From Ferrovibrio terrae (GTDB lineage: Bacteria > Pseudomonadota > Alphaproteobacteria > Ferrovibrionales > Ferrovibrionaceae), in contig NZ_CP041636.1 in NCBI RefSeq assembly GCF_007197755.1, positions 3,508,001 through 3,572,000 on the forward strand: a stretch of DNA of 64,000 nt. The letters run 5' to 3'. Positions 1 through 64,000 of the stretch are shown in pieces (position 1 is the stretch's first letter; every line of letters begins with the position of its first letter). The translations under genes and the position numbers were made by a program. The notes beneath the pieces were generated by a model that saw only the letters and a list, made by a program, of their open reading frames with translations, was not told where the DNA came from and ran no database searches.

Positions 1-1193
1 ACTTCCATGGCTACTTCTGGGGCAAGCTGGATGCCGGCCACTCGGAAGCGCGGAACCACAAACGCTATGAGGTGCCGGGTAACTGGTACAACTGGGGTCA
101 GCATTTTGATCGGTTCGATATCGCCAAGGAACCGAACGAGGCCAATCGCTTCGGCTGGCTGGTCGAGATCGATCCTTACGATCTGCAATCCGTGCCGAAG
201 AAGCGCACCGCGCTAGGCCGCTGCAAACACGAAGGCGCCGCGGTTGTTGTGAATGGTGATGGCCGGGTGGTGCTTTATTCCGGCGACGATGAGCGGTTTG
301 AATATGTCTACCGCTTCGTCTCGGCCGGCCGCTACAACGCCAGCGACCGCCGTACAAATTCGGGCCTGCTAGACGAAGGCACGCTGTCGGTGGCGAAGTA
401 CAATGCGGATGGCTCGGTGGACTGGCTGCCGCTGATCTTCGGGCAGGGCCCGCTGACCGCCGCCAATGGCTTCAACAGTCAGGCCGATGTGATGATCGAA
501 ACCCGCCGGGCCGCGGACCTGCTCGGCGCCACCAAGATGGATCGCCCGGAAGACATCGAGGCCAATCCGGCCACCGGCAAGGTCTATGTCATGCTGACCA
601 ATAACACCCGCCGCAAGGACGACCAGCGCGACGCCACCAACACCCGCGCCGCCAACGAATGGGGCCAGGTGCTGGAGATGATCCCGCCTGGCGGTGACCA
701 TGCGGCCCCCAGGGCCAGCTGGTCCCTGCTGGTGCAGGGCGGCAATCCGGCCGACGCGAAAACCGGCGCGAAATTCCACCCTTCCACCACCAGGAACGGC
801 TGGTTCGCCTGTCCCGACAACGCCGCCGTCGATCCGCAGGGCCGGCTGTGGATCACCACCGATCAGGGCGAGGCCTGGCAGAAGGCCAGCGGCACAGCCG
901 ACGGCGTCTGGGCATTGGAAACCGAAGGCCCCAATCGTGGCCTGGGCAAGATGTTCTTCCGCGTTCCGGTCGGCGCGGAAATGTGCGGTCCGTGCTTTAC
1001 CCCAGACGGGCGCACCCTGTTCGTGGCGGTACAACATCCTGCCACCGATGGTGGCGAGGGCTTTACCCGGAGTGGCAAGGGCTCGACCTTCGAGGATCCG
1101 GCAACACGCTGGCCGGACTTTCAGCCGGCCATGCCGCCGCGACCTTCGGTAGTGGTGATCACCAAGCGGGATGGCGGCATCATCGGCAGCTAG
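1..1193 (+). CDS. PhoX/DUF839-family phosphatase, C-terminal part
   Basis: This is the 3' part of a gene that begins upstream of the window; the reading frame is open from base 3, before the first available ATG. The visible ~396 residues contain stretches typical of PhoX-type (DUF839) alkaline phosphatases, such as [19 protein letters not shown], the [13 protein letters not shown] segment and [15 protein letters not shown]. Family members are calcium/iron-dependent phosphomonoesterases, usually exported by the Tat pathway and used to release phosphate in the periplasm. The N-terminus, including any Tat signal, is outside the window, so export cannot be checked. A strong hairpin follows the stop codon. 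Family assignment is by recognised motifs; the activity is inferred. Confidence 0.88.
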
Positions 1194-1201
1194 CGGCCGT
1201 G

Positions 1202-1243
1202 AGCATCAGCCCAGGTTACGATTTGTGAACCCGGGCTGATGCT
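1202..1243 (+). terminator. Strong hairpin just after the PhoX gene
   Basis: An 11-bp perfect inverted repeat (AGCATCAGCCC / GGGCTGATGCT) starts 8 bases after the PhoX stop codon. A GGTT/AACC pair inside the loop could lengthen the stem. No clear run of T follows, so it may be a weak terminator or a 3'-end-protecting hairpin rather than a classical intrinsic terminator. Confidence 0.5.
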
Positions 1244-1272
1244 ATACAGCGCCTGCCCCGGTCGATATAACC

Positions 1273-1334
1273 CGAAATGCCCGCACGGCGGGCATTTCGC
1301 CCACTTCATTCATGCAAGAATGCTGGGGCATTCT
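1273..1334 (+). promoter_or_regulatory. Two further hairpins in the leader of the Hpt-like gene
   Basis: Two perfect inverted repeats lie between the previous hairpin and the start codon at 1353. The first has a 12-bp stem (CGAAATGCCCGC, 1273-1284, with its complement at 1288-1299) and a 3-base loop. The second has a 7-bp stem (AGAATGC, 1317-1323, with its complement at 1328-1334) and a TGGG loop, ending right before the Shine-Dalgarno-like GGTGGGGAAC. Their position suggests a structured 5' leader. No known riboswitch class was recognised. Confidence 0.45.
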
Positions 1335-1352
1335 GGTGGGGAACGGCTGGGC

Positions 1353-1856
1353 ATGGCCAAGGCCGAAAAAGCAAAGTTCATCAAGGCGCCGCAGGACCTG
1401 CGGCAGAAGGCGGTCAACTTCCACACTGGTGTCGACCTGACGCTCACCGATGAGGTGCGCAGCCGGATCGAGGCGGTGATTACTGAATCCGCCGATGCCT
1501 TCTCCAAGGATGTGCTCGACAAGCTGCGCGAGATGCGCGTGCAGGTGAAAGCGGCCGAGGACGATGCGCTGTCGCGCATTTTTATTCTGACCACAATTTC
1601 GGAACTGGCCTTCGACATTAAAGGCATGGGCGGCACCTTCGGCTACCCGCTGCTGAGCCACCTGGCCAAGTCACTGAAGGACTTCATCACCGAACTGGCC
1701 CTGCCCAATGAGGCGCAGCTTGAAGTCATCAGCATCCATGTCGATGCCATGTATGTGGTGCTGGCCCAGGGCGTACGCGGCACCAGCGACAAGCTGCAGA
1801 AGGACCTGCTCGATAACCTGAGCATCGCTGTCAGCAAGGTGCGCGATCCGGTTTAA
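1353..1856 (+). CDS. Degenerate Hpt-like helical protein
   Basis: A 167-residue soluble, mostly helical protein of unknown function. The start ATG at 1353 was chosen because GGTGGGGAAC lies just upstream and because the longer open frame would run through the leader hairpins. The segment around residues 86-109 (AFDIKGMGGTFGYPLLSHLA) looks like the core of a histidine phosphotransfer (Hpt) domain, whose signature is H-x-L-K-G followed by a helix with conserved Gly and Leu. Here the phospho-accepting His position is Phe87, so the protein could not act as a normal phosphorelay intermediate. It may be a binding-only relic or an unrelated helical fold. No partner kinase or response regulator is adjacent. 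Confidence 0.7.
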   Translation: MAKAEKAKFIKAPQDLRQKAVNFHTGVDLTLTDEVRSRIEAVITESADAFSKDVLDKLREMRVQVKAAEDDALSRIFILTTISELAFDIKGMGGTFGYPLLSHLAKSLKDFITELALPNEAQLEVISIHVDAMYVVLAQGVRGTSDKLQKDLLDNLSIAVSKVRDPV

Positions 1857-1870
1857 TGCTGCAGCATTAA
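1853..1870 (+). terminator. 18-bp palindrome over the stop codon
   Basis: A perfect 18-bp palindrome (TTAATGCT-GC-AGCATTAA) overlaps the TAA stop of the Hpt-like gene and is followed by CCATTTTCC. It could fold as a 7-bp stem with a TGCA loop and act as a weak terminator, or be a protein-binding dyad. Confidence 0.35.
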
Positions 1871-1917
1871 CCATTTTCCGCCATACTTCGCTAACGTTTT
1901 GCCAGCAGTGTAGCGCC

Positions 1918-2136
1918 ATGGACAACAGTTCCGACGCTGAGATTTACCGCACGGCCCGCGACCTGATCGCCGATTACGGCGCACGGGGCGCGGAATCGCA
2001 TGCGAACCGCCAGCTCACCGAGATGACGCTCGCCAGCAATTTCGTCGGCATGCTGGTCTGGCGCCGCATCCTGCGCGCGGTCAAAGGCATGAACTCCGCC
2101 AGCGCGAGCAGCTCCGCCACGTCCCGCCGGCGCTGA
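1918..2136 (+). CDS. Small hypothetical protein (72 aa)
   Basis: A short frame of 72 codons following the Hpt-like gene on the same strand. The product starts with an acidic, helical stretch and has a hydrophobic patch (LASNFVGMLVWRRILRAV, about residues 38-55) that could be an amphipathic helix. The C-terminus is rich in Ser and Arg. There is no good Shine-Dalgarno sequence before the ATG and no family was recognised. Its stop lies 18 bases from the convergent pentapeptide gene. It is kept because it has alphaproteobacterial-like codon use and fills a gap. Confidence 0.5.
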   Translation: MDNSSDAEIYRTARDLIADYGARGAESHANRQLTEMTLASNFVGMLVWRRILRAVKGMNSASASSSATSRRR

Positions 2137-2154
2137 TATCCCGGAAAAATTCAG

Positions 2155-3138
2155 CTAGTTCTTCCTGTCGTTCATCACGACAGGCAGGCCACGCGACCCT
2201 TCGATCAGCGCACCGCGCAGATCGGCATCCGTCAGGTTTGCGTGCATGAGGTTGCAGTCGCGCATATCCGAGCAGATCAGCTTGGCCCCGTGCAAATTCG
2301 CATTCGACAGGTTGGCCTGCCGCAGGTCGGCGCCATTGAGATTGGCAAGCGCCAGATGCGCGCGTGACAGGTACCAGCCCGACATGATAGCGCGGCGGCC
2401 CTTCTGGCCATCGGTATCGATCCAAGTCTGATGGTCCTGCACCACCTGCTCCAGCACTTCGGGCGCGATCACCTTCGGCAGCTTTGCCCCGCTGCCCTGC
2501 AGCTGCTGCAGCATGTCGGACGGAAAATCGGCCAGATGGAAATTCGCATTGTGCAGCTTGGCGGTCTTGAACTGCACGTTGCTGAGCGTCGAATAAGAGA
2601 AATCCGCGCCTTCCAGGTCGGCATTGTCGAGAATGCAGCCGTCGAGGATGGCGCCGACAAAGGATGCGCCGAGCAGTTTGGCCTGCGTCAGATTGGTGTT
2701 GTGCAACGTGGTTTCGCTCAGCGACACCACACCGCCCTTGCCATGCGGCAGCACCGGGGGGTCGGTCATCGGCCGCATATCGGCATTCTCGAACCGGGTG
2801 CCTTTCAGGATCGCGCGCGACAGGTCGGCACCGCGCAGGTTGGCCCAGACGAAACGCGCATTGGTCAGATCGGCGCCAGAGAAATCGCAGCCTGTCAGCA
2901 CGGCCTGGCTGAAATCGGTATTGCGCAGGTCGGCGCAATAGAAGCGGCAGCCGCGGAAGACGGTGCGCTGCAAATTCATGCCAACCAGCTTGATGCCAGT
3001 CAGATCAGCGCCCACGAGGGTGAGCTGCTTGCCGCGCGTCAGCTTGCCAAGGCGGCCTGACAGGAATTCGCCATGTGCCTTGATCTGTTCGTACAGATCA
3101 TCGGGCCAGGGAGCGTGATGGGTGTCGCCGGTCGTCAT
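2155..3138 (-). CDS. Pentapeptide-repeat protein (327 aa)
   Basis: The protein consists largely of A(D/N)LxG-type pentapeptide repeats, which fold as a right-handed quadrilateral beta-helix. One block covers roughly residues 40-205 and a second roughly residues 255-320. They are separated by a linker of about 50 residues that contains DHQTWIDTDGQKGR (about 235-248). A related motif precedes the first block near residue 22. No signal peptide or membrane segment is visible, so it is probably cytoplasmic. Pentapeptide proteins are often scaffolds or DNA-mimics, but no specific role can be assigned here. A second protein with the same layout is encoded at 30830-32065. Confidence 0.88.
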   Translation of the reverse strand: MTTGDTHHAPWPDDLYEQIKAHGEFLSGRLGKLTRGKQLTLVGADLTGIKLVGMNLQRTVFRGCRFYCADLRNTDFSQAVLTGCDFSGADLTNARFVWANLRGADLSRAILKGTRFENADMRPMTDPPVLPHGKGGVVSLSETTLHNTNLTQAKLLGASFVGAILDGCILDNADLEGADFSYSTLSNVQFKTAKLHNANFHLADFPSDMLQQLQGSGAKLPKVIAPEVLEQVVQDHQTWIDTDGQKGRRAIMSGWYLSRAHLALANLNGADLRQANLSNANLHGAKLICSDMRDCNLMHANLTDADLRGALIEGSRGLPVVMNDRKN

Positions 3139-3215
3139 TTTTCCATCCGCGTACCGGCGGCGGCCGGATTACGAGTCACTAGATGGAATGTAATTGGGGC
3201 AATTTCAAGAAAGTG

Positions 3216-3749
3216 TTAACGAGAAGTTGCCTGCTGCTGGGCCCGGTAAGTGGCCCCCAGCCGGGCATAGTGCCCTGCCGTTTCGGTGATATTCCGCAAT
3301 TCGTCCGTATCAAGACGGCGCATCAGCTTCGCCGGCCGGCCGGCCCAGAGTTCACCGGCCGCAATCCGCTTGCCCGGCGTCAGCAAGGCGCCGGCGGCCA
3401 GCATGCCCTGGCTCTCGATCACGCAGCCATCCATCACGGTCGCCTGCATGCCGACGAAGCAGTGGTCCTCAAGCCGGCAGCCATGTACCAGGGCCAGATG
3501 CCCGATAGTGACACCCGAACCGATCTCCGTGGCGAATTTCGCCCGGGTCACATGCACGACGCTGCCGTCCTGGATGTTGGTGTCGCTGCCGATACGGATG
3601 CTGTTGACGTCGCCACGGATCACCACGCCGAACCAGATCGAGCTGCGTGCGCCGACTTCGGTGTCGCCGATCACAGTGGCGTTCGGCGCGACAAAGGCAT
3701 CCGGCGCAATGGCCGGATGCTTGTCACCGAACGGCAGGATGAAACTCAC
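3216..3749 (-). CDS. Gamma-carbonic anhydrase family protein
   Basis: This 177-residue protein has the hexapeptide-repeat left-handed beta-helix of the gamma-carbonic anhydrase / YrdA family. Diagnostic pieces are GDVNSIRIGSDTNIQDGSVVH, with the first metal-ligand His, and VTIGHLALVHGC, which holds the other two His ligands; ALLTPGKRIAAGELWAGRPA follows. The family forms trimers binding zinc or iron. Some members hydrate CO2, while many YrdA-like members have no demonstrated activity. The gene sits 10 bases downstream of argC on the same strand and is probably cotranscribed with it, although no metabolic link is obvious. Confidence 0.9.
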   Translation of the reverse strand: MSFILPFGDKHPAIAPDAFVAPNATVIGDTEVGARSSIWFGVVIRGDVNSIRIGSDTNIQDGSVVHVTRAKFATEIGSGVTIGHLALVHGCRLEDHCFVGMQATVMDGCVIESQGMLAAGALLTPGKRIAAGELWAGRPAKLMRRLDTDELRNITETAGHYARLGATYRAQQQATSR

Positions 3750-3759
3750 GCTCTGCGTC

Positions 3760-4806
3760 TCAGGGGAACAGGGCGATCTGCTCGAGGCCCGTGGTCTCCG
3801 GCAGGCCGTACATCACGTTGAAGTTCTGCACGGCCTGGCCGCTCGCACCCTTCATCAGGTTGTCGATCACGGAGAACAGCATGGCGCGTCCCTTCACCCG
3901 ATCGGCAAACACCCCGATATGGCAGGAATTCGTGCCCCGCACATGGCGGGTCTGCGGCGAAACGCCCTGCGGCATGATCTGCACGAACGGTTCCTCGGCG
4001 TAGCGCTGCAGCAGAGTCGTCCGCAGGTCGTCAGCCGTGACGCCCGGCTTCAGCTTCACGTAGATGCTGGCCAACATGCCGCGGTTCATCGGCATCAGGT
4101 GTGGCGTGAAGTTCACGGCCATCGGCTGACCCGAGGCATCGGCCAGGATCTGCTCGATCTCCGGGCCATGCCGGTGCGAGCCGACACCATAGGCATGGAT
4201 GCCCTCGGCCGCCTCGCAGTACAGCGAGCCTTCCTTCAGCGCGCGACCGGCACCCGACACGCCCGACTTGGCATCGATCACGATATCGTCCGGGTCGATC
4301 TGCCCGGCCTCCAGCAGCGGCATCAGCGGCAGCTGGGCCGAGGTCGGATAGCAGCCCGGATTGGCCACCAGCCGCGCCTTGGCCACCTTGTCGCGATAGA
4401 CCTCGGTCAGGCCGTAAACAGCTTCGTCCTGCAGCTTGGGCGCCCGGTGCTCGTGACCATACCACTTGGCATATTCGTCCAGGTCCCGCAGCCGGAAGTC
4501 GGCCGACAGGTCGACGATCTTCAGATGCTCGGGCAGGCCGGCGATCACTTCCTGGGTGGTCCCATGCGGCAGGGCGCAGAAGACAGCATCAACACCGCTC
4601 CAGTCGACCTCCTTGATGGTCACCAACTTGGGCAGGTTGAGGCCCATGAACTGCGGGAAGACGGTCTCGATTCCCTCGCCTGCCTTCCGGTCGGCGGTCA
4701 GGGCGACCACGCGGACGCGCGGATGACGCAGCAGCACGCGGAGCAGTTCCGCGCCCGTATAACCGCTGGCACCCAAAATCGCGACCCGAATGGCGTCCGT
4801 GGCCAT
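3760..4806 (-). CDS. argC: N-acetyl-gamma-glutamyl-phosphate reductase
   Basis: ArgC reduces N-acetylglutamyl-5-phosphate to the semialdehyde with NADPH, the third step of arginine biosynthesis, in the cytoplasm. The 348-residue product has the N-terminal dinucleotide-binding loop (ILGASGYTGAELLR), the substrate-phosphate region ALPHGTTQEV and the catalytic-cysteine motif NPGCYPTSAQLPLMPL. The C-terminal HVRGTNSCHIGVF is also typical. Length and end points match the long (type 1) ArgC form. In many alphaproteobacteria argC follows rplM-rpsI; here it instead heads a two-gene unit with the gamma-carbonic anhydrase. Confidence 0.95.
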   Translation of the reverse strand: MATDAIRVAILGASGYTGAELLRVLLRHPRVRVVALTADRKAGEGIETVFPQFMGLNLPKLVTIKEVDWSGVDAVFCALPHGTTQEVIAGLPEHLKIVDLSADFRLRDLDEYAKWYGHEHRAPKLQDEAVYGLTEVYRDKVAKARLVANPGCYPTSAQLPLMPLLEAGQIDPDDIVIDAKSGVSGAGRALKEGSLYCEAAEGIHAYGVGSHRHGPEIEQILADASGQPMAVNFTPHLMPMNRGMLASIYVKLKPGVTADDLRTTLLQRYAEEPFVQIMPQGVSPQTRHVRGTNSCHIGVFADRVKGRAMLFSVIDNLMKGASGQAVQNFNVMYGLPETTGLEQIALFP

Positions 4807-4896
4807 AACAACCTCCTGAGGAAAAATGGACCTTAAAAGACGAGGAGGATGGGTATAACGCGCCAGCCGCCGGGTTCAATAGGTAAATTGACCCCT

Positions 4897-7248
4897 TCAG
4901 ATGCGGAATTGACCCACTAAATCTGCCAATTCCTGGGCCTGCCGTGCCATGGCCGTGGCCGAAGCCGTGGTCTGTTCGACCAGAGCCCCGTTGCGCTGCG
5001 TCATCTCATCCATATTGGCGACCGCCGTATTGACCTCTTCCAGCCCGACCGCCTGCTCGCGACTGGCCGAGGAAATCTCGCCAACGATATCCGCCACTTT
5101 TTTCACTGCCGTGACAATCTCGGTCAGGCTGGTGCCGGTCAGGTTGACCAGACGCGCCCCTTCCCGCACCTCGCCGGTGCTGGCCTGGATCAGGCCTTTG
5201 ATCTCGCGGCTGGCATCGGCCGAGCGCTGCGCCAGGGCGCGCACTTCCTGCGCCACCACGGCAAAGCCCTTGCCGGCCTCGCCCGCTCTCGCGGCCTCGA
5301 CCGAGGCATTCAGCGCCAGCAGATTGGTCTGGAAGGCGATCTCGTCAATCAGGCCGACGATGTCGGAGATTTTCTTCGCGCTGCCTTCGATGCGGCTGAC
5401 GGCCGCCACGGCGTCCTGCACCACGCTGCCGCCCTTCTCCGCCGTGTTGCGTGCGGTGGCCGCCAGTTTGTTGGCGGCTTCGGCATTGTCGGCATTCTGT
5501 TTCACCGTCGCGGTGATTTCGTGCATCGACGCTGCGGTCTCCTCCAGGCTGGCTGCCTGTTGCTCGGTACGGCCGGCCAGATCGCTGCTGCCGGTGGAAA
5601 TCTCGGCTGCAGCATCGCGTACCGACGAGGCGGCGAATGTTACCTTGCCGACGGTTTCCGACAGTTGCTGTGCCGTGCGATTGGCATCCTGCTTCAGGCG
5701 ATCGAACACGCCGTCATAGTCAGCCTCGATCCGGTGCGTGAAGTCGCCGCGCGCCATCGCGCCCAGTGCATCGCCCAGATTGACAAACACGTTGTCGACA
5801 GTGCCGAGCAGTCCGTTCATCCGCTCGCCCAGTCGCGCCGTCATGCCACTGAGCGCGCTGGTGTCAATGCGGGCAGACATATCGCCACCGGCGGCAGCCC
5901 CGACCACTTCGCCCACTGCGCGATCCAGCAGGTCTTCCTGCGCCTTGCGCTGCTCTTCGGTACTCTGGCGGTTGCGCTCGACCTCGACCTGCAGCTGCTC
6001 GTTCTCCAGGCCGTTTTCCTTGAACACCTGAACCGCCCGCGCCATGGCGCCGATTTCGTCGCTGCGTTCGCGATCCGGGACGTCGGTGGTCCATTCGCGA
6101 TTGGCAAGGCGATCCATCGCGCCCGTCAACAGAGTGAGCGGATCGGCAATGCGCCGGCCTATATACAGCCAGCCGACCAGAAAAGCGGCCGCCAGACTGG
6201 CCAGCGCAACGATGACCAGCGTGGTCATGCCGACCATGCTGACGCGCTTGGCCTGCTGCGTAGCATCGGCAACACCGATATTTGCATCCTCGACAACGCT
6301 CTGGGCCAGCGCACCCAACCGCTTGGCGGCTTCGCGGCTGGTGCGCAGCGTGGAGAGCGAATATTCCTGCGAATCAATTTCCTGTTCGCGGAAACTGAGC
6401 AGGCCAGTGCCTTCGTCACCGAACGACAACACCTCCTTGGTCGCCTTGATCAGTTCGGGATGCGGGTTGATCTTCTCGACAACGGTCAGCGCCTTGGTCA
6501 CGCGCTCGGACGAGGCAGCAAAACGCTTGGAAATATCGGCCAGCTCTGCCCTGTTGGCGGCCTGGGCGCCGACGGCCAACTGGCCGACCGCATTGTTGAC
6601 CTCGCCAATCAGGGTCGCGGTCGCCTGCACCAGAGCAAGATCGTTGTTGGCCATGCGCGTAAGCGAGCGCTCGATGCGCGCCACATCGCCGCTGCGCGTC
6701 ACACCCAGCATGCTGCCACTCAGATCCACCACGGCGTCATCGATCAGCGGATTGGCGAAACGCAGGAAGCCTTCATGCGCCTTGGAAAGCCCCTGGGTTT
6801 CCTGCAGCCGCTGGCTGCTCGTCTGGATACGCGCGGTGACCAGCTGCTCCAGCCGGTTGATGTTGGCGAGCAGGCCGTTGGTTTCGGTCTTGATCTTGTC
6901 CAGCGTCTCTCCGGTCACGCGGGCAGCGACCAGATCCAGCACGGCGCGGATATCGGCCTCGCGCTCCTTGTTACCCGCTGCAGTAGCTTTGACTTCCGCC
7001 TCGGTCGCGGCCGAAACCAGATCCGGAGCTGCGCCGGCCATGTCCGCCACCCGCTCGGCCAGCGCCAGGGCGGCCACCACGGAAGCAACGCCTTCATCCG
7101 TCACGGTCACAATTGCCCGGTCGAGCCGGGACAGGGAAACCCACCCCGTGACTGCCGAAATCAGGGCGAAAGAGGCAATCGCCCCCACCGCCAGGTAAAG
7201 CCGCTGGCGGATTCCGCCCTGCCGCTTTTTGATCGGCGTCTCGACCAT
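4897..7248 (-). CDS. Methyl-accepting chemotaxis protein
   Basis: A 783-residue chemoreceptor. A short cytoplasmic start ([10 protein letters not shown]) is followed by TM1 at about residues 15-37, then a long helical periplasmic sensor region. TM2 lies near residues 340-362, followed by a HAMP domain ([20 protein letters not shown]). The cytoplasmic signalling coiled coil carries the conserved hairpin tip [20 protein letters not shown] and [16 protein letters not shown]. No CheR/CheB-tethering pentapeptide is present at the C-terminus (...QFRI). The start at 7248 was preferred over the ATG at 7263 because AGGGGGAA is correctly spaced before it. The ligand is unknown and no che genes are nearby. 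Confidence 0.93.
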
Positions 7249-7424
7249 CGTATTCCCCCTCATGATTCTAATCCGGAGGGATTGTTCTGGGTTTTTGCTC
7301 TAGGGGCAACCCCATTGATTCTGCAAAGTAAACTGGTAGATCGCATACTAGCGGGGCGGGTGCGGAGCCGTGGCGTTCACGCCGGAGGGTATGCTAATCT
7401 GTCCGCATTGAGGAATGCCCGACC

Positions 7425-8036
7425 ATGCTCGTCCTGATCGACAACTACGACAGTTTTACGTGGAATCTGGTCCACTACTTTGGCCAGGTTGGCACCCCCG
7501 TGCAGGTCTTTCGCAATGACGAGACCACGCCCGAGGCGATCCTGGCGATGAAGCCCGCTGGCGTGGTGCTGTCGCCTGGTCCGTGCGATCCTGACCGGGC
7601 CGGTATCTGCCTCGCCATGATCGACAAGGCCGCTGAGGCCCGCCTGCCCCTGTTCGGCGTCTGCCTCGGCCACCAGGCCATCGGCCAGGCCTTCGGGGGC
7701 AAGGTGGTGCGTGCGCCGCAGCCCCTGCACGGCAAGATGAGCCGGATGCACCATACCGGCGAGAGCGTCTTTGCCGGCCTGCCGCAGGATTTCCTCGCCA
7801 CCCGGTATCACTCGCTGACCATCGATCCCGCCACGCTGCCCAACAGCCTGTCGGTCACCGCCCGGGCCGAAGACGGCGTGATCATGGGCGTGGCGCATCG
7901 CGACCTGCCCATCCATGGCGTGCAGTTCCACCCCGAGAGCATCGCCTCCGAGCACGGGCTTGCGATGCTGGCGAATTTTGTGCGCTATTGCGGCCTTCCG
8001 GTGGGCAAAATTTCGGAGCACGGACAGGCGGCATGA
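7425..8036 (+). CDS. trpG: Anthranilate synthase component II (glutamine amidotransferase)
   Basis: TrpG supplies ammonia from glutamine to TrpE for anthranilate synthesis in tryptophan biosynthesis. The 203-residue class-I amidotransferase has the oxyanion segment LSPGPCDP, the nucleophile loop [16 protein letters not shown] and the His-Glu pair in [21 protein letters not shown] lies upstream of the ATG. It overlaps trpD by ATGA, implying translational coupling. No trpE is present in the window; the upstream neighbour is a divergent chemoreceptor. A shared role with PabA in folate synthesis is possible, but the trp context favours TrpG. Confidence 0.94.
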
Positions 8037-9109
8037 GTGCGGACGTAACGGAATTCAAGCGGCTGCTTGGGCTGGTCGCGGGCGGCGCGCGACTGAGTGT
8101 CGAAGATGCCTGCACTGCCTTTGACGTGATGATGTCGGGCAATGCCACGCCGTCGCAGATGGGCGCCTTCCTGATGGCGCTGCGGGTGCGCGGCGAAAGC
8201 GTCGACGAGATCACCGGCGGCGCCATGACCATGCGCGCCAAGGTCAACGGCGTGAAAGCCCCGGTTGACGCCATCGACATTGTCGGCACCGGCGGCGACG
8301 TCAAGGGCACCTGGAATGTGTCGACCTGTTCGGCCTTCGTGCTCGCCGGCTGCGGCGTGCCGGTCGCCAAGCATGGCAACCGCGCGGTGTCGTCCAAGAC
8401 CGGTGCGGCCGATGTGCTCACGGCACTGGGCGTGAATATCGATTGCGACTTCCGCCTGATCGAAAAGGCGATTGCCGAAGCCGGTGTCGGTTTCCTGATG
8501 GCGCCACGGCATCATGGCGCGATGCGTCATGTCGGCCCCACGCGCGTGGAGCTTGGCACACGCACGATCTTCAACCTGCTCGGCCCCTTGAGCAACCCGG
8601 CACTGGTGAAGCGCCAGCTGATCGGCGTGTTCGACCGGCAGTGGGTGCAACCACTCGCCGAGGTGATGGGCAAACTGGGCGCCGAGAAGGTCTGGGTCGT
8701 ACATGGCTCTGACGGCCTGGACGAGATCACGACTACCGGCCCGACCTACGTTTCCGAAATGGATGGCGGCAAGCTGCGGCATTTTGAGATTTCGCCTGAG
8801 GATGCCGGCCTGCCGCGCGCAAAGCTGGAAGACCTCAAGGGCGACGAGCCGACCGCCAATGCTGTTGCGTTGCGCGCCGTGCTGAACGGTGCGCCCGGCG
8901 CTTTCCGCGACATTGTTCTGTTCAACGCCGGCGCTGCACTGCTGATTGCCGGCAAAGCGAAGGACCTGCGCGATGGCGCCGCTCAGGCCGCGCAGGCGAT
9001 CGACAGCGGCAAGGCGCGCGCCGCTCTGGCTCGTCTGATCGAGATCACCCACGAACCGCCGCCGCCGCCGCCCGAGGCGGAAAAGCCGGTGAAGAAGAAA
9101 GCGTCATGA
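8033..9109 (+). CDS. trpD: Anthranilate phosphoribosyltransferase
   Basis: TrpD transfers the phosphoribosyl group of PRPP to anthranilate, the second dedicated step of tryptophan synthesis. The protein shows the PRPP-binding [15 protein letters not shown] motif and [17 protein letters not shown], followed by GPLSNPA. The ATG at 8033 was chosen because it overlaps the trpG stop as ATGA and removes 15 implausible upstream residues, giving 358 aa. The last ~18 residues are a Pro-rich then Lys-rich tail ([18 protein letters not shown]) beyond the usual family end, probably disordered. It overlaps trpC by ATGA. Confidence 0.96.
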
Positions 9110-9912
9110 GCGACGTTCTTGCCAGGATCAACGCCGACAAGCGCGAGCATATCGCGCGCTGCAAGGCGGCCGTGCCTGCATCCGCCCTGGACCAGCAGGC
9201 GCGCGCTACGCCGGCGCCGCGCGGTTTCATCCGCGCCCTGCAAAGCGCAGTCGCGGCCGGCCGTTACGGCCTGATCGCTGAGATCAAGAAAGCTTCGCCG
9301 TCGAAGGGCCTGATCCGTGCCGATTTCGATCCCCCGGCCCTCGCCCGCGCCTATGCCGCCGGTGGCGCTGCCTGCCTGTCTGTCCTGACCGATGAGCCTT
9401 ACTTCCAGGGCCATGACGATTACCTGCGCGCCGTCCGCGCTGTGGTAAACCTGCCGATCATCCGCAAGGATTTCATGCTCGATCCCTATCAGGTGATCGA
9501 AGCGCGCGCGCTGGGCGCCGATTGTATCCTGTTGATCATGGCCTCCTTGGGCGATGCGCAGGCCGCTGAACTGGAAGCCGCCGCTCGCGACTACGGCCTC
9601 GACGTACTGGTGGAAGTGCATGACAGCGAAGAGCTGGATCGCGCGCTGAAGCTGAAAAGCCCACTGCTGGGCGTGAACAACCGCAATCTCAAGACCCTCA
9701 ATGTCGATATCGCCACCACGGAAGCGCTGGCGACCCGCGTGCCGGCCGGCAAGATGCTGGTCGCGGAATCCGGTCTCTACACCAAGGCCGATCTCGACCG
9801 CATGGCAAACTGCGGGGCGCGTTTCTTCCTGGTTGGCGAAAGCCTGATGCGCCAGCCCGATGTAGAGGCGGCCACCCGACTGCTGCTCACCGGCAAGGAA
9901 CTGGCGGCATGA
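9106..9912 (+). CDS. trpC: Indole-3-glycerol-phosphate synthase
   Basis: TrpC closes the indole ring of 1-(2-carboxyphenylamino)-1-deoxyribulose-5-phosphate. The 268-residue (beta/alpha)8 barrel contains the catalytic [13 protein letters not shown] strand, the [11 protein letters not shown] and [12 protein letters not shown] motifs, VNNRNLKTL and [11 protein letters not shown] with the phosphate-binding region. It is monofunctional, with no TrpF fusion. It overlaps both trpD (upstream) and moaC (downstream) by ATGA, so the five-gene row is very likely one operon with coupled translation. Confidence 0.96.
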
Positions 9913-10391
9913 GCGGCCGTAAGCTCACACATCTGAATGACGCGGGCGAAGCCCATATGGTCGATGTCTCGGCCAAAGCCGAGACCGAGCGCGTGGCGAA
10001 AGCTGGCGCGCGCGTGCTGCTGCAGAAGTCCACGCTCGATCTGATCTTGTCGGGTCAGGCGGCCAAGGGCGATGTGCTGGCAACGGCACGCATTGCCGGC
10101 ATCATGGCCGCAAAGAAGACCTCCGATCTCATTCCGCTCTGCCATCCGCTGGCGCTGAGCCAGGTGACGGTGGAACTGATCCCCGATCCTGCAGGCAATG
10201 CGATCGACATCGTCGCGACCTGCAGGCTGAAGGGCCGCACTGGCGTGGAGATGGAAGCGCTGACCGCCGCCAGCGTTGCTGCCCTGACCATCTACGATAT
10301 GGTCAAGGCGGTGGATCGCGGCATGCAGATCACCGATATCCGGCTGCTGCACAAGTCGGGTGGCAAATCGGGCGATTTCAACGCATCATGA
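9909..10391 (+). CDS. moaC: Cyclic pyranopterin monophosphate synthase
   Basis: MoaC converts 3',8-cyclo-7,8-dihydroguanosine triphosphate to cyclic pyranopterin monophosphate in molybdenum cofactor synthesis. The 160-residue protein begins [16 protein letters not shown] and has the active-site [18 protein letters not shown] and [19 protein letters not shown] motifs. Placement of moaC-moeA behind trpC is a known alphaproteobacterial arrangement. It overlaps moeA by ATGA. Confidence 0.96.
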
Positions 10392-11596
10392 TCCCTGTTC
10401 GCGAGGCCCGCAGCCGCATTGTCGCCGCCCTGCCGCAGATGGCCGCAGAGACGGTGGCGGTGAGCGCGGCCTCCGGCCGGGTTCTCGCGCAGGACGTGGC
10501 CGCGCGTCGCACGCAGCCGCCCTTCGATGTCAGCGCCATGGACGGCTGGGCCTGCCGGCAGGCCGATCTCGGCAGCATTCCCGCCAAGCTCAAGCCCGTT
10601 GGCCATGCCGCTGCCGGCGGCCGGCATGACGGCACCGTCGGTACCGGCGAATGCGTGCGGATCTTCACCGGTGCGCCGCTGCCTGATGGCGCCGATGCCA
10701 TCGTTATCCAGGAAGACGCCGATCTCGCCGGCGATATTCTGACCGTGCGCGAAGCACCGAAGCCCGGCCAGTGGATCCGCAAGGCCGGTCTCGATTTTGC
10801 CGAAGGTCAGGTGCTGCTGTCTGCCGGTCGCCTGCTCGGCCCTGCTGACGTCGCGCTGGCCGCCGCGATGAACGTGCCGTGGCTGCAGGTGCGACGGCAA
10901 CCGCGCATCGCCGTGCTGGCCACCGGCGACGAACTGGCGCGCCCGGGCGAACCGATCGGCCCGAACCAGATCGTCAGCTCGAACAATATCGGACTCTGCG
11001 CGCTGGTCGAGGCGAATGGTGGTGTTGCTGTCGATCTCGGCATCGCACGCGATACCGAGACCGACCTGCGCGAAAAGGCCGCCGCGTCAGCCGGCTGCGA
11101 CCTGTTGCTCACGCTCGGCGGCGCCAGCGTCGGCGAGCATGACCTGATTCACAAGATTCTTGGCGGTGGCGGCAAGAGCATCGATTTCTGGAATATCGCG
11201 ATGCGGCCGGGCAAGCCGCTGATGTTTGGTCGCGTCTATCTCGGCAACGGCGCCTCCATTCCGCTGCTCGGCCTGCCGGGCAATCCGGTTTCGGCGCTGG
11301 TCTGCGGACACAATTTCCTGCTGCCGGCCATGCGCGCCATGCTGGGGCTCGATTGGGAAATCCGCTTCGAGACCGCGATCAGCAGCGCCGACCTGAGCGA
11401 GAATGACAAGCGCGAGGATTACCTGCGCGCCACGCTGCAGCGACAGGACGATGGCCAGCTGGTCGCGACGGCTTTCGGCAAGCAGGACAGTTCGATGCTG
11501 CGCCGCCTGAGCGATGCCGATTGCCTGATCGTGCGCCCGTCGCATGATCCTGCCATCAAGGCCGGCATGGCAGTTCCTATCCTGCGGCTGCGCTGA
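10388..11596 (+). CDS. moeA: Molybdopterin molybdenumtransferase
   Basis: MoeA inserts molybdate into adenylylated molybdopterin to form Moco. The 402-residue protein shows the N-terminal [12 protein letters not shown] motif, the MoaB/Mog-like fold with [21 protein letters not shown] and [11 protein letters not shown], then [10 protein letters not shown] and [11 protein letters not shown], and a C-terminal domain IV. In relatives lexA often follows; here the next gene, two bases away, is a metallo-beta-lactamase-fold hydrolase instead. Confidence 0.95.
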
Positions 11597-11598
11597 TC

Positions 11599-12477
11599 AT
11601 GCGCGTCACACTGCTTGGTACCGGCTGCCCTCAGGTTTCCACACGCCGCTATGGCCCGGCCTCTTTGCTGCGCACCGCGACGCGGCAGTTCCTGATCGAT
11701 TGCGGCTCCGGTGTGACGCAGCGCCTGCTGGCGGCGGGTACATCCGGCAAGCAGATCGATGCCGTGCTACTGACGCATCTGCATTCCGACCATATCGTCG
11801 ACCTGTTCCAGCTGATCATCTCGAGCTGGCATCAAGGCCGTGACCGGCCGCAGCACATCTTCGGTCCGGTCGGCACGCGGCAATATCTGAAAGGCCTGAT
11901 GGCCCTGTGGAAGCCCGAGTTAGATCAGCGCATCGCGCATGAAAAGCGGCCGTCCACCATCGCACTGGAACTTGAGGTCACGGAAGTAGAGCCCGGCCGG
12001 ATCATCCAGGATGGCGGCCTCTCGGTGATCGCCGTGCCGGTGCGGCACCAGCCGGTGAAAGCCGCCTTCGGCTATGTCTTCGCTGACAGCAAACACAAGG
12101 TGGCGTTCAGTGGTGATACGGCCTATTGCCCCGAACTGATCCAGGCAGCGAAAGACGCCGATGCCCTGGTGCATGAATGCTTCCTCCACCGCGAAATGCT
12201 GGCCCTGCCCGGCCGCTCGCCGGAGACGCTCGCCAATGTCGCCAGTTACCACACGCTGTCGACCGAGGTCGGCAAAGTGGCCGGGCAGGCGCATGCTGCC
12301 TGCCTGATCCTCAACCATTTCGTGCCGGTCGAGTTCGATCCTGCCGCGCTCATGTCCGAGGTCCGTGCCGACTATGCCGGCCCGGTGCTCGTCGGCGAGG
12401 ACCTGATGGAATTCGACGCTGCCACTCGTGTGGTCAGCCACGCCAACGGAAGCATTGCCCTGCCCCTCGCCACCTGA
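11599..12477 (+). CDS. Metallo-beta-lactamase-fold hydrolase (RNase Z-like)
   Basis: A 292-residue cytoplasmic protein with the dinuclear-zinc motif LTHLHSDHIVDLF (about residues 57-69), AFSGDTAYCPEL with a metal-ligand Asp, and LNHFVPVEF near the end. The start LLGTGCPQVSTRRYGPA resembles the ElaC/RNase Z and arylsulfatase branch of the superfamily. The typical tRNA-binding exosite of RNase Z was not identified, so a tRNA 3'-end role is uncertain and a small-molecule esterase is equally possible. It follows moeA by two bases and is probably in the same transcript. Confidence 0.85.
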   Translation: MRVTLLGTGCPQVSTRRYGPASLLRTATRQFLIDCGSGVTQRLLAAGTSGKQIDAVLLTHLHSDHIVDLFQLIISSWHQGRDRPQHIFGPVGTRQYLKGLMALWKPELDQRIAHEKRPSTIALELEVTEVEPGRIIQDGGLSVIAVPVRHQPVKAAFGYVFADSKHKVAFSGDTAYCPELIQAAKDADALVHECFLHREMLALPGRSPETLANVASYHTLSTEVGKVAGQAHAACLILNHFVPVEFDPAALMSEVRADYAGPVLVGEDLMEFDAATRVVSHANGSIALPLAT

Positions 12478-12531
12478 TCAAATAGCCGGGCCGCCCGAGG
12501 AATAACCCGAGACAAAAACCACGAGGCCGTA

Positions 12532-13761
12532 ATGCCCGTCGCCTGGCGCATCCTGTTCTGCGCCTGCCTCAGTTATACGATCAGCCAGTTCTACCGCTCG
12601 GCCAACGCCGTGATCGGGCCAGACCTGATGGTCGAGCTGGCGCTGACGCCGGAAGACCTCGGCATCCTGACCGGCGCTTTCTTCCTCACCTTCTCGATCA
12701 GCCAGTTTCCCGTCGGCATCGCGCTCGATCGCTGGGGACCGCGCCGCACCATCCTGGTTACGCTGGTGATCGCCCTGATCGGTGCATTGGCTTTCGCCTT
12801 CGGTCGCAACCTCACGGAACTGACTCTGGCGCGTATCGTGCTGGGCTTTGGCTGTGCCGCGCTGCTGACCGGCCCGATGGTGCTGTTTTCGCGCTGGTTC
12901 CCGCCGGATCGCTTCGCCACCATGTCCAGCATCCTGATTGCAGTCGGGAATATTGGTGTTATCGCCTCCACTGCCCCGCTGGCCTGGCTTGCAGAGGCTT
13001 ATGGCTGGCGCTCGGCTTTCTTTATCACGGCGGCGATTACCGTCTGCCTGATTGCCCTGTCCTTCTGGGCCATCGAAGATCATCCCGATCCGGCCAAGGC
13101 GCGCAGCGGCGCCAATGAAAGCCTGGCAGAAACCCTGCGTGGCATCGGTGCCGTGATCCGCCACCCTGCTTTCCCGAACCTGTTCGTCATCATCGCCTCA
13201 GCCTATGCCACTTTCATCACCATCATCGGCCTGTGGGGTGGCCCCTATCTGCATGATGTCCATGGCATGGATGCGGCCGCGCGCGGCAATGTGCTGATCT
13301 TCATGGCCGCAGGCGCGGCTGCTGGTTATTTCATCTGGGGTCCGCTGGATCGCGTGTTCAACACGCGCAAATGGCTGCTGGCCGTCGGGTTGGGCAGCCA
13401 GCTCGCCTGCCTGCTGGTGATCATCCTGGTGCCGGGCCTGAGCGTGTTCGTGATCACCGCGCTGTTCTGCTTCATGGGCGTGATGAACGGCTGCATCGTG
13501 ATGATCTTTGCGCATGCACGCTCGGTCTTCCCGGCTGCGCTGATCGGTCGCGGTATCACAACGCTGAACATCGGCACCATGGGCGGCGGTGCCTTCCAGC
13601 AGTTCCTCACCGGCTGGCTGATGGGCCGCATGGCGCCGAAAGGCACCGTGCCGACCGAACTGGATTACCGCATCATCTTCGGTGTGCAGTTCACCATCCT
13701 GCTCGCGGCGCTGCTGTTCTATCTGCGTACGCCGGATGCCAAACCGCATGAAGCGGCATGA
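12532..13761 (+). CDS. MFS transporter
   Basis: A 409-residue inner-membrane permease with about twelve hydrophobic segments in two halves. The major facilitator motif GIALDRWGPRRTI lies between TM2 and TM3, and NVLIFMAAGAAAGYFIWG starts the second half. The family moves small solutes by proton coupling; the substrate cannot be read from the sequence. Its stop overlaps the start of the ureidoglycolate-lyase-like gene by ATGA, which in turn overlaps the ligase gene, so the three probably handle one compound. A carboxylate is an inference from the ligase. Confidence 0.88.
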   Translation: MPVAWRILFCACLSYTISQFYRSANAVIGPDLMVELALTPEDLGILTGAFFLTFSISQFPVGIALDRWGPRRTILVTLVIALIGALAFAFGRNLTELTLARIVLGFGCAALLTGPMVLFSRWFPPDRFATMSSILIAVGNIGVIASTAPLAWLAEAYGWRSAFFITAAITVCLIALSFWAIEDHPDPAKARSGANESLAETLRGIGAVIRHPAFPNLFVIIASAYATFITIIGLWGGPYLHDVHGMDAAARGNVLIFMAAGAAAGYFIWGPLDRVFNTRKWLLAVGLGSQLACLLVIILVPGLSVFVITALFCFMGVMNGCIVMIFAHARSVFPAALIGRGITTLNIGTMGGGAFQQFLTGWLMGRMAPKGTVPTELDYRIIFGVQFTILLAALLFYLRTPDAKPHEAA

Positions 13762-14291
13762 CGGCCGGACAGCCCCTTCGTATTGAGCCGATCAGCGAGG
13801 CAGCTGTAACCCCTTTCGGCTGGATGCTGGGCAAACCGCTGCCGTCCGCGACTGACGCCACGGCCTTTGCCAGCCCGGCCTCAGATTTCTGGCACGAGCA
13901 TGTCTTCAACGCCGGCGATGGCGGCGAGCCCGAAATTCTGTGGGTGACATACCGGTCCGACGACCCGGCCGTGACCCGACTGGAGGTTCATCACCTGACG
14001 CAGCAGGCTGTGGTTCCGGTTATCGGCAGCATCGTGCAAATTGTGGCCGCCAGCGACGCAGCGGGTGAACCCGACCTCAGCACTGTGCGCGCCTTTACCA
14101 TCACCCCCGGGCAGGGCCTCTGCATGCGGCCCGGCATCTGGCATGCTACGCGGTCCGTGGGTGGGGAATCCACCTGCCTGATGCTGACACGAGGATCCAC
14201 CACGATTGATCTGGTGCGCCATCTCAACCAGGGTGCTGCGGTCGAAGAGTCCCGCATGACTGATATCCCCCAATTGCACCTGGAGCGGTGA
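13758..14291 (+). CDS. Ureidoglycolate lyase (AllA)-family protein
   Basis: A 177-residue cupin-like protein. EPISEAAVTPFGWMLGKP at the start, RLEVHHLTQQAVVPV in the middle, and TPGQGLCMRPGIWHATRSVG match the layout of ureidoglycolate lyases, which split ureidoglycolate to glyoxylate and urea in allantoin catabolism. No other purine-catabolic gene is nearby, and the gene is sandwiched by overlap between a transporter and an acyl-CoA-synthetase-like ligase. The true substrate may therefore differ from ureidoglycolate. Confidence 0.75.
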   Translation: MTAGQPLRIEPISEAAVTPFGWMLGKPLPSATDATAFASPASDFWHEHVFNAGDGGEPEILWVTYRSDDPAVTRLEVHHLTQQAVVPVIGSIVQIVAASDAAGEPDLSTVRAFTITPGQGLCMRPGIWHATRSVGGESTCLMLTRGSTTIDLVRHLNQGAAVEESRMTDIPQLHLER

Positions 14292-15817
14292 TGACCGAGC
14301 CCGCGCCGTCCCGCTTCAATCTCGCGCGCTATTGCCTGGCGGAGAATGCTCGGCTGCGGCCGGACAAGACCGCGATGATCCTGGTCGGGGCGGATACCGA
14401 AGTCCGCATGAGCTTTGCCGAGGCCGATCTTGCCATTCGACGGCTGGCCGCCGGTTTGCAGAGCCTGGGCATGCCCCCGCAGAGCCGCATCATGATCCGC
14501 ATGGCCAATGATGCGGATTACGCGCTCACCTATTTCGCCACTATGGCGGCCGGCTATGTCGCGTTGCCGTCCAGCGCGCAACTGACCGCCAGCGAAGCCG
14601 CCTACCTGCTGGAGAATTCCGGCGCTGCCGCCGTCGCTGCCAGTGCTGAACTGGCGACAGACCTGAGTCTCCCCTCCGGCGTACTGCTGCTCGATCCGGC
14701 CAGGCTGCAACAGCTCAAGCAGTTCGCGCCACTGCCTGACTTCGCCGATACCGCGGCCGACGATCCGGCCTATCTGGTCTATACCTCGGGCACCACCGGA
14801 CGCCCCAAAGGCGTGCTACATGCGCACCGCGCGGCCTGGGGTCGACGTCCGATGCATCAGGGCTGGCTCGGCCTGCGCGACAGCGACGTGATGCTGCATG
14901 CCGGCGCCTTCAACTGGACATACACGCTGGGTGTCGGCATGGTCGATCCTTGGGCGGTCGGCGCCACGACCGTGCTGTATAACGGGCCGCGCGATATCCA
15001 GGTCTGGCCGCAACTGCTGGCGCGCTACCGCGCCACGATCTTTGCGGCCGTGCCGACGCTGTATCGCCAGATCCTGAAATACTGCGATCTCGACGCTTAC
15101 GACCTCTCGGCGCTGCGGCACGGCGCGACGGCGGGCGAAGCACTGCCGCCTGCGCTGCTGCAGGAATGGCAGGACCGCACCGGCAAGCCGATGTATGAGG
15201 CGCTCGGCATGTCGGAAATCTCCACCTACATCTCGACCGGCCCCGGCATGACGATCAAGCCGGGCAGCCCGGGTAAGCCGCAACCCGGCCGCCGCATCGC
15301 CATCCTGTCGCCAGACACCGACAGCACCACACCGCTGCCGCAGGGCGAAACCGGCTTGCTGGCGGTGCATCGCAGCGATCCGTCGATGATGCTCGGCTAC
15401 TGGCACCGCCCCGAGGAAGAGGCGCTGGTCTATCGCGGCGACTGGTTTTGCGGGGGCGATCTCGCCAGCCTTGATGCCGATGGCTATGTCTGGCATCACG
15501 GCCGCAACGACGACGTGATGAATGCCATGGGCTATCGCGTCTCCCCGGTCGAGGTCGAGATGGCGATGGCAGACCACCCGGCGATTGCCGAAGTCGCCGT
15601 GACCGAGATCAGGGTGCGCGCTGATGTTTCCGTCGTTGCCGCCTTCATCGTGCTGCGCGAAGGCATGACCGCCGAGCCGGTCGAACTCGGCCGGTTCGCC
15701 GAGAGTCGACTGGCGGCCTACAAATGCCCGCGCGAATGGCGCTTCGTCACCAACCTGCCCCGCACCGCCAATGGCAAGGTGCAGCGCAAGAAACTGGCTG
15801 ACATCAGTCCGAAATAA
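14288..15817 (+). CDS. AMP-dependent acyl-CoA synthetase / ligase
   Basis: A 509-residue adenylate-forming enzyme, expected to activate a carboxylic acid with ATP and join it to coenzyme A. Seen are the P-loop-like YLVYTSGTTGRPKGVLHAHR (about residues 163-182), YEALGMSEISTYISTGPG (the A5 region), GDWFCGGDLASLDADGY (A7) and HHGRNDDVMNAMGYRVSPVE (A8), plus the C-terminal catalytic lysine in RTANGKVQRKKL (A10). The pattern is nearest the benzoate/short-chain acyl-CoA ligase branch, but specificity is unknown. It overlaps the AllA-like gene by ATGA. Confidence 0.9.
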   Translation: MMTEPAPSRFNLARYCLAENARLRPDKTAMILVGADTEVRMSFAEADLAIRRLAAGLQSLGMPPQSRIMIRMANDADYALTYFATMAAGYVALPSSAQLTASEAAYLLENSGAAAVAASAELATDLSLPSGVLLLDPARLQQLKQFAPLPDFADTAADDPAYLVYTSGTTGRPKGVLHAHRAAWGRRPMHQGWLGLRDSDVMLHAGAFNWTYTLGVGMVDPWAVGATTVLYNGPRDIQVWPQLLARYRATIFAAVPTLYRQILKYCDLDAYDLSALRHGATAGEALPPALLQEWQDRTGKPMYEALGMSEISTYISTGPGMTIKPGSPGKPQPGRRIAILSPDTDSTTPLPQGETGLLAVHRSDPSMMLGYWHRPEEEALVYRGDWFCGGDLASLDADGYVWHHGRNDDVMNAMGYRVSPVEVEMAMADHPAIAEVAVTEIRVRADVSVVAAFIVLREGMTAEPVELGRFAESRLAAYKCPREWRFVTNLPRTANGKVQRKKLADISPK

Positions 15818-15869
15818 TGTGGCATCGGCCTTGCAATTTACCCATCAGAGCAATCGATGGGGTTTTGTC

Positions 15870-16547
15870 ATGGGTACCATTGCCACCGCATCCGCCAAGG
15901 CCGTTTTCGGCGATCTGATGACCGCGCATCAGACACTGGCCAGCAACACGCCGGCCAAGGTCGCTGCTGCAAAATTCGCGGATTACCTTGAAGAAAAGCA
16001 GTCGGCCAACCGCCTGCCGAGCGTGTCGCCCGGCCAGCATCCGAGCCCTGAACTGCTTGGCAAGGTGCTGTTCGGCACTGCCTGGGACGCCGATACCAAG
16101 ACCATCCGGCTCGACAAAATTGCCGCCGATATCCAGAAGCGCACGGCAGAATTTGCCGGGCAGTTCAAACAGGCCCTGGCCAGCCACGGCATCGATCCCA
16201 ACATTCCGGTGGAACTGAGCACCGGCGGCGATGGCCGCATCATCGTCGACAACGGCCATCCCAACGCGGAAGAAATCAGCAAGCTGTTCGCCGCTGATCC
16301 CCAGCTGGCGCAGACCTATCGCGACGTGGCCGCCAGCAATGATCACCTGACCCTGATGCAGGCCGGTGCGGCCTATGTGAAGGACTGGAATGCCGCCAAG
16401 ACCGATGGCGAGCGCACGGCACTGTGGAACCGCTACAGCACGCTGATGGACAAGATGATCAGCATGTTCAGCAGTCGCATGACCTTCGGCCCCAGCACCG
16501 TCGTGGCCGAAAGCCAGCAGATGCTGCGCCGGATGGGCATATCGTAA
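15870..16547 (+). CDS. Hypothetical protein (225 aa)
   Basis: No family was recognised. The protein starts MGTIATASAKAVFGDLM, has no signal peptide or membrane helix, and is rich in Ala and short amphipathic helices, with a central Gly/Asp segment (ELSTGGDGRIIVDNGHP, about residues 115-131). The ATG at 15870 was chosen because GATGGGG precedes it; the longer open frame would run inside the ligase gene. It lies 52 bases after the ligase stop and ends 3 bases from the convergent SDR gene. It may be cotranscribed with the ligase unit, but its role is unknown. Confidence 0.75.
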   Translation: MGTIATASAKAVFGDLMTAHQTLASNTPAKVAAAKFADYLEEKQSANRLPSVSPGQHPSPELLGKVLFGTAWDADTKTIRLDKIAADIQKRTAEFAGQFKQALASHGIDPNIPVELSTGGDGRIIVDNGHPNAEEISKLFAADPQLAQTYRDVAASNDHLTLMQAGAAYVKDWNAAKTDGERTALWNRYSTLMDKMISMFSSRMTFGPSTVVAESQQMLRRMGIS

Positions 16548-16550
16548 GGC

Positions 16551-17312
16551 TTACGTTATCGACAGCCCGTCATCGGCGGCAATGATCGCGCCGTTGATGA
16601 AGCGCGCCTCGCCCGAGGCCAGCAGCAGGATCAGCCCGTCGAGGTCCTTCACATCGCCGACACGTCGGCGCGGCAGCATCTCGATCAGCTTCTGGCCCCC
16701 CGGCGTGGCCCAGTAGTCGCGGTTGATCTCGGTCTCGATATAACCGGGGCAGATCGCCGAGGTGTTGATCCCGTAGCGCGCCCATTCCAGCGCCATGGCC
16801 TTGGTCATATGCACCACGGCCGCCTTCGACATGCAGTAGACCGACAGCTGTCCCAGCACGCGCATGCCGGCGACAGATGCAATGTTGATGATACGGCCCT
16901 CGACCTTGCGGTCGATCATATCCTTCGCCGCCGCCTGGGCGACGAAGAAAGCGCCCTTGGTGTTGGTGTTCATATTAAAATCGTAGTCGTCCGGCGTGAC
17001 ATCGATGATACGGCCCTGCTTGCTGACGCCGGAATTGTTGATCAGGATATCGGTGCCGCCGAGCTTCTGCCGCACCTCGGCGAAAGCCGCCTGGATATTG
17101 TCGTAGTCATTCACATCCAGTTTCACGGTGATCGCCGTGCCGCCGGAAGCCGCAATCCGGTCGGCCAGGGACTGCAACCGGTCGGTCCGGCGGGCCGCCA
17201 AAGCGACGCTTGCCCCGGCCTCGCTCAGGATCTCGGCAAACCGTTCGCCCAGGCCGCTGCTGGCCCCGGTCACCACCGCCACTTTGCCCTTCAGACTGAT
17301 CCCGCTAGCCAT
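16551..17312 (-). CDS. SDR-family oxidoreductase
   Basis: A 253-residue classical short-chain dehydrogenase/reductase. It has the cofactor loop VVTGASSGLGERFAE, the NNSG motif (ILINNSGVSKQG), the catalytic Ser region INIASVAGM and the YCMSKAA active-site Tyr-Lys pair. AARRTDRLQSL after strand 2 suggests NADP(H) preference. The start at 17312 has a clear GGGAGG eight bases upstream; the longer frame to 17357 has none. The substrate is unknown. It is divergent from the DsbA-like gene. Confidence 0.92.
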   Translation of the reverse strand: MASGISLKGKVAVVTGASSGLGERFAEILSEAGASVALAARRTDRLQSLADRIAASGGTAITVKLDVNDYDNIQAAFAEVRQKLGGTDILINNSGVSKQGRIIDVTPDDYDFNMNTNTKGAFFVAQAAAKDMIDRKVEGRIINIASVAGMRVLGQLSVYCMSKAAVVHMTKAMALEWARYGINTSAICPGYIETEINRDYWATPGGQKLIEMLPRRRVGDVKDLDGLILLLASGEARFINGAIIAADDGLSIT

Positions 17313-17409
17313 CGAATCCTCCCAAGTTTTCCATTGCTTGAATGCTGGGCGGGCCACTGCCTTCGGTCAAGGGCTGGCCGGATCACCCGAGCTGCGCTAC
17401 CGTAACGGC

Positions 17410-18051
17410 ATGCGCATAGAAATTGTCTCCGACGTCATCTGCCCCTGGTGTTTCATCGGCAAGCGCCGCCTGGAACAGGCCATGGCGCAACGCCCGAACA
17501 TCACTTTCGAGATCGGCTGGCGGCCATTCCAGCTCAATCCGGATATGCCGCGCGAGGGCGCCGACCGCAAAAGCTATCTCGAAGCCAAGTTTGGCGGGCC
17601 GGAACGGGCCAAACAGATTTATGCCCGCGTCACTGCCGAAGGCGCCAAGGAAGGCATTGCCTTCAATTTCGACGGTATCAAGCGCACGCCCAACACCCTG
17701 GCCGCCCATAGCCTGCTGCGCTGGGCGCTGAAGGCCGGTGTTCAGACCGAACTCAAAGAGCGCCTGTTCAACTTCTATTTCATCCAGGGCCGGGATATCG
17801 GCGACCATCAGGTGCTGGCCGATGCGGCAAATCTTGAAGGCATGGATGGCGCGCTGGTGAAGCAGCTGCTGGATGAAGGCCGCGATGCCGAGGTCGTCCA
17901 GTCGGAGGACATGACGGCGCGCGAACTCGGCATTACCGGTGTGCCCTTCTTCATCTTTGAGGGTAAATACGGCGTCTCCGGCGCGCAGCCGCCGGAAGCA
18001 CTGCTGCAGGTGATCGACAAGGTCGCCGCCGAGCCCGCGGACGAGGCCTGA
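17410..18051 (+). CDS. DsbA/FrnE-family thioredoxin-fold oxidoreductase
   Basis: A 213-residue cytoplasmic thioredoxin-fold protein with inserted helical domain. The redox motif is CPWC (ICPWCFIGKRRLEQAM, residues ~12-27), followed by GWRPFQLNP and, near the end, LGITGVPFFIFEGKYGVSGAQ with the cis-Pro of the fold. This is the FrnE/2-hydroxychromene-2-carboxylate isomerase-like branch, whose members act as disulfide oxidoreductases or isomerases. No signal peptide is present. The ATG at 17410 gives the normal family start. A PAS gene follows after two bases. Confidence 0.9.
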   Translation: MRIEIVSDVICPWCFIGKRRLEQAMAQRPNITFEIGWRPFQLNPDMPREGADRKSYLEAKFGGPERAKQIYARVTAEGAKEGIAFNFDGIKRTPNTLAAHSLLRWALKAGVQTELKERLFNFYFIQGRDIGDHQVLADAANLEGMDGALVKQLLDEGRDAEVVQSEDMTARELGITGVPFFIFEGKYGVSGAQPPEALLQVIDKVAAEPADEA

Positions 18052-18053
18052 CC

Positions 18054-18581
18054 GTGGAACTGACTGGCCCCCAGAGCGCGACCACGCAGGGCGGCCAACC
18101 CAGCATCGAATTCATCACCGACCCGGGCCGCATCAGGGATGCCAATGTCAGGCAGTTCCTGGAGCTATGGCAAGCCGCCCATGTCGATGGCCGCGCACCG
18201 GGCAAGTCTTTCCTCGATCCGCTGCGCCTGCGCTTTCTGCTCGGCTCGCTGTCGCTGCTCGAGGTCGAACACGATCCGCTAAGGTTCCGGTATCGCCTGG
18301 TCGGCACCGATATCGTGCAGCGTCTTGGCCATGAACTGACCGGGAAATTCATGGAGCAGCATCCTGATGCCGCCCTGCGTCCCTTCCTAATCAAGGGCGC
18401 CACCATGGTCCATCACGCCGCCATGCCGATCTACGGTCATGCAAAGGCGCGCACGCTCGGTCAGGACTGGCTGCTGGAAGTGGTGGCGGTGCCGCTGCTT
18501 GGGCCCGATGGCGAAGTGGCCTTTATCGGCTCCGGCCAGAGCTTTCCGCCCGGCAAGTTTGAGCTGTCCGGCCGCGCCTGA
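18054..18581 (+). CDS. PAS_5-type PAS domain protein (175 aa)
   Basis: A stand-alone sensory-type domain of the kind often annotated as PAS_5 in alphaproteobacteria. The core is LEVEHDPLRFRYRLVGTDIV followed by QRLGHELTGKFMEQHP (about residues 64-100), with a closing strand LLEVVAVPLLGPDGEVAFIG. No output domain is attached. The start is GTG, two bases after the DsbA-like stop. A paralogue with the same PLRFRYRL-GT-IVQR signature is encoded at 44911-45348. Ligand and partner are unknown. Confidence 0.82.
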   Translation: MELTGPQSATTQGGQPSIEFITDPGRIRDANVRQFLELWQAAHVDGRAPGKSFLDPLRLRFLLGSLSLLEVEHDPLRFRYRLVGTDIVQRLGHELTGKFMEQHPDAALRPFLIKGATMVHHAAMPIYGHAKARTLGQDWLLEVVAVPLLGPDGEVAFIGSGQSFPPGKFELSGRA

Positions 18582-18587
18582 ACGGCG

Positions 18588-21500
18588 TCAGGCTTTCTTG
18601 ACGATCCGCGTCTTCGCCTTGGTGGCGATCTCGGCCAGCCGCAGCGAGGCATGCAGCACGCCTTTCAGGCGATCCTGCGGCTCTGGCCAGTCGCGCATCA
18701 GCACCACCTTGTGATCGGGCCGCAGCTTGGCGCCGCGTTCCGACTGGATGAACAGCACCAGCCCGGCCGGATCGGCAAAGGTGTTGTCGCGGAAGGTCAG
18801 CGTCGCACCCTTCGGGCCGGCCTCGATCTTCAGGATATTCGCTTCCAGGCAGAACTTCTTGATCGCCACAATGTCGAGCAGGTGGTGAACCTCTTCCGGC
18901 AATGGTCCAAATCGGTCGATCAGTTCGGCGGCGAAGGCATCGATATCGGTGCGGTTCTCCAGATCGGCGACACGGCGGTACAACTGCATGCGCAGGTTCA
19001 GGTCAGCGATATAGCTGTCCGGAATCAGCACGGCCGTACCGATCTGTATCTGCGGCGACCATTTCTCGCTCAGCGCGCTGACGTCGCCACGCGCCGCAGA
19101 ACGGGCTGCCGCAATCGCCTCCTGCAGCATCTCCTGATACAGCTCGAAACCGACTTCACGGATATGCCCGGACTGCTCCTCGCCCAGCAGATTGCCCGAG
19201 CCGCGCAGGTCGAGGTCATGTGACGCCAGACTGAAGCCCGCACCCAGGGTATCCAGGCTCTGCAGCACATGCAGGCGCTGCTCGGCTGACGTACTGAGCA
19301 GACGGCCGCCCTGATAGGTGAAATAGGAATAGGCGCGCAGCTTGGAACGGCCGACGCGACCGCGCAGCTGATACATCTGCGCCAGACCGAACAGGTCGGC
19401 GCGATAGACCACCAGCGTATTGGCCGACGGGATGTCGAGTCCGCTTTCGACGATATTAGTTGCCACCAGCACATCGTAGCGCCGGTCGTAGAAGGCGTTC
19501 ATCACGTCGTCCAGATCGGTCGGCGCCATCTGGCCATGCGCCACCACGGCTTTCAGTTCCGGCACATGATCGCGGATAAAAGCCATGGCCGTATCGAGAT
19601 ATTCGATGCGCGGACAGACGAAGAAGCTCTGGCCACCGCGGAAATGCTCGCGCAGCAGCGCCTCGCGGATCACCACGCCGTCGAAGGGCGTCACGAAGGT
19701 GCGCACCGCCAGACGATCGACCGGCGGGGTGGCGATCAGACTGAGTTCGCGCACGCCCGACAGCGCCAGCTGCAGCGTGCGCGGGATCGGCGTCGCCGAC
19801 ATGGTCAGCACATGCACTTCGGCCTTGATCTCTTTCAGCCGCTCCTTGTGCTTGACGCCGAAATGCTGCTCCTCATCGATAATCAGCAGACCGAGACGCT
19901 TGAAGTCGATACTCTTCGACAGCAGGGCATGCGTGCCGATCACGATATCGACCGTGCCGTCCGTCAGGCCGGCCTTGGTGTCTTTGGCCGACTTGGCCGT
20001 CACCATGCGGGACAGCTGCTCGATGCGCAGCGGCAAGCCACGGAAGCGCTCGAAGAAGGTGCGGTAATGCTGGCGGCACAGCAGCGTCGTCGGGCAGACC
20101 AGAGCCACCTGTTGTCCCGACATGGCGGCCGCAAAGGCCGCCCGCAACGCCACTTCGGTCTTGCCAAAACCGACATCGCCGCAGATCAGGCGATCCATCG
20201 GCTTGCCGCTGGAGAGGTCGTCCAGCGTCTCGTTGATGGCGCGTTCCTGGTCTTCGGTCTCTTCGTAGGGGAAGCGGGCGCAGAATTCCTCGTACAGGCC
20301 TTCCTGCGGAATTACGCGCTCACCCTGCCGCAGCTCGCGCTGGGCAGCGATCTTCATCAGCTCGCCGGCCATGTCCTTCAGGCGCTGTTTCATGCGCGCC
20401 TTGCGGTTCTGCCAGCCGACGCCGCCAAGCTTGTCCAGCGTCACGTCCGCTTCGGGCGAGCCGTAGCGCGACAGCATCTCGATATTCTCGACCGGCAGAT
20501 ACAGCCGGTCGCCGCCGTCGTAATGCAGCAGCAGGCAGTCATGCGGCGCGCCGGCCACATCCAGCGTCACCAGATCCTTGTACTGGCCGATGCCGTGATC
20601 GATATGCACGACATAGTCGCCCGGTTGCAGCGCGCTGGCCTCGGCGATGAAATTCTCCGCCCGGCGCTTCTTCTGGCGCGGCCGCACCAGACGGTCGCCC
20701 AGAATATCCTGCTCGGCCACCACGCAGAGATCGCCAGCCTCGAAACCATGCTCGATCGGCAGCACGGCAATGGCCGGCACCGCCTTCGGTACGGTCTCGA
20801 TATCGCGGGCCGTCTCGATGGCCTGCGGCATCGGCAGGCCATGGTCTTTCAGCACCAAGGCCAGACGGTCGCGCGCACCGACAGAGAAGGTGGCGAACAG
20901 GACCCGACGCCCCTGCCCGGTCTGCCTGGCGATATGGCCACCCAGCGCGTCATAAACGCTGACCACCGAAGCCTTCTTCTCAGCCGCCTGCGCTGCCTGG
21001 GTGCGTTCAGGGGCGAAGTCGCGGCCTGGCCGGGCATTCAGGTCGACCACCTTCACATCCGGGCCGCCGACAGCTTCGAACGGAAACAGCGCGCCGACCG
21101 GAAATTTCTCCAGCCGCGCCGTCCATTCGCCGGCCGTCAGATACAGCCGGTCCGGCGGCAGCGGTTTGTAAGGCGAACCGCCCTCTTCCAACCCGCGCTT
21201 CATCGCCGACTTGCGCGCATCGTAGTGATCGGCAATCGCCTTGAAGCGTTCATCGACCGCGTCGCCGGTCAGATGATCGAGCGTCACTGCTGCCTGCGGC
21301 AGGTATTCGAAAACGGTCGATAGCCGCTCGAAGAACAGCGGCAGCCAGTGTTCCATGCCGATCTGGCGCCGACCGGCCGATACCGCTTCATAGAGCGGGT
21401 CTTCCTTGGTGACGGTACCGAACAACTCGCGATAGCCACTGCGGAAACGCGCGATGGAGTCTTCATCCATCGGCACTTCGCTCATGGCTGTCAGCGACAG

Positions 21501-22133
21501 TTCGGTCACGGCGTCGATGGTGCGCTGGGTGGCCGGATCGAAACGGCGGATGTTCTCGACCTCGTCACCGAAGAAATCCAGCCGGTACGGCGCCTCGGTG
21601 CCCGGCGGGAACAGGTCGACCAGGCCGCCGCGCACGGCATACTCGCCGGGTTCGTTCACCGTGGAGACGCGGCTGTAGCCATTGCGGCCGAGATACCCGA
21701 TCAGCGTTTCCGGCTTCACCCGGCCGCCCTTGGCGGCGCGGAAGCCTGTGCCCTTGAACCAGTCCGGTTGCGGCAGACGCTGCAGCGCGGCGTTCACCGT
21801 GGTCAGCAGCAGCCATGGCACATCGGGCCGCTCGCCGGACAGGCGGTTCAGCGTGTCCATGCGCCGGGCGGCGATCTCGGCAATCGGCGAGACGCGGTCA
21901 TAAGGCTGGCAGTCCCAGGCTGGCAAGGTCAGCACCGGCAGATCGGGGGCAAAGAACTTCAGCGCCGCTTCCAGCGTCGCCATGCGCGCGTCGTCGCGGC
22001 AGACATGCAGAACGCCGCGGCCCTTCTGCCGCTGCGCCAGGGCAGCCAGCAGGCGCGCATCCTGCCCTTCCGGGCTGCCGGCCAATGCCCAGCGGCCCGG
22101 CCGGGTCAGAATATCCGGCAGCACAAAGGTCAT
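18588..22133 (-). CDS. mfd: Transcription-repair coupling factor
   Basis: Mfd displaces RNA polymerase stalled at DNA lesions and recruits UvrA. The 1181-residue protein has the UvrB-like N-terminal module, the RNA-polymerase-interacting domain (about residues 490-560, SALQPGDYVVHIDHGIGQY) and the RecG-like translocase. The translocase carries Walker A ICGDVGFGKTEVALRA, DEEQ box IIDEEQHFGVKHK, TATPIPRT, and QLRGRVGRS with the TRG region; a C-terminal inhibitory domain follows. Length is normal. It lies four bases after sdhE and is convergent with the PAS gene. Confidence 0.97.
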   Translation of the reverse strand: MTFVLPDILTRPGRWALAGSPEGQDARLLAALAQRQKGRGVLHVCRDDARMATLEAALKFFAPDLPVLTLPAWDCQPYDRVSPIAEIAARRMDTLNRLSGERPDVPWLLLTTVNAALQRLPQPDWFKGTGFRAAKGGRVKPETLIGYLGRNGYSRVSTVNEPGEYAVRGGLVDLFPPGTEAPYRLDFFGDEVENIRRFDPATQRTIDAVTELSLTAMSEVPMDEDSIARFRSGYRELFGTVTKEDPLYEAVSAGRRQIGMEHWLPLFFERLSTVFEYLPQAAVTLDHLTGDAVDERFKAIADHYDARKSAMKRGLEEGGSPYKPLPPDRLYLTAGEWTARLEKFPVGALFPFEAVGGPDVKVVDLNARPGRDFAPERTQAAQAAEKKASVVSVYDALGGHIARQTGQGRRVLFATFSVGARDRLALVLKDHGLPMPQAIETARDIETVPKAVPAIAVLPIEHGFEAGDLCVVAEQDILGDRLVRPRQKKRRAENFIAEASALQPGDYVVHIDHGIGQYKDLVTLDVAGAPHDCLLLHYDGGDRLYLPVENIEMLSRYGSPEADVTLDKLGGVGWQNRKARMKQRLKDMAGELMKIAAQRELRQGERVIPQEGLYEEFCARFPYEETEDQERAINETLDDLSSGKPMDRLICGDVGFGKTEVALRAAFAAAMSGQQVALVCPTTLLCRQHYRTFFERFRGLPLRIEQLSRMVTAKSAKDTKAGLTDGTVDIVIGTHALLSKSIDFKRLGLLIIDEEQHFGVKHKERLKEIKAEVHVLTMSATPIPRTLQLALSGVRELSLIATPPVDRLAVRTFVTPFDGVVIREALLREHFRGGQSFFVCPRIEYLDTAMAFIRDHVPELKAVVAHGQMAPTDLDDVMNAFYDRRYDVLVATNIVESGLDIPSANTLVVYRADLFGLAQMYQLRGRVGRSKLRAYSYFTYQGGRLLSTSAEQRLHVLQSLDTLGAGFSLASHDLDLRGSGNLLGEEQSGHIREVGFELYQEMLQEAIAAARSAARGDVSALSEKWSPQIQIGTAVLIPDSYIADLNLRMQLYRRVADLENRTDIDAFAAELIDRFGPLPEEVHHLLDIVAIKKFCLEANILKIEAGPKGATLTFRDNTFADPAGLVLFIQSERGAKLRPDHKVVLMRDWPEPQDRLKGVLHASLRLAEIATKAKTRIVKKA

Positions 22134-22137
22134 ATGA

Positions 22138-22404
22138 TCAGAATGATAACTTGTAGGCCTTGAGGAGCTTCATCACACCGGTATCGAGGTGCGGTGGCAC
22201 CGGATCTCGGCCGATGGCCCAGGCATAAATCTGCGGATCGTCGTAGCTCTCCAGCAACGTCTCATACTGGTCGAGTTCGACCTCGGTAAAGGTCTGCAGG
22301 TGCCGGCGCGCAAAGCTGCCCAGCAGGATGTCGACCTCCTTCATGCCGGTATAGAGGCTGCGATGCAGCAGGCGCTTGCGGCGGATTTCGATATCCTCGG
22401 CCAT
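22138..22404 (-). CDS. sdhE: Succinate dehydrogenase assembly factor 2 (FAD assembly)
   Basis: An 88-residue protein of the SdhE/Sdh5 family, which helps attach FAD to the succinate dehydrogenase flavoprotein. RRKRLLHRSLYTGMKEVD is the N-terminal signature; the family's RGxxE motif reads TGMKE here, so the Arg is replaced by Thr while Gly and Glu are kept. DDPQIYAWAIGRDPVP closes the conserved part. It is divergent from recG and directly precedes mfd, an arrangement common in alphaproteobacteria. Confidence 0.93.
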   Translation of the reverse strand: MAEDIEIRRKRLLHRSLYTGMKEVDILLGSFARRHLQTFTEVELDQYETLLESYDDPQIYAWAIGRDPVPPHLDTGVMKLLKAYKLSF

Positions 22405-22501
22405 CGGGCGGCAGTCCCTTGGGGGTGTTTCCGGAACGTGGGCAGGATATAGTACGCGAACCTACGGATTCTCAAGGTTTACCCGGAAATTTCCGCCTCC
22501 C

Positions 22502-24613
22502 ATGCGCCCGGAATCGCTGTTTCCCGCCTTCGCACCGATCACCAGCCTGAAGGGCTGTGGACCGAAGCTGGCGCCACTGGTGGAAAAACTGGTCGGCGGC
22601 GGGCGGGTCCTGGACCTGTGGTGGCACCTGCCCAGCGGACTGATCGACCGGCGCTACCGCCCCGCCATTGCCGAAGCCGAGCCCGGCCGCATTGCCACGC
22701 TGGAAATCACCGTCGACCGGCATCTGCCGCCGCGCAACAGCCGCATGCCCTACAAGGTGCAATGTCATGACGGCAGCGGACGGCTGACGCTGGTCTTCTT
22801 CAACGGCCGCGAAGACTTCCTGAAGAAGAGCCTGCCCGAAGGTGAGACCCGCATCGTCAGCGGCATGGTCGAACTGTTTGACGGTCAGGTGCAGATGACG
22901 CATCCAGATCGCATGGGCACTCTGGCTGAGATCGAGCAGATGGCGAGCATCGAGCCGGTGTACCCGCTCACCGCCGGCGTCGCGGCGCGCACGCTCGGCA
23001 AGATCATCAATGGCGCGCTGGAGCGTGTGATGGAACTGCCGGAATGGCTCGATCCGGCCTGGCAGAAACGCGAAGGCTTTCCGGCCTGGCGCGAGGCGCT
23101 GCTGACCGCCCACAAGCCGGAACGCCTGGCAGATATCGAGAAAGATACGCCGGTGCGGCGACGGCTGGCCTATGACGAGCTGCTGGCCAACCAGCTTGCC
23201 CTGTTGCTGGTGCGCCGCCGCCTCAAGCGCCAGACCGGGCGCAAGCTGACCGGCGACGGACGGCTGCGCGACAGGCTGGAAAAGCTGCTGCCATGGCCGC
23301 TGACCAATGCGCAGCGCCAGGCCAATGCCGAGATCGCCGCCGATATCGCAAGCGAGCGCCGCATGCTGCGCCTGCTGCAGGGAGATGTGGGCAGCGGCAA
23401 GACCATGGTGGCGCTGAATGCGCTGCTGCTCTGCATCGAAAGTGGCGCGCAGGGTGCGCTGATGGCACCGACCGAAATCCTCGCGCGCCAGCATGCCGAA
23501 ACGCTGGCGCCCTATTGCTTGCAGCTTGGCATCACCATTGCGCTGCTGACCGGCCGCGACAAGGGCAAGGCGCGTGCAGCGTTGCTGCAACGGCTGGCCG
23601 ATGGCGAGATCGACATTCTGATCGGCACACATGCGCTGTTCCAGGACGACGTCGTGTTCAAGGACCTTGCGCTGGCCGTGATCGACGAGCAGCACCGCTT
23701 CGGCGTCAGCCAGAGATTGGGCCTTGCCGCGAAAGGCGCGCGGGATAAAGGCGGCGTCGACATTCTGGTGATGACGGCAACCCCCATCCCGCGCACGCTG
23801 TCGCTCACGGCCTATGGCGACATGGATGTCTCGAAGCTGACCGAGAAGCCGCCCGGCCGCAGTCCGGTCGATACGCGCACCATTGCGTCTGACCGCTACC
23901 TCGACGTAGTGGCCGCGGTGACGCGCAAGATCCAGTCCGGCGAGCAGGTCTACTGGGTCTGTCCGCTGGTGGAAGAAAACGAGCAGCTTGATCTTGCGGC
24001 GGCTGCCGAACGCCATTCGGCGCTGAAGCTGGCGCTGGAACCGGAACTGGGCGACGGCAGCATTGGGCTGGTGCATGGCAAGATGACGCCGTCGGAAAAA
24101 GACGCCGCGATGGAGGCCTTCTCTGCCGGCAGGTCGAAACTGCTGGTGGCGACAACCGTGATCGAGGTCGGCGTCGATGTGCCGAATGCGACGCTGATCG
24201 TAATCGAGCATGCCGAACGCTTCGGCCTGGCGCAGCTGCACCAGCTGCGCGGTCGTGTCGGGCGCGGCGGCAAGCCCGGCGCCTGCCTGCTGGTCTACAG
24301 CGGGCCGCTGGGCGAGACTGCGAAATCCCGACTGAAGATCATCCGTGAAACCGATGACGGCTTCCTGATCGCCGAGGAAGACCTGCGGCTGCGCGGTGCC
24401 GGCGAAGTGCTGGGCACGCGCCAGAGCGGCCTGCCGGAATTCCGTACCGCCGATCTGGCTGCCCATGCCGACCTGCTGGTCGTGGCGCGTGACGATGCGA
24501 AACTGATCCTGGAACGAGACCCGAAACTGGCCAGTGACCGTGGTAAAGCCTTGCTGGCATTGCTGTATCTGTTCGAACGCGATGCCGCCATCCAGTATCT
24601 GCAATCGGGCTGA
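22502..24613 (+). CDS. recG: ATP-dependent DNA helicase RecG
   Basis: RecG remodels stalled replication forks and branch-migrates Holliday junctions. The 703-residue protein has the wedge/OB domain (residues ~60-150) followed by the helicase core: LLQGDVGSGKTMVALNA (Walker A), VIDEQHRFGVSQR, MTATPIPRTLSLTAYGD and QLRGRVGRGGKPGACLL, and the C-terminal EEDLRLRGAGEVLGTRQSG. The ATG at 22502 gives the usual start; the longer open frame would extend into the sdhE gene region on the other strand. A 30-bp tandem repeat starts just after the stop. Confidence 0.96.
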   Translation: MRPESLFPAFAPITSLKGCGPKLAPLVEKLVGGGRVLDLWWHLPSGLIDRRYRPAIAEAEPGRIATLEITVDRHLPPRNSRMPYKVQCHDGSGRLTLVFFNGREDFLKKSLPEGETRIVSGMVELFDGQVQMTHPDRMGTLAEIEQMASIEPVYPLTAGVAARTLGKIINGALERVMELPEWLDPAWQKREGFPAWREALLTAHKPERLADIEKDTPVRRRLAYDELLANQLALLLVRRRLKRQTGRKLTGDGRLRDRLEKLLPWPLTNAQRQANAEIAADIASERRMLRLLQGDVGSGKTMVALNALLLCIESGAQGALMAPTEILARQHAETLAPYCLQLGITIALLTGRDKGKARAALLQRLADGEIDILIGTHALFQDDVVFKDLALAVIDEQHRFGVSQRLGLAAKGARDKGGVDILVMTATPIPRTLSLTAYGDMDVSKLTEKPPGRSPVDTRTIASDRYLDVVAAVTRKIQSGEQVYWVCPLVEENEQLDLAAAAERHSALKLALEPELGDGSIGLVHGKMTPSEKDAAMEAFSAGRSKLLVATTVIEVGVDVPNATLIVIEHAERFGLAQLHQLRGRVGRGGKPGACLLVYSGPLGETAKSRLKIIRETDDGFLIAEEDLRLRGAGEVLGTRQSGLPEFRTADLAAHADLLVVARDDAKLILERDPKLASDRGKALLALLYLFERDAAIQYLQSG

Positions 24614-24925
24614 CCCGTCCCGTTCGGCGCCAGTTCGAGGCCAGTTCCGGCCTGTTTCGTCCCGTTTAGGCCAGTTAGAGCCTGTTTCGTCCCGTTCCGG
24701 CCAGTTAGAGCCTGTTCGGTCCGGCAACTGCCCGGCCATGAATCCTGCGCGCATCACCGCGCTTTTTCATGTAGGACGCGCCGCCGACTTTTCCAGTCAC
24801 CACGCGATCACAGGTGTCCGCCGGAATTCTGCACGGATTTGGACACAAAGCCGCCATGACTGCTGCGTGGAATCCGGATGCGGGCCGCCCTCTCTGGAAT
24901 CGGCGGCCGCTTCCCGGGAGCCAGC
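24614..24925. other. 312-bp gene-free stretch between recG and the FecR/DUF6600-like gene
   Basis: The first part (to about 24730) is a 30-bp tandem repeat. The rest is ordinary GC-rich sequence before the next start codon. It must carry the promoter of the secreted-protein gene, but no confident -35/-10 pair was found. Frames that cross this stretch on either strand lack a ribosome binding site and are repeat-derived, so no gene is called. Confidence 0.6.
24639..24728 (+). repeat. Three-copy 30-bp tandem repeat
   Basis: Three consecutive 30-bp units begin at 24639, 24669 and 24699. Each opens GGCCAGTT and has a central CCTGTT; the first two also share GTTTCGTCCCGTT. Units 1 and 2 differ at 5 positions, and the third diverges in its last third. 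A degenerate partial copy (CCCGTTCGGCGCCAGTTCGA) precedes unit 1 directly after the recG stop. Confidence 0.8.
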
Positions 24926-27067
24926 ATGTCCATGCATCGAGGGTTCAAGGTCGCAGCAACAGCCGCGCGGCGGACTCTTGCCGTCTGCGCTGCCTCCGCG
25001 CTGATCGCCAGCACGGCATTCACGCCACTCGCCCCTGTCTTCGCGCAGACACCCCAAGCCAGCCAGGGTGATTCCGCCAAGCCCTGGCCCGGCCCGCCGA
25101 TCACGGCGCAGACCGATGCCAACGATCCGCCGGCACGTGTCGGCCGCATCGCCAGGATGAACGGCACGGTGTCGTTCCACACCGCCGATGAAGACCAGTG
25201 GGGTCCGGCGACGCTGAACTATCCGCTGACCAACGGCAATGCGCTGTGGACCGAACCAGGTGCGCGCGCCGAACTGCAGATCGGCAGCGGCAACCGCCTG
25301 GTGATGGACAGCAGCACCGAACTGAATGTCACCACGCTGGATGACACGAGCTTCGAGGCCGGCTTGCCGCAGGGCAGCGCCTATCTCAATATCGCCGATG
25401 TGGCGCCGGGCGAAAGCTATGCCCTGCAGACGCCGCGCGGCCGCGTGGTGATCACCGAGCCCGGCCGCTATCTCGTCTCTGCCGGCGATGACGATGCGCC
25501 GACCACGGTATCCGCGCTGGACCGCGGCAGCGCGAAACTGTCCGGTCGCGGCACCGACCGCACCGTGCCTGCCGGCCAGGCCGCGACCCTGAGCGGCCCG
25601 CTGGATGGCGACGAACCGATAAAAACTGCACTCGCGCCAGCGCAGGCCAGTGCTTTCGCCCAGTCGGTGCTGCAGGACGAGAAAGCGCTGACACAGACTG
25701 CAACGATACTCAACCCGAACACCGCGCAGGCTGCTGTGCCGGCACAGCGTGCGGCGGCGCTGCCCGCCAATGCCGCGCCTGTACCGATGCCGACGCAGGT
25801 GCAGGGCATGACCGGTGCGCAGGATCTCGCCGCCTATGGCGCCTGGTCGAGTGCGCCGGACTATGGCGCGGTCTGGTATCCGCCGGTCGAGACCGGCTGG
25901 GTGCCCTATCGCCATGGCCACTGGGCCTATGTGCAGCCCTGGGGCTGGACCTGGGTGGCCGACGAGCCCTGGGGCTTCGCGCCCTTCCACTATGGCCGCT
26001 GGGTGGTGGTGCATGACCGCTGGGCCTGGAGCCCGGGTCGGCATCACCACCGTCATCACCATCATCACCATTCCCGGCCGGTCTATGCGCCGGCACTGGT
26101 GGCCTTCTTCGGTGGCGGCAGCGGTATTTCTGTCACAGTCACGACCGGCAATGTGGGCTGGGTACCGTTGGGTTGGCATGAACCCTATTACCCCCCCTAT
26201 CGCGTCAGCCGTCACTACATCCGCAATGTAAACGTCACGCATGTCACCAACATCACGAAGGTGACCAACGTGACGAATATCAACAACGTGACGGTCAACC
26301 GCTATGCCAATCGCGGCGGCGCCACGATGGTGTCAGCCGATGCGATGCGTCGCTCCGAGCCGGTGCAGCGCGCCGTGCAGCGGGTCGATCATCGCCAGAT
26401 TGAAAACGCGCGAATCGACCGTCGCGCCCGGATCGAACCGAGTGCCGCAACGGCCGGTATGTCGTCGCGCACCGCCGAACGTATGGGCATCCGCGACAAT
26501 GAGCGTGGCGCGGCGCAGCGTCGCGAGGCACCCGGTCCGGACATCCGCCAGAGCGACCGCAGGTCTACGGACCTGAAGCCGGTGGACGCACGGCAGAGTG
26601 AGGCCCGACGTCAGCCACAGCCGCGGCAGGATCAGGCCAGACCTGATCAGGCCCGGCAGGATCGCCGTGACCAGCAACCGCGCACGGTACGAGAACCGCA
26701 GCAGCCTGCCGTTGAGCGCCCGCAAAATACGCAGCGCGAGGCGCAGGACCTGCAGCGCCAGGAGCAGCGCCGCCAGAATAACCAGCGGCAGCAGCGAGAG
26801 GTTCAGGAGCGCCAGGTTCAGGAACGACAGGGCCAGGAACGGCAACGCCAGCAGCAGGAGATGCAGCGACAGGACCAGCACCGGCAGGAACAGCAGAGGC
26901 AGGCTGTCCAGCGCCAGCAGGACGTTCAGCGACAGCATGCGGATCAGCAGCAGCGCGAAGCCCAGCGGCGTCAGCAGGAGGTCCAGCAGCAGAGCCGCCA
27001 GCAGGAGGTGCGGCGTCAGCAGCAGGACATCGACGACCAGCGTCGTCAGCGCCGCGAGCAGAACTAG
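24926..27067 (+). CDS. Secreted FecR-domain / DUF6600-like protein with Arg/Gln-rich tail
   Basis: A 713-residue exported protein. A Sec signal peptide (residues 1-40) ends at VFA-QTP. A FecR-like beta domain (about 70-190, RIARMNGTVSFHTADEDQW onward) is followed by a Trp/Tyr-rich region (about 310-370: WYPPVETGWVPYRHGHW, DEPWGFAPFHYGRW) typical of DUF6600 proteins. Next come a His-rich run (about 371-380), a hydrophobic segment and an NVT/NIT repeat (about 435-457). The last ~160 residues are almost entirely Gln, Arg and Glu, predicted to be a charged coiled coil or disordered. The ATG at 24926 has GGGAG five bases upstream. The function is unknown; a cell-envelope role is an inference. Confidence 0.8.
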   Translation: MSMHRGFKVAATAARRTLAVCAASALIASTAFTPLAPVFAQTPQASQGDSAKPWPGPPITAQTDANDPPARVGRIARMNGTVSFHTADEDQWGPATLNYPLTNGNALWTEPGARAELQIGSGNRLVMDSSTELNVTTLDDTSFEAGLPQGSAYLNIADVAPGESYALQTPRGRVVITEPGRYLVSAGDDDAPTTVSALDRGSAKLSGRGTDRTVPAGQAATLSGPLDGDEPIKTALAPAQASAFAQSVLQDEKALTQTATILNPNTAQAAVPAQRAAALPANAAPVPMPTQVQGMTGAQDLAAYGAWSSAPDYGAVWYPPVETGWVPYRHGHWAYVQPWGWTWVADEPWGFAPFHYGRWVVVHDRWAWSPGRHHHRHHHHHHSRPVYAPALVAFFGGGSGISVTVTTGNVGWVPLGWHEPYYPPYRVSRHYIRNVNVTHVTNITKVTNVTNINNVTVNRYANRGGATMVSADAMRRSEPVQRAVQRVDHRQIENARIDRRARIEPSAATAGMSSRTAERMGIRDNERGAAQRREAPGPDIRQSDRRSTDLKPVDARQSEARRQPQPRQDQARPDQARQDRRDQQPRTVREPQQPAVERPQNTQREAQDLQRQEQRRQNNQRQQREVQERQVQERQGQERQRQQQEMQRQDQHRQEQQRQAVQRQQDVQRQHADQQQREAQRRQQEVQQQSRQQEVRRQQQDIDDQRRQRREQN

Positions 27068-27089
27068 GTCAGCTCGCGGCGGAGATGGC

Positions 27090-29090
<2,001 letters not shown>

Positions 29091-29101
29091 GATCTCTGAT
29101 C

Positions 29102-30634
<1,533 letters not shown>

Positions 30635-30747
30635 GCAACTCCCCACTGCAAGGCTTTACGCCGGGCGCTTATGACGCGCCGATGACATGACCATGCCATA
30701 GGCCTTAGCATATCGCGCGACAGGGGCAAATAGCTTGGGGTGCAGTG

Positions 30748-30774
30748 CAAAAACTCCAGCCATAAGCGGAGTTT
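30748..30774 (-). terminator. Intrinsic terminator after the second pentapeptide gene
   Basis: On the minus strand AAACTCC and GGAGTTT (30751-30757 and 30768-30774) form a 7-bp stem that can extend by two G-C pairs across one bulge. The 3' arm runs directly into TTTTTGC. It separates the pentapeptide gene from pccB. Confidence 0.55.
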
Positions 30775-30803
30775 ATCAAGGCTGATATATGAGTTATGCG
30801 GTC

Positions 30804-30829
30804 CGCCCGCCAAGCATCAGCGGCGGGCG
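30804..30829 (-). terminator. 8-bp hairpin abutting the stop of the second pentapeptide gene
   Basis: CGCCCGCC and GGCGGGCG form a perfect 8-bp stem with a 10-base loop, starting one base after the TGA at 30830-30832. No T-run follows, so it probably assists the real terminator about 30 bases downstream or protects the mRNA end. Confidence 0.4.
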
Positions 30830-32065
30830 TCAGCTCTGGCGCTGCGGCAGCCGGGCGTCGGACAGGTCCGCGCCCTCCAGCAGGGCACGCGACATGTCGG
30901 CCTCGTCCAGCCAGGCCTGATTCAGCCTGGCACCGCGCAGGTCGGCGCCACGCAGTATACTGCGCGTCAGATTGACCGGGAAAGCGCGGTCCACGCTCAC
31001 CTTCAACGGGCCGAGATCGGCATCGCGCAGATCGGCGCGCACCAGCATGGCGCCGGTCAGATTGGCGCCGCGCAGATCGGCGCCCGAAAGATTGCAGTCG
31101 CGCAGATCGGCTTCCGCCAGCTTGGCGCCCTGCAGCGAGGCGCGCGCCAGATCCAGCCCCTGAAGAATGACGCCGTCCATGGCCGCACCGGTCAGCACGA
31201 TGCCGGGCCGGGCGCCGATCAGGCGCAGATCGAGACGGCTGAAATCGAACAACCGGCCCTGACGGCCGCCGGTCTCCACCCAGGTCCGGTAGAGGCGGAA
31301 GGCTTCCTCGATCGGCACGCCAAGTTCCGCCAGCGGCCGGCCGCGCGGCTTGTCATCCAGCACGCCATGCACATCGGCGCCGGCCATCATGGCATTCTCA
31401 AGCTTTACACCGACCAGCACCGCACCGCGCAGATGCGCATCCTTGAGATTGGCACCACTGAGATCGGCGCCGGAAAGATTTGCGCCATCCAGTTTCGCGG
31501 AGGTGAGATTGGCGCGGGTCAGCACGCAGTTGACCAGCACCGCATCCGTGAAGTCGGTGCGGCCGGCGGCAACGCCCGTCATGTTGGCGCCGGTGAGATC
31601 GGCTGCAACGAGACGCGCACCACCAAGATCAACAGCTTCGTGATCGGGTTTCTTCAACCGCATATTGCCGGTGGTGTCGCGCTCGGCGATGACGCCGTCG
31701 CGCATGTCGGCATCCTGCAGGCGCGCGCCGGTCAGATCAGCGCCACGCAAAGACGCGCCGCGCAGATCGGCGCGATCAAGGCGTGCGCCATGCATGACTG
31801 CGCCGCGCAGATCGACGCCATACAGGACGGCGCTGCTGAGATTTGTGTCGGAGAAATTGGCGGATTGCAGATTGCAGCCGGTAAAGTCGGCGCCGGACAG
31901 ATCGGCACCAGCCATGGTCAGATGCGAGAGATCGCGAAACTGAAAGATAGCCCGCTTACCGCCAGGCAAGCGCTGGCGGTATTTTTCATGGTCGGCGATG
32001 GTGGCGAGCAGTTCGCCATATCCCACCTTCGGCCGCTGACGCTTCGATGTATCTATACCTGCCAC
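30830..32065 (-). CDS. Pentapeptide-repeat protein (about 411 aa)
   Basis: Most of the protein is A(D/N)LxG repeats in two blocks. One begins after RAIFQFRDLSHLTMAGADLS near residue 45 and the other covers roughly the last 150 residues. They are separated by a linker with YRTWVETGGRQGRLFDFS that matches the linker in the protein encoded at 2155-3138. No signal peptide or TM helix is seen. The start is uncertain: the longest frame begins with TTG at 32089, whereas the GTG at 32065 has a G-run seven bases upstream and is used here. The function is unknown. Confidence 0.85.
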   Translation of the reverse strand: MAGIDTSKRQRPKVGYGELLATIADHEKYRQRLPGGKRAIFQFRDLSHLTMAGADLSGADFTGCNLQSANFSDTNLSSAVLYGVDLRGAVMHGARLDRADLRGASLRGADLTGARLQDADMRDGVIAERDTTGNMRLKKPDHEAVDLGGARLVAADLTGANMTGVAAGRTDFTDAVLVNCVLTRANLTSAKLDGANLSGADLSGANLKDAHLRGAVLVGVKLENAMMAGADVHGVLDDKPRGRPLAELGVPIEEAFRLYRTWVETGGRQGRLFDFSRLDLRLIGARPGIVLTGAAMDGVILQGLDLARASLQGAKLAEADLRDCNLSGADLRGANLTGAMLVRADLRDADLGPLKVSVDRAFPVNLTRSILRGADLRGARLNQAWLDEADMSRALLEGADLSDARLPQRQS

Positions 32066-32181
32066 GGTCGGACCCCCCGGCCGACACAAAACCCTGTAAT
32101 CGGCCTCTTATAGCAAGCCGACTCGCATTAGGGTAGCACAGCCAGCGTTACGAATCAGTCTCGCAGCCAGTGGCAGTATGG

Positions 32182-32883
32182 TTAGTTTCGAGCGCGTAAC
32201 AGCGCTAGAAATTGGGCAGTTGCCTGCAGGTCGGCCAGCAGCCCGGTGCGGCGGGCGACGGCTTCGGCATCCTCCCCCCAGCGCTCGGCCTGATACAGCT
32301 CGTCCAGCAGGGCAGCCCGGTGCGCGCCATCGGCATCCAGACGGCCATCCAGCAGGGCCAGTCCGATCACCACGGACCCCGTGTTTGTGGTGGCGCCATG
32401 CAGGGCCGTCAGCCGCCAGGCATCCAGCCCGTCACAGACCCGCTCCAGCCGCGGCGTCAGTTCGGCGGGTTGTGTCACCGCAATGATGCCGGACGTGACG
32501 TTCATCTGAACGTCATACCGGTCGCGGAACCAGTCGAGCAGCGGCTGCCACTCCGCCGCCTGCCGCTCGGCCAGAACCGCCGGTTCGTCGGCGCGGTAGG
32601 ACAGCAGGTCGGTCCCGCCGTAGCGGACAACGTCGGTGCGGGCAAAAGCCGGATCGATCATCACGCGGTCGATTGATGTGGCGGCAAGCTGCATCAGCGG
32701 CATCGACTGCGGCCGGATCTCAACCTGCTGGGCCTGCCATTCGCCGGCAATCGCCTCGGCCAGCGCGAGCGTCGGCAGGCGCATCTCGGCCTTGGCCGGG
32801 GTTTTCAGCACCCGGCCATCCAGGCGGATGATCGCGCCGTCGTCCGCCTGCTCCGCCGTGACGAGCTTGTAGAAACGTTTCAT
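32182..32883 (-). CDS. ATP12-family F1-ATPase assembly chaperone
   Basis: A 233-residue homologue of mitochondrial Atp12, which chaperones the F1 alpha subunit during ATP synthase assembly. RFYKLVTAEQADDGAIIRLDGRVLKTPAK at the N-terminus (cut here for description) and LAEAIAGEWQAQ, with TSIDRVMIDPAF, are diagnostic. The family is shared by alphaproteobacteria and mitochondria. It follows the AsmA gene by 22 bases and belongs with the HAD hydrolase and AsmA gene in one minus-strand row. The start ATG is followed by KRFYK, as expected. Confidence 0.92.
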   Translation of the reverse strand: MKRFYKLVTAEQADDGAIIRLDGRVLKTPAKAEMRLPTLALAEAIAGEWQAQQVEIRPQSMPLMQLAATSIDRVMIDPAFARTDVVRYGGTDLLSYRADEPAVLAERQAAEWQPLLDWFRDRYDVQMNVTSGIIAVTQPAELTPRLERVCDGLDAWRLTALHGATTNTGSVVIGLALLDGRLDADGAHRAALLDELYQAERWGEDAEAVARRTGLLADLQATAQFLALLRARN

Positions 32884-32905
32884 GACGGCGGCTTATAGCG
32901 GCGCG

Positions 32906-34990
32906 TCAGCGCCCCAGCAAGTTGCCCAGACCGCGACGCAGGGCATCGCCCCGGCTTTCGGGCTTTTGCTGGTCCTGCGTCTGGGTGCCAGTTGCAGGGG
33001 AACCCGTAGCTGGCTTCGCCGATTGCGGCACCGGCCGGCCTTCCGCCAGCGCCACAGCCTTGGCGCAGGCCGTCGCGGCATCGTCTCCACCCGAGCCCAT
33101 GGCCGGCGACAGCAGCGCCAGCGGGCCAAGCGCCGCCACGCCGGCAACAGCGCCGAGCACGCCCTTGGCGAGCGCCGCGCTGTCTGGCGTGAAGCTCGGA
33201 TCGGCCAGGCTGCCGCGCACATTCACCGGCGGCAGCATCGCGGCCAGGCCAGTGTCGCGCGACGACGGCACCAGCTTGAGGTCGATCCGCTCGGTGCCCA
33301 GATTGATGGTGCCGTCGCCAGTCATCGTCATGCTGCCGGTTTCAGCCAGGATCGCCTTGGGAGTCACCACGCCGTTCTTGAAATCCAGCCCGCTGACCAC
33401 GCAATGCAGCTTGGTCTTCGCCGTGGCACGATCGAGTGCAGAAACAGCGCGTGCAAGGCCCGGCAGGAAGTCGCGGATATATTCTTCCTTCAGTTCGCCC
33501 TCGCCGACCTTCAGCACCATCTTGCCGTTCAGGCCGGCCATCATCTGCTGCATGGAGGCCGCGCTGCTGGTGACATCGAGCACCAGATCGGCCGGGCCGC
33601 CGCGCCGCACGATATCGGTGATGCCGGCCTTCTGCAGATACTCGCTCAGCACCACGCCCTTGCCATCGAGTTTCGCGGTCATTGATTTCGATTTGGCATT
33701 GACGGTGATGTCGCCATTCAGGCTGCCATTCGACAGATTGGCGATGGCCGGTTTTGCATTCAGCACGCCGTCCTTGAGCGTGAGATTGAGCGCCACGCCC
33801 TGCGCATCGAGCTTGGGCGCTTTCAATCGCTCGGCCTTGTAGCTGCCGGTCGCATCGACGGCATTCAACCCCTCCAGCGGCAGCGGATCGCTGCTAAACA
33901 GGCGCTTCTGCCCGCCGGCGCTGCTGCCGGCAGACCCCCCAGCCGCTGTACTGCCGCCAGTTGCCGGTTTGGCGCTGTCTTTCGGCATCAGTTGCGTGAC
34001 ATCCATATTCTTCGAGGCGAGATCGAACCGCACGGCAGGCTTCGCGCCCGCCAGATTCACTTCGCCGTTGCCGGACAGATCGCTGTCGGCAACTTTGGCG
34101 GCGATGTTGCTGAGCGCGTAACGCTGCGGCCCGGTATCCTTCACATCGGCCTGCAGGGTCAGCGGCACAGCCGGCGCGCTGGCGCCGGCGAGCGCGGCAA
34201 CCTTTGAAAGGTCGGGCGCATCGACGGTCAGTTTCAGCGCAATACCCTTGGCCTGCATCGGCTGGGCGATGCTGCCATCCACGCTGACTTTCGCGCCCGG
34301 CAAGGTCGCGGCCATCTTCACCGGCCAGGGCCGGCTGCCCGACATCAGGTCGTCGAAGCTGCCCAGCGTGCCGTCGGCGGTGATCGCCTTGCCATCCACA
34401 TCGGCAACCATCTTGACGGCCAGCAGGCCACCCTTGGCCTGCTTCACGGTCAGTTCGCTCAGCACGACATTATTCTGGCTATTGGCCTGGGCATCGCGAT
34501 AGGTGAGCCGGACATTCTTCAGCGCGACATTCTCGATCGACGGAATGATCGTGCCGCCGGACTGAGTTGTAGCCTGGCTCTGCGGCTGCTGCTGGGGGGC
34601 CGGTTTCTGGCCGGTAAAATCCCAGTTGCCCCGGCCCTGCCGGTCCTTTTCCAACAGCAGGTCGACGTCGTTCAGCACAAGGCTGTCGACCTTCACCTGC
34701 CCGCCGATCAGCGCCATGAGATCGACCTGTGCGGTGAACTCGCCTACGGTCGCCATCTGCGGACGGCCGCCCCAGGCAGCGTTGGCGAAGCTGACCTGCT
34801 TCACCCCGATGCCCAGCGGCCAGAGGCTGAGCTTCATGTCCTGCGCGATGTCGAGCTTGCGCCCGGTGGCGTTCTCGACGGCCGCCACGATCTGCGGCTT
34901 GAAGCGGTTCACATCCACCGTCAGCACGGCGATAACCGCACCGGCGACCAGCAGCACGACAACGGCCACTATCCATTTCAGAATACGCAT
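32906..34990 (-). CDS. AsmA-family inner-membrane protein
   Basis: A 694-residue protein anchored by a single N-terminal TM helix (residues ~4-23, LKWIVAVVVLLVAGAVIAV). The AsmA-type domain follows, with VDVNRFKPQIVAAVENATGR and LDIAQDMKLSLWPLGIGV. The middle and C-terminal parts hold long beta-strand repeats separated by Gly/Ser/Ala-rich spacers, and the tail is polar and Gln-rich. AsmA-like proteins are thought to form bridges for phospholipid movement between inner and outer membrane. GAGGGA precedes the ATG. It lies 11 bases after the HAD gene. Confidence 0.9.
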   Translation of the reverse strand: MRILKWIVAVVVLLVAGAVIAVLTVDVNRFKPQIVAAVENATGRKLDIAQDMKLSLWPLGIGVKQVSFANAAWGGRPQMATVGEFTAQVDLMALIGGQVKVDSLVLNDVDLLLEKDRQGRGNWDFTGQKPAPQQQPQSQATTQSGGTIIPSIENVALKNVRLTYRDAQANSQNNVVLSELTVKQAKGGLLAVKMVADVDGKAITADGTLGSFDDLMSGSRPWPVKMAATLPGAKVSVDGSIAQPMQAKGIALKLTVDAPDLSKVAALAGASAPAVPLTLQADVKDTGPQRYALSNIAAKVADSDLSGNGEVNLAGAKPAVRFDLASKNMDVTQLMPKDSAKPATGGSTAAGGSAGSSAGGQKRLFSSDPLPLEGLNAVDATGSYKAERLKAPKLDAQGVALNLTLKDGVLNAKPAIANLSNGSLNGDITVNAKSKSMTAKLDGKGVVLSEYLQKAGITDIVRRGGPADLVLDVTSSAASMQQMMAGLNGKMVLKVGEGELKEEYIRDFLPGLARAVSALDRATAKTKLHCVVSGLDFKNGVVTPKAILAETGSMTMTGDGTINLGTERIDLKLVPSSRDTGLAAMLPPVNVRGSLADPSFTPDSAALAKGVLGAVAGVAALGPLALLSPAMGSGGDDAATACAKAVALAEGRPVPQSAKPATGSPATGTQTQDQQKPESRGDALRRGLGNLLGR

Positions 34991-35001
34991 GCGGTCCCTC
35001 C

Positions 35002-35724
35002 TCAGGCGGCTGACGAGGATCTGGTCAAAAGCTCAATTACCAGATCAGGAAGTTCCCCAAAGTTTTTGATTATGCTTGCTGCTCCGGTTTCGAGCAGTAT
35101 CTGTTCATCGTGATAGCCCCAGGCCACGCCGATCGCCTGAACGCCGGCATTGCGGGCCATCTCCATGTCGTAAGTGGTGTCACCGACCACGATTGTCGAG
35201 GCCGGAACGGCGCCGGTTTCAGCCATCGCCTGCAGCACCATGTCAGGCGCCGGCTTGCCGTTCGCCACCACATCACAGGTCTGCAGGGTGATGAAGCGTT
35301 CGGTCAGGCTGTGGGTCGCCAGCGTGTAGTTCAGCCCGCGCCGCGCCTTGCCGGTGGCGACGCCGAGCAGGAAACCAGCCTGCTCGAGCCGGTCCAGCGT
35401 CGCAACGAGTCCGGGGAACAGCGGCTCGTGGTGATCGGGCTCCAGCCGCTGGGCTATGGCGGCGGTCTTGTAGGCATGGACCACGGGATTGAGCGCCGGG
35501 GAGCCAAGTGGCAGCAGCAGATGTTCGATGGCCACTTCCAGCGGCAGGCCGACCGTACGGCGCACGGCATCCGCGTCGGGCAGGACCAGGCCATTGGCAG
35601 CGAAGGCGCTGTGCATGGCGCTGACGATGTGGTGTTGGCTGTCTACCAGCGTCCCGTCGCAGTCAAAGATCACCAGACGCGGCGGGTCGAGGCTGTCGGA
35701 CAGTTGAATCAGGTCTGCACTCAT
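35002..35724 (-). CDS. HAD-superfamily hydrolase (phosphoglycolate-phosphatase-like)
   Basis: A 240-residue haloacid-dehalogenase-fold phosphatase. Motif I is VIFDCDGTLVDSQ with the nucleophile Asp, motif II/III residues lie in GVATGKARRGL, and motif IV is VVGDTTYDMEMARNAG. The helical cap sits between motifs I and II, as in Gph/PGP enzymes. Substrate is not predictable. In alphaproteobacteria this gene often lies between an RluA gene and the ATP12 gene; here an AsmA gene sits between it and ATP12. The start at 35724 gives a short N-terminal extension; there is no strong ribosome binding site. Confidence 0.86.
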   Translation of the reverse strand: MSADLIQLSDSLDPPRLVIFDCDGTLVDSQHHIVSAMHSAFAANGLVLPDADAVRRTVGLPLEVAIEHLLLPLGSPALNPVVHAYKTAAIAQRLEPDHHEPLFPGLVATLDRLEQAGFLLGVATGKARRGLNYTLATHSLTERFITLQTCDVVANGKPAPDMVLQAMAETGAVPASTIVVGDTTYDMEMARNAGVQAIGVAWGYHDEQILLETGAASIIKNFGELPDLVIELLTRSSSAA

Positions 35725-35799
35725 AGGGGCAGAATCGCACGGTCGGCCCCGCGGCTCAACCACGCCGACCGGCAGAAACAAATATTTGATATTGCTCAG

Positions 35800-35839
35800 A
35801 AAATAGAAGGCCCTCCGCTGTCCTCCAGCGAAGGGCCTT
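35800..35839 (-). terminator. Intrinsic terminator of the small secreted-protein gene
   Basis: A 14-bp stem with one wobble or mismatch position (AAGGCCCTYCGCTG, 35807-35820, with its partner at 35826-35839) and a 5-base loop. Read on the minus strand it is followed by CTATTTTCT. It lies 24 bases past the stop of the Lys/Ala-repeat gene and before the HAD gene. Confidence 0.8.
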
Positions 35840-35863
35840 CCTCATGAATCCGGATAGGCCGGG

Positions 35864-36214
35864 CTAGTTCACACTGCGGGCCTTCTCGTCAGCCTTGCGC
35901 TGCTGCTTGCGGGCATCAGCCTTCTGTTCGTCGGCCTTGCGCTGGGCAGCGGCCTTGTCGCTGTTGGCATCGCGCTGCGCGTCGGCTTTCTTCTCCTCGG
36001 CTTTGCGCTGCGCCTTCATCGCATCGGCCTTCTTTTCGTCGGCCTTGCGCTGCTCCTTGCGGGCGTCCGTCTGGGCGTCCTGCGCGATCGCGTCGCCGCG
36101 CGGGGTACTTGGGGTCGTGCTCTGCGCCCAGGCGCCGCCAGCCGCACCCAGCGCGACGGTACCAGCCACGGTCAGGGCAGTGGCGAGGGATTTCAGCGAA
36201 ACAGTGTTGGACAT
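35864..36214 (-). CDS. Small secreted Lys/Ala/Glu-repeat protein
   Basis: A 116-residue protein with a Sec signal peptide (residues 1-30, ending AWA-QS). The mature part is built from repeats close to QRKADEKKADA and is almost wholly Ala, Lys, Asp, Glu, Arg and Gln, so it should be a single highly charged helix or coiled coil with no cysteine or aromatic residue. The ATG at 36214 has AGGAGGT upstream, a near-perfect ribosome binding site suggesting strong translation. It has its own terminator. No family function is known to me; a periplasmic stress or scaffolding role would be a guess. Confidence 0.8.
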   Translation of the reverse strand: MSNTVSLKSLATALTVAGTVALGAAGGAWAQSTTPSTPRGDAIAQDAQTDARKEQRKADEKKADAMKAQRKAEEKKADAQRDANSDKAAAQRKADEQKADARKQQRKADEKARSVN

Positions 36215-36336
36215 GACTAAACCTCCTGGACTTGTAAACTCTGGCAAGGCGGTCTGCCGCCTCACCCGACTAAGATGGATGACGAAAGTGGCCTCACAAG
36301 GCTGCAAAAAAGGTCATTCTGTGTCATAGGTTAGGC

Positions 36337-36837
36337 ATGAAACGCACCGCCAAGACCACCCGCAAAACCGCCTCTTCCGCCTCCATCACCCAGGGACTGA
36401 CGCAGCTCGGCCAGAACGCGACGCAGCCGCAAAGCCCAGATGAGGCTTCGCTGGAGACCGTGCCGAATCCCCAGCCCGGCACGACCTATCTGATCCGCTT
36501 CACGCAGCCGGAATTTACCAGCCTGTGTCCAATGACAGGACAGCCGGATTTCGCCCATCTGGTGATCGACTATGTGCCGAACCGGCAGATCGTTGAGTCG
36601 AAGTCGCTGAAGCTGTTCCTCAACAGCTTCCGCAATCACGGCGCCTTCCACGAGGACTGCACGATCAGCATCGCGAAGCGACTTATCGCGGCGATGAAGC
36701 CGCGCTGGCTGCGCATCGGCGGCTACTGGTATCCGCGCGGCGGCATGCCCATCGACGTGTTCTGGCAGACCGGCAAACCGCCGGCCGACCTGTGGCTGCC
36801 CGACCAGGGCGTGGCCAACTATCGCGGTCGCGGCTGA
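36337..36837 (+). CDS. queF: NADPH-dependent 7-cyano-7-deazaguanine reductase
   Basis: QueF reduces preQ0 to preQ1, a step in queuosine tRNA modification. The 166-residue unimodular form has the catalytic Cys in [16 protein letters not shown], the substrate-binding [21 protein letters not shown] and the late [16 protein letters not shown] segment. The N-terminus (~30 residues) is a Thr/Ser/Lys-rich extension of low complexity. It is divergent from the small secreted-protein gene and is followed after 7 bases by a lipoprotein gene. No preQ1 riboswitch was found upstream. Confidence 0.94.
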
Positions 36838-36844
36838 CGACCCG

Positions 36845-37672
36845 ATGCGGCGCGGTGCTCTCCACGCGGCGCTGATCTTTCTCGTGGCCGGACTCGCCGG
36901 CTGCGATAACATGCGCGACCTGAACCGCAGCCTGTATCGCGGACTGGGCGGCGAAACCCGTACGCGCCCCATCGAAGGCAGCACCAGCACCAGCACCAGC
37001 GCCGGCATCCCCTGCTTCAGCGCCGAGACCGGGCTGCTCTATACCAGCCAGACCGGCCGCTGCGCGCCGGGCTACGCGCCGATCGGCACGACGGAAGCCC
37101 AGCAGCAATTCCAGACCGCGGCGCAGCGCGCGCCGGTCGCCGGTCGCGGCGCGCCTGAGATCACACCGATGCCGCAGCAGACAAGGCAGGCCGCGCGTCC
37201 AGGTATCGGAGCCGTACCGCAATCCAACGTGCCGCCATCAGGGCCCAGTGGATCTCCTGGGGCTACGCCCAGTTCGCCTTACGCCGTGAACGACGCCCGC
37301 GTTGGCGAAGGCGTGTTTGCGCTGTGCTACAACGACAGCGCTGGCCATGTCTTCGAGGCACCGGGCTGTCCGCCGGGCAGCCGCTGGATCAACACCGACG
37401 AGGCCGAGCTGCTGCAGCGCGCACAGCTGGCCGAGGCCTCGTGGTGCTTCTTCCCCGGCCGCAGCGTGCTGTATCGCAGCCGTGCTTGCCGCCCCGGCGA
37501 TCAGAAACTCAACGTGGCCGAAGCCGACCGCGTCTGGGACACCCTGCCGGCCGACCGCCGCACGCGCAACCGGCCATCCGCGACCGGCGGTGGCGCGGGA
37601 GCACCGGTCCCAACGATGGACGCTGCGCCGCGCGGCGGCGTGAATGCGACGCCGCTGCCCCCGACACGGTAG
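36845..37672 (+). CDS. Lipoprotein with three Cys-x-Pro-Gly repeats
   Basis: A 275-residue predicted lipoprotein: N-terminal hydrophobic stretch and lipobox LAGC, with Cys20 as the lipidation site. Three similar modules follow, each with a cysteine pair 14-16 residues apart and a C-x-P-G end: Cys57/Cys73, Cys161/Cys175 and Cys201/Cys215. Pattern: C-[FY], then L/V-Y/F, then C-x-P-G. A long Pro/Gln/Gly-rich spacer separates the first from the second. The cysteine pairs could form disulfides in the periplasm. No known domain was recognised. It is likely cotranscribed with queF but shows no metabolic relation to it. Confidence 0.75.
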   Translation: MRRGALHAALIFLVAGLAGCDNMRDLNRSLYRGLGGETRTRPIEGSTSTSTSAGIPCFSAETGLLYTSQTGRCAPGYAPIGTTEAQQQFQTAAQRAPVAGRGAPEITPMPQQTRQAARPGIGAVPQSNVPPSGPSGSPGATPSSPYAVNDARVGEGVFALCYNDSAGHVFEAPGCPPGSRWINTDEAELLQRAQLAEASWCFFPGRSVLYRSRACRPGDQKLNVAEADRVWDTLPADRRTRNRPSATGGGAGAPVPTMDAAPRGGVNATPLPPTR

Positions 37673-37676
37673 ACTC

Positions 37677-38282
37677 TTAAGCGATAGCAGCCGCGTTCGG
37701 GATCACCAGCGCGAAACGGTCATTCAGCGCCGCCATGGTGATGCGGTGCATTTCAGCCGCCGCGATCGTACCGGTGCCGGCCGGATCCGGCAGGTCGCGA
37801 TCGGCACAGGCCGCATTCACCACCACGCCGCGATAGCCGTGGTCGATGGCGTTGCGCGCCGTGGCGCTGACGCACATATGGGTCTGGAAGCCGGCAATGA
37901 TCAGCTCCTTGCGGCCCAGTTCCTTCAGCACGGCATCCAAATCGGTGCCGGCGAAAGAGTTCGGCAGCCCCTTGGTGACCACGCGCTCATTGCCCTGCGG
38001 ACCGACACCGGCGATGAACTCCGCCTTGGGGCCTTCGGGATTGAACAGCGCGCCGCCCGGCTTGCCATAATGGCGCACATGCACGATGGGTGCGCCGGCC
38101 TTGCGGGCAGCAGTCAGCAGCTTGCCGATCTCGGCCACCGCCGCATCCATGCCGGTCAGCGGCAGGCCGCCATCGGCCAGGTATTCGTTCTGGTGATCGA
38201 TCAGCAGCAGGGTGGACTTCTCCCAGGCCACCGGGATCCCGGCAGCGCCGGCCATTTCCAGCAGGGTTTTCGGACGCGACAT
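37677..38282 (-). CDS. Isochorismatase-family cysteine hydrolase
   Basis: A 201-residue alpha/beta hydrolase of the isochorismatase-like superfamily. The catalytic Asp lies in TLLLIDHQNEY, and the nucleophile Cys in GFQTHMCVSATARNA, with the Gly/cis-peptide region around it. Members cleave amides or vinyl ethers (nicotinamidases, N-carbamoyl hydrolases); the substrate here is unknown. The ATG at 38282 has GGAGAG four bases upstream; the longer frame has no such site. It is transcribed divergently from a LysR-type regulator gene that probably controls it. Confidence 0.88.
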   Translation of the reverse strand: MSRPKTLLEMAGAAGIPVAWEKSTLLLIDHQNEYLADGGLPLTGMDAAVAEIGKLLTAARKAGAPIVHVRHYGKPGGALFNPEGPKAEFIAGVGPQGNERVVTKGLPNSFAGTDLDAVLKELGRKELIIAGFQTHMCVSATARNAIDHGYRGVVVNAACADRDLPDPAGTGTIAAAEMHRITMAALNDRFALVIPNAAAIA

Positions 38283-38357
38283 CACACTCTCCATAAATAA
38301 CGATGCCGTCTGAAATAGCGGCTGGCAGCATCTGTGCATATTCCATAAGATCGCGCG
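38283..38357. promoter_or_regulatory. Divergent promoter region, isochorismatase / LysR
   Basis: A 75-bp gap between two divergent starts, unusually AT-rich for this window. CCATAA occurs near both ends, and GATGC/GCATC lies inverted around the middle. Such gaps usually hold a LysR operator (T-N11-A type) and both promoters. No single -35/-10 pair is convincing. Confidence 0.4.
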
Positions 38358-39224
38358 ATGCCTCTGCAAAAACGCACAGACGCTCTGGACTGGAACGACC
38401 TGCGCTACGTACTGGCGCTGGCCCGTCATGGCAGCCTGTCGGCCACCGCTCGGCTGCTGAAGGTGAACCACGCCACGGTGGCCCGGCGCATCGCCGCACT
38501 GGAAGGTAGCCTGGGCATGACACTCTTCGAACGGCGCGCACGCGGCTATGTGCCGACACCGGCGGCGGCACCCGTACTGCAGGCCGCCGAGCAGATCGAG
38601 GCGCCCCTGCTGCGGCTGGCGCGCCTGGGCGATGCAAAAACGGGCGAGCAGATCGCCGGCACCGTACGCATCACCTGCACCGAGGGTGTCGCGAGCCACA
38701 CAGTGGCACCGCAGCTCGCCGGCTTACGTCAGCGCTGGCCCGGCCTGCAGATCGAACTGGCGGTGGAACATCGCTCACTCAGCCTGGCGCGCCGCGAAGC
38801 CGACATCGCGATCCGCTGGGCGCGTCCCAAAACCGGCGAGCTCTATGCCAGCAAACTCGGCGCGGTGCCCTATCGGCTGTACCGCAATCCGGCAGCACTC
38901 GATCGCAATGCCGTGGCGGCCTTCGATGAAAGCCTAGCTGAAATTCCGGAATCACTCTGGCTAAAGACATCCGGGCTGACGCAGGCGATCCGCAGCAACA
39001 GCATGATCCCGCTGGTGGCGGCTGCGCGCGCCGGCGCCTGCGCCGTGCTGCTGCCGGAATATATCGGCCGGCAATATGCCGAACTGATGCCCGATCCGGG
39101 CAAACCACCGGTGACGCGCGAACTGTGGCTGGTGCTGCATCGCGACCTGCGCAACACGCCACGCATCCGTGTCGTGACGGACTATCTGTCCGATAGCATC
39201 CGCAGGATGCTGCGCACCGCCTAG
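38358..39224 (+). CDS. LysR-family transcriptional regulator
   Basis: A 288-residue regulator. The winged helix-turn-helix is in residues ~12-70 (ALARHGSLSATARLLKVNHA, then RRIAALEGSLGMTLFERR), followed by a periplasmic-binding-like effector domain that begins near residue 100 (GTVRITCTEGVASH). Divergent placement from the isochorismatase-like gene suggests autoregulation and control of that gene. The effector is unknown. The stop codon overlaps the convergent DUF3422 stop within CTAG. Confidence 0.92.
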   Translation: MPLQKRTDALDWNDLRYVLALARHGSLSATARLLKVNHATVARRIAALEGSLGMTLFERRARGYVPTPAAAPVLQAAEQIEAPLLRLARLGDAKTGEQIAGTVRITCTEGVASHTVAPQLAGLRQRWPGLQIELAVEHRSLSLARREADIAIRWARPKTGELYASKLGAVPYRLYRNPAALDRNAVAAFDESLAEIPESLWLKTSGLTQAIRSNSMIPLVAAARAGACAVLLPEYIGRQYAELMPDPGKPPVTRELWLVLHRDLRNTPRIRVVTDYLSDSIRRMLRTA

Positions 39225-40546
39225 TGCAGCCCCGCCTTCTGCAGCGAGCGCCGGAATCGCCGCAGCCCCCACCACACTGCAACTGCCACCACCGGGATCG
39301 CCACGCCGATGGCGATTTCCTTGTTCACCGGCAGACCGGCCGCGTGCAAGGCCTGCGCGGCATAACCCACCAGCCCCACCACGTAATACGTGATCGCGGC
39401 GACCGAGAGACCCTCGACGGTTTCCTGCAAGCGCAATTGCAGCCGCGAGCGTTGGTTCATCGCCTCGAGCAGTTCGACATTCTGCCGCTCCAGCGCGACA
39501 TCGACGCGGGTACGCAGCAGGTTGGCCATGCGCGTCGCCCGGCGCGACAAGCCCTCGATGCGTTCGGCCATCGTGCTGCAGGTCCGCATCGCCGGCGATA
39601 AACGCCGCTCCATGAATTCACCCAGCGTGGGCATGCCAGCGATACGGCTCTCGCGCAGCTCGGCGATGCGGCGCTCGACCAGGGCGTGATAGGCGCGTGC
39701 CGCGCCAAAACGGTAGGGCGTATCGACGGCGAGCGTCTCGACCTCGGCCGCGAGGCCGGCCAGTTCGAGCAACAGCGTCTGTTCGCTTTCCTGCCCGACA
39801 TCGACCATGCGGCCGGATAATTTCGCCAGGCCCTGTTCGAGCGCGGTGATGCGCGGCGCGACCTGCTGCGCCAGCGGCAGCGCCAGCAGCGCCATCATGC
39901 GGTAGGTTTCGATATCGAGCAGGCGCATGACGATGCGGCCACGCTGGGCCTCGGTCAGGCCGTGGTCATGGATCAGGAAACGCACGCTGTCATCCGCACC
40001 GAGGAAGAAATCGGTCCAGACCGTGGCGTGCCCCTCGGCCACGCGGCTCGCCACCAGCGTGGGGCCGTCGAACAGCCGCTGCAACTGCAGATCGGTTGGC
40101 GCGGCTTCATCAGAACTGAGCAGCGTAATATCCGCCGTCACCATCAGTTGCCCCGGCAGGGCTTTGAGCCAGCCGTCGGGCAACGGCAGGTCGCCCGGCG
40201 CATCCAGTGCGGCACCGGCCTGCCGCGGCAGATACAGCGTGTAGGTGGTGAATTCGGTGCGACGTTCCCAGATCAGGTGGCCAGCACCGGAAAGTTCAAC
40301 CGCCACATGCTTCGCATCCGCTGGCGGTGCATCGGCATGGCAACTGCGGCACAGCGCCGCCAGATGGGCATGTTCGGCGGCGACATCATCGGGCTGCAGC
40401 ATCAGGCCGAGATGCAGCACGCGGGCGGGTGCTGCAATTGGCAAGGGCGGACGGGCATGGACTTCAGCGGCCAGTGCGGCACGCAGCGGATGGGCGCGAT
40501 GCCGCAGACCGTCAGGCAGCAGTGGCTCGCCTATTCTTCCAGCCAT
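39221..40546 (-). CDS. DUF3422-family membrane protein
   Basis: A 441-residue protein with LRAALAAEVHARPPLPIAAP at the N-terminus, the signature of the DUF3422 family, which is widespread in proteobacteria and has no assigned function. The middle is long and helical. Two hydrophobic segments near the end (about residues 383-400 and 410-428, AITYYVVGLVGYAAQAL and IAIGVAIPVVAVAVWWG) should anchor it in the inner membrane. It overlaps the RluA stop by 16 bases, so the two are translationally coupled. Confidence 0.88.
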   Translation of the reverse strand: MAGRIGEPLLPDGLRHRAHPLRAALAAEVHARPPLPIAAPARVLHLGLMLQPDDVAAEHAHLAALCRSCHADAPPADAKHVAVELSGAGHLIWERRTEFTTYTLYLPRQAGAALDAPGDLPLPDGWLKALPGQLMVTADITLLSSDEAAPTDLQLQRLFDGPTLVASRVAEGHATVWTDFFLGADDSVRFLIHDHGLTEAQRGRIVMRLLDIETYRMMALLALPLAQQVAPRITALEQGLAKLSGRMVDVGQESEQTLLLELAGLAAEVETLAVDTPYRFGAARAYHALVERRIAELRESRIAGMPTLGEFMERRLSPAMRTCSTMAERIEGLSRRATRMANLLRTRVDVALERQNVELLEAMNQRSRLQLRLQETVEGLSVAAITYYVVGLVGYAAQALHAAGLPVNKEIAIGVAIPVVAVAVWWGLRRFRRSLQKAGLH

Positions 40547-41517
40547 GCGTCGGCGCTTTTGTCCAAAGTGAGGCCGAGGAAATCCCAGGTCGCGGCCATA
40601 TGCGGCGACAGGGGCGCGCGCACTTCCAGCTTGCCGCCATCGGGATGCGCCAACCTGATGCCGCGCGCATGCAGATGCAGCTTGCGGCTGACTCCGCCCG
40701 TGAGAAACGCTTCGGCCGCACCGTATTTGCCGTCGCCGACAATCGGCGTGCCCATCGCCGCCGCATGCACGCGCAGCTGATGCGTGCGACCGGTCAGCGG
40801 CGCCATGCCGAGCCAGGCGGCGCGCTTGCCGGCTGTCTCGATGGTGCGATAGAGCGTGACGGCGTTCTTGCCTTCGTCTTCGTCATAGACCATGCGCTCG
40901 CCAGCGCCGCCCGCCAGCTTGGCCAGCGGCAGGTCGATCTTGCCCATGCGCTGCTCCGGCACGCCCATCACCAGCGCCCAGTACAGCTTGTGCGCATCGC
41001 GCTTGCGCAGGGCCTCGGCCAGTTTGGCGGCCGCGCTGGCACTGCGCGCCAGCAGCAGAACGCCCGACGTATCCTTGTCGAGGCGATGCACCAGACGCGG
41101 GCGTTCGGCATTGCCGAATTTCAGATAGCCGAGCAGGCCGTCGAGATGCTCGGTCAGTCCGGTGCCGCCCTGCGTGGCGAGACCGGCCGGCTTGTTCAGC
41201 ACGATCACCGCATCGTCCTTGTGCAGGACAGCGGCTTCCAGTTCGGCGATGCGCTCGGGGCTGGCTTTGGCCGGCTGGGGCGTGCGCGGCCTGTCATCAT
41301 CCTTCGGCGGATCGCCGAGCGGCGGAATACGGATGGCCTGACCGGTTTCCAGCCGTGTCGCCGCCTTGACGCGGCCGCCATCGATGCGGACCTGTCCGGT
41401 GCGCAGCAGCTTTTCCAGCTTGGCATGGCCAAGCCACGGGTAATGACGCTTGAACCAGCGGTCGAGACGCAGGTCGGCTTCGTCGGCACTGACGGTACGG
41501 GTGGTTACCTGGGACAT
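40531..41517 (-). CDS. RluA-family rRNA/tRNA pseudouridine synthase
   Basis: A 328-residue pseudouridine synthase. An N-terminal S4-like RNA-binding domain (RLDRWFKRHYPWLGHAKLEK) is followed by the catalytic domain with PRLVHRLDKDTSGVLLLARS, whose Asp is the nucleophile, and LTGRTHQLRVHAAAMGTPI. The S4 domain and length match RluC/RluD-type enzymes that modify large-subunit rRNA. The exact target position cannot be set. It is the first gene of a row with DUF3422. Confidence 0.92.
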   Translation of the reverse strand: MSQVTTRTVSADEADLRLDRWFKRHYPWLGHAKLEKLLRTGQVRIDGGRVKAATRLETGQAIRIPPLGDPPKDDDRPRTPQPAKASPERIAELEAAVLHKDDAVIVLNKPAGLATQGGTGLTEHLDGLLGYLKFGNAERPRLVHRLDKDTSGVLLLARSASAAAKLAEALRKRDAHKLYWALVMGVPEQRMGKIDLPLAKLAGGAGERMVYDEDEGKNAVTLYRTIETAGKRAAWLGMAPLTGRTHQLRVHAAAMGTPIVGDGKYGAAEAFLTGGVSRKLHLHARGIRLAHPDGGKLEVRAPLSPHMAATWDFLGLTLDKSADAWLEE

Positions 41518-41548
41518 GGGGGCACTCTAGAGCGGGAGGATCGACCTG

Positions 41549-41968
41549 TCAGCGCCAGACGCGGCGCAGGGTGTCCTTTTCCTTGGGTTCGTCCGCGACC
41601 GGAGCGGGGTCCGGGTTGAGGGCGCGCTGGCGTTCGCGTTCGGCCTGCCGCTCCATCCATTCCTGGCGGCGCTGCTCATGCCCTTCGACCGACTGGACCT
41701 CGATCTCGCATTCCTGGGCGGCAGCGAACAGTATCTGGCGGGTGACGTTCTTGAACTGGGCCAGCTTGCCGTAGAAGCAGTCGTCCCGGCTCGGCACAAC
41801 GCCCGGCGTGTAGAAGGCCTTTTCCTTCGGCGTCGCCAGAAAAAAGGTGTAGACCCCCGCGCCTGCCAGCAGCAGGAGAGCGATCACACCGAGAAAACCC
41901 ATGCGCTGCAGCACGGAAAAGCGCTCCATGAAGGAATGTGCGGGCGGTCTGCTCGAAGGTGACGGCAT
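41549..41968 (-). CDS. Small single-pass membrane protein
   Basis: A 139-residue protein with one TM helix (residues ~22-43, MGFLGVIALLLLAGAGVYTFF), an extracytoplasmic or cytoplasmic mid part with two Cys (RDDCFYGKLAQ and AAQECEIEV), and a C-terminal highly charged helix rich in Arg, Glu and Gln. No family was recognised. It lies between rarA and the RluA gene on the same strand. Two starts are possible (41968 or 41929); neither has a strong ribosome binding site. Confidence 0.65.
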   Translation of the reverse strand: MPSPSSRPPAHSFMERFSVLQRMGFLGVIALLLLAGAGVYTFFLATPKEKAFYTPGVVPSRDDCFYGKLAQFKNVTRQILFAAAQECEIEVQSVEGHEQRRQEWMERQAERERQRALNPDPAPVADEPKEKDTLRRVWR

Positions 41969-42044
41969 ACCCGCAATTTACATCAAATTTATAGTACGGT
42001 CAGCGTTAGGACTTGGTTAACGCAACGCTGGCTGCAGGACCGCG

Positions 42045-43382
42045 TCAGTCCTCTTCATCCTGGCGACGACTGCGCAGCTTCTGCCAGTAATCCAGCCTTT
42101 TAATGATGTCGCGCTCAAAGCCGCGCTCCACCGGGCGGTAGAAATGCTGCCGGTCCATCCCATCGGGGAAGTAGTTCTGGCCCGAGAAGCCGTCGGCAGC
42201 GTCGTGGTCGTAGGCATAGCCGGCGCTGTAGCCAAGCTCCTTCATCATCTTGGTCGGCGCGTTCAGGATATGCATCGGCGGCGCCAGCGACCCATGCTCG
42301 CGCGCCGCACGCTTGGCGCCCTTCTCGGCCTTGTAGGCCGCATTCGATTTCGGCGCGGTGCCGAGATAGATCACCGCCTGCACCAGGCCGAGCTCGCCTT
42401 CCGGCGATCCGAGGAAATCGTACATGTCCTTGGCGGCGAGCGCCTGCAGCAGGGCATTCGGATCGGCCATGCCGATATCCTCGGCGGCGAAACGCACCAG
42501 GCGACGCACGATGTAAAGCGGATCCTCGCCGCCGACCAGCATACGCGCCATCCAGTACAGCGCCGCATCGACATCGGAGCCGCGTAGCGATTTGTGCAAG
42601 GCCGAGATCAGGTTGTAATGCTCATCCTGACTCTTGTCGTAGATCGGTGCGCGCTTTTGTAATGTTTCTGCGAGCCTTGCAGAATCAAGCGGCTCGGTCT
42701 CCGGCGGCAGGGTATAGATCTGTTCGGCCATATTGAGCAGATAGCGGCCGTCACCATCGGCCATGGCACGCAATGCGGCGCGCGCTTCCGGTGTGAGCGG
42801 CAACGGGCGTTCGATGGCTTCGGCGCGCGACAGCAGCTTTTCCTGCGCCTCGTCATCCAGCCGGTGCAGCACGACGACGGACGCCCGCGACAGCAGCGCC
42901 GAGTTCAGCGCGAAGCTGGGATTCTCTGTGGTGGCGCCGACCAGGACCACGGTGCCGTCTTCGACATAGGGCAGGAAGCCATCCTGTTGCGCACGGTTGA
43001 AGCGATGGATTTCATCGACGAACAGCAGCGTGCGCTGGCCCAGCGCGCGGCGCTCGCGCGCGGCCTCGAACACCTTGCGCAGATCGGCCACGCCCGAGAA
43101 CACCGCTGACAGCGGCGCGAATTCGAGGCCGGTTGCATCCGCCAGCAGCCGCGCGATCGAGGTCTTTCCGGTGCCCGGCGGGCCCCACAGGATCAGGCTG
43201 GAAAGTTTTTTTGCCTGTACCATGCGGGCGAGCGGCCCCTCGCCCTGCAGCAGGTGATCCTGGCCGATCACGTCGGCCAGTGTTTTTGGTCGCAGACGGT
43301 CGGCCAACGGCCCGGCGGCTTCCATGCCGGCAGCCGCGAACAGGCTTTCTCCCGTGCCACCCACTGCATCGCGCTTCGCCAT
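42045..43382 (-). CDS. rarA: Replication-associated recombination protein A (AAA+ ATPase)
   Basis: A 445-residue RarA/MgsA/WRNIP1-family clamp-loader-like ATPase acting at stalled forks. LADRLRPKTLADVIGQDHLL is followed by Walker A LWGPPGTGKTSIARLL, Walker B RTLLFVDEIHRFN, sensor 1 VLVGATTENPSF, and the C-terminal tetramerisation region ending in GRRYFP-like text (SGQNYFPDGM). The ATG at 43382 has GGAGC upstream and is two bases after the protease stop, so the two genes are coupled. Confidence 0.95.
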   Translation of the reverse strand: MAKRDAVGGTGESLFAAAGMEAAGPLADRLRPKTLADVIGQDHLLQGEGPLARMVQAKKLSSLILWGPPGTGKTSIARLLADATGLEFAPLSAVFSGVADLRKVFEAARERRALGQRTLLFVDEIHRFNRAQQDGFLPYVEDGTVVLVGATTENPSFALNSALLSRASVVVLHRLDDEAQEKLLSRAEAIERPLPLTPEARAALRAMADGDGRYLLNMAEQIYTLPPETEPLDSARLAETLQKRAPIYDKSQDEHYNLISALHKSLRGSDVDAALYWMARMLVGGEDPLYIVRRLVRFAAEDIGMADPNALLQALAAKDMYDFLGSPEGELGLVQAVIYLGTAPKSNAAYKAEKGAKRAAREHGSLAPPMHILNAPTKMMKELGYSAGYAYDHDAADGFSGQNYFPDGMDRQHFYRPVERGFERDIIKRLDYWQKLRSRRQDEED

Positions 43383-43384
43383 GC

Positions 43385-44806
<1,422 letters not shown>

Positions 44807-44815
44807 GGTTTGATT

Positions 44816-44845
44816 TACATAGGGGGCTTGGTATCGGCTTTTCAA
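44816..44845 (-). promoter_or_regulatory. Candidate promoter of the HtrA-type protease gene
   Basis: On the minus strand TTGAAA (44845-44840) and CCTATGTA (44823-44816) are separated by 16 bases. This fits a sigma32-like -35/-10 pair of alphaproteobacteria, and read as TATGTA with 18 bases of spacing it also fits sigma70 loosely. Transcription would start about 3-5 bases before the ATG. Confidence 0.45.
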
Positions 44846-44910
44846 TGGCTGGCTGCCGGTCGACAGAGGGTTAACGCGGTATTCACAGCTTCCCCCCATT
44901 CTGCCTGCCC

Positions 44911-45348
44911 ATGAAACTCGACAAGCCGATCCTGCAGCAACTGCAGGCCTATTGGGAGGTCAAGCGCGGCGACCGCCCCTATCCGGGGCGTGAGGATATC
45001 GATCCCCTGGAACTGCGCTTCATCATCGGCCACCTGATCCTGGTCGATATCGAACTCAGCCCGCTGCGTTTCCGCTATCGCCTGTTCGGCACCGCCATCG
45101 TGCAGCGCCAGGGTTTCGACATGACCGGCAAATATCTCGACCAGCATCCCTGGCCGGAACTCGCCGCGATGGCCCAGCAGACCTATCTCGAGGTAATCGA
45201 CAGCGGCAAGCCGGCCCTGATCCGCCGCCGCGGCCTGGTCAACGACGGTTACGTCGATCACCAGTCGCTGATCCTGCCACTCGGGCACAGCCGGGTCGAG
45301 ATGCTGCTGTCTGGCGTCGTTTTCACGCCGGAAGCCGAGCAGGACTGA
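44911..45348 (+). CDS. PAS_5-type PAS domain protein (145 aa)
   Basis: A short single-domain protein. Its core VDIELSPLRFRYRLFGTAIV with QRQGFDMTGKYLDQHP (about residues 46-83) aligns closely with the PAS protein encoded at 18054-18581. The N-terminus has YWEVKRGDRPYPGREDIDP, a common lead-in of this family. No output domain or membrane segment. It is divergent from the protease gene and convergent with the ribosomal cluster, so it is a single-gene unit. Function unknown. Confidence 0.8.
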   Translation: MKLDKPILQQLQAYWEVKRGDRPYPGREDIDPLELRFIIGHLILVDIELSPLRFRYRLFGTAIVQRQGFDMTGKYLDQHPWPELAAMAQQTYLEVIDSGKPALIRRRGLVNDGYVDHQSLILPLGHSRVEMLLSGVVFTPEAEQD

Positions 45349-45352
45349 CCCC

Positions 45353-45387
45353 AAAAAGAAAACGGCGGCCCGGAAACCGGACCGCCG
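45353..45387 (-). terminator. Intrinsic terminator of the ribosomal cluster
   Basis: An 11-bp stem (CGGCGGYCCGG and partner, 45363-45373 and 45377-45387) with a 3-base loop. The single irregular position is a G-U pair on the minus-strand RNA but a C-A mismatch on the plus strand. Read on the minus strand it is followed by TTTTCTTTTTGGGG. It lies about 26 bases after the rplQ stop. Confidence 0.85.
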
Positions 45388-45413
45388 CTTCTGATAGTGT
45401 ATGCGTCAGCCGA

Positions 45414-45833
45414 TCAGGCCGCCGCTTCCTCGGTCGCTTCAGCCACCGGGCCCGAATCCTGGCCCTTGGCGGAAACGTCCCGATCGACCAGTTCAACCAC
45501 GGCCATCGGAGCGGCGTCGCCATAGCGGAAGCCGGCCTTCAGCACACGGCTGTAGCCACCGTTGCGCGAGGCATAACGCTGGTTCAGCGTCGAGAACAGC
45601 TTGTCGACAGCCGACTTCTCCGGGATGAAGGAGAGCGCCTGACGGCGAGCATGCAGATCGCCGCGCTTGCCGAGCGTAATCAGCTTGTCGATCAGCGGCT
45701 TCAGCTCCTTGGCTTTCGGCAGCGTGGTCGTGATCTGCTCGTGCTTGATCAGCGAGGCAACCATGTTGCCAAACATGGCGCGACGATGTGCGCTGGACTT
45801 ATTCAGTTTGCGGCCGGCATTGCGGTGACGCAT
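45414..45833 (-). CDS. rplQ: 50S ribosomal protein L17
   Basis: bL17, 139 residues, starting [17 protein letters not shown] as is usual, with [17 protein letters not shown] close by. The last ~20 residues ([14 protein letters not shown] region) are an acidic, Ala-rich tail typical of alphaproteobacterial L17. It is the last gene of the cluster, 35 bases after rpoA, and is followed by an intrinsic terminator. Confidence 0.96.
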
Positions 45834-45868
45834 GAGACTCTCCTCGATCTTCCTTTAGGCGGACAGGA

Positions 45869-46885
45869 TCAGTACTGATCCTGCAGCTTCTTCGCCAGTT
45901 CCTCGATATTCTCCGGCGGCCAGTTGGGGACATGCATACCGAGATGCAGACCCATCTGAGCCAGAACTTCCTTGATCTCATTGAGCGACTTGCGGCCGAA
46001 ATTCGGCGTGCGCAGCATCTCTGCTTCGGTCTTCTGGATCAGATCACCGATGTAGACGATGTTGTCGTTCTTCAGGCAGTTGGCCGAACGCACCGAGAGC
46101 TCGAGCTCGTCGACGCGGCGCAGCAGGTTCGGATTGAACTCCGGCTCGCTGGCAATCTTCTCACGGCTTTCCGCCTTCGGCTCTTCGAAGTTGATGAAGA
46201 GCTGCAGCTGGTCCTGCAGGATGCGGGCGGCATAAGCCAGCGCGTCATCCGGCTTGATCGCGCCATTGGTCTCCATCTGCATGGTCAGCTTGTCATAGTC
46301 GAGAATCTGGCCCTCGCGGGTGTTCTCGACCTTGTAGGAGACCTTGCGCACCGGGCTGTACAGCGCATCGACCGGGATCAGGCCGATCGGCGCATCTTCA
46401 GGACGATTGGCCGAAGCCGGCACGTAGCCCTTGCCGGTCTCGACGGTCAGCTCCATGCGGATGCTGGCGCCGGCGTCCAGGGTGCAGAGCACGTGATTCG
46501 GATCCATGACTTCGATGTCATGGCCGGTCTCGATCATCTTGGCGGTCACTTCGACCGGACCCTGCGCATTCAGATGCATGCGCTTCGGGCCTTCGCCGTG
46601 CATCTTCAGTGCCATCGACTTGATGTTCAGCACGATGTCGGTGACGTCTTCACGCACGCCCGGAATGGACGAGAATTCATGCAGCACGCCGTCGATCTTG
46701 ATCGACGTGACGGCAGCGCCCTGCAGCGACGACAGCAGCACGCGACGCAGCGCGTTGCCCAGCGTCAGACCAAAACCACGCTCCAGCGGTTCGGCAACAA
46801 TAGTGGCAGTCCGGCCCGGCACAGCGCCCGGCTCAATTACCAGCTTGTTCGGCTTAATCAGATCGGTCCAATTCTTCTGGATCAC
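45869..46885 (-). CDS. rpoA: DNA-directed RNA polymerase alpha subunit
   Basis: The 338-residue alpha subunit that nucleates RNA polymerase assembly. The N-terminal dimerisation domain includes [20 protein letters not shown] and [18 protein letters not shown]. The C-terminal domain (about 250-330) keeps the DNA- and activator-contact helix [17 protein letters not shown] and [16 protein letters not shown]. Upstream, a 129-bp gap after rpsK contains two hairpins, which is unusual inside this dense cluster. Confidence 0.97.
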
Positions 46886-46948
46886 CTGTAACCTCGTTCG
46901 GTTGCGGCGGGTGCGGAACTCCGCCTAGACCACCTCGGGTGCGGCAAC

Positions 46949-47007
46949 GGCCGCGCTGACGGCGGCCGGCCTCATGTTCTTTTCTGCGCCGGACCTAAAT
47001 CCGGCGC
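46949..47007 (-). promoter_or_regulatory. Two hairpins in the rpsK-rpoA gap
   Basis: A perfect 8-bp stem (GCGCCGGA / TCCGGCGC, 46986-46993 and 47000-47007, 6-base loop) lies 7 bases past the rpsK stop. A second, 6-bp stem (GGCCGC / GCGGCC, 46949-46954 and 46962-46967) follows. Neither has a T-run, so they look like processing, protection or attenuation elements rather than full terminators. Confidence 0.45.
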
Positions 47008-47014
47008 GGACCGT

Positions 47015-47407
47015 TTAGATGCGGCGGCGCTTCGGCGGACGGCAGCCGTTGTGCGGGATCGGCGTGACATCGCGAATGCTGGTGATGACGAAGCCGACGG
47101 CCTGCAGAGCGCGCAACGCGGATTCGCGACCCGAACCCGGGCCCTTCACCTCAACCTCGAGGGTACGCACGCCATGCTCGGCAGCACGACGACCAGCGGT
47201 ATCGGCGGCGACCTGAGCGGCATACGGGGTCGACTTGCGCGAACCCTTGAAGCCCTGGCTACCAGCCGACGACCAGGCAATGGTGTTGCCCTGCGCGTCG
47301 GTGATGGTGATCATCGTGTTGTTGAACGAAGCATTCACATGCGCAACGGCAGAGGTGATGTTCTTCTTTTCCTTGCGCCGAGGGCGCGCGGCCTTGTCCT
47401 TGACCAT
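47015..47407 (-). CDS. rpsK: 30S ribosomal protein S11
   Basis: uS11, 130 residues, a platform protein. [20 protein letters not shown] and [19 protein letters not shown] are diagnostic, ending [18 protein letters not shown] as normal. It follows rpsM with a 36-base gap and precedes the hairpin-containing spacer before rpoA. Confidence 0.96.
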
Positions 47408-47443
47408 GAGTATCCTGCAGTCCTTAAAACGGGGGCTAACGGT

Positions 47444-47821
47444 TTAGCGCGCGGCCTTCTTCTTGCCGGCGATGGCGACCGCCTTGCCCTTGCGGGTGCG
47501 GGCGTTGGTATGGGTACGCTGACCGCGAACCGGCAGGCCCTTGCGGTGACGCAGGCCACGGTAGCAGCCCAGATCCATCAGACGCTTGATGTCCATGGCG
47601 ATCTCGCGACGCAGGTCACCTTCGACCTTGTAGTCACGATCGATGGCTTCGCGGATCTGCAGCACTTCGGCGTCAGTCAGCTGATTGACGCGGCGCTCCG
47701 TCGGAAGGCCCACCTTTTCGCAAATCTGTTTCGCCTTCACCCGGCCAATGCCGTAGATGTAGGTCAGTGCGATCTCGACCCGCTTATTGGTCGGAATATT
47801 CACGCCAGCGATACGCGCCAC
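47444..47821 (-). CDS. rpsM: 30S ribosomal protein S13
   Basis: uS13, 125 residues, contacting 16S rRNA in the head and L5 across the subunit bridge. [19 protein letters not shown] and [20 protein letters not shown] are diagnostic. The start is GTG with GAGGAGAA upstream and an in-frame TGA just above. A strong promoter and hairpins lie in the 187-bp gap between adk and this gene, so it probably heads a secondary transcript rpsM-rpsK-rpoA-rplQ. Confidence 0.96.
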
Positions 47822-47841
47822 GTTCTTCTCCTCGAATCACC

Positions 47842-47862
47842 CGCTCCGACCTTGCCGGAGCG
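47842..47862 (-). promoter_or_regulatory. 7-bp hairpin just upstream of rpsM
   Basis: CGCTCCG and CGGAGCG form a perfect 7-bp stem with a 7-base loop, ending 20 bases before the GTG start and just above the GAGGAGAA ribosome binding site. It is well placed for translational control of rpsM. No match to the known E. coli alpha-operon leader structure was seen. Confidence 0.4.
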
Positions 47863-47943
47863 TTCACCTTGGCACCGATGAGACATGAGCAAACCCAACG
47901 AAGTCATAGACTTACGTCGGGATCCGCAGCCTCAATTGTCGCT

Positions 47944-47994
47944 CGCGCCCGTTGCCAAGGGGCGCGATTATAGAAACTTCCTCTACTCAGTCAA
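47944..47994 (-). promoter_or_regulatory. Sigma70 promoter before rpsM with an adjacent dyad
   Basis: TTGACT (47994-47989) and TATAAT (47972-47967) are 16 bases apart, a near-consensus promoter. Immediately after the -10, CGCGCCC and GGGCGCG (47966-47960 and 47950-47944) form a 7-bp inverted repeat with a 9-base centre that spans the expected transcription start. The dyad may be an operator or an early RNA hairpin. Confidence 0.75.
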
Positions 47995-48008
47995 CTACTT
48001 AAAGGCAC

Positions 48009-48659
48009 TCAAAGCGAGGCTAAAACGTCCTCGATCTGGCGCGTTACATCGTCGATTTCAGCCATCCCGTCGACCCTCCGCAGGATGCCCCGCCCCTCGT
48101 AATACGGGAGAAGCGGTGCCGTCTGCTCGTGGTAGGCCTTGAGCCGGGGAACCACGGTCTCGGCCTTGTCGTCCGCCCGGCGGGTGAACTCGGTCGAGCC
48201 GCAGCGGTCACATACGCCCGGCTGCTTGGTCGGCTGAAACTTGTCATGGTAGCCCGCGCCGCACTTGGCGCAGGTGAATCGGCCGGTGATACGCTCAACC
48301 AGAATGGAGTCGTTCACCTGCATCTCGATCACGGCGTCCAGCTTGAGCTTGCGCTCCGCCAGCATCTTGTCGAGCGCTTCGGCCTGCTTGGTGGTGCGCG
48401 GGAAGCCGTCCAGGATGAAACCCTTGCGGCAATCCGGCTGATCGATGCGGTCGGCGATGATGCCGACCACGATCTCGTCCGAGACCAGAGCGCCGCTGTC
48501 CATGATCGCCTTGGCCTTCAGGCCGATGGCGGTGCCGGCCTTGACGGCGGCACGCAGCATGTCACCGGTCGAAAGCTGCACCAGGCCATGCTGGGCGGTC
48601 AGGCGCTGGGCCTGGGTGCCTTTGCCGGCACCCGGCGGTCCGAGCAGGATCAGCCTCAT
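48009..48659 (-). CDS. adk: Adenylate kinase
   Basis: Adk interconverts ATP + AMP and 2 ADP in the cytoplasm. The 216-residue long-form enzyme has the P-loop [16 protein letters not shown] and the [14 protein letters not shown] motif. The LID holds four cysteines ([10 protein letters not shown] and VCDRCGS), so it should bind zinc. Its ATG overlaps the secY stop by one base (TAATG), so translation is coupled to the Sec channel gene. Confidence 0.96.
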
Positions 48660-50005
48660 TATTTGCGCGCTCCCCTCAGTTTGGCCTTCTTGATGAGGCC
48701 CTCATACTGGTGTGCCAGCAGATGCGACTGGATCTGGGCGACGGTATCCATGGTCACGCTGACCACGATCAGCAACGAGGTACCACCGAAATAGAACGGG
48801 ACCGAGTACTGGGAAATCAGGAATTCAGGCAACAAGCAGACGCCGGCGATGTAGGCAGCACCAACCACGGTCAGACGGGTCAGCACGTAATCGAAATACT
48901 CCGCCGTACGCTGGCCCGGGCGGATGCCCGGCACGAAACCGCCGTACTTCTTCAGATTGTCGGCCGTCTCGTTCGGATTGAACACCACCGAGGTATAGAA
49001 GAAGCAGAAGAACACGATCAATGCGACATAAGTCACCATATAGAGCGGCTGGCCATGACCGAGCATGGTCGTGACCGTGGTGACCCAGCCAGGCGCGCCG
49101 GAGCTGGCGGTGAACTGCGCGACGGTCGCCGGCATCAGCAGCAGGGACGACGCGAAGATCGGCGGAATCACGCCCGAGGTGTTCAGCTTCAGCGGCAGAT
49201 GCGAGCTCTCGCCGCCGAACATGCGGGCGCCCTGCTGTCGCTTGGGATATTGCACCAGGATGCGGCGCTGGGCGCGCTCCATGAAGACGATGAAGGTGAT
49301 GACGGCGACAATCAGCACCAGCAGGAACAGGATGAAGAAGGTGCTGATGGCGCCGGTGCGGCCGAGTTCGAGCGTGGCAGCCAGCGCGCGCGGCAGTTCC
49401 GCGATGATGCCGGCGAAGATGATCAGCGAGATGCCCTGGCCGACGCCGCGCTGGGTGATCTGCTCGCCCAGCCACATCAGGAACAGCGTGCCGCCGGTCA
49501 GCGTGACCACGGTGGTGAGGCGGAAGAACATGCCCGGATCCATCACGGCGCCGCCGCGGCTGCCAGTCATGCCTTCAAGGCCGACCGCAATGCCGTAGGA
49601 CTGGATGAGGGCCAGGAAGACCGTGCCGTAACGGGTATATTGATTGAGCTTCTTGCGGCCCGCCTCGCCTTCCTTCTTCAGCGCTTCGAGCTGCGGCGTG
49701 ACCGCGGTCAGAAGCTGCACGATGATGGAGGCCGAGATATACGGCATGATATTGAGCGCGAAGATGGTCATGCGCTCAAGCGCGCCACCCGCGAACACAT
49801 TGAACATGCCGAGAATGCCGCCAGCCTGCTGGCGGAAGATGTCAGCCATGATCTGCGGGTCGATACCTGGCAGGGGAATATAGGTACCGAGCCGGTAAAC
49901 GATCAGGGCGCCGATCGTAAACCAGATGCGCTTCTTCAATTCGGTCGCTTTGGAGAACGCCCCGAGGTTGAGGCTGCCTGCCATGCGTTCCGCTGCCGAT
50001 GCCAT
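48659..50005 (-). CDS. secY: Protein translocase subunit SecY
   Basis: The 448-residue channel of the Sec translocon, with ten predicted TM helices. The N-terminus reads [17 protein letters not shown], the plug/TM2 region [20 protein letters not shown], and the C-terminal cytoplasmic loops include [16 protein letters not shown] (contact for the ribosome/SecA) and [19 protein letters not shown]. It is separated from rplO by 83 bases containing a strong hairpin. Confidence 0.97.
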
Positions 50006-50044
50006 ATACGAGCCCTAAATCCGACCGCGTGAACCTGAAAACTG

Positions 50045-50085
50045 GCGACGGGGCCAAAGCCCCGTCGCTGAGACCTGAAAGGTCT
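50045..50085 (-). promoter_or_regulatory. Terminator-like hairpins in the rplO-secY gap
   Basis: A perfect 10-bp GC-rich stem (GCGACGGGGC and partner, 50045-50054 and 50059-50068) with a 4-base loop is followed on the minus strand by CCAGTTTTCAGG. A 6-bp hairpin (AGACCT/AGGTCT, 50071-50085) precedes it. This could reduce read-through into secY. Confidence 0.55.
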
Positions 50086-50088
50086 GAC

Positions 50089-50610
50089 TTACTTCTTCTT
50101 GCCCTTCGCCTTGGCCTTCTTCTCGGCCTTCGGCTCGGCTTCCGCCTTCGGAGCGACCAGCACGGTGATGCTGCCGCCAGCCTTCTCGACTGCCGCCTTC
50201 GCAGTGCCCGAGGCACCGCTGACGGTGATGGTCACCTTGGCCTTCAGCTCACCGGTGCCGAGCAGACGCACGCCGCCGGCCTTGCGTGAGCACAGGCCAG
50301 CAGCCTTCAGCGCCGCTTCGTCGATCGGCTGCGAGGCATCGATCTTCTTCTTGTCGATCGCCGACTGCAGGCGGCCGATGTTCACGGTCTCGAAATGGAC
50401 CGGGTTCAGCGGATTGAAGCCACGCTTCGGCAGACGACGATAGATCGGAGTCTGACCGCCTTCAAAGCCCTTGATGCTGACGCCGGTACGGGCCTTCTGA
50501 CCCTTCACGCCACGGCCTGAGGTCTTACCCTTGCCGGAACCGATGCCGCGACCGACGCGCATACGATTCTTGCGGGCGCCCTCGTTGTCGGCAATCTGAT
50601 TGAGACGCAT
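50089..50610 (-). CDS. rplO: 50S ribosomal protein L15
   Basis: uL15, 173 residues. [20 protein letters not shown] and [21 protein letters not shown] are diagnostic. The C-terminus extends beyond the usual ~150 residues with a tail of Ala, Lys and Glu ([17 protein letters not shown]). A terminator-like hairpin follows the stop. Confidence 0.95.
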
Positions 50611-50658
50611 TGTTCTAACCCTTCCGCTCGGACCGGCCTGAAGCCAGTCCTGTGATCC

Positions 50659-50871
50659 TTAGCCTTCGACCTGCACCAGGTGCTGCACCTTGGCGATCAT
50701 GCCGCGCACCGAGGGTGTATCCTCGAGTTCGCGGGTCTGATGCAGCTTGCGCAGACCCAGACCGACCAGCGTGCCCTGCTGATCAGCAGTGCGCTTGTTG
50801 GCCGAACGGATCCAGGTGACCTTCACGGTCTTGCCGGCCGCCTTGGCGGCTTTCTTCTTCGCAGCAGCCAT
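50659..50871 (-). CDS. rpmD: 50S ribosomal protein L30
   Basis: uL30, 70 residues. [20 protein letters not shown] and [20 protein letters not shown] are diagnostic. The first ~14 residues ([13 protein letters not shown]) are a Lys/Ala extension not found in the short E. coli form. It lies 5 bases after rpsE. Confidence 0.94.
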
Positions 50872-50876
50872 GGGGC

Positions 50877-51449
50877 TTACTCCTCAGTCTCGGACTTGCG
50901 GCCGAGCAGGTCGGAAACCTTCTTGCCGCGCTTGGACGCAATATGGCGCGGCGCATTCAGGCCCTTGAGAGCCTCGAAGGTCGCCTTCACCATGTTATGC
51001 GGGTTCGACGAACCGAGCGACTTGGTCACCACGTCGGCGACGCCCAGCGTCTCGAACACGGCGCGCATCGGGCCACCGGCGATGATGCCGGTACCGGCCG
51101 GAGCCGTACGCAGCAAGACCTTACCGGCGCCATGACGGCCCTCGATGTCGTGATGCAGCGTGCGGCCTTCGCGCAGATTGACGCGGATCATGTTGCGCTT
51201 GGCATGTTCAGTTGCCTTGCGGATCGCTTCCGGCACTTCACGAGCCTTGCCCGAACCATAACCGACGCGGCCCTTCTGATCGCCAACGACGACGAGAGCG
51301 GCGAAACCGAAGCGACGACCGCCCTTCACCACCTTCGCGACGCGATTGATGCTGACCAGCTTGTCGACGAGATCGTCGCCACGATCGCGGTCACCACCGC
51401 GGTCGCCACGTTCCCGATCGCCCCGTTCACCCCGTTGAGTAGCAGCCAT
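50877..51449 (-). CDS. rpsE: 30S ribosomal protein S5
   Basis: uS5, 190 residues, acting in decoding accuracy. The RNA-binding double-stranded-RNA-like domain has [17 protein letters not shown] and [17 protein letters not shown], then [15 protein letters not shown]. The ATG at 51449 is used; the longest frame starts with TTG three codons earlier. The N-terminus carries an Arg/Asp/Gly-rich extension (about residues 8-25). Confidence 0.95.
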
Positions 51450-51465
51450 TGTACCCAAACCTTTC

Positions 51466-51837
51466 TTAGAATTTCAGACCAGCTTCACGCGCCGCGTCTG
51501 CGAGCGCCTTGATGCGGCCGTGATAGAGATAGGCGCCACGGTCGAAGGTGACATCGGTGATGCCGGCGGCCTTCGCGCGCTCGGCAATCAGCTTGCCAAC
51601 TTCGGAGGCGGCCTTGCTGTCGGCACCGGTCTTCAGCGAGCCGCGCAGGCCAGCTTCCAGAGACGAGGCAGCAGCAACAGTCACACCCTTCACGTCGTCG
51701 ATGACCTGGGCGTAAATGTAGCGCGAGGAGCGATGCACGCTCAGACGCGGACGACCATGTGCGGCGGCAACGATCTTGGTGCGGTTGCGCTGCTTGCGGC
51801 GCTCGTTGAGAGCGTTCAGGCGGGTTTTCATGCTCAT
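51466..51837 (-). CDS. rplR: 50S ribosomal protein L18
   Basis: uL18, 123 residues, a 5S-rRNA-binding protein. [18 protein letters not shown] and [20 protein letters not shown] are diagnostic, with [19 protein letters not shown] near the end. The ATG at 51837 has AGGGA seven bases upstream; the next ATG six bases later is possible too. The open frame continues upstream inside rplF but that part is not L18. Confidence 0.95.
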
Positions 51838-51848
51838 AGCGGCATCCC

Positions 51849-52382
51849 TTACTTCTTCTTGCCTTCCTTGCGCAGGATGGTCTCGGAGGCATACTTGATG
51901 CCCTTGCCCTTGTAGGGCTCCGGCGGCTTCACGCTGCGGATGTCCGCGGCGACCTTGCCGACCAACTGCTTGTCCGCACCCGAGATCTTGATCGAGGTGG
52001 GCTTTTCCACCTTGATTTCGATGCCGGCCGGGATCGGATAGATCACTTCGTGGCTGAAGCCCATGTTCAGCTGCAGGTTCTTGCCCTGCATCGCCGCACG
52101 CAGACCGACGCCGTTGATTTCCAGCTCTTCGCTGTAACCGTCCTTGACGCCCTTGACCAGGTTGTTCACCAGCGTGCGCTGCATGCCCCACATGGAGCGG
52201 GCACGACGGGTAACCTGACGCGGCTTCACGGTGATCTTGCCGTCAGCCAGAGTGACGTCCAGGTCTTCCACGATGGTGAGCTTGAGCTCGCCCTTCGGGC
52301 CCTTGGCGGTCAGGGTCTGGCCGGCCAACTGGACCTGCACGCCCTGAGGCACCGGGACCGGATGTTTGCCGATACGCGACAT
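51849..52382 (-). CDS. rplF: 50S ribosomal protein L6
   Basis: uL6, 177 residues. [18 protein letters not shown] opens the protein and [20 protein letters not shown] closes it, both diagnostic. The ATG at 52382 has AAGGAGC upstream; a longer frame reaches into rpsH. The spacing to rplR is 11 bases. Confidence 0.96.
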
Positions 52383-52392
52383 GATCAGCTCC

Positions 52393-52788
52393 TTAGAACA
52401 CGCGGCAGAGGACTTCGCCGCCGACATTGGCGGAGCGAGCCTCAGTGTCGGACATCACGCCGCGCGGGGTGGACAGGATCGAAATCCCGAGACCGCCACG
52501 CACCTTGCCGAGGTCCTTGATTGCCGAATACACGCGACGGCCGGGCTTCGAGACGCGGTCGATGGTCTTGATGACCGGCTCGCCCTCGAAATACTTCAGC
52601 TCGATGCGCAGGTTGCGCTTGTTGCCATCTTCCACGACTTCGTAGCCGCGGATATAGCCTTCCTTCTTGAGCACTTCGAGCACGTTCATACGCAGCTTCG
52701 AAGCCGGGGAAGCGATTGCCGCCTTACCCGCCTGCTGCCCGTTACGAATACGGGCAAGCATATCGCCCAGGGGATCGGTCAGAGCCAT
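52393..52788 (-). CDS. rpsH: 30S ribosomal protein S8
   Basis: uS8, 131 residues, a central-domain 16S rRNA binder and in E. coli the repressor of the spc operon. [18 protein letters not shown] and [20 protein letters not shown] are diagnostic. The end [10 protein letters not shown] is canonical. Confidence 0.96.
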
Positions 52789-52800
52789 CTGTTGCTCTCC

Positions 52801-53106
52801 TTACCAGCTCGACTTGGTCATGCCGGGGATCTGGCCGCTCGAGGCCAGTTCACGCAGCATGTTGCGCGACAGTTTCAGCTTGCGATAAACGGCGCGCGGA
52901 CGGCCGGTCAGTTCGCAACGGTTGCGCACACGGATCTTTGCGGAATTGCGCGGCAGTTCGGCCAGCTTGAGGGCCGCCTCGAAACGCTCTTCCGGGGTGA
53001 TGGTCTTGTTCTTGATAGTCGCCTTCAGCTTCGCGCGCTTGGCGGCGAACTGAACCGACATCCTGCGACGACGTTCGTTCTTTTCGATGGAACTGGTCTT
53101 TGCCAT
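52801..53106 (-). CDS. rpsN: 30S ribosomal protein S14
   Basis: uS14, 101 residues: the long, zinc-free form, since only one Cys (RCELTGR) is present and no CxxC pair is seen. [20 protein letters not shown] and [18 protein letters not shown] are diagnostic. It lies between rplE and rpsH as in the standard spc order. Confidence 0.96.
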
Positions 53107-53126
53107 ATCGGGTGTCCCTTTTCGGC

Positions 53127-53672
53127 TCAGTTCGTGAACGGCATGCGGAAACCGGCCAGCAGGGCCTTGGCTTCCTCGTCCGTCTTCGCCGTGGTGCAGA
53201 TGATGATGTCCATGCCGCGGGCAGAATCGACCTTGTCGTAGTCGATTTCCGGGAAGATGAACTGCTCCTTCAGACCCAGGGCATAGTTGCCGCGGCCGTC
53301 GAAGCTCTTGCCGTTCACACCACGGAAGTCGCGCACGCGCGGCAGGGCGATGTTGATCAGGCGATCCAGGAACTCGTACATGTGCTCGCGACGCAGCGTG
53401 ACCTTGCAGCCGACCGGCTGATTTTCACGCAGCTTGAAGTTCGCGATCGCCTTGCGGGACTTGGTCAGGATCGGCTTCTGGCCGGTGATCGCAGCCATCT
53501 CGGCAGCGGCGGCCGTGATCTTCTTGGAGTCCTGGGCAGCTTCGCCCACGCCCATGTTGACGACGATCTTGGTGATCTTCGGCACTTCCATGGCGTTCTT
53601 GTAGCCGAACTTCTCGGTCAGCTGCTTGCGGACCTGCTGTTCGTAAATGTCTTTCATGCGCGGATTGGCCAC
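53127..53672 (-). CDS. rplE: 50S ribosomal protein L5
   Basis: uL5, about 181 residues, binding 5S r[23 protein letters not shown] and the [20 protein letters not shown] segment are diagnostic. The GTG at 53672 is preferred because GGAGG lies five bases upstream. The ATG at 53684, which overlaps the rplX stop by one base, would add four residues (MEAD) and has no ribosome binding site of its own. Confidence 0.95.
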
Positions 53673-53683
53673 ATCAGCCTCCA

Positions 53684-54007
53684 TCAGCGGTCGATGACTT
53701 CGCCGGAGCGCTTGGCAAAGCGCACCTTCCGGCCGTCATCGAGAGTCTTCACACCAACGCGGGTCGGCTTGCCGTCCTTAGGATCGGCCAGCATCACGTT
53801 GGAAACATGCAGCGGGGCTTCGCGCTGCTCAATGCCACCCGCACCCGTGCGGGTCGGCTTGACATGCTTGGTCACCTTGTTGGCGCCCGAGACGGTCACG
53901 CGCGATGACTCGCGGCTCACGCTCAGCACCTCACCGGTGGCGCCCTTCGAGCGGCCGGTGATCACGACGACCTTGTCGCCCTTCTTGATCTTCATAGCTT
54001 CGGCCAT
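53684..54007 (-). CDS. rplX: 50S ribosomal protein L24
   Basis: uL24, 107 residues, an early assembly protein. [20 protein letters not shown] (KOW motif) and [20 protein letters not shown] are diagnostic. It starts 3 bases after rplN; the extra N-terminal MAEA precedes the more usual MKIKKG start. Confidence 0.96.
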
Positions 54008-54010
54008 GGC

Positions 54011-54379
54011 TTACAGAACCTCCGGCGCCAGCGAAATGATCTTCATATGGCCCTTGCCGCGCAGCTCGCGGGTGACCGGCCCGAAGATACGGGTGCCGAT
54101 CGGCTCTTCCTGCTTGTTGATCAGGACGGCGGCATTGCGGTCGAAGCGGATGGCGCTGCCATCGGCGCGGCGGATTTCCTTCGCCGTGCGAACGATGACG
54201 GCGCGATGCACGTCACCCTTCTTGACCTTGCCGCGCGGGATCGCGTCCTTGACGGAGACGACGATGACATCGCCGACCTGGGCCGTCCGGCGCTTCGCGC
54301 CACCCAGCACCTTGATGCACTGGACTCGGCGTGCGCCCGAATTATCGGCGACGTCGAGATTGGTTTCCACTTGGATCAT
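54011..54379 (-). CDS. rplN: 50S ribosomal protein L14
   Basis: uL14, 122 residues, contacting 16S rRNA in a subunit bridge. [20 protein letters not shown] and the ending [16 protein letters not shown] are fully canonical. It is followed by rplX after 3 bases and preceded by rpsQ with a 35-base gap. Confidence 0.97.
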
Positions 54380-54414
54380 TGGACCTGTACCTCGCTAAAC
54401 TATCTTGGTGCGGT

Positions 54415-54651
54415 TCAGGAAACGGTTTCGATGACGATCCAGCGTTTCAGCTTGGATATCGGCTTCGATTCCTGAATCGACACGACCTCGCCCTCTTTCC
54501 GAGAATTGTTCTCGTCATGGGCATGGTAATTCTTCGAACGGCGAATGAACTTCTTGTACACCGGGTCCATGATGCGGCGCTCGACCTTCACAACAATGGT
54601 CTTGTTACCCTTGTTGCTCACCACGACGCCCTGCAATACGCGCTTCGGCAT
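54415..54651 (-). CDS. rpsQ: 30S ribosomal protein S17
   Basis: uS17, 78 residues, an OB-fold primary 16S binder. [20 protein letters not shown] and [13 protein letters not shown]-like text ([18 protein letters not shown]) are diagnostic. Confidence 0.96.
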
Positions 54652-54662
54652 CTTTTCTCTCC

Positions 54663-54863
54663 TTACGCCTTCTTCGCGCCGGCCTGCTTATGCAGGGCGG
54701 TGCGCACTCGGGCGACGTCGCGACGCACTTGCTTCACGCGCGCGGTGTTTTCCAGCTGACCGGTCGCCTTCTGGAAGCGCAGGTTGAACTGCTCTTTCTT
54801 CAGGTCGACAAGCTTGGTGTTCAGCTCGTCCTTGGTCTTACCGACCAGTTCATTGCTCTTCAT
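54663..54863 (-). CDS. rpmC: 50S ribosomal protein L29
   Basis: uL29, 66 residues, near the peptide exit tunnel where SRP and trigger factor dock. [20 protein letters not shown] is diagnostic, followed by [11 protein letters not shown] helical hairpin is expected. Confidence 0.95.
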
Positions 54864-54866
54864 GGC

Positions 54867-55286
54867 TTACGCTCCCTCACCCAGGCGGGTGACGACCTTG
54901 GTCTTGATCGGCAGCTTGGCCGCGCCGAGCAGGAAGGCTTCCTTGGCGAGATTCGCCGGGATGCCGTCGAGTTCGAACATGATGCGGCCGGGCTTCACGC
55001 GGGCCACCCACAATTCGGGCGAGCCCTTACCGGAACCCATGCGGACTTCGGCCGGCTTCTTAGACACCGGCACATCGGGGAACACGCGGATCCACATACG
55101 ACCCTGGCGCTTGATGTGACGGGTGATCGCACGGCGGCAGGCCTCAATCTGGCGGGCAGTGACGCGCGCCGGCTCCAGGGCCTTCAGGCCGAAGGCGCCG
55201 AAATTGAGATCAGTACCACCCTTGGCCACGCCATGGATGCGGCCCTTAAAGGCCTTGCGGAATTTAGTACGCTTCGGTTGCAACAT
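54867..55286 (-). CDS. rplP: 50S ribosomal protein L16
   Basis: uL16, 139 residues, close to the A-site tRNA elbow. [19 protein letters not shown] and [20 protein letters not shown], then [20 protein letters not shown], are diagnostic. Three bases separate it from rpmC. Confidence 0.97.
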
Positions 55287-55303
55287 GTCTCGTTACTCCC
55301 GGC

Positions 55304-56008
55304 TCAACCCTGACGGCCGCCCTGGTGGCTCGGACCCTGGCTCTGTTCAGCCATACGCTTGTCCTGAGCCATCGGGTCATGAGCCATGATCTCGCCCTTG
55401 AACACCCAAACCTTCACGCCGCAGCTGCCATAAGCAGTCTTGGCAGTGCTGCGCGCGAAATCGACATCGGCGCGCAGGGTATGCAGAGGCACGCGGCCTT
55501 CGCGATACCACTCGACGCGGGCGATTTCGGCACCGCCGAGACGACCGCTGCAGGTGATGCGGATGCCACCGGCACCCAGACGCATCGCCGACTGCACGGC
55601 GCGCTTCATCGCACGGCGGAAGGCCACGCGGCGCTCCAGCTGCTGGGCGATATTCTCGGCGACCAGCTTGGCATCGAGCTCCGGCTTGCGGATTTCGACG
55701 ATATTCAGGTGCACTTCCGACTTGGTCATCTTGGCCAGGTCAGAACGCAGCTTCTCGATGTCGGCGCCCTTCTTGCCGATCACCACGCCCGGACGAGCCG
55801 AGTGGATGGTGATGCGGGCCTTCTTGGCCGGGCGCTCGATCACGATGCGGGCAACACCGGCCTGGGCCAGGCGCTTTTCCAGATACGCACGGATCTTCAG
55901 GTCTTCATGCAGCAGGCCGGCGTATTCCTTGTCGCTGGAGTACCAGCGGGAATCCCACGTACGGTTGATGCCGAGACGAAGCCCGATCGGATTGACTTTC
56001 TGACCCAT
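55304..56008 (-). CDS. rpsC: 30S ribosomal protein S3
   Basis: uS3, 234 residues, with an N-terminal KH domain ([15 protein letters not shown] containing GxxG) and a C-terminal domain around the mRNA entry. [20 protein letters not shown] opens it. The Gln/Gly-rich end (about residues 212-234) is a disordered tail. Its start overlaps the rplV stop by one base. Confidence 0.97.
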
Positions 56009-56475
56009 TACGCCTGCTCCCCGCTCTGCGCTTCAGCCGTCTTCGCCTTCGGGGCCGACTTGGCACCCTTCGACTTAGCGGCCTTGGCCGGAGCTTTCTT
56101 CTCTTCCTCGCGCTCGCGCACCACGATGGTGAGGTGGCTGAACGGCTTCAGGATCGGCGCGCCGCGGCCACGGGCGCGGGCGTGGAAACGCCGCATCACC
56201 AGGCCCTTGCCGACGCTGGCTTCGGCGACGACCAGACGGTCGACGTCGAGCTGATGGTTGTTCTCGGCATTGGCGATCGCCGACTGGAGGACCTTGCGGA
56301 CGTCCTGGGCGATACGACGCTTGGAGAAGGTGAGTTCGGACAGGGCAGTCTCGACCCGCTTGCCGCGGATCAGACCAGCCACCACACCGAGCTTCCGGGG
56401 GCTAACACGGATGTTGCGCCCCACGGCCATGGCCTCGTTCTCGCCGAGGCGGGTTTCGCGCGCCTGCTTGCTCAT
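56008..56475 (-). CDS. rplV: 50S ribosomal protein L22
   Basis: uL22, 155 residues, lining the exit tunnel. [20 protein letters not shown] and [17 protein letters not shown] are diagnostic. The protein is longer than the usual ~110-126 residues because of an N-terminal ~18-residue lead and a C-terminal Ala/Lys/Glu tail of about 30 residues. Confidence 0.96.
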
Positions 56476-56477
56476 GG

Positions 56478-56756
56478 TTACTTCTTCGCCTTCTTGTCGC
56501 CAGCGGTGTGGCCGGGGAAGGTGCGGGTCGGCGAGAACTCGCCAAACTTATGCCCGACCATATCCTCGGTCACGTTCACCGGGATGAACTTGTTGCCGTT
56601 GTGAACGCCAAAAGTCAGGCCAACAAACTGCGGCATGATCGTCGAGCGGCGCGACCAGGTCTTAATGACCTCTTTGCGGCCCGACGTTGCGACCTTGTCG
56701 GCCTTCTTCAGCAGATACCCGTCAACGAACGGGCCCTTCCAGACAGAACGTGTCAC
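56478..56756 (-). CDS. rpsS: 30S ribosomal protein S19
   Basis: uS19, 92 residues, in the head and bridging to L5/S13. [18 protein letters not shown] and [19 protein letters not shown] are diagnostic, as is the ending around [19 protein letters not shown]. Confidence 0.97.
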
Positions 56757-56775
56757 GATCGACCTCCTAGCCCGT

Positions 56776-57612
56776 TCAGCTATGCTTGCCCGGCGGGCGA
56801 CGGCGCAGAATCATATTCTGCGTCCGCTTGTTGTTACGCGTGCGCTTACCCTTGGTGTTCTTGCCCCACGGGGTCACCGGATGGCGGCCACCAGAGGTAC
56901 GACCTTCACCACCACCATGCGGATGGTCGATCGGGTTCATGGCAACACCACGAACGGTCGGGCGGATGCCCATCCAGCGCTTGCGGCCAGCCTTGCCCAG
57001 CTTGGTGTTCTGGTTGTCCGGGTTGGACACCGCGCCGATGGTGGCCATGCACTCGGCCTGCACCAGACGCTGCTCACCCGAGGCCAGGCGTACCAGGGCC
57101 ATGCCCTGATCCTTGCCGACCAGCTGCACGAAGCTGCCGGCCGAACGGGCCATCTGGCCACCCTTGCCCGGCTTCATCTCCACATTGTGGATGATGGTGC
57201 CGACCGGAATGGACTTCAGCGGCATCGCATTGCCAGGCTTGATGTCGGCCTTCTCGCCCGACACCACGCGGTCGCCGGCCTTCAGGCGCTGCGGGGCGAT
57301 GATGTAGGCGAGCTCACCGTCATCATACTTGATGAGCGCGATGAACGCGGTGCGGTTCGGGTCATACTCGATCCGCTCGACAACAGCGCTGATATCGAAC
57401 TTGCGGCGCTTGAAGTCGATCATGCGGTAGCGGCGCTTGTGGCCACCACCGATGTGACGGGTCGTGATGCGACCGAAATGATTGCGGCCACCAGTCTTCT
57501 TCAGGCCCTCGGTGAGCTCCTTGACCGGGCGGCCCTTGTGGAGCTGCGAACGGTCAATGAGCACGAGGCCGCGGGTCGACGGCGTAACCGGCTTATAAGT
57601 CTTCAACGCCAT
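56776..57612 (-). CDS. rplB: 50S ribosomal protein L2
   Basis: uL2, 278 residues, essential for peptidyl transfer and subunit joining. [20 protein letters not shown] and [20 protein letters not shown], with the conserved His in the second, are diagnostic. The end ...RRRPPGKHS is normal. Confidence 0.97.
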
Positions 57613-57615
57613 GGC

Positions 57616-57909
57616 TTAGATCCCCGTCGTCACGTCGATCTTGTGGCCGTCGGCGAGGGTGACCATCGCCTTCTTCCAATCCGAGCGCTTGCCCGGCTCG
57701 CCACGAAACAGTTTCACTTTACCCTTGCTGCGCAGGGTGTTGACCGCCGTCACCTTGACCTTGAACAGCGCCTCAACGGCGGCCTTGATCTGCGGCTTGG
57801 TCGCGGTCAGCGGCACCTTGAAGGTGACCTGGTTGTACTCGGAAGTACGGGTCGCCTTTTCGGTGATCACCGGCGAGAGGATCACATCGTAGTGGTTCAC
57901 GTTGCTCAT
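57616..57909 (-). CDS. rplW: 50S ribosomal protein L23
   Basis: uL23, 97 residues, beside the exit tunnel and docking site for trigger factor. [19 protein letters not shown] and [18 protein letters not shown] are diagnostic. Its ATG overlaps the rplD stop by 4 bases. Confidence 0.96.
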
Positions 57910-58538
57910 TTCAGGCGAGCCTCCAGAGCCTCGACCGCGGCCTTGGTCAGAACCAGGGTGTCACGGCGCAGGATGTCGTAAACGTTGGCGCCCTGCTCCG
58001 GCAGAACGTCGACGTTGTGGATCGCACGGATGGCGCGGGCGAAATTTTCGTCCAGCACGTTGCCGTCGATGACCAGCGCGCTCTCCAGGCCCATGCCCTT
58101 CAGCTTGCTGGCGAGGTCCTTGGTCTTGCCGACGGTCAGCGTGGCGGCGTCGACGATCTTCAGCTTGCCTTCGGCCAGCTTGGTCGACAGCGCGGTCTTC
58201 AGCGCCAGCTTGCGGACCTTCTTCGGCAGGTCGATGGCATGGCTGCGCGGCACCGGGCCGAAAGCCTTACCACCACCGCGGAACTGCGGAGCGCGGATGC
58301 CGCCGTGGCGGGCGCCGCCCGAGCCCTTCTGCTTGACGATCTTGCGGGTCGAACCGGCAACTTCGCCATAGGTCTTGGTCTTGTGAGTGCCTTGCTGGCG
58401 CTTCGCAAGCTGCCAGATGACATAACGCTGCAGGAGGTCCGCACGCGGCGGCAGACCGAACACGTCCTTGGACAGCGTGAGCTTGCCCGAGTCCTTGTTC
58501 TCCAGCGTCGTCACGGCGATTTCGATTTTATCGGCCAT
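57906..58538 (-). CDS. rplD: 50S ribosomal protein L4
   Basis: uL4, 210 residues, in the exit tunnel and in E. coli the autogenous regulator of the S10 operon. [20 protein letters not shown] and [20 protein letters not shown] are diagnostic. It starts 12 bases after rplC. Confidence 0.96.
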
Positions 58539-58550
58539 GATCCTATACCC

Positions 58551-59231
58551 TTACTTGGCGGCCTTGAGAGCGGCCGGCATCGGCAGGTCCTTGGCGCGCG
58601 GCTTCTTCACCGCATCGCGAACCACCACATACTGACCCTCTGAGCCCGGAATGCTGCCCTTGACCATGATCAGGCCGCGATCAGCGTCCGTACGCACGAT
58701 CTGCAGGTTCTGCTGGGTGCGCTGACGGTCGCCCATATGGCCGGCCATCTTCTTGCCCTTGAACACCTTGCCCGGATCCTGGCGCTGACCCGTCGAACCA
58801 TGCGAACGATGGCTGACCGACACGCCGTGGCTGGCTTCCAGACCACGGAAATTGTGCCGCTTCATGACACCGGCAAAGCCCTTACCGATCGTGGTGCCGG
58901 TCACGTCGACAAACTGGCCGACAATGAAATGCTCCACCGACAGTTCGGCGCCGACTTCCACCATCGCGTCGGCCGCAACGCGGAACTCGACAAGCTTGCG
59001 CTTGGGTTCGACATTCGCCTTGGCGAAGTGGCCGCGCAGGGCCTTGGTGACATTCTTCGGCTTGATGGTGTCGACGCCGAGCTGGAGGGCCGTGTAGCCA
59101 TCCTTCTCGGCAGTGCGCTGCTGCACCACCTGCAAATTGTCCACCTTCAGCACGGTGACGGGCACGTGTGTGCCGTCCTCCGAGAACAGCCGGGTCATCC
59201 CCAGCTTGCGTGCAACCAATCCGGTCCGCAT
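58551..59231 (-). CDS. rplC: 50S ribosomal protein L3
   Basis: uL3, 226 residues, assembly initiator near the peptidyl-transferase centre. [20 protein letters not shown] and [20 protein letters not shown], with [20 protein letters not shown], are diagnostic. The last-named region carries the conserved Gln that PrmB methylates in relatives. Confidence 0.97.
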
Positions 59232-59243
59232 CGGTCCAGTTCC

Positions 59244-59552
<309 letters not shown>

Positions 59553-59581
59553 TGTCCTGTGTCCTGTCTGACGCTCGAGAC

Positions 59582-60772
<1,191 letters not shown>

Positions 60773-60825
60773 TTTACTTCTCCGTTAGATCGGACGTGTT
60801 CGGTGATGCGCGTTCGTGTGTGAGA

Positions 60826-62904
60826 TCAGCCGGCGAGCTTCGCCAGCACCTCGTCGGACACGTTCTGCGGCACCTGGGCGTAGTGATCGAAAGTCATGGT
60901 GTACTGCGCGCGGCCCTGGGTCATCGAGCGCAGGTTGTTGACGTAGCCAAACATGTTGGCCAGCGGCACCATGGCGTTGATGACCTGCGCGTTGCCGCGC
61001 GGTTCGGTGCCGGTCAGCTGACCGCGGCGGGACGACAGGTCGCCCATGACGTCGCCGACGAACTCTTCCGGCGCGACGACTTCGACGCGCATGATCGGCT
61101 CGAGCAGCTTGGCCCCGGCCTTCGGCGCAACTTCGCGGAACGCCGCACGAGCAGCGATTTCGAAGGCGAGCGCCGAGGAGTCGACGTCGTGGTAGGCGCC
61201 GTCATACAGCGTGACCTTGAAGTCGATGACCGGGAAGCCGGCCAGCACGCCCGAAGCGGCGATCTGGCGGATACCCTTTTCAACGGCCGGAACGTATTCC
61301 TTCGGCACGTTGCCGCCGACGACATCGTTTTCGAACTGCACGCCCTGACCGGGCTCCAGCGGCTCGAAGCGCAGCTTGACGCGGGCGAACTGGCCCGAAC
61401 CGCCCGACTGCTTCTTATGGGTGTAGTCGATTTCGGCCTTCTTGGTCAGGGCCTCGCGGTACGCCACCTGCGGCGCGCCGACGTTGGCTTCAACCTTGAA
61501 TTCGCGACGCATACGGTCGACGAGAATTTCAAGATGAAGTTCGCCCATGCCCTTGATCACGGTCTGGCCGCTCTCATGGTCGACCGACACGCGGAAGGAC
61601 GGATCCTCGGCAGCGAGACGATTGAGCGCGAGGCCCATCTTCTCCTGGTCATTCTTGGTCTTCGGCTCAACCGCGACTTCGATGACCGGCTCGGGGAATT
61701 CCATGCGCTCGAGCACGATCGGATGGTTCGGATCGCAGAGCGTGTCGCCCGTGGTGGTGTTCTTCAGGCCGGCCAGCGCGACGATGTCGCCAGCACGGGC
61801 TTCCTTGATTTCTTCGCGGGTGTTCGCATGCATCTGCAGCATGCGGCCGATACGCTCGCGGTTGTCCTTCACGGTGTTCAGGACGCCCGAACCGGCTTCC
61901 AGAACGCCCGAGTAGATGCGCACGAAGGTGAGCGAACCGACGAAGGGATCGTTCATGATCTTGAACGCGAGGCCCGAGAACGGCTCGTCGTCCGAGGTCT
62001 TGCGGATCAGCTTATCGTTGCTCTCGGGCTTCAGGCCCTCGACGCCCGCGACGTCGACCGGCGACGGCAGGTAGTCGATGACGGCGTCGAGCAGCGGCTG
62101 CACGCCCTTGTTCTTGAAGGCCGAGCCGCACAGCACGGGCACGAACTTGCCGGCAATGGTGCCCTTGCGGATGCAGGCGGTCAGGGTCTTATCGTCGGGC
62201 TCGTTGCCCTCGAGATAGGCTTCCAGCGCCGCGTCATCCATCTCGATGGCGACGTCGATCATCTTCTGGCGCCACTCGGCAGCCTGTTCCTTCAGATCGG
62301 CCGGAATCTCGTCGTAGAAGAACTCAGCGCCCAGGCTCTCATCCTTCCAGATGATCGCGCGGTTGCGCACCAGGTCGACCACGCCCTTGAAGTCGGCTTC
62401 CGCGCCGATCGGCAGCGTCAGCACCAGCGGCTTGGCACCCAGGCGGTCAATGATCATGTCGACGCAGCGGAAGAAGTTCGCGCCCATGCGGTCGAGCTTG
62501 TTGACGAAGCACATGCGCGGCACGCCGTACTTGTCGGCCTGGCGCCACACGGTCTCCGACTGTGGCTCAACGCCGGCAACGCCGTCGAACAGGCAGACCG
62601 CACCGTCGAGCACGCGCAGCGAACGCTCGACTTCAATGGTGAAGTCGACGTGGCCGGGGGTGTCGATGATGTTGATGCGGTGATCGTTCCAGAAGCAGGT
62701 CGTGGCGGCCGACGTGATCGTGATGCCGCGTTCCTGCTCCTGCTCCATCCAGTCCATCGTGGCAGCGCCATCATGGACTTCGCCGATCTTGTGCGAACGG
62801 CCGGTATAATAAAGCACGCGCTCCGTGGTCGTGGTCTTGCCGGCATCGATGTGGGCCATGATGCCGATATTGCGGTAGCGCTCGTAGGGAGTAGTGCGAG
62901 GCAT
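60826..62904 (-). CDS. fusA: Elongation factor G
   Basis: EF-G, 692 residues, the translocation GTPase. [19 protein letters not shown] (G1), [19 protein letters not shown] (G3) and [12 protein letters not shown] (G4) are intact, followed by domains II-V ([19 protein letters not shown] in domain III/IV). Position between rpsG and tuf is the standard str order. Confidence 0.98.
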
Positions 62905-62934
62905 GACGATCTCCGAAAACTCTTAAGCCGCTTC

Positions 62935-63420
<486 letters not shown>

Positions 63421-63792
63421 TTACTTCGGACGCTTCGCGCCGTACTTCGAACGGCGCTGCTTGCGGTCCTTGACGCCCTGCGTGTCGAGCACGCCGCGGA
63501 TGATGTGATAGCGAACGCCCGGAAGATCCTTCACGCGGCCGCCGCGGATCATCACCACCGAGTGTTCCTGCAGGTTATGGCCTTCGCCAGGAATGTAGCT
63601 CGTGACTTCGAAGCCGTTGGTCAGGCGCACGCGGGCAACCTTACGAAGCGCCGAGTTCGGCTTCTTCGGGGTCGTGGTGTACACACGCGTGCACACGCCG
63701 CGACGCTGCGGGCATTCCTGCAGCGCGGGAACCTTGTCACGGACCGGCTTCGGGTGACGCGGCTTGCGGATCAGCTGATTGATCGTCGGCAT
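63421..63792 (-). CDS. rpsL: 30S ribosomal protein S12
   Basis: uS12, 123 residues, at the decoding centre. [20 protein letters not shown] opens it. The streptomycin-related lysines are wild-type: [20 protein letters not shown] (Lys43 region) and [20 protein letters not shown] (Lys88 region). The longer frame upstream would read through the leader and is not coding. It is the first gene of the cluster within the window; no rpoBC is visible upstream. Confidence 0.98.
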
Positions 63793-63934
63793 ACGAGTTG
63801 AAACTCCGCCAAGTTGGTCCAACACATAAAAAAACACCAAGGCGAACCACCGGCGGCTTTTACAAGCCTGGCGATCCGCCTCGAACTTCCGCTCCAGACC
63901 CATCCTTACGGCCCATTGGCCGCGGAGAGGGGTC

Positions 63935-63963
63935 TTTATGTCCAGTGCGTTAGCTAGCCTCAA
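63935..63963 (-). promoter_or_regulatory. Candidate sigma70 promoter of the str cluster
   Basis: On the minus strand TTGAGG (63963-63958) and CATAAA (63940-63935) are exactly 17 bases apart. The predicted leader to rpsL is about 135 bases and contains a GC-rich hairpin (CGGCC/GGCCG) and a T7 run near 63828-63834, which could form an attenuator. Confidence 0.55.
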
Positions 63964-64000
63964 CGTGAGCGCTACGGAGGCCCGCTGTTCATCAACCGCG

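Follow-up and report, generated by a model that had tools for sequence, protein, structure and literature searches.

In a 64,000-nucleotide stretch of Ferrovibrio terrae DNA (referred to as the window), an MFS transporter gene and an acyl-CoA ligase gene (ACL) belong to a pair that recurs across the genus, and in some of the species a gene for an AllA-like protein lies between them. We consider it fairly probable that these genes make up a small import-and-trap operon, in which a carboxylate would be taken up by the MFS protein and made into a CoA ester by ACL. The AllA-like gene looks like a unit that was gained or lost at the coupled MFS/ACL junction. The finding is real but modest, and its useful part is the comparison of species with and without a member of a misnamed subfamily.

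Gene organization of the locus

Three co-directional genes of the families named by the original prediction were found where it had placed them (Table 1). All the Pfam matches were above cut-off: 166.3 bits for the MFS transporter with PF07690 (cut-off 33.4), 48.4 bits for the AllA-like protein with PF04115 (cut-off 23), and 235.9 and 57.5 bits for ACL with PF00501 and PF13193. The three genes had been said to overlap by ATGA. This held for MFS/AllA but not for AllA/ACL, which in the window is best read as a 1-nt TGATG overlap with ATG 14291 as the start of ACL. G010 and G012 share this conserved start (MTEP...); an alternative one, GTG 14288, would give a protein of 509 aa and a 4-nt AllA/ACL overlap. 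Thus the genes, the families and the place were confirmed, and the type of the second overlap was not. Synthesis of the three products in a fixed ratio, held very likely in the original prediction, may follow from the coupling.

Table 1. Features of the locus, in positions of the window.
Feature	Position	Strand	Family or remark
MFS transporter, 409 aa	12532..13761	+	PF07690; core partner of ACL
AllA-like protein, 177 aa, ureidoglycolate-lyase fold	13758..14291	+	PF04115; apparently an optional cassette
ATGA start/stop overlap MFS/AllA	13758..13761	+	sequence
ACL, ANL superfamily, benzoate-CoA-ligase-like, 508 aa	14291..15817	+	PF00501 + PF13193
Orphan protein, 225 aa	15870..16547	+	no Pfam family; neighbour, putative unit member only
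SDR oxidoreductase	16551..17357	-	NF005402, 378.9 bits (cut-off 358); apparent ancestral chromosomal neighbour of ACL
DsbA-like protein (presumed)	17407..18051	+	apparent ancestral neighbour of ACL
Mfd-like transcription-repair coupling factor (presumed)	18588..22133	-	apparent ancestral neighbour of ACL

The 225-aa protein was rightly called an orphan: it matched no Pfam family when scanned as the longer ORF 15771-16547. Its gene follows ACL after 52 nt and was found downstream of ACL in 5 of the 10 genus genomes, and a partial match (28%) was obtained in 1 of 239 other class genomes. The predicted structure, mostly helical and built from two sequences, is of low confidence (pLDDT 62). We take the product of the next gene but one to be DsbA-like, though it gave no NCBIfam match at E 1e-30, and that of the last gene of Table 1 to be Mfd. 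Just upstream, at 11599-12477, a metallo-beta-lactamase protein is encoded, for which the RNase Z and GntH models were the nearest, both below their cut-offs. A scan for promoters and terminators was uninformative (2 promoter-like sites against 1.7 expected). The genome of the window is a single contig of 4.26 Mb and contains one PF04115 match.

It may be noted that in GC-rich DNA the ORF caller overlooks genes lying beneath antisense ORFs, as for MFS in L049 and ACL in L063. The neighbourhood counts were accordingly taken from tblastn, and the Pfam scans of neighbour genes cover chosen representatives.

MFS and ACL as the stable pair

Ten genomes of the genus were compared. An MFS orthologue was found in all ten, with 64-98% identity (that of G011 being the most divergent, 64%), and ACL scored above the search threshold in nine; in G009 it is known from its 127-aa start only, at a contig end. 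MFS stood directly before ACL, with no AllA-like gene, in six genomes (G005, G006, G007, G008, G009, G013), and the AllA-like gene sat between the two in the other four (G000, G010, G012, G011). The expectation that the same three genes lie side by side elsewhere was therefore borne out in three further species.

Five of the six direct MFS/ACL junctions were 4-nt ATGA overlaps and the sixth was a 5-nt gap. With the AllA-like gene present, MFS and AllA overlapped by ATGA in three genomes (G000, G012, G011) and were 2 nt apart in G010. Between AllA and ACL, the overlap was TGATG in G000 and ATGA in G012, and the two genes were separated by 1 nt in G010 and by 6 nt in G011. Since the AllA-less junctions are themselves mostly ATGA overlaps, the AllA-like gene behaves as a cassette; a deletion between two ATGAC copies would yield the direct junction of G008. 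In the ACL tree, species with and without the AllA-like gene were interleaved, so that several events of gain or loss are needed. The AllA tree grouped G000, G010 and G012 (support 81/86) and left G011 unplaced.

Between G000 and G010, dN/dS was 0.035 for MFS, 0.069 for ACL and 0.18 for the AllA-like gene, at protein identities of 98%, 94% and 78%, respectively. MFS and ACL are strongly constrained, and the AllA-like gene less so.

An NhaP-type antiporter gene was present downstream of ACL in six of the ten genomes (L066, L067, L124, L125, L049, L126). It was missing from the stretch examined in G000, G010 and G008, and in G009 this stretch was cut.

Receptor genes upstream and relatives of the transporter

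Genes on the same strand as MFS and upstream of it encode receptors in several sister species. TRAP DctPQM lay just upstream in G008, G013 and G011, and a TctC protein was encoded upstream in G005, G006, G007 and G009; the receptor families were assigned by profile in L067 and L049 and by similarity in the remaining loci. G000 and G010 had neither TRAP nor TctC upstream, and no close DctP elsewhere in the genome. In G012, a TRAP receptor gene (93% identity) was found near the end of another contig, and the MFS gene of this genome is also at a contig end. TctC receptors bind carboxylates. TRAP binding proteins are, according to PMC4646407, confined to carboxylates through a conserved arginine.

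Among the five MFS loci examined outside the genus, a ligase gene was found in L131 only, where an MFS relative of about 42% identity has a CoA ligase and also a RutB-like hydrolase as neighbours. Another relative of about 42% identity (L132) adjoins genes for an acyl-CoA dehydrogenase, a CoA-transferase and a Rieske benzoate-dioxygenase-like protein. Other relatives (35-38%) adjoin M24 peptidase and creatininase genes and not ligases.

Family, pocket and older neighbourhood of ACL

ACL has the features of an ANL AMP-forming ligase, with intact core motifs and the A10 lysine (K496) present in 22 of 22 orthologues. Its nearest solved relative is benzoate-CoA ligase (6m2o/4rlf), with 253 bits over a full-length alignment, but the score of 288.9 for the benzoate-CoA ligase model TIGR02262 fell short of the cut-off of 375.25. 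The pocket segments NWTYTLG and EALGMSE, the latter followed by S-T-Y-x-S, were unchanged in all 22 orthologues; the second segment has one variable position, I310 (I, C, V or F), and the residue preceding NWTYTLG varies too. A single substrate, kept throughout the orthologues and other than plain benzoate, is likely for ACL. The pocket was identical in species with and without the AllA-like gene. Hence the substrate of ACL does not appear to depend on the AllA-like protein.

ACL matched at E 1e-140 or better in 20 of 289 class genomes. Near its distant orthologues (17 class loci) were found genes for SDR (12/17), Mfd (11/17), CoA-transferase III (11/17), a DsbA-like protein (9/17) and a BhcC-like PLP enzyme (3/17), and MFS in a single locus, that of the genus member G006. 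By gene context, ACL is older than the MFS-ACL unit and an old resident of the SDR/DsbA/Mfd neighbourhood. As it has other upstream partners elsewhere, its link to this MFS transporter may be recent. In the family-mate G004 (L130), an MFS gene (46%) and a BhcC-like gene occupy the same SDR/DsbA place, without ACL. For the Methylobacterium relatives of ACL, which come from unannotated records, no MFS or AllA neighbour was found. BhcC-like genes (3-hydroxy-D-aspartate aldolase family; L056 5996-7168, L130 5094-6185) take the place beside ACL or MFS in other genera.

Fold, residues and selection of the AllA-like protein

The AlphaFold model of the AllA-like protein had a pLDDT of 81.8. When it was searched with Foldseek, the five best matches were AllA-family structures (TM-score by query 0.67-0.71), with 1xsq, 1xsr, 2bdr and 1yqc among the top, which assigns it the AllA fold. 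E76, H78, Q83, W128 and H129 were invariant in 12 alignment rows that included two true-type AllA relatives. When mapped onto Glu97, His99 and His150 of DUF4867, residues E76, H78 and H129 would be those that bind metal. The gene is under purifying selection, with dN/dS of 0.18-0.26 in four pairs, and is therefore a real gene.

At E 1e-25, the subfamily was found in 2 of 385 class genomes and 2 of 398 phylum genomes, the query genome being counted in both. Judged by sequence, the AllA-like protein is a distinct and rare subfamily. In a Pseudorhizobium contig (L026 8001-8476), an AllA-like match was split over two frames, by decay or sequencing error.

The proposed operon and its alternatives

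In the import-and-trap operon, an organic acid would enter via the MFS protein, and ACL, translationally coupled to it, would turn the imported acid into a CoA thioester, so that it is kept in the cell and committed to breakdown. Both the direction of transport and the identity of the acid are what we infer. Four of the genus members have, inserted at the coupled junction, a cupin enzyme of the AllA family. This enzyme most likely would carry out a metal-dependent cleavage of the lyase type, serving either to convert an alternative imported compound to the acid for ACL or to clear a by-product; all that is said of its reaction is conditional. The presence of the MFS-ACL pair in all ten genomes, allowing for the AllA-like gene, and the TRAP and TctC receptors of the sister species support the uptake and CoA activation of a carboxylic acid, which had been part of the original prediction. 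It counts against the import-and-trap operon that it contains no genes for a downstream pathway, that the link of ACL to this MFS transporter may be recent, and that of the five MFS loci outside the genus L131 alone shows a ligase. The proposal is also weakened because MFS proteins can export, and this one reached no NCBIfam substrate subfamily, the 25 of 45 matches listed being all below their cut-offs.

The original prediction went further, in that MFS, the AllA-like protein and ACL would jointly degrade one amide- or ureido-carboxylic acid, the AllA-like protein making the cut that provides ACL with an acid to activate. We regard this as possible but unlikely. The triad does occur in four of ten genus genomes, one of which (G011) has the most divergent MFS, but the same MFS-ACL pair does without the AllA-like gene in the other six, with the same ACL pocket; the three genes are hence not one fixed enzyme set. 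For an amide or ureido substrate there was no more than a hint, from the genes near the subfamily outside the genus. Among 18 non-genus loci, an amidase gene was near in eight, a DUF2848 gene lay within 8 kb in eight, mostly with an amidase (L013, L014, L016, L018, L019, L069, L070, L071), and isochorismatase with molybdenum hydroxylase was found in two. Taken together, an amidase or isochorismatase-type hydrolase was near in 10 of 18 loci from three lineages. An amide link is thereby suggested for the AllA-like protein. These are raw counts with no background rate; amidases are common, and the unit itself contains none. The 18 loci also represent few lineages (Microvirga, Paraburkholderia/Caballeronia, Alcaligenaceae, Tardiphaga and single others), some on short contigs. 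None of them had an ACL orthologue near, and a 27% MFS match was found in one (L072). In two Alcaligenaceae loci (L022, L024), the AllA-like gene with its isochorismatase hydrolase and molybdenum-cofactor hydroxylase genes also lay near TctC and CoA-transferase III genes, and in L024 near an HMGL-like lyase gene as well. No mention of DUF2848 was found in the open-access literature, nor an open-access paper on ureidoglycolate lyase together with an MFS transporter and a CoA ligase.

It is unlikely that the MFS protein works as an exporter or drug pump and that ACL is a housekeeping ligase unrelated to it, belonging to the SDR-DsbA-Mfd neighbourhood, their overlap being chance packing. The weak similarity of the MFS protein to efflux models of NCBIfam would agree with this, as would the 16 of 17 class loci where that neighbourhood includes ACL but no MFS. 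However, the MFS-ACL adjacency and the 4-nt overlap persist genus-wide while the flanks change, with TRAP, TctC or nothing upstream and NhaP or the orphan gene downstream.

That the AllA-like protein is an ordinary ureidoglycolate lyase, producing glyoxylate and urea from purine breakdown and merely parked in the operon, is less possible than the joint route and, in our view, improbable. Its PF04115 match, the AllA fold and the retained metal-site residues are in its favour. But it missed every NCBIfam ureidoglycolate-lyase model by far (at best 40.9 against 160 bits for NF009932; 35.6 against 260 for NF002952), and the WHHP of AllA is WHATR here. A normal AllA with an allantoin cluster elsewhere, as considered in the original prediction, found no support. 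Allantoinase (TIGR03178) was above cut-off in none of the 10 genus genomes, the best match being 246 bits against 357.85, in the window's genome; weaker matches are expected from related cyclic amidohydrolases. Allantoicase (PF03561) matched in none of the ten either, though as the control search was silent too, its absence is unproven. Ordinary allantoin use was rejected on these searches. G006 has, moreover, a separate, better-scoring AllA (113 bits) inside a ureide-type cluster. The second AllA of G006, G013 and G009 was considered as the same gene and rejected, being a different and better-scoring AllA. In L073 (G006:C1:1394000-1409000), this true-type AllA comes after genes for a flavin monooxygenase and for a CoA ligase other than ACL, and downstream of it are a diaminopropionate-ammonia-lyase-like gene, an M20 peptidase, a CN-hydrolase and an AtzE-like amidase.

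Most speculatively, the AllA-like subfamily may be an unrecognised metal-dependent lyase of the amidoglycolate type, which would split N-acyl-alpha-hydroxy acids (R-CO-NH-CH(OH)-COOH, ureidoglycolate being an example) to give glyoxylate and an amide. The acid would then be freed by a hydrolase, either an amidase or one of the isochorismatase type, such as those in the neighbourhoods of Microvirga, Paraburkholderia and Achromobacter, to be taken up and activated by MFS-ACL in this genus. No open-access paper on a bacterial "amidoglycolate lyase" was found.

The name is of practical consequence. Two features on Burkholderiaceae plasmids that match the AllA-like protein are called ureidoglycolate lyase, and this database name suggests purine use where the genus searches found no allantoin genes. 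Closely related species that share the MFS-ACL pair but differ in whether they have the AllA-like gene offer a clean natural comparison, which makes the role of the subfamily testable by substrate screening.

Comparison with known systems

ACL resembles the BadA-type benzoate-CoA ligases (TIGR02262; 4rlf, 6m2o) as its nearest solved relatives and in its ANL core motifs. It differs from the R. palustris enzyme in the segments that, as we assume, line the benzoate pocket, where FFAYGLG is replaced by NWTYTLG and DGIGSTE by EALGMSE. The SauU-SauT pair for sulfoacetate consists of an MFS importer and an AMP-forming ligase. MFS-ACL is like it in gene types alone, an MFS gene beside that of an AMP-forming ligase, but no acylating aldehyde dehydrogenase neighbour was seen at this locus.

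The AllA-like protein shares with AllA (PF04115; E. coli AllA, 1xsq/1yqc) the fold and the E-x-H...Q and W-H residues. It differs by its low identity to the solved AllA structures (about 22%), by WHATR and by the subfamily-wide C122-M123, C140 and M142-L143. E. coli AllA is described in PMC3793230 as a Ni-dependent lyase. For DUF4867 (SqvB/SftX, sulfoglycolysis), a family related to AllA, PMC11968277 gives the metal ligands of the structure as Glu97, His99, Glu103 and His150, a 2His-2Glu site. The structural match to it was much weaker (9gyy, rank 11), and the setting here is that of a CoA ligase and not of a sugar pathway. Nevertheless, like DUF4867, the AllA-like protein is predicted to be an AllA-type cupin with a metal site, and the likeness extends to its gene being an accessory one, missing from some of the clusters, in which the principal steps already have an assignment.
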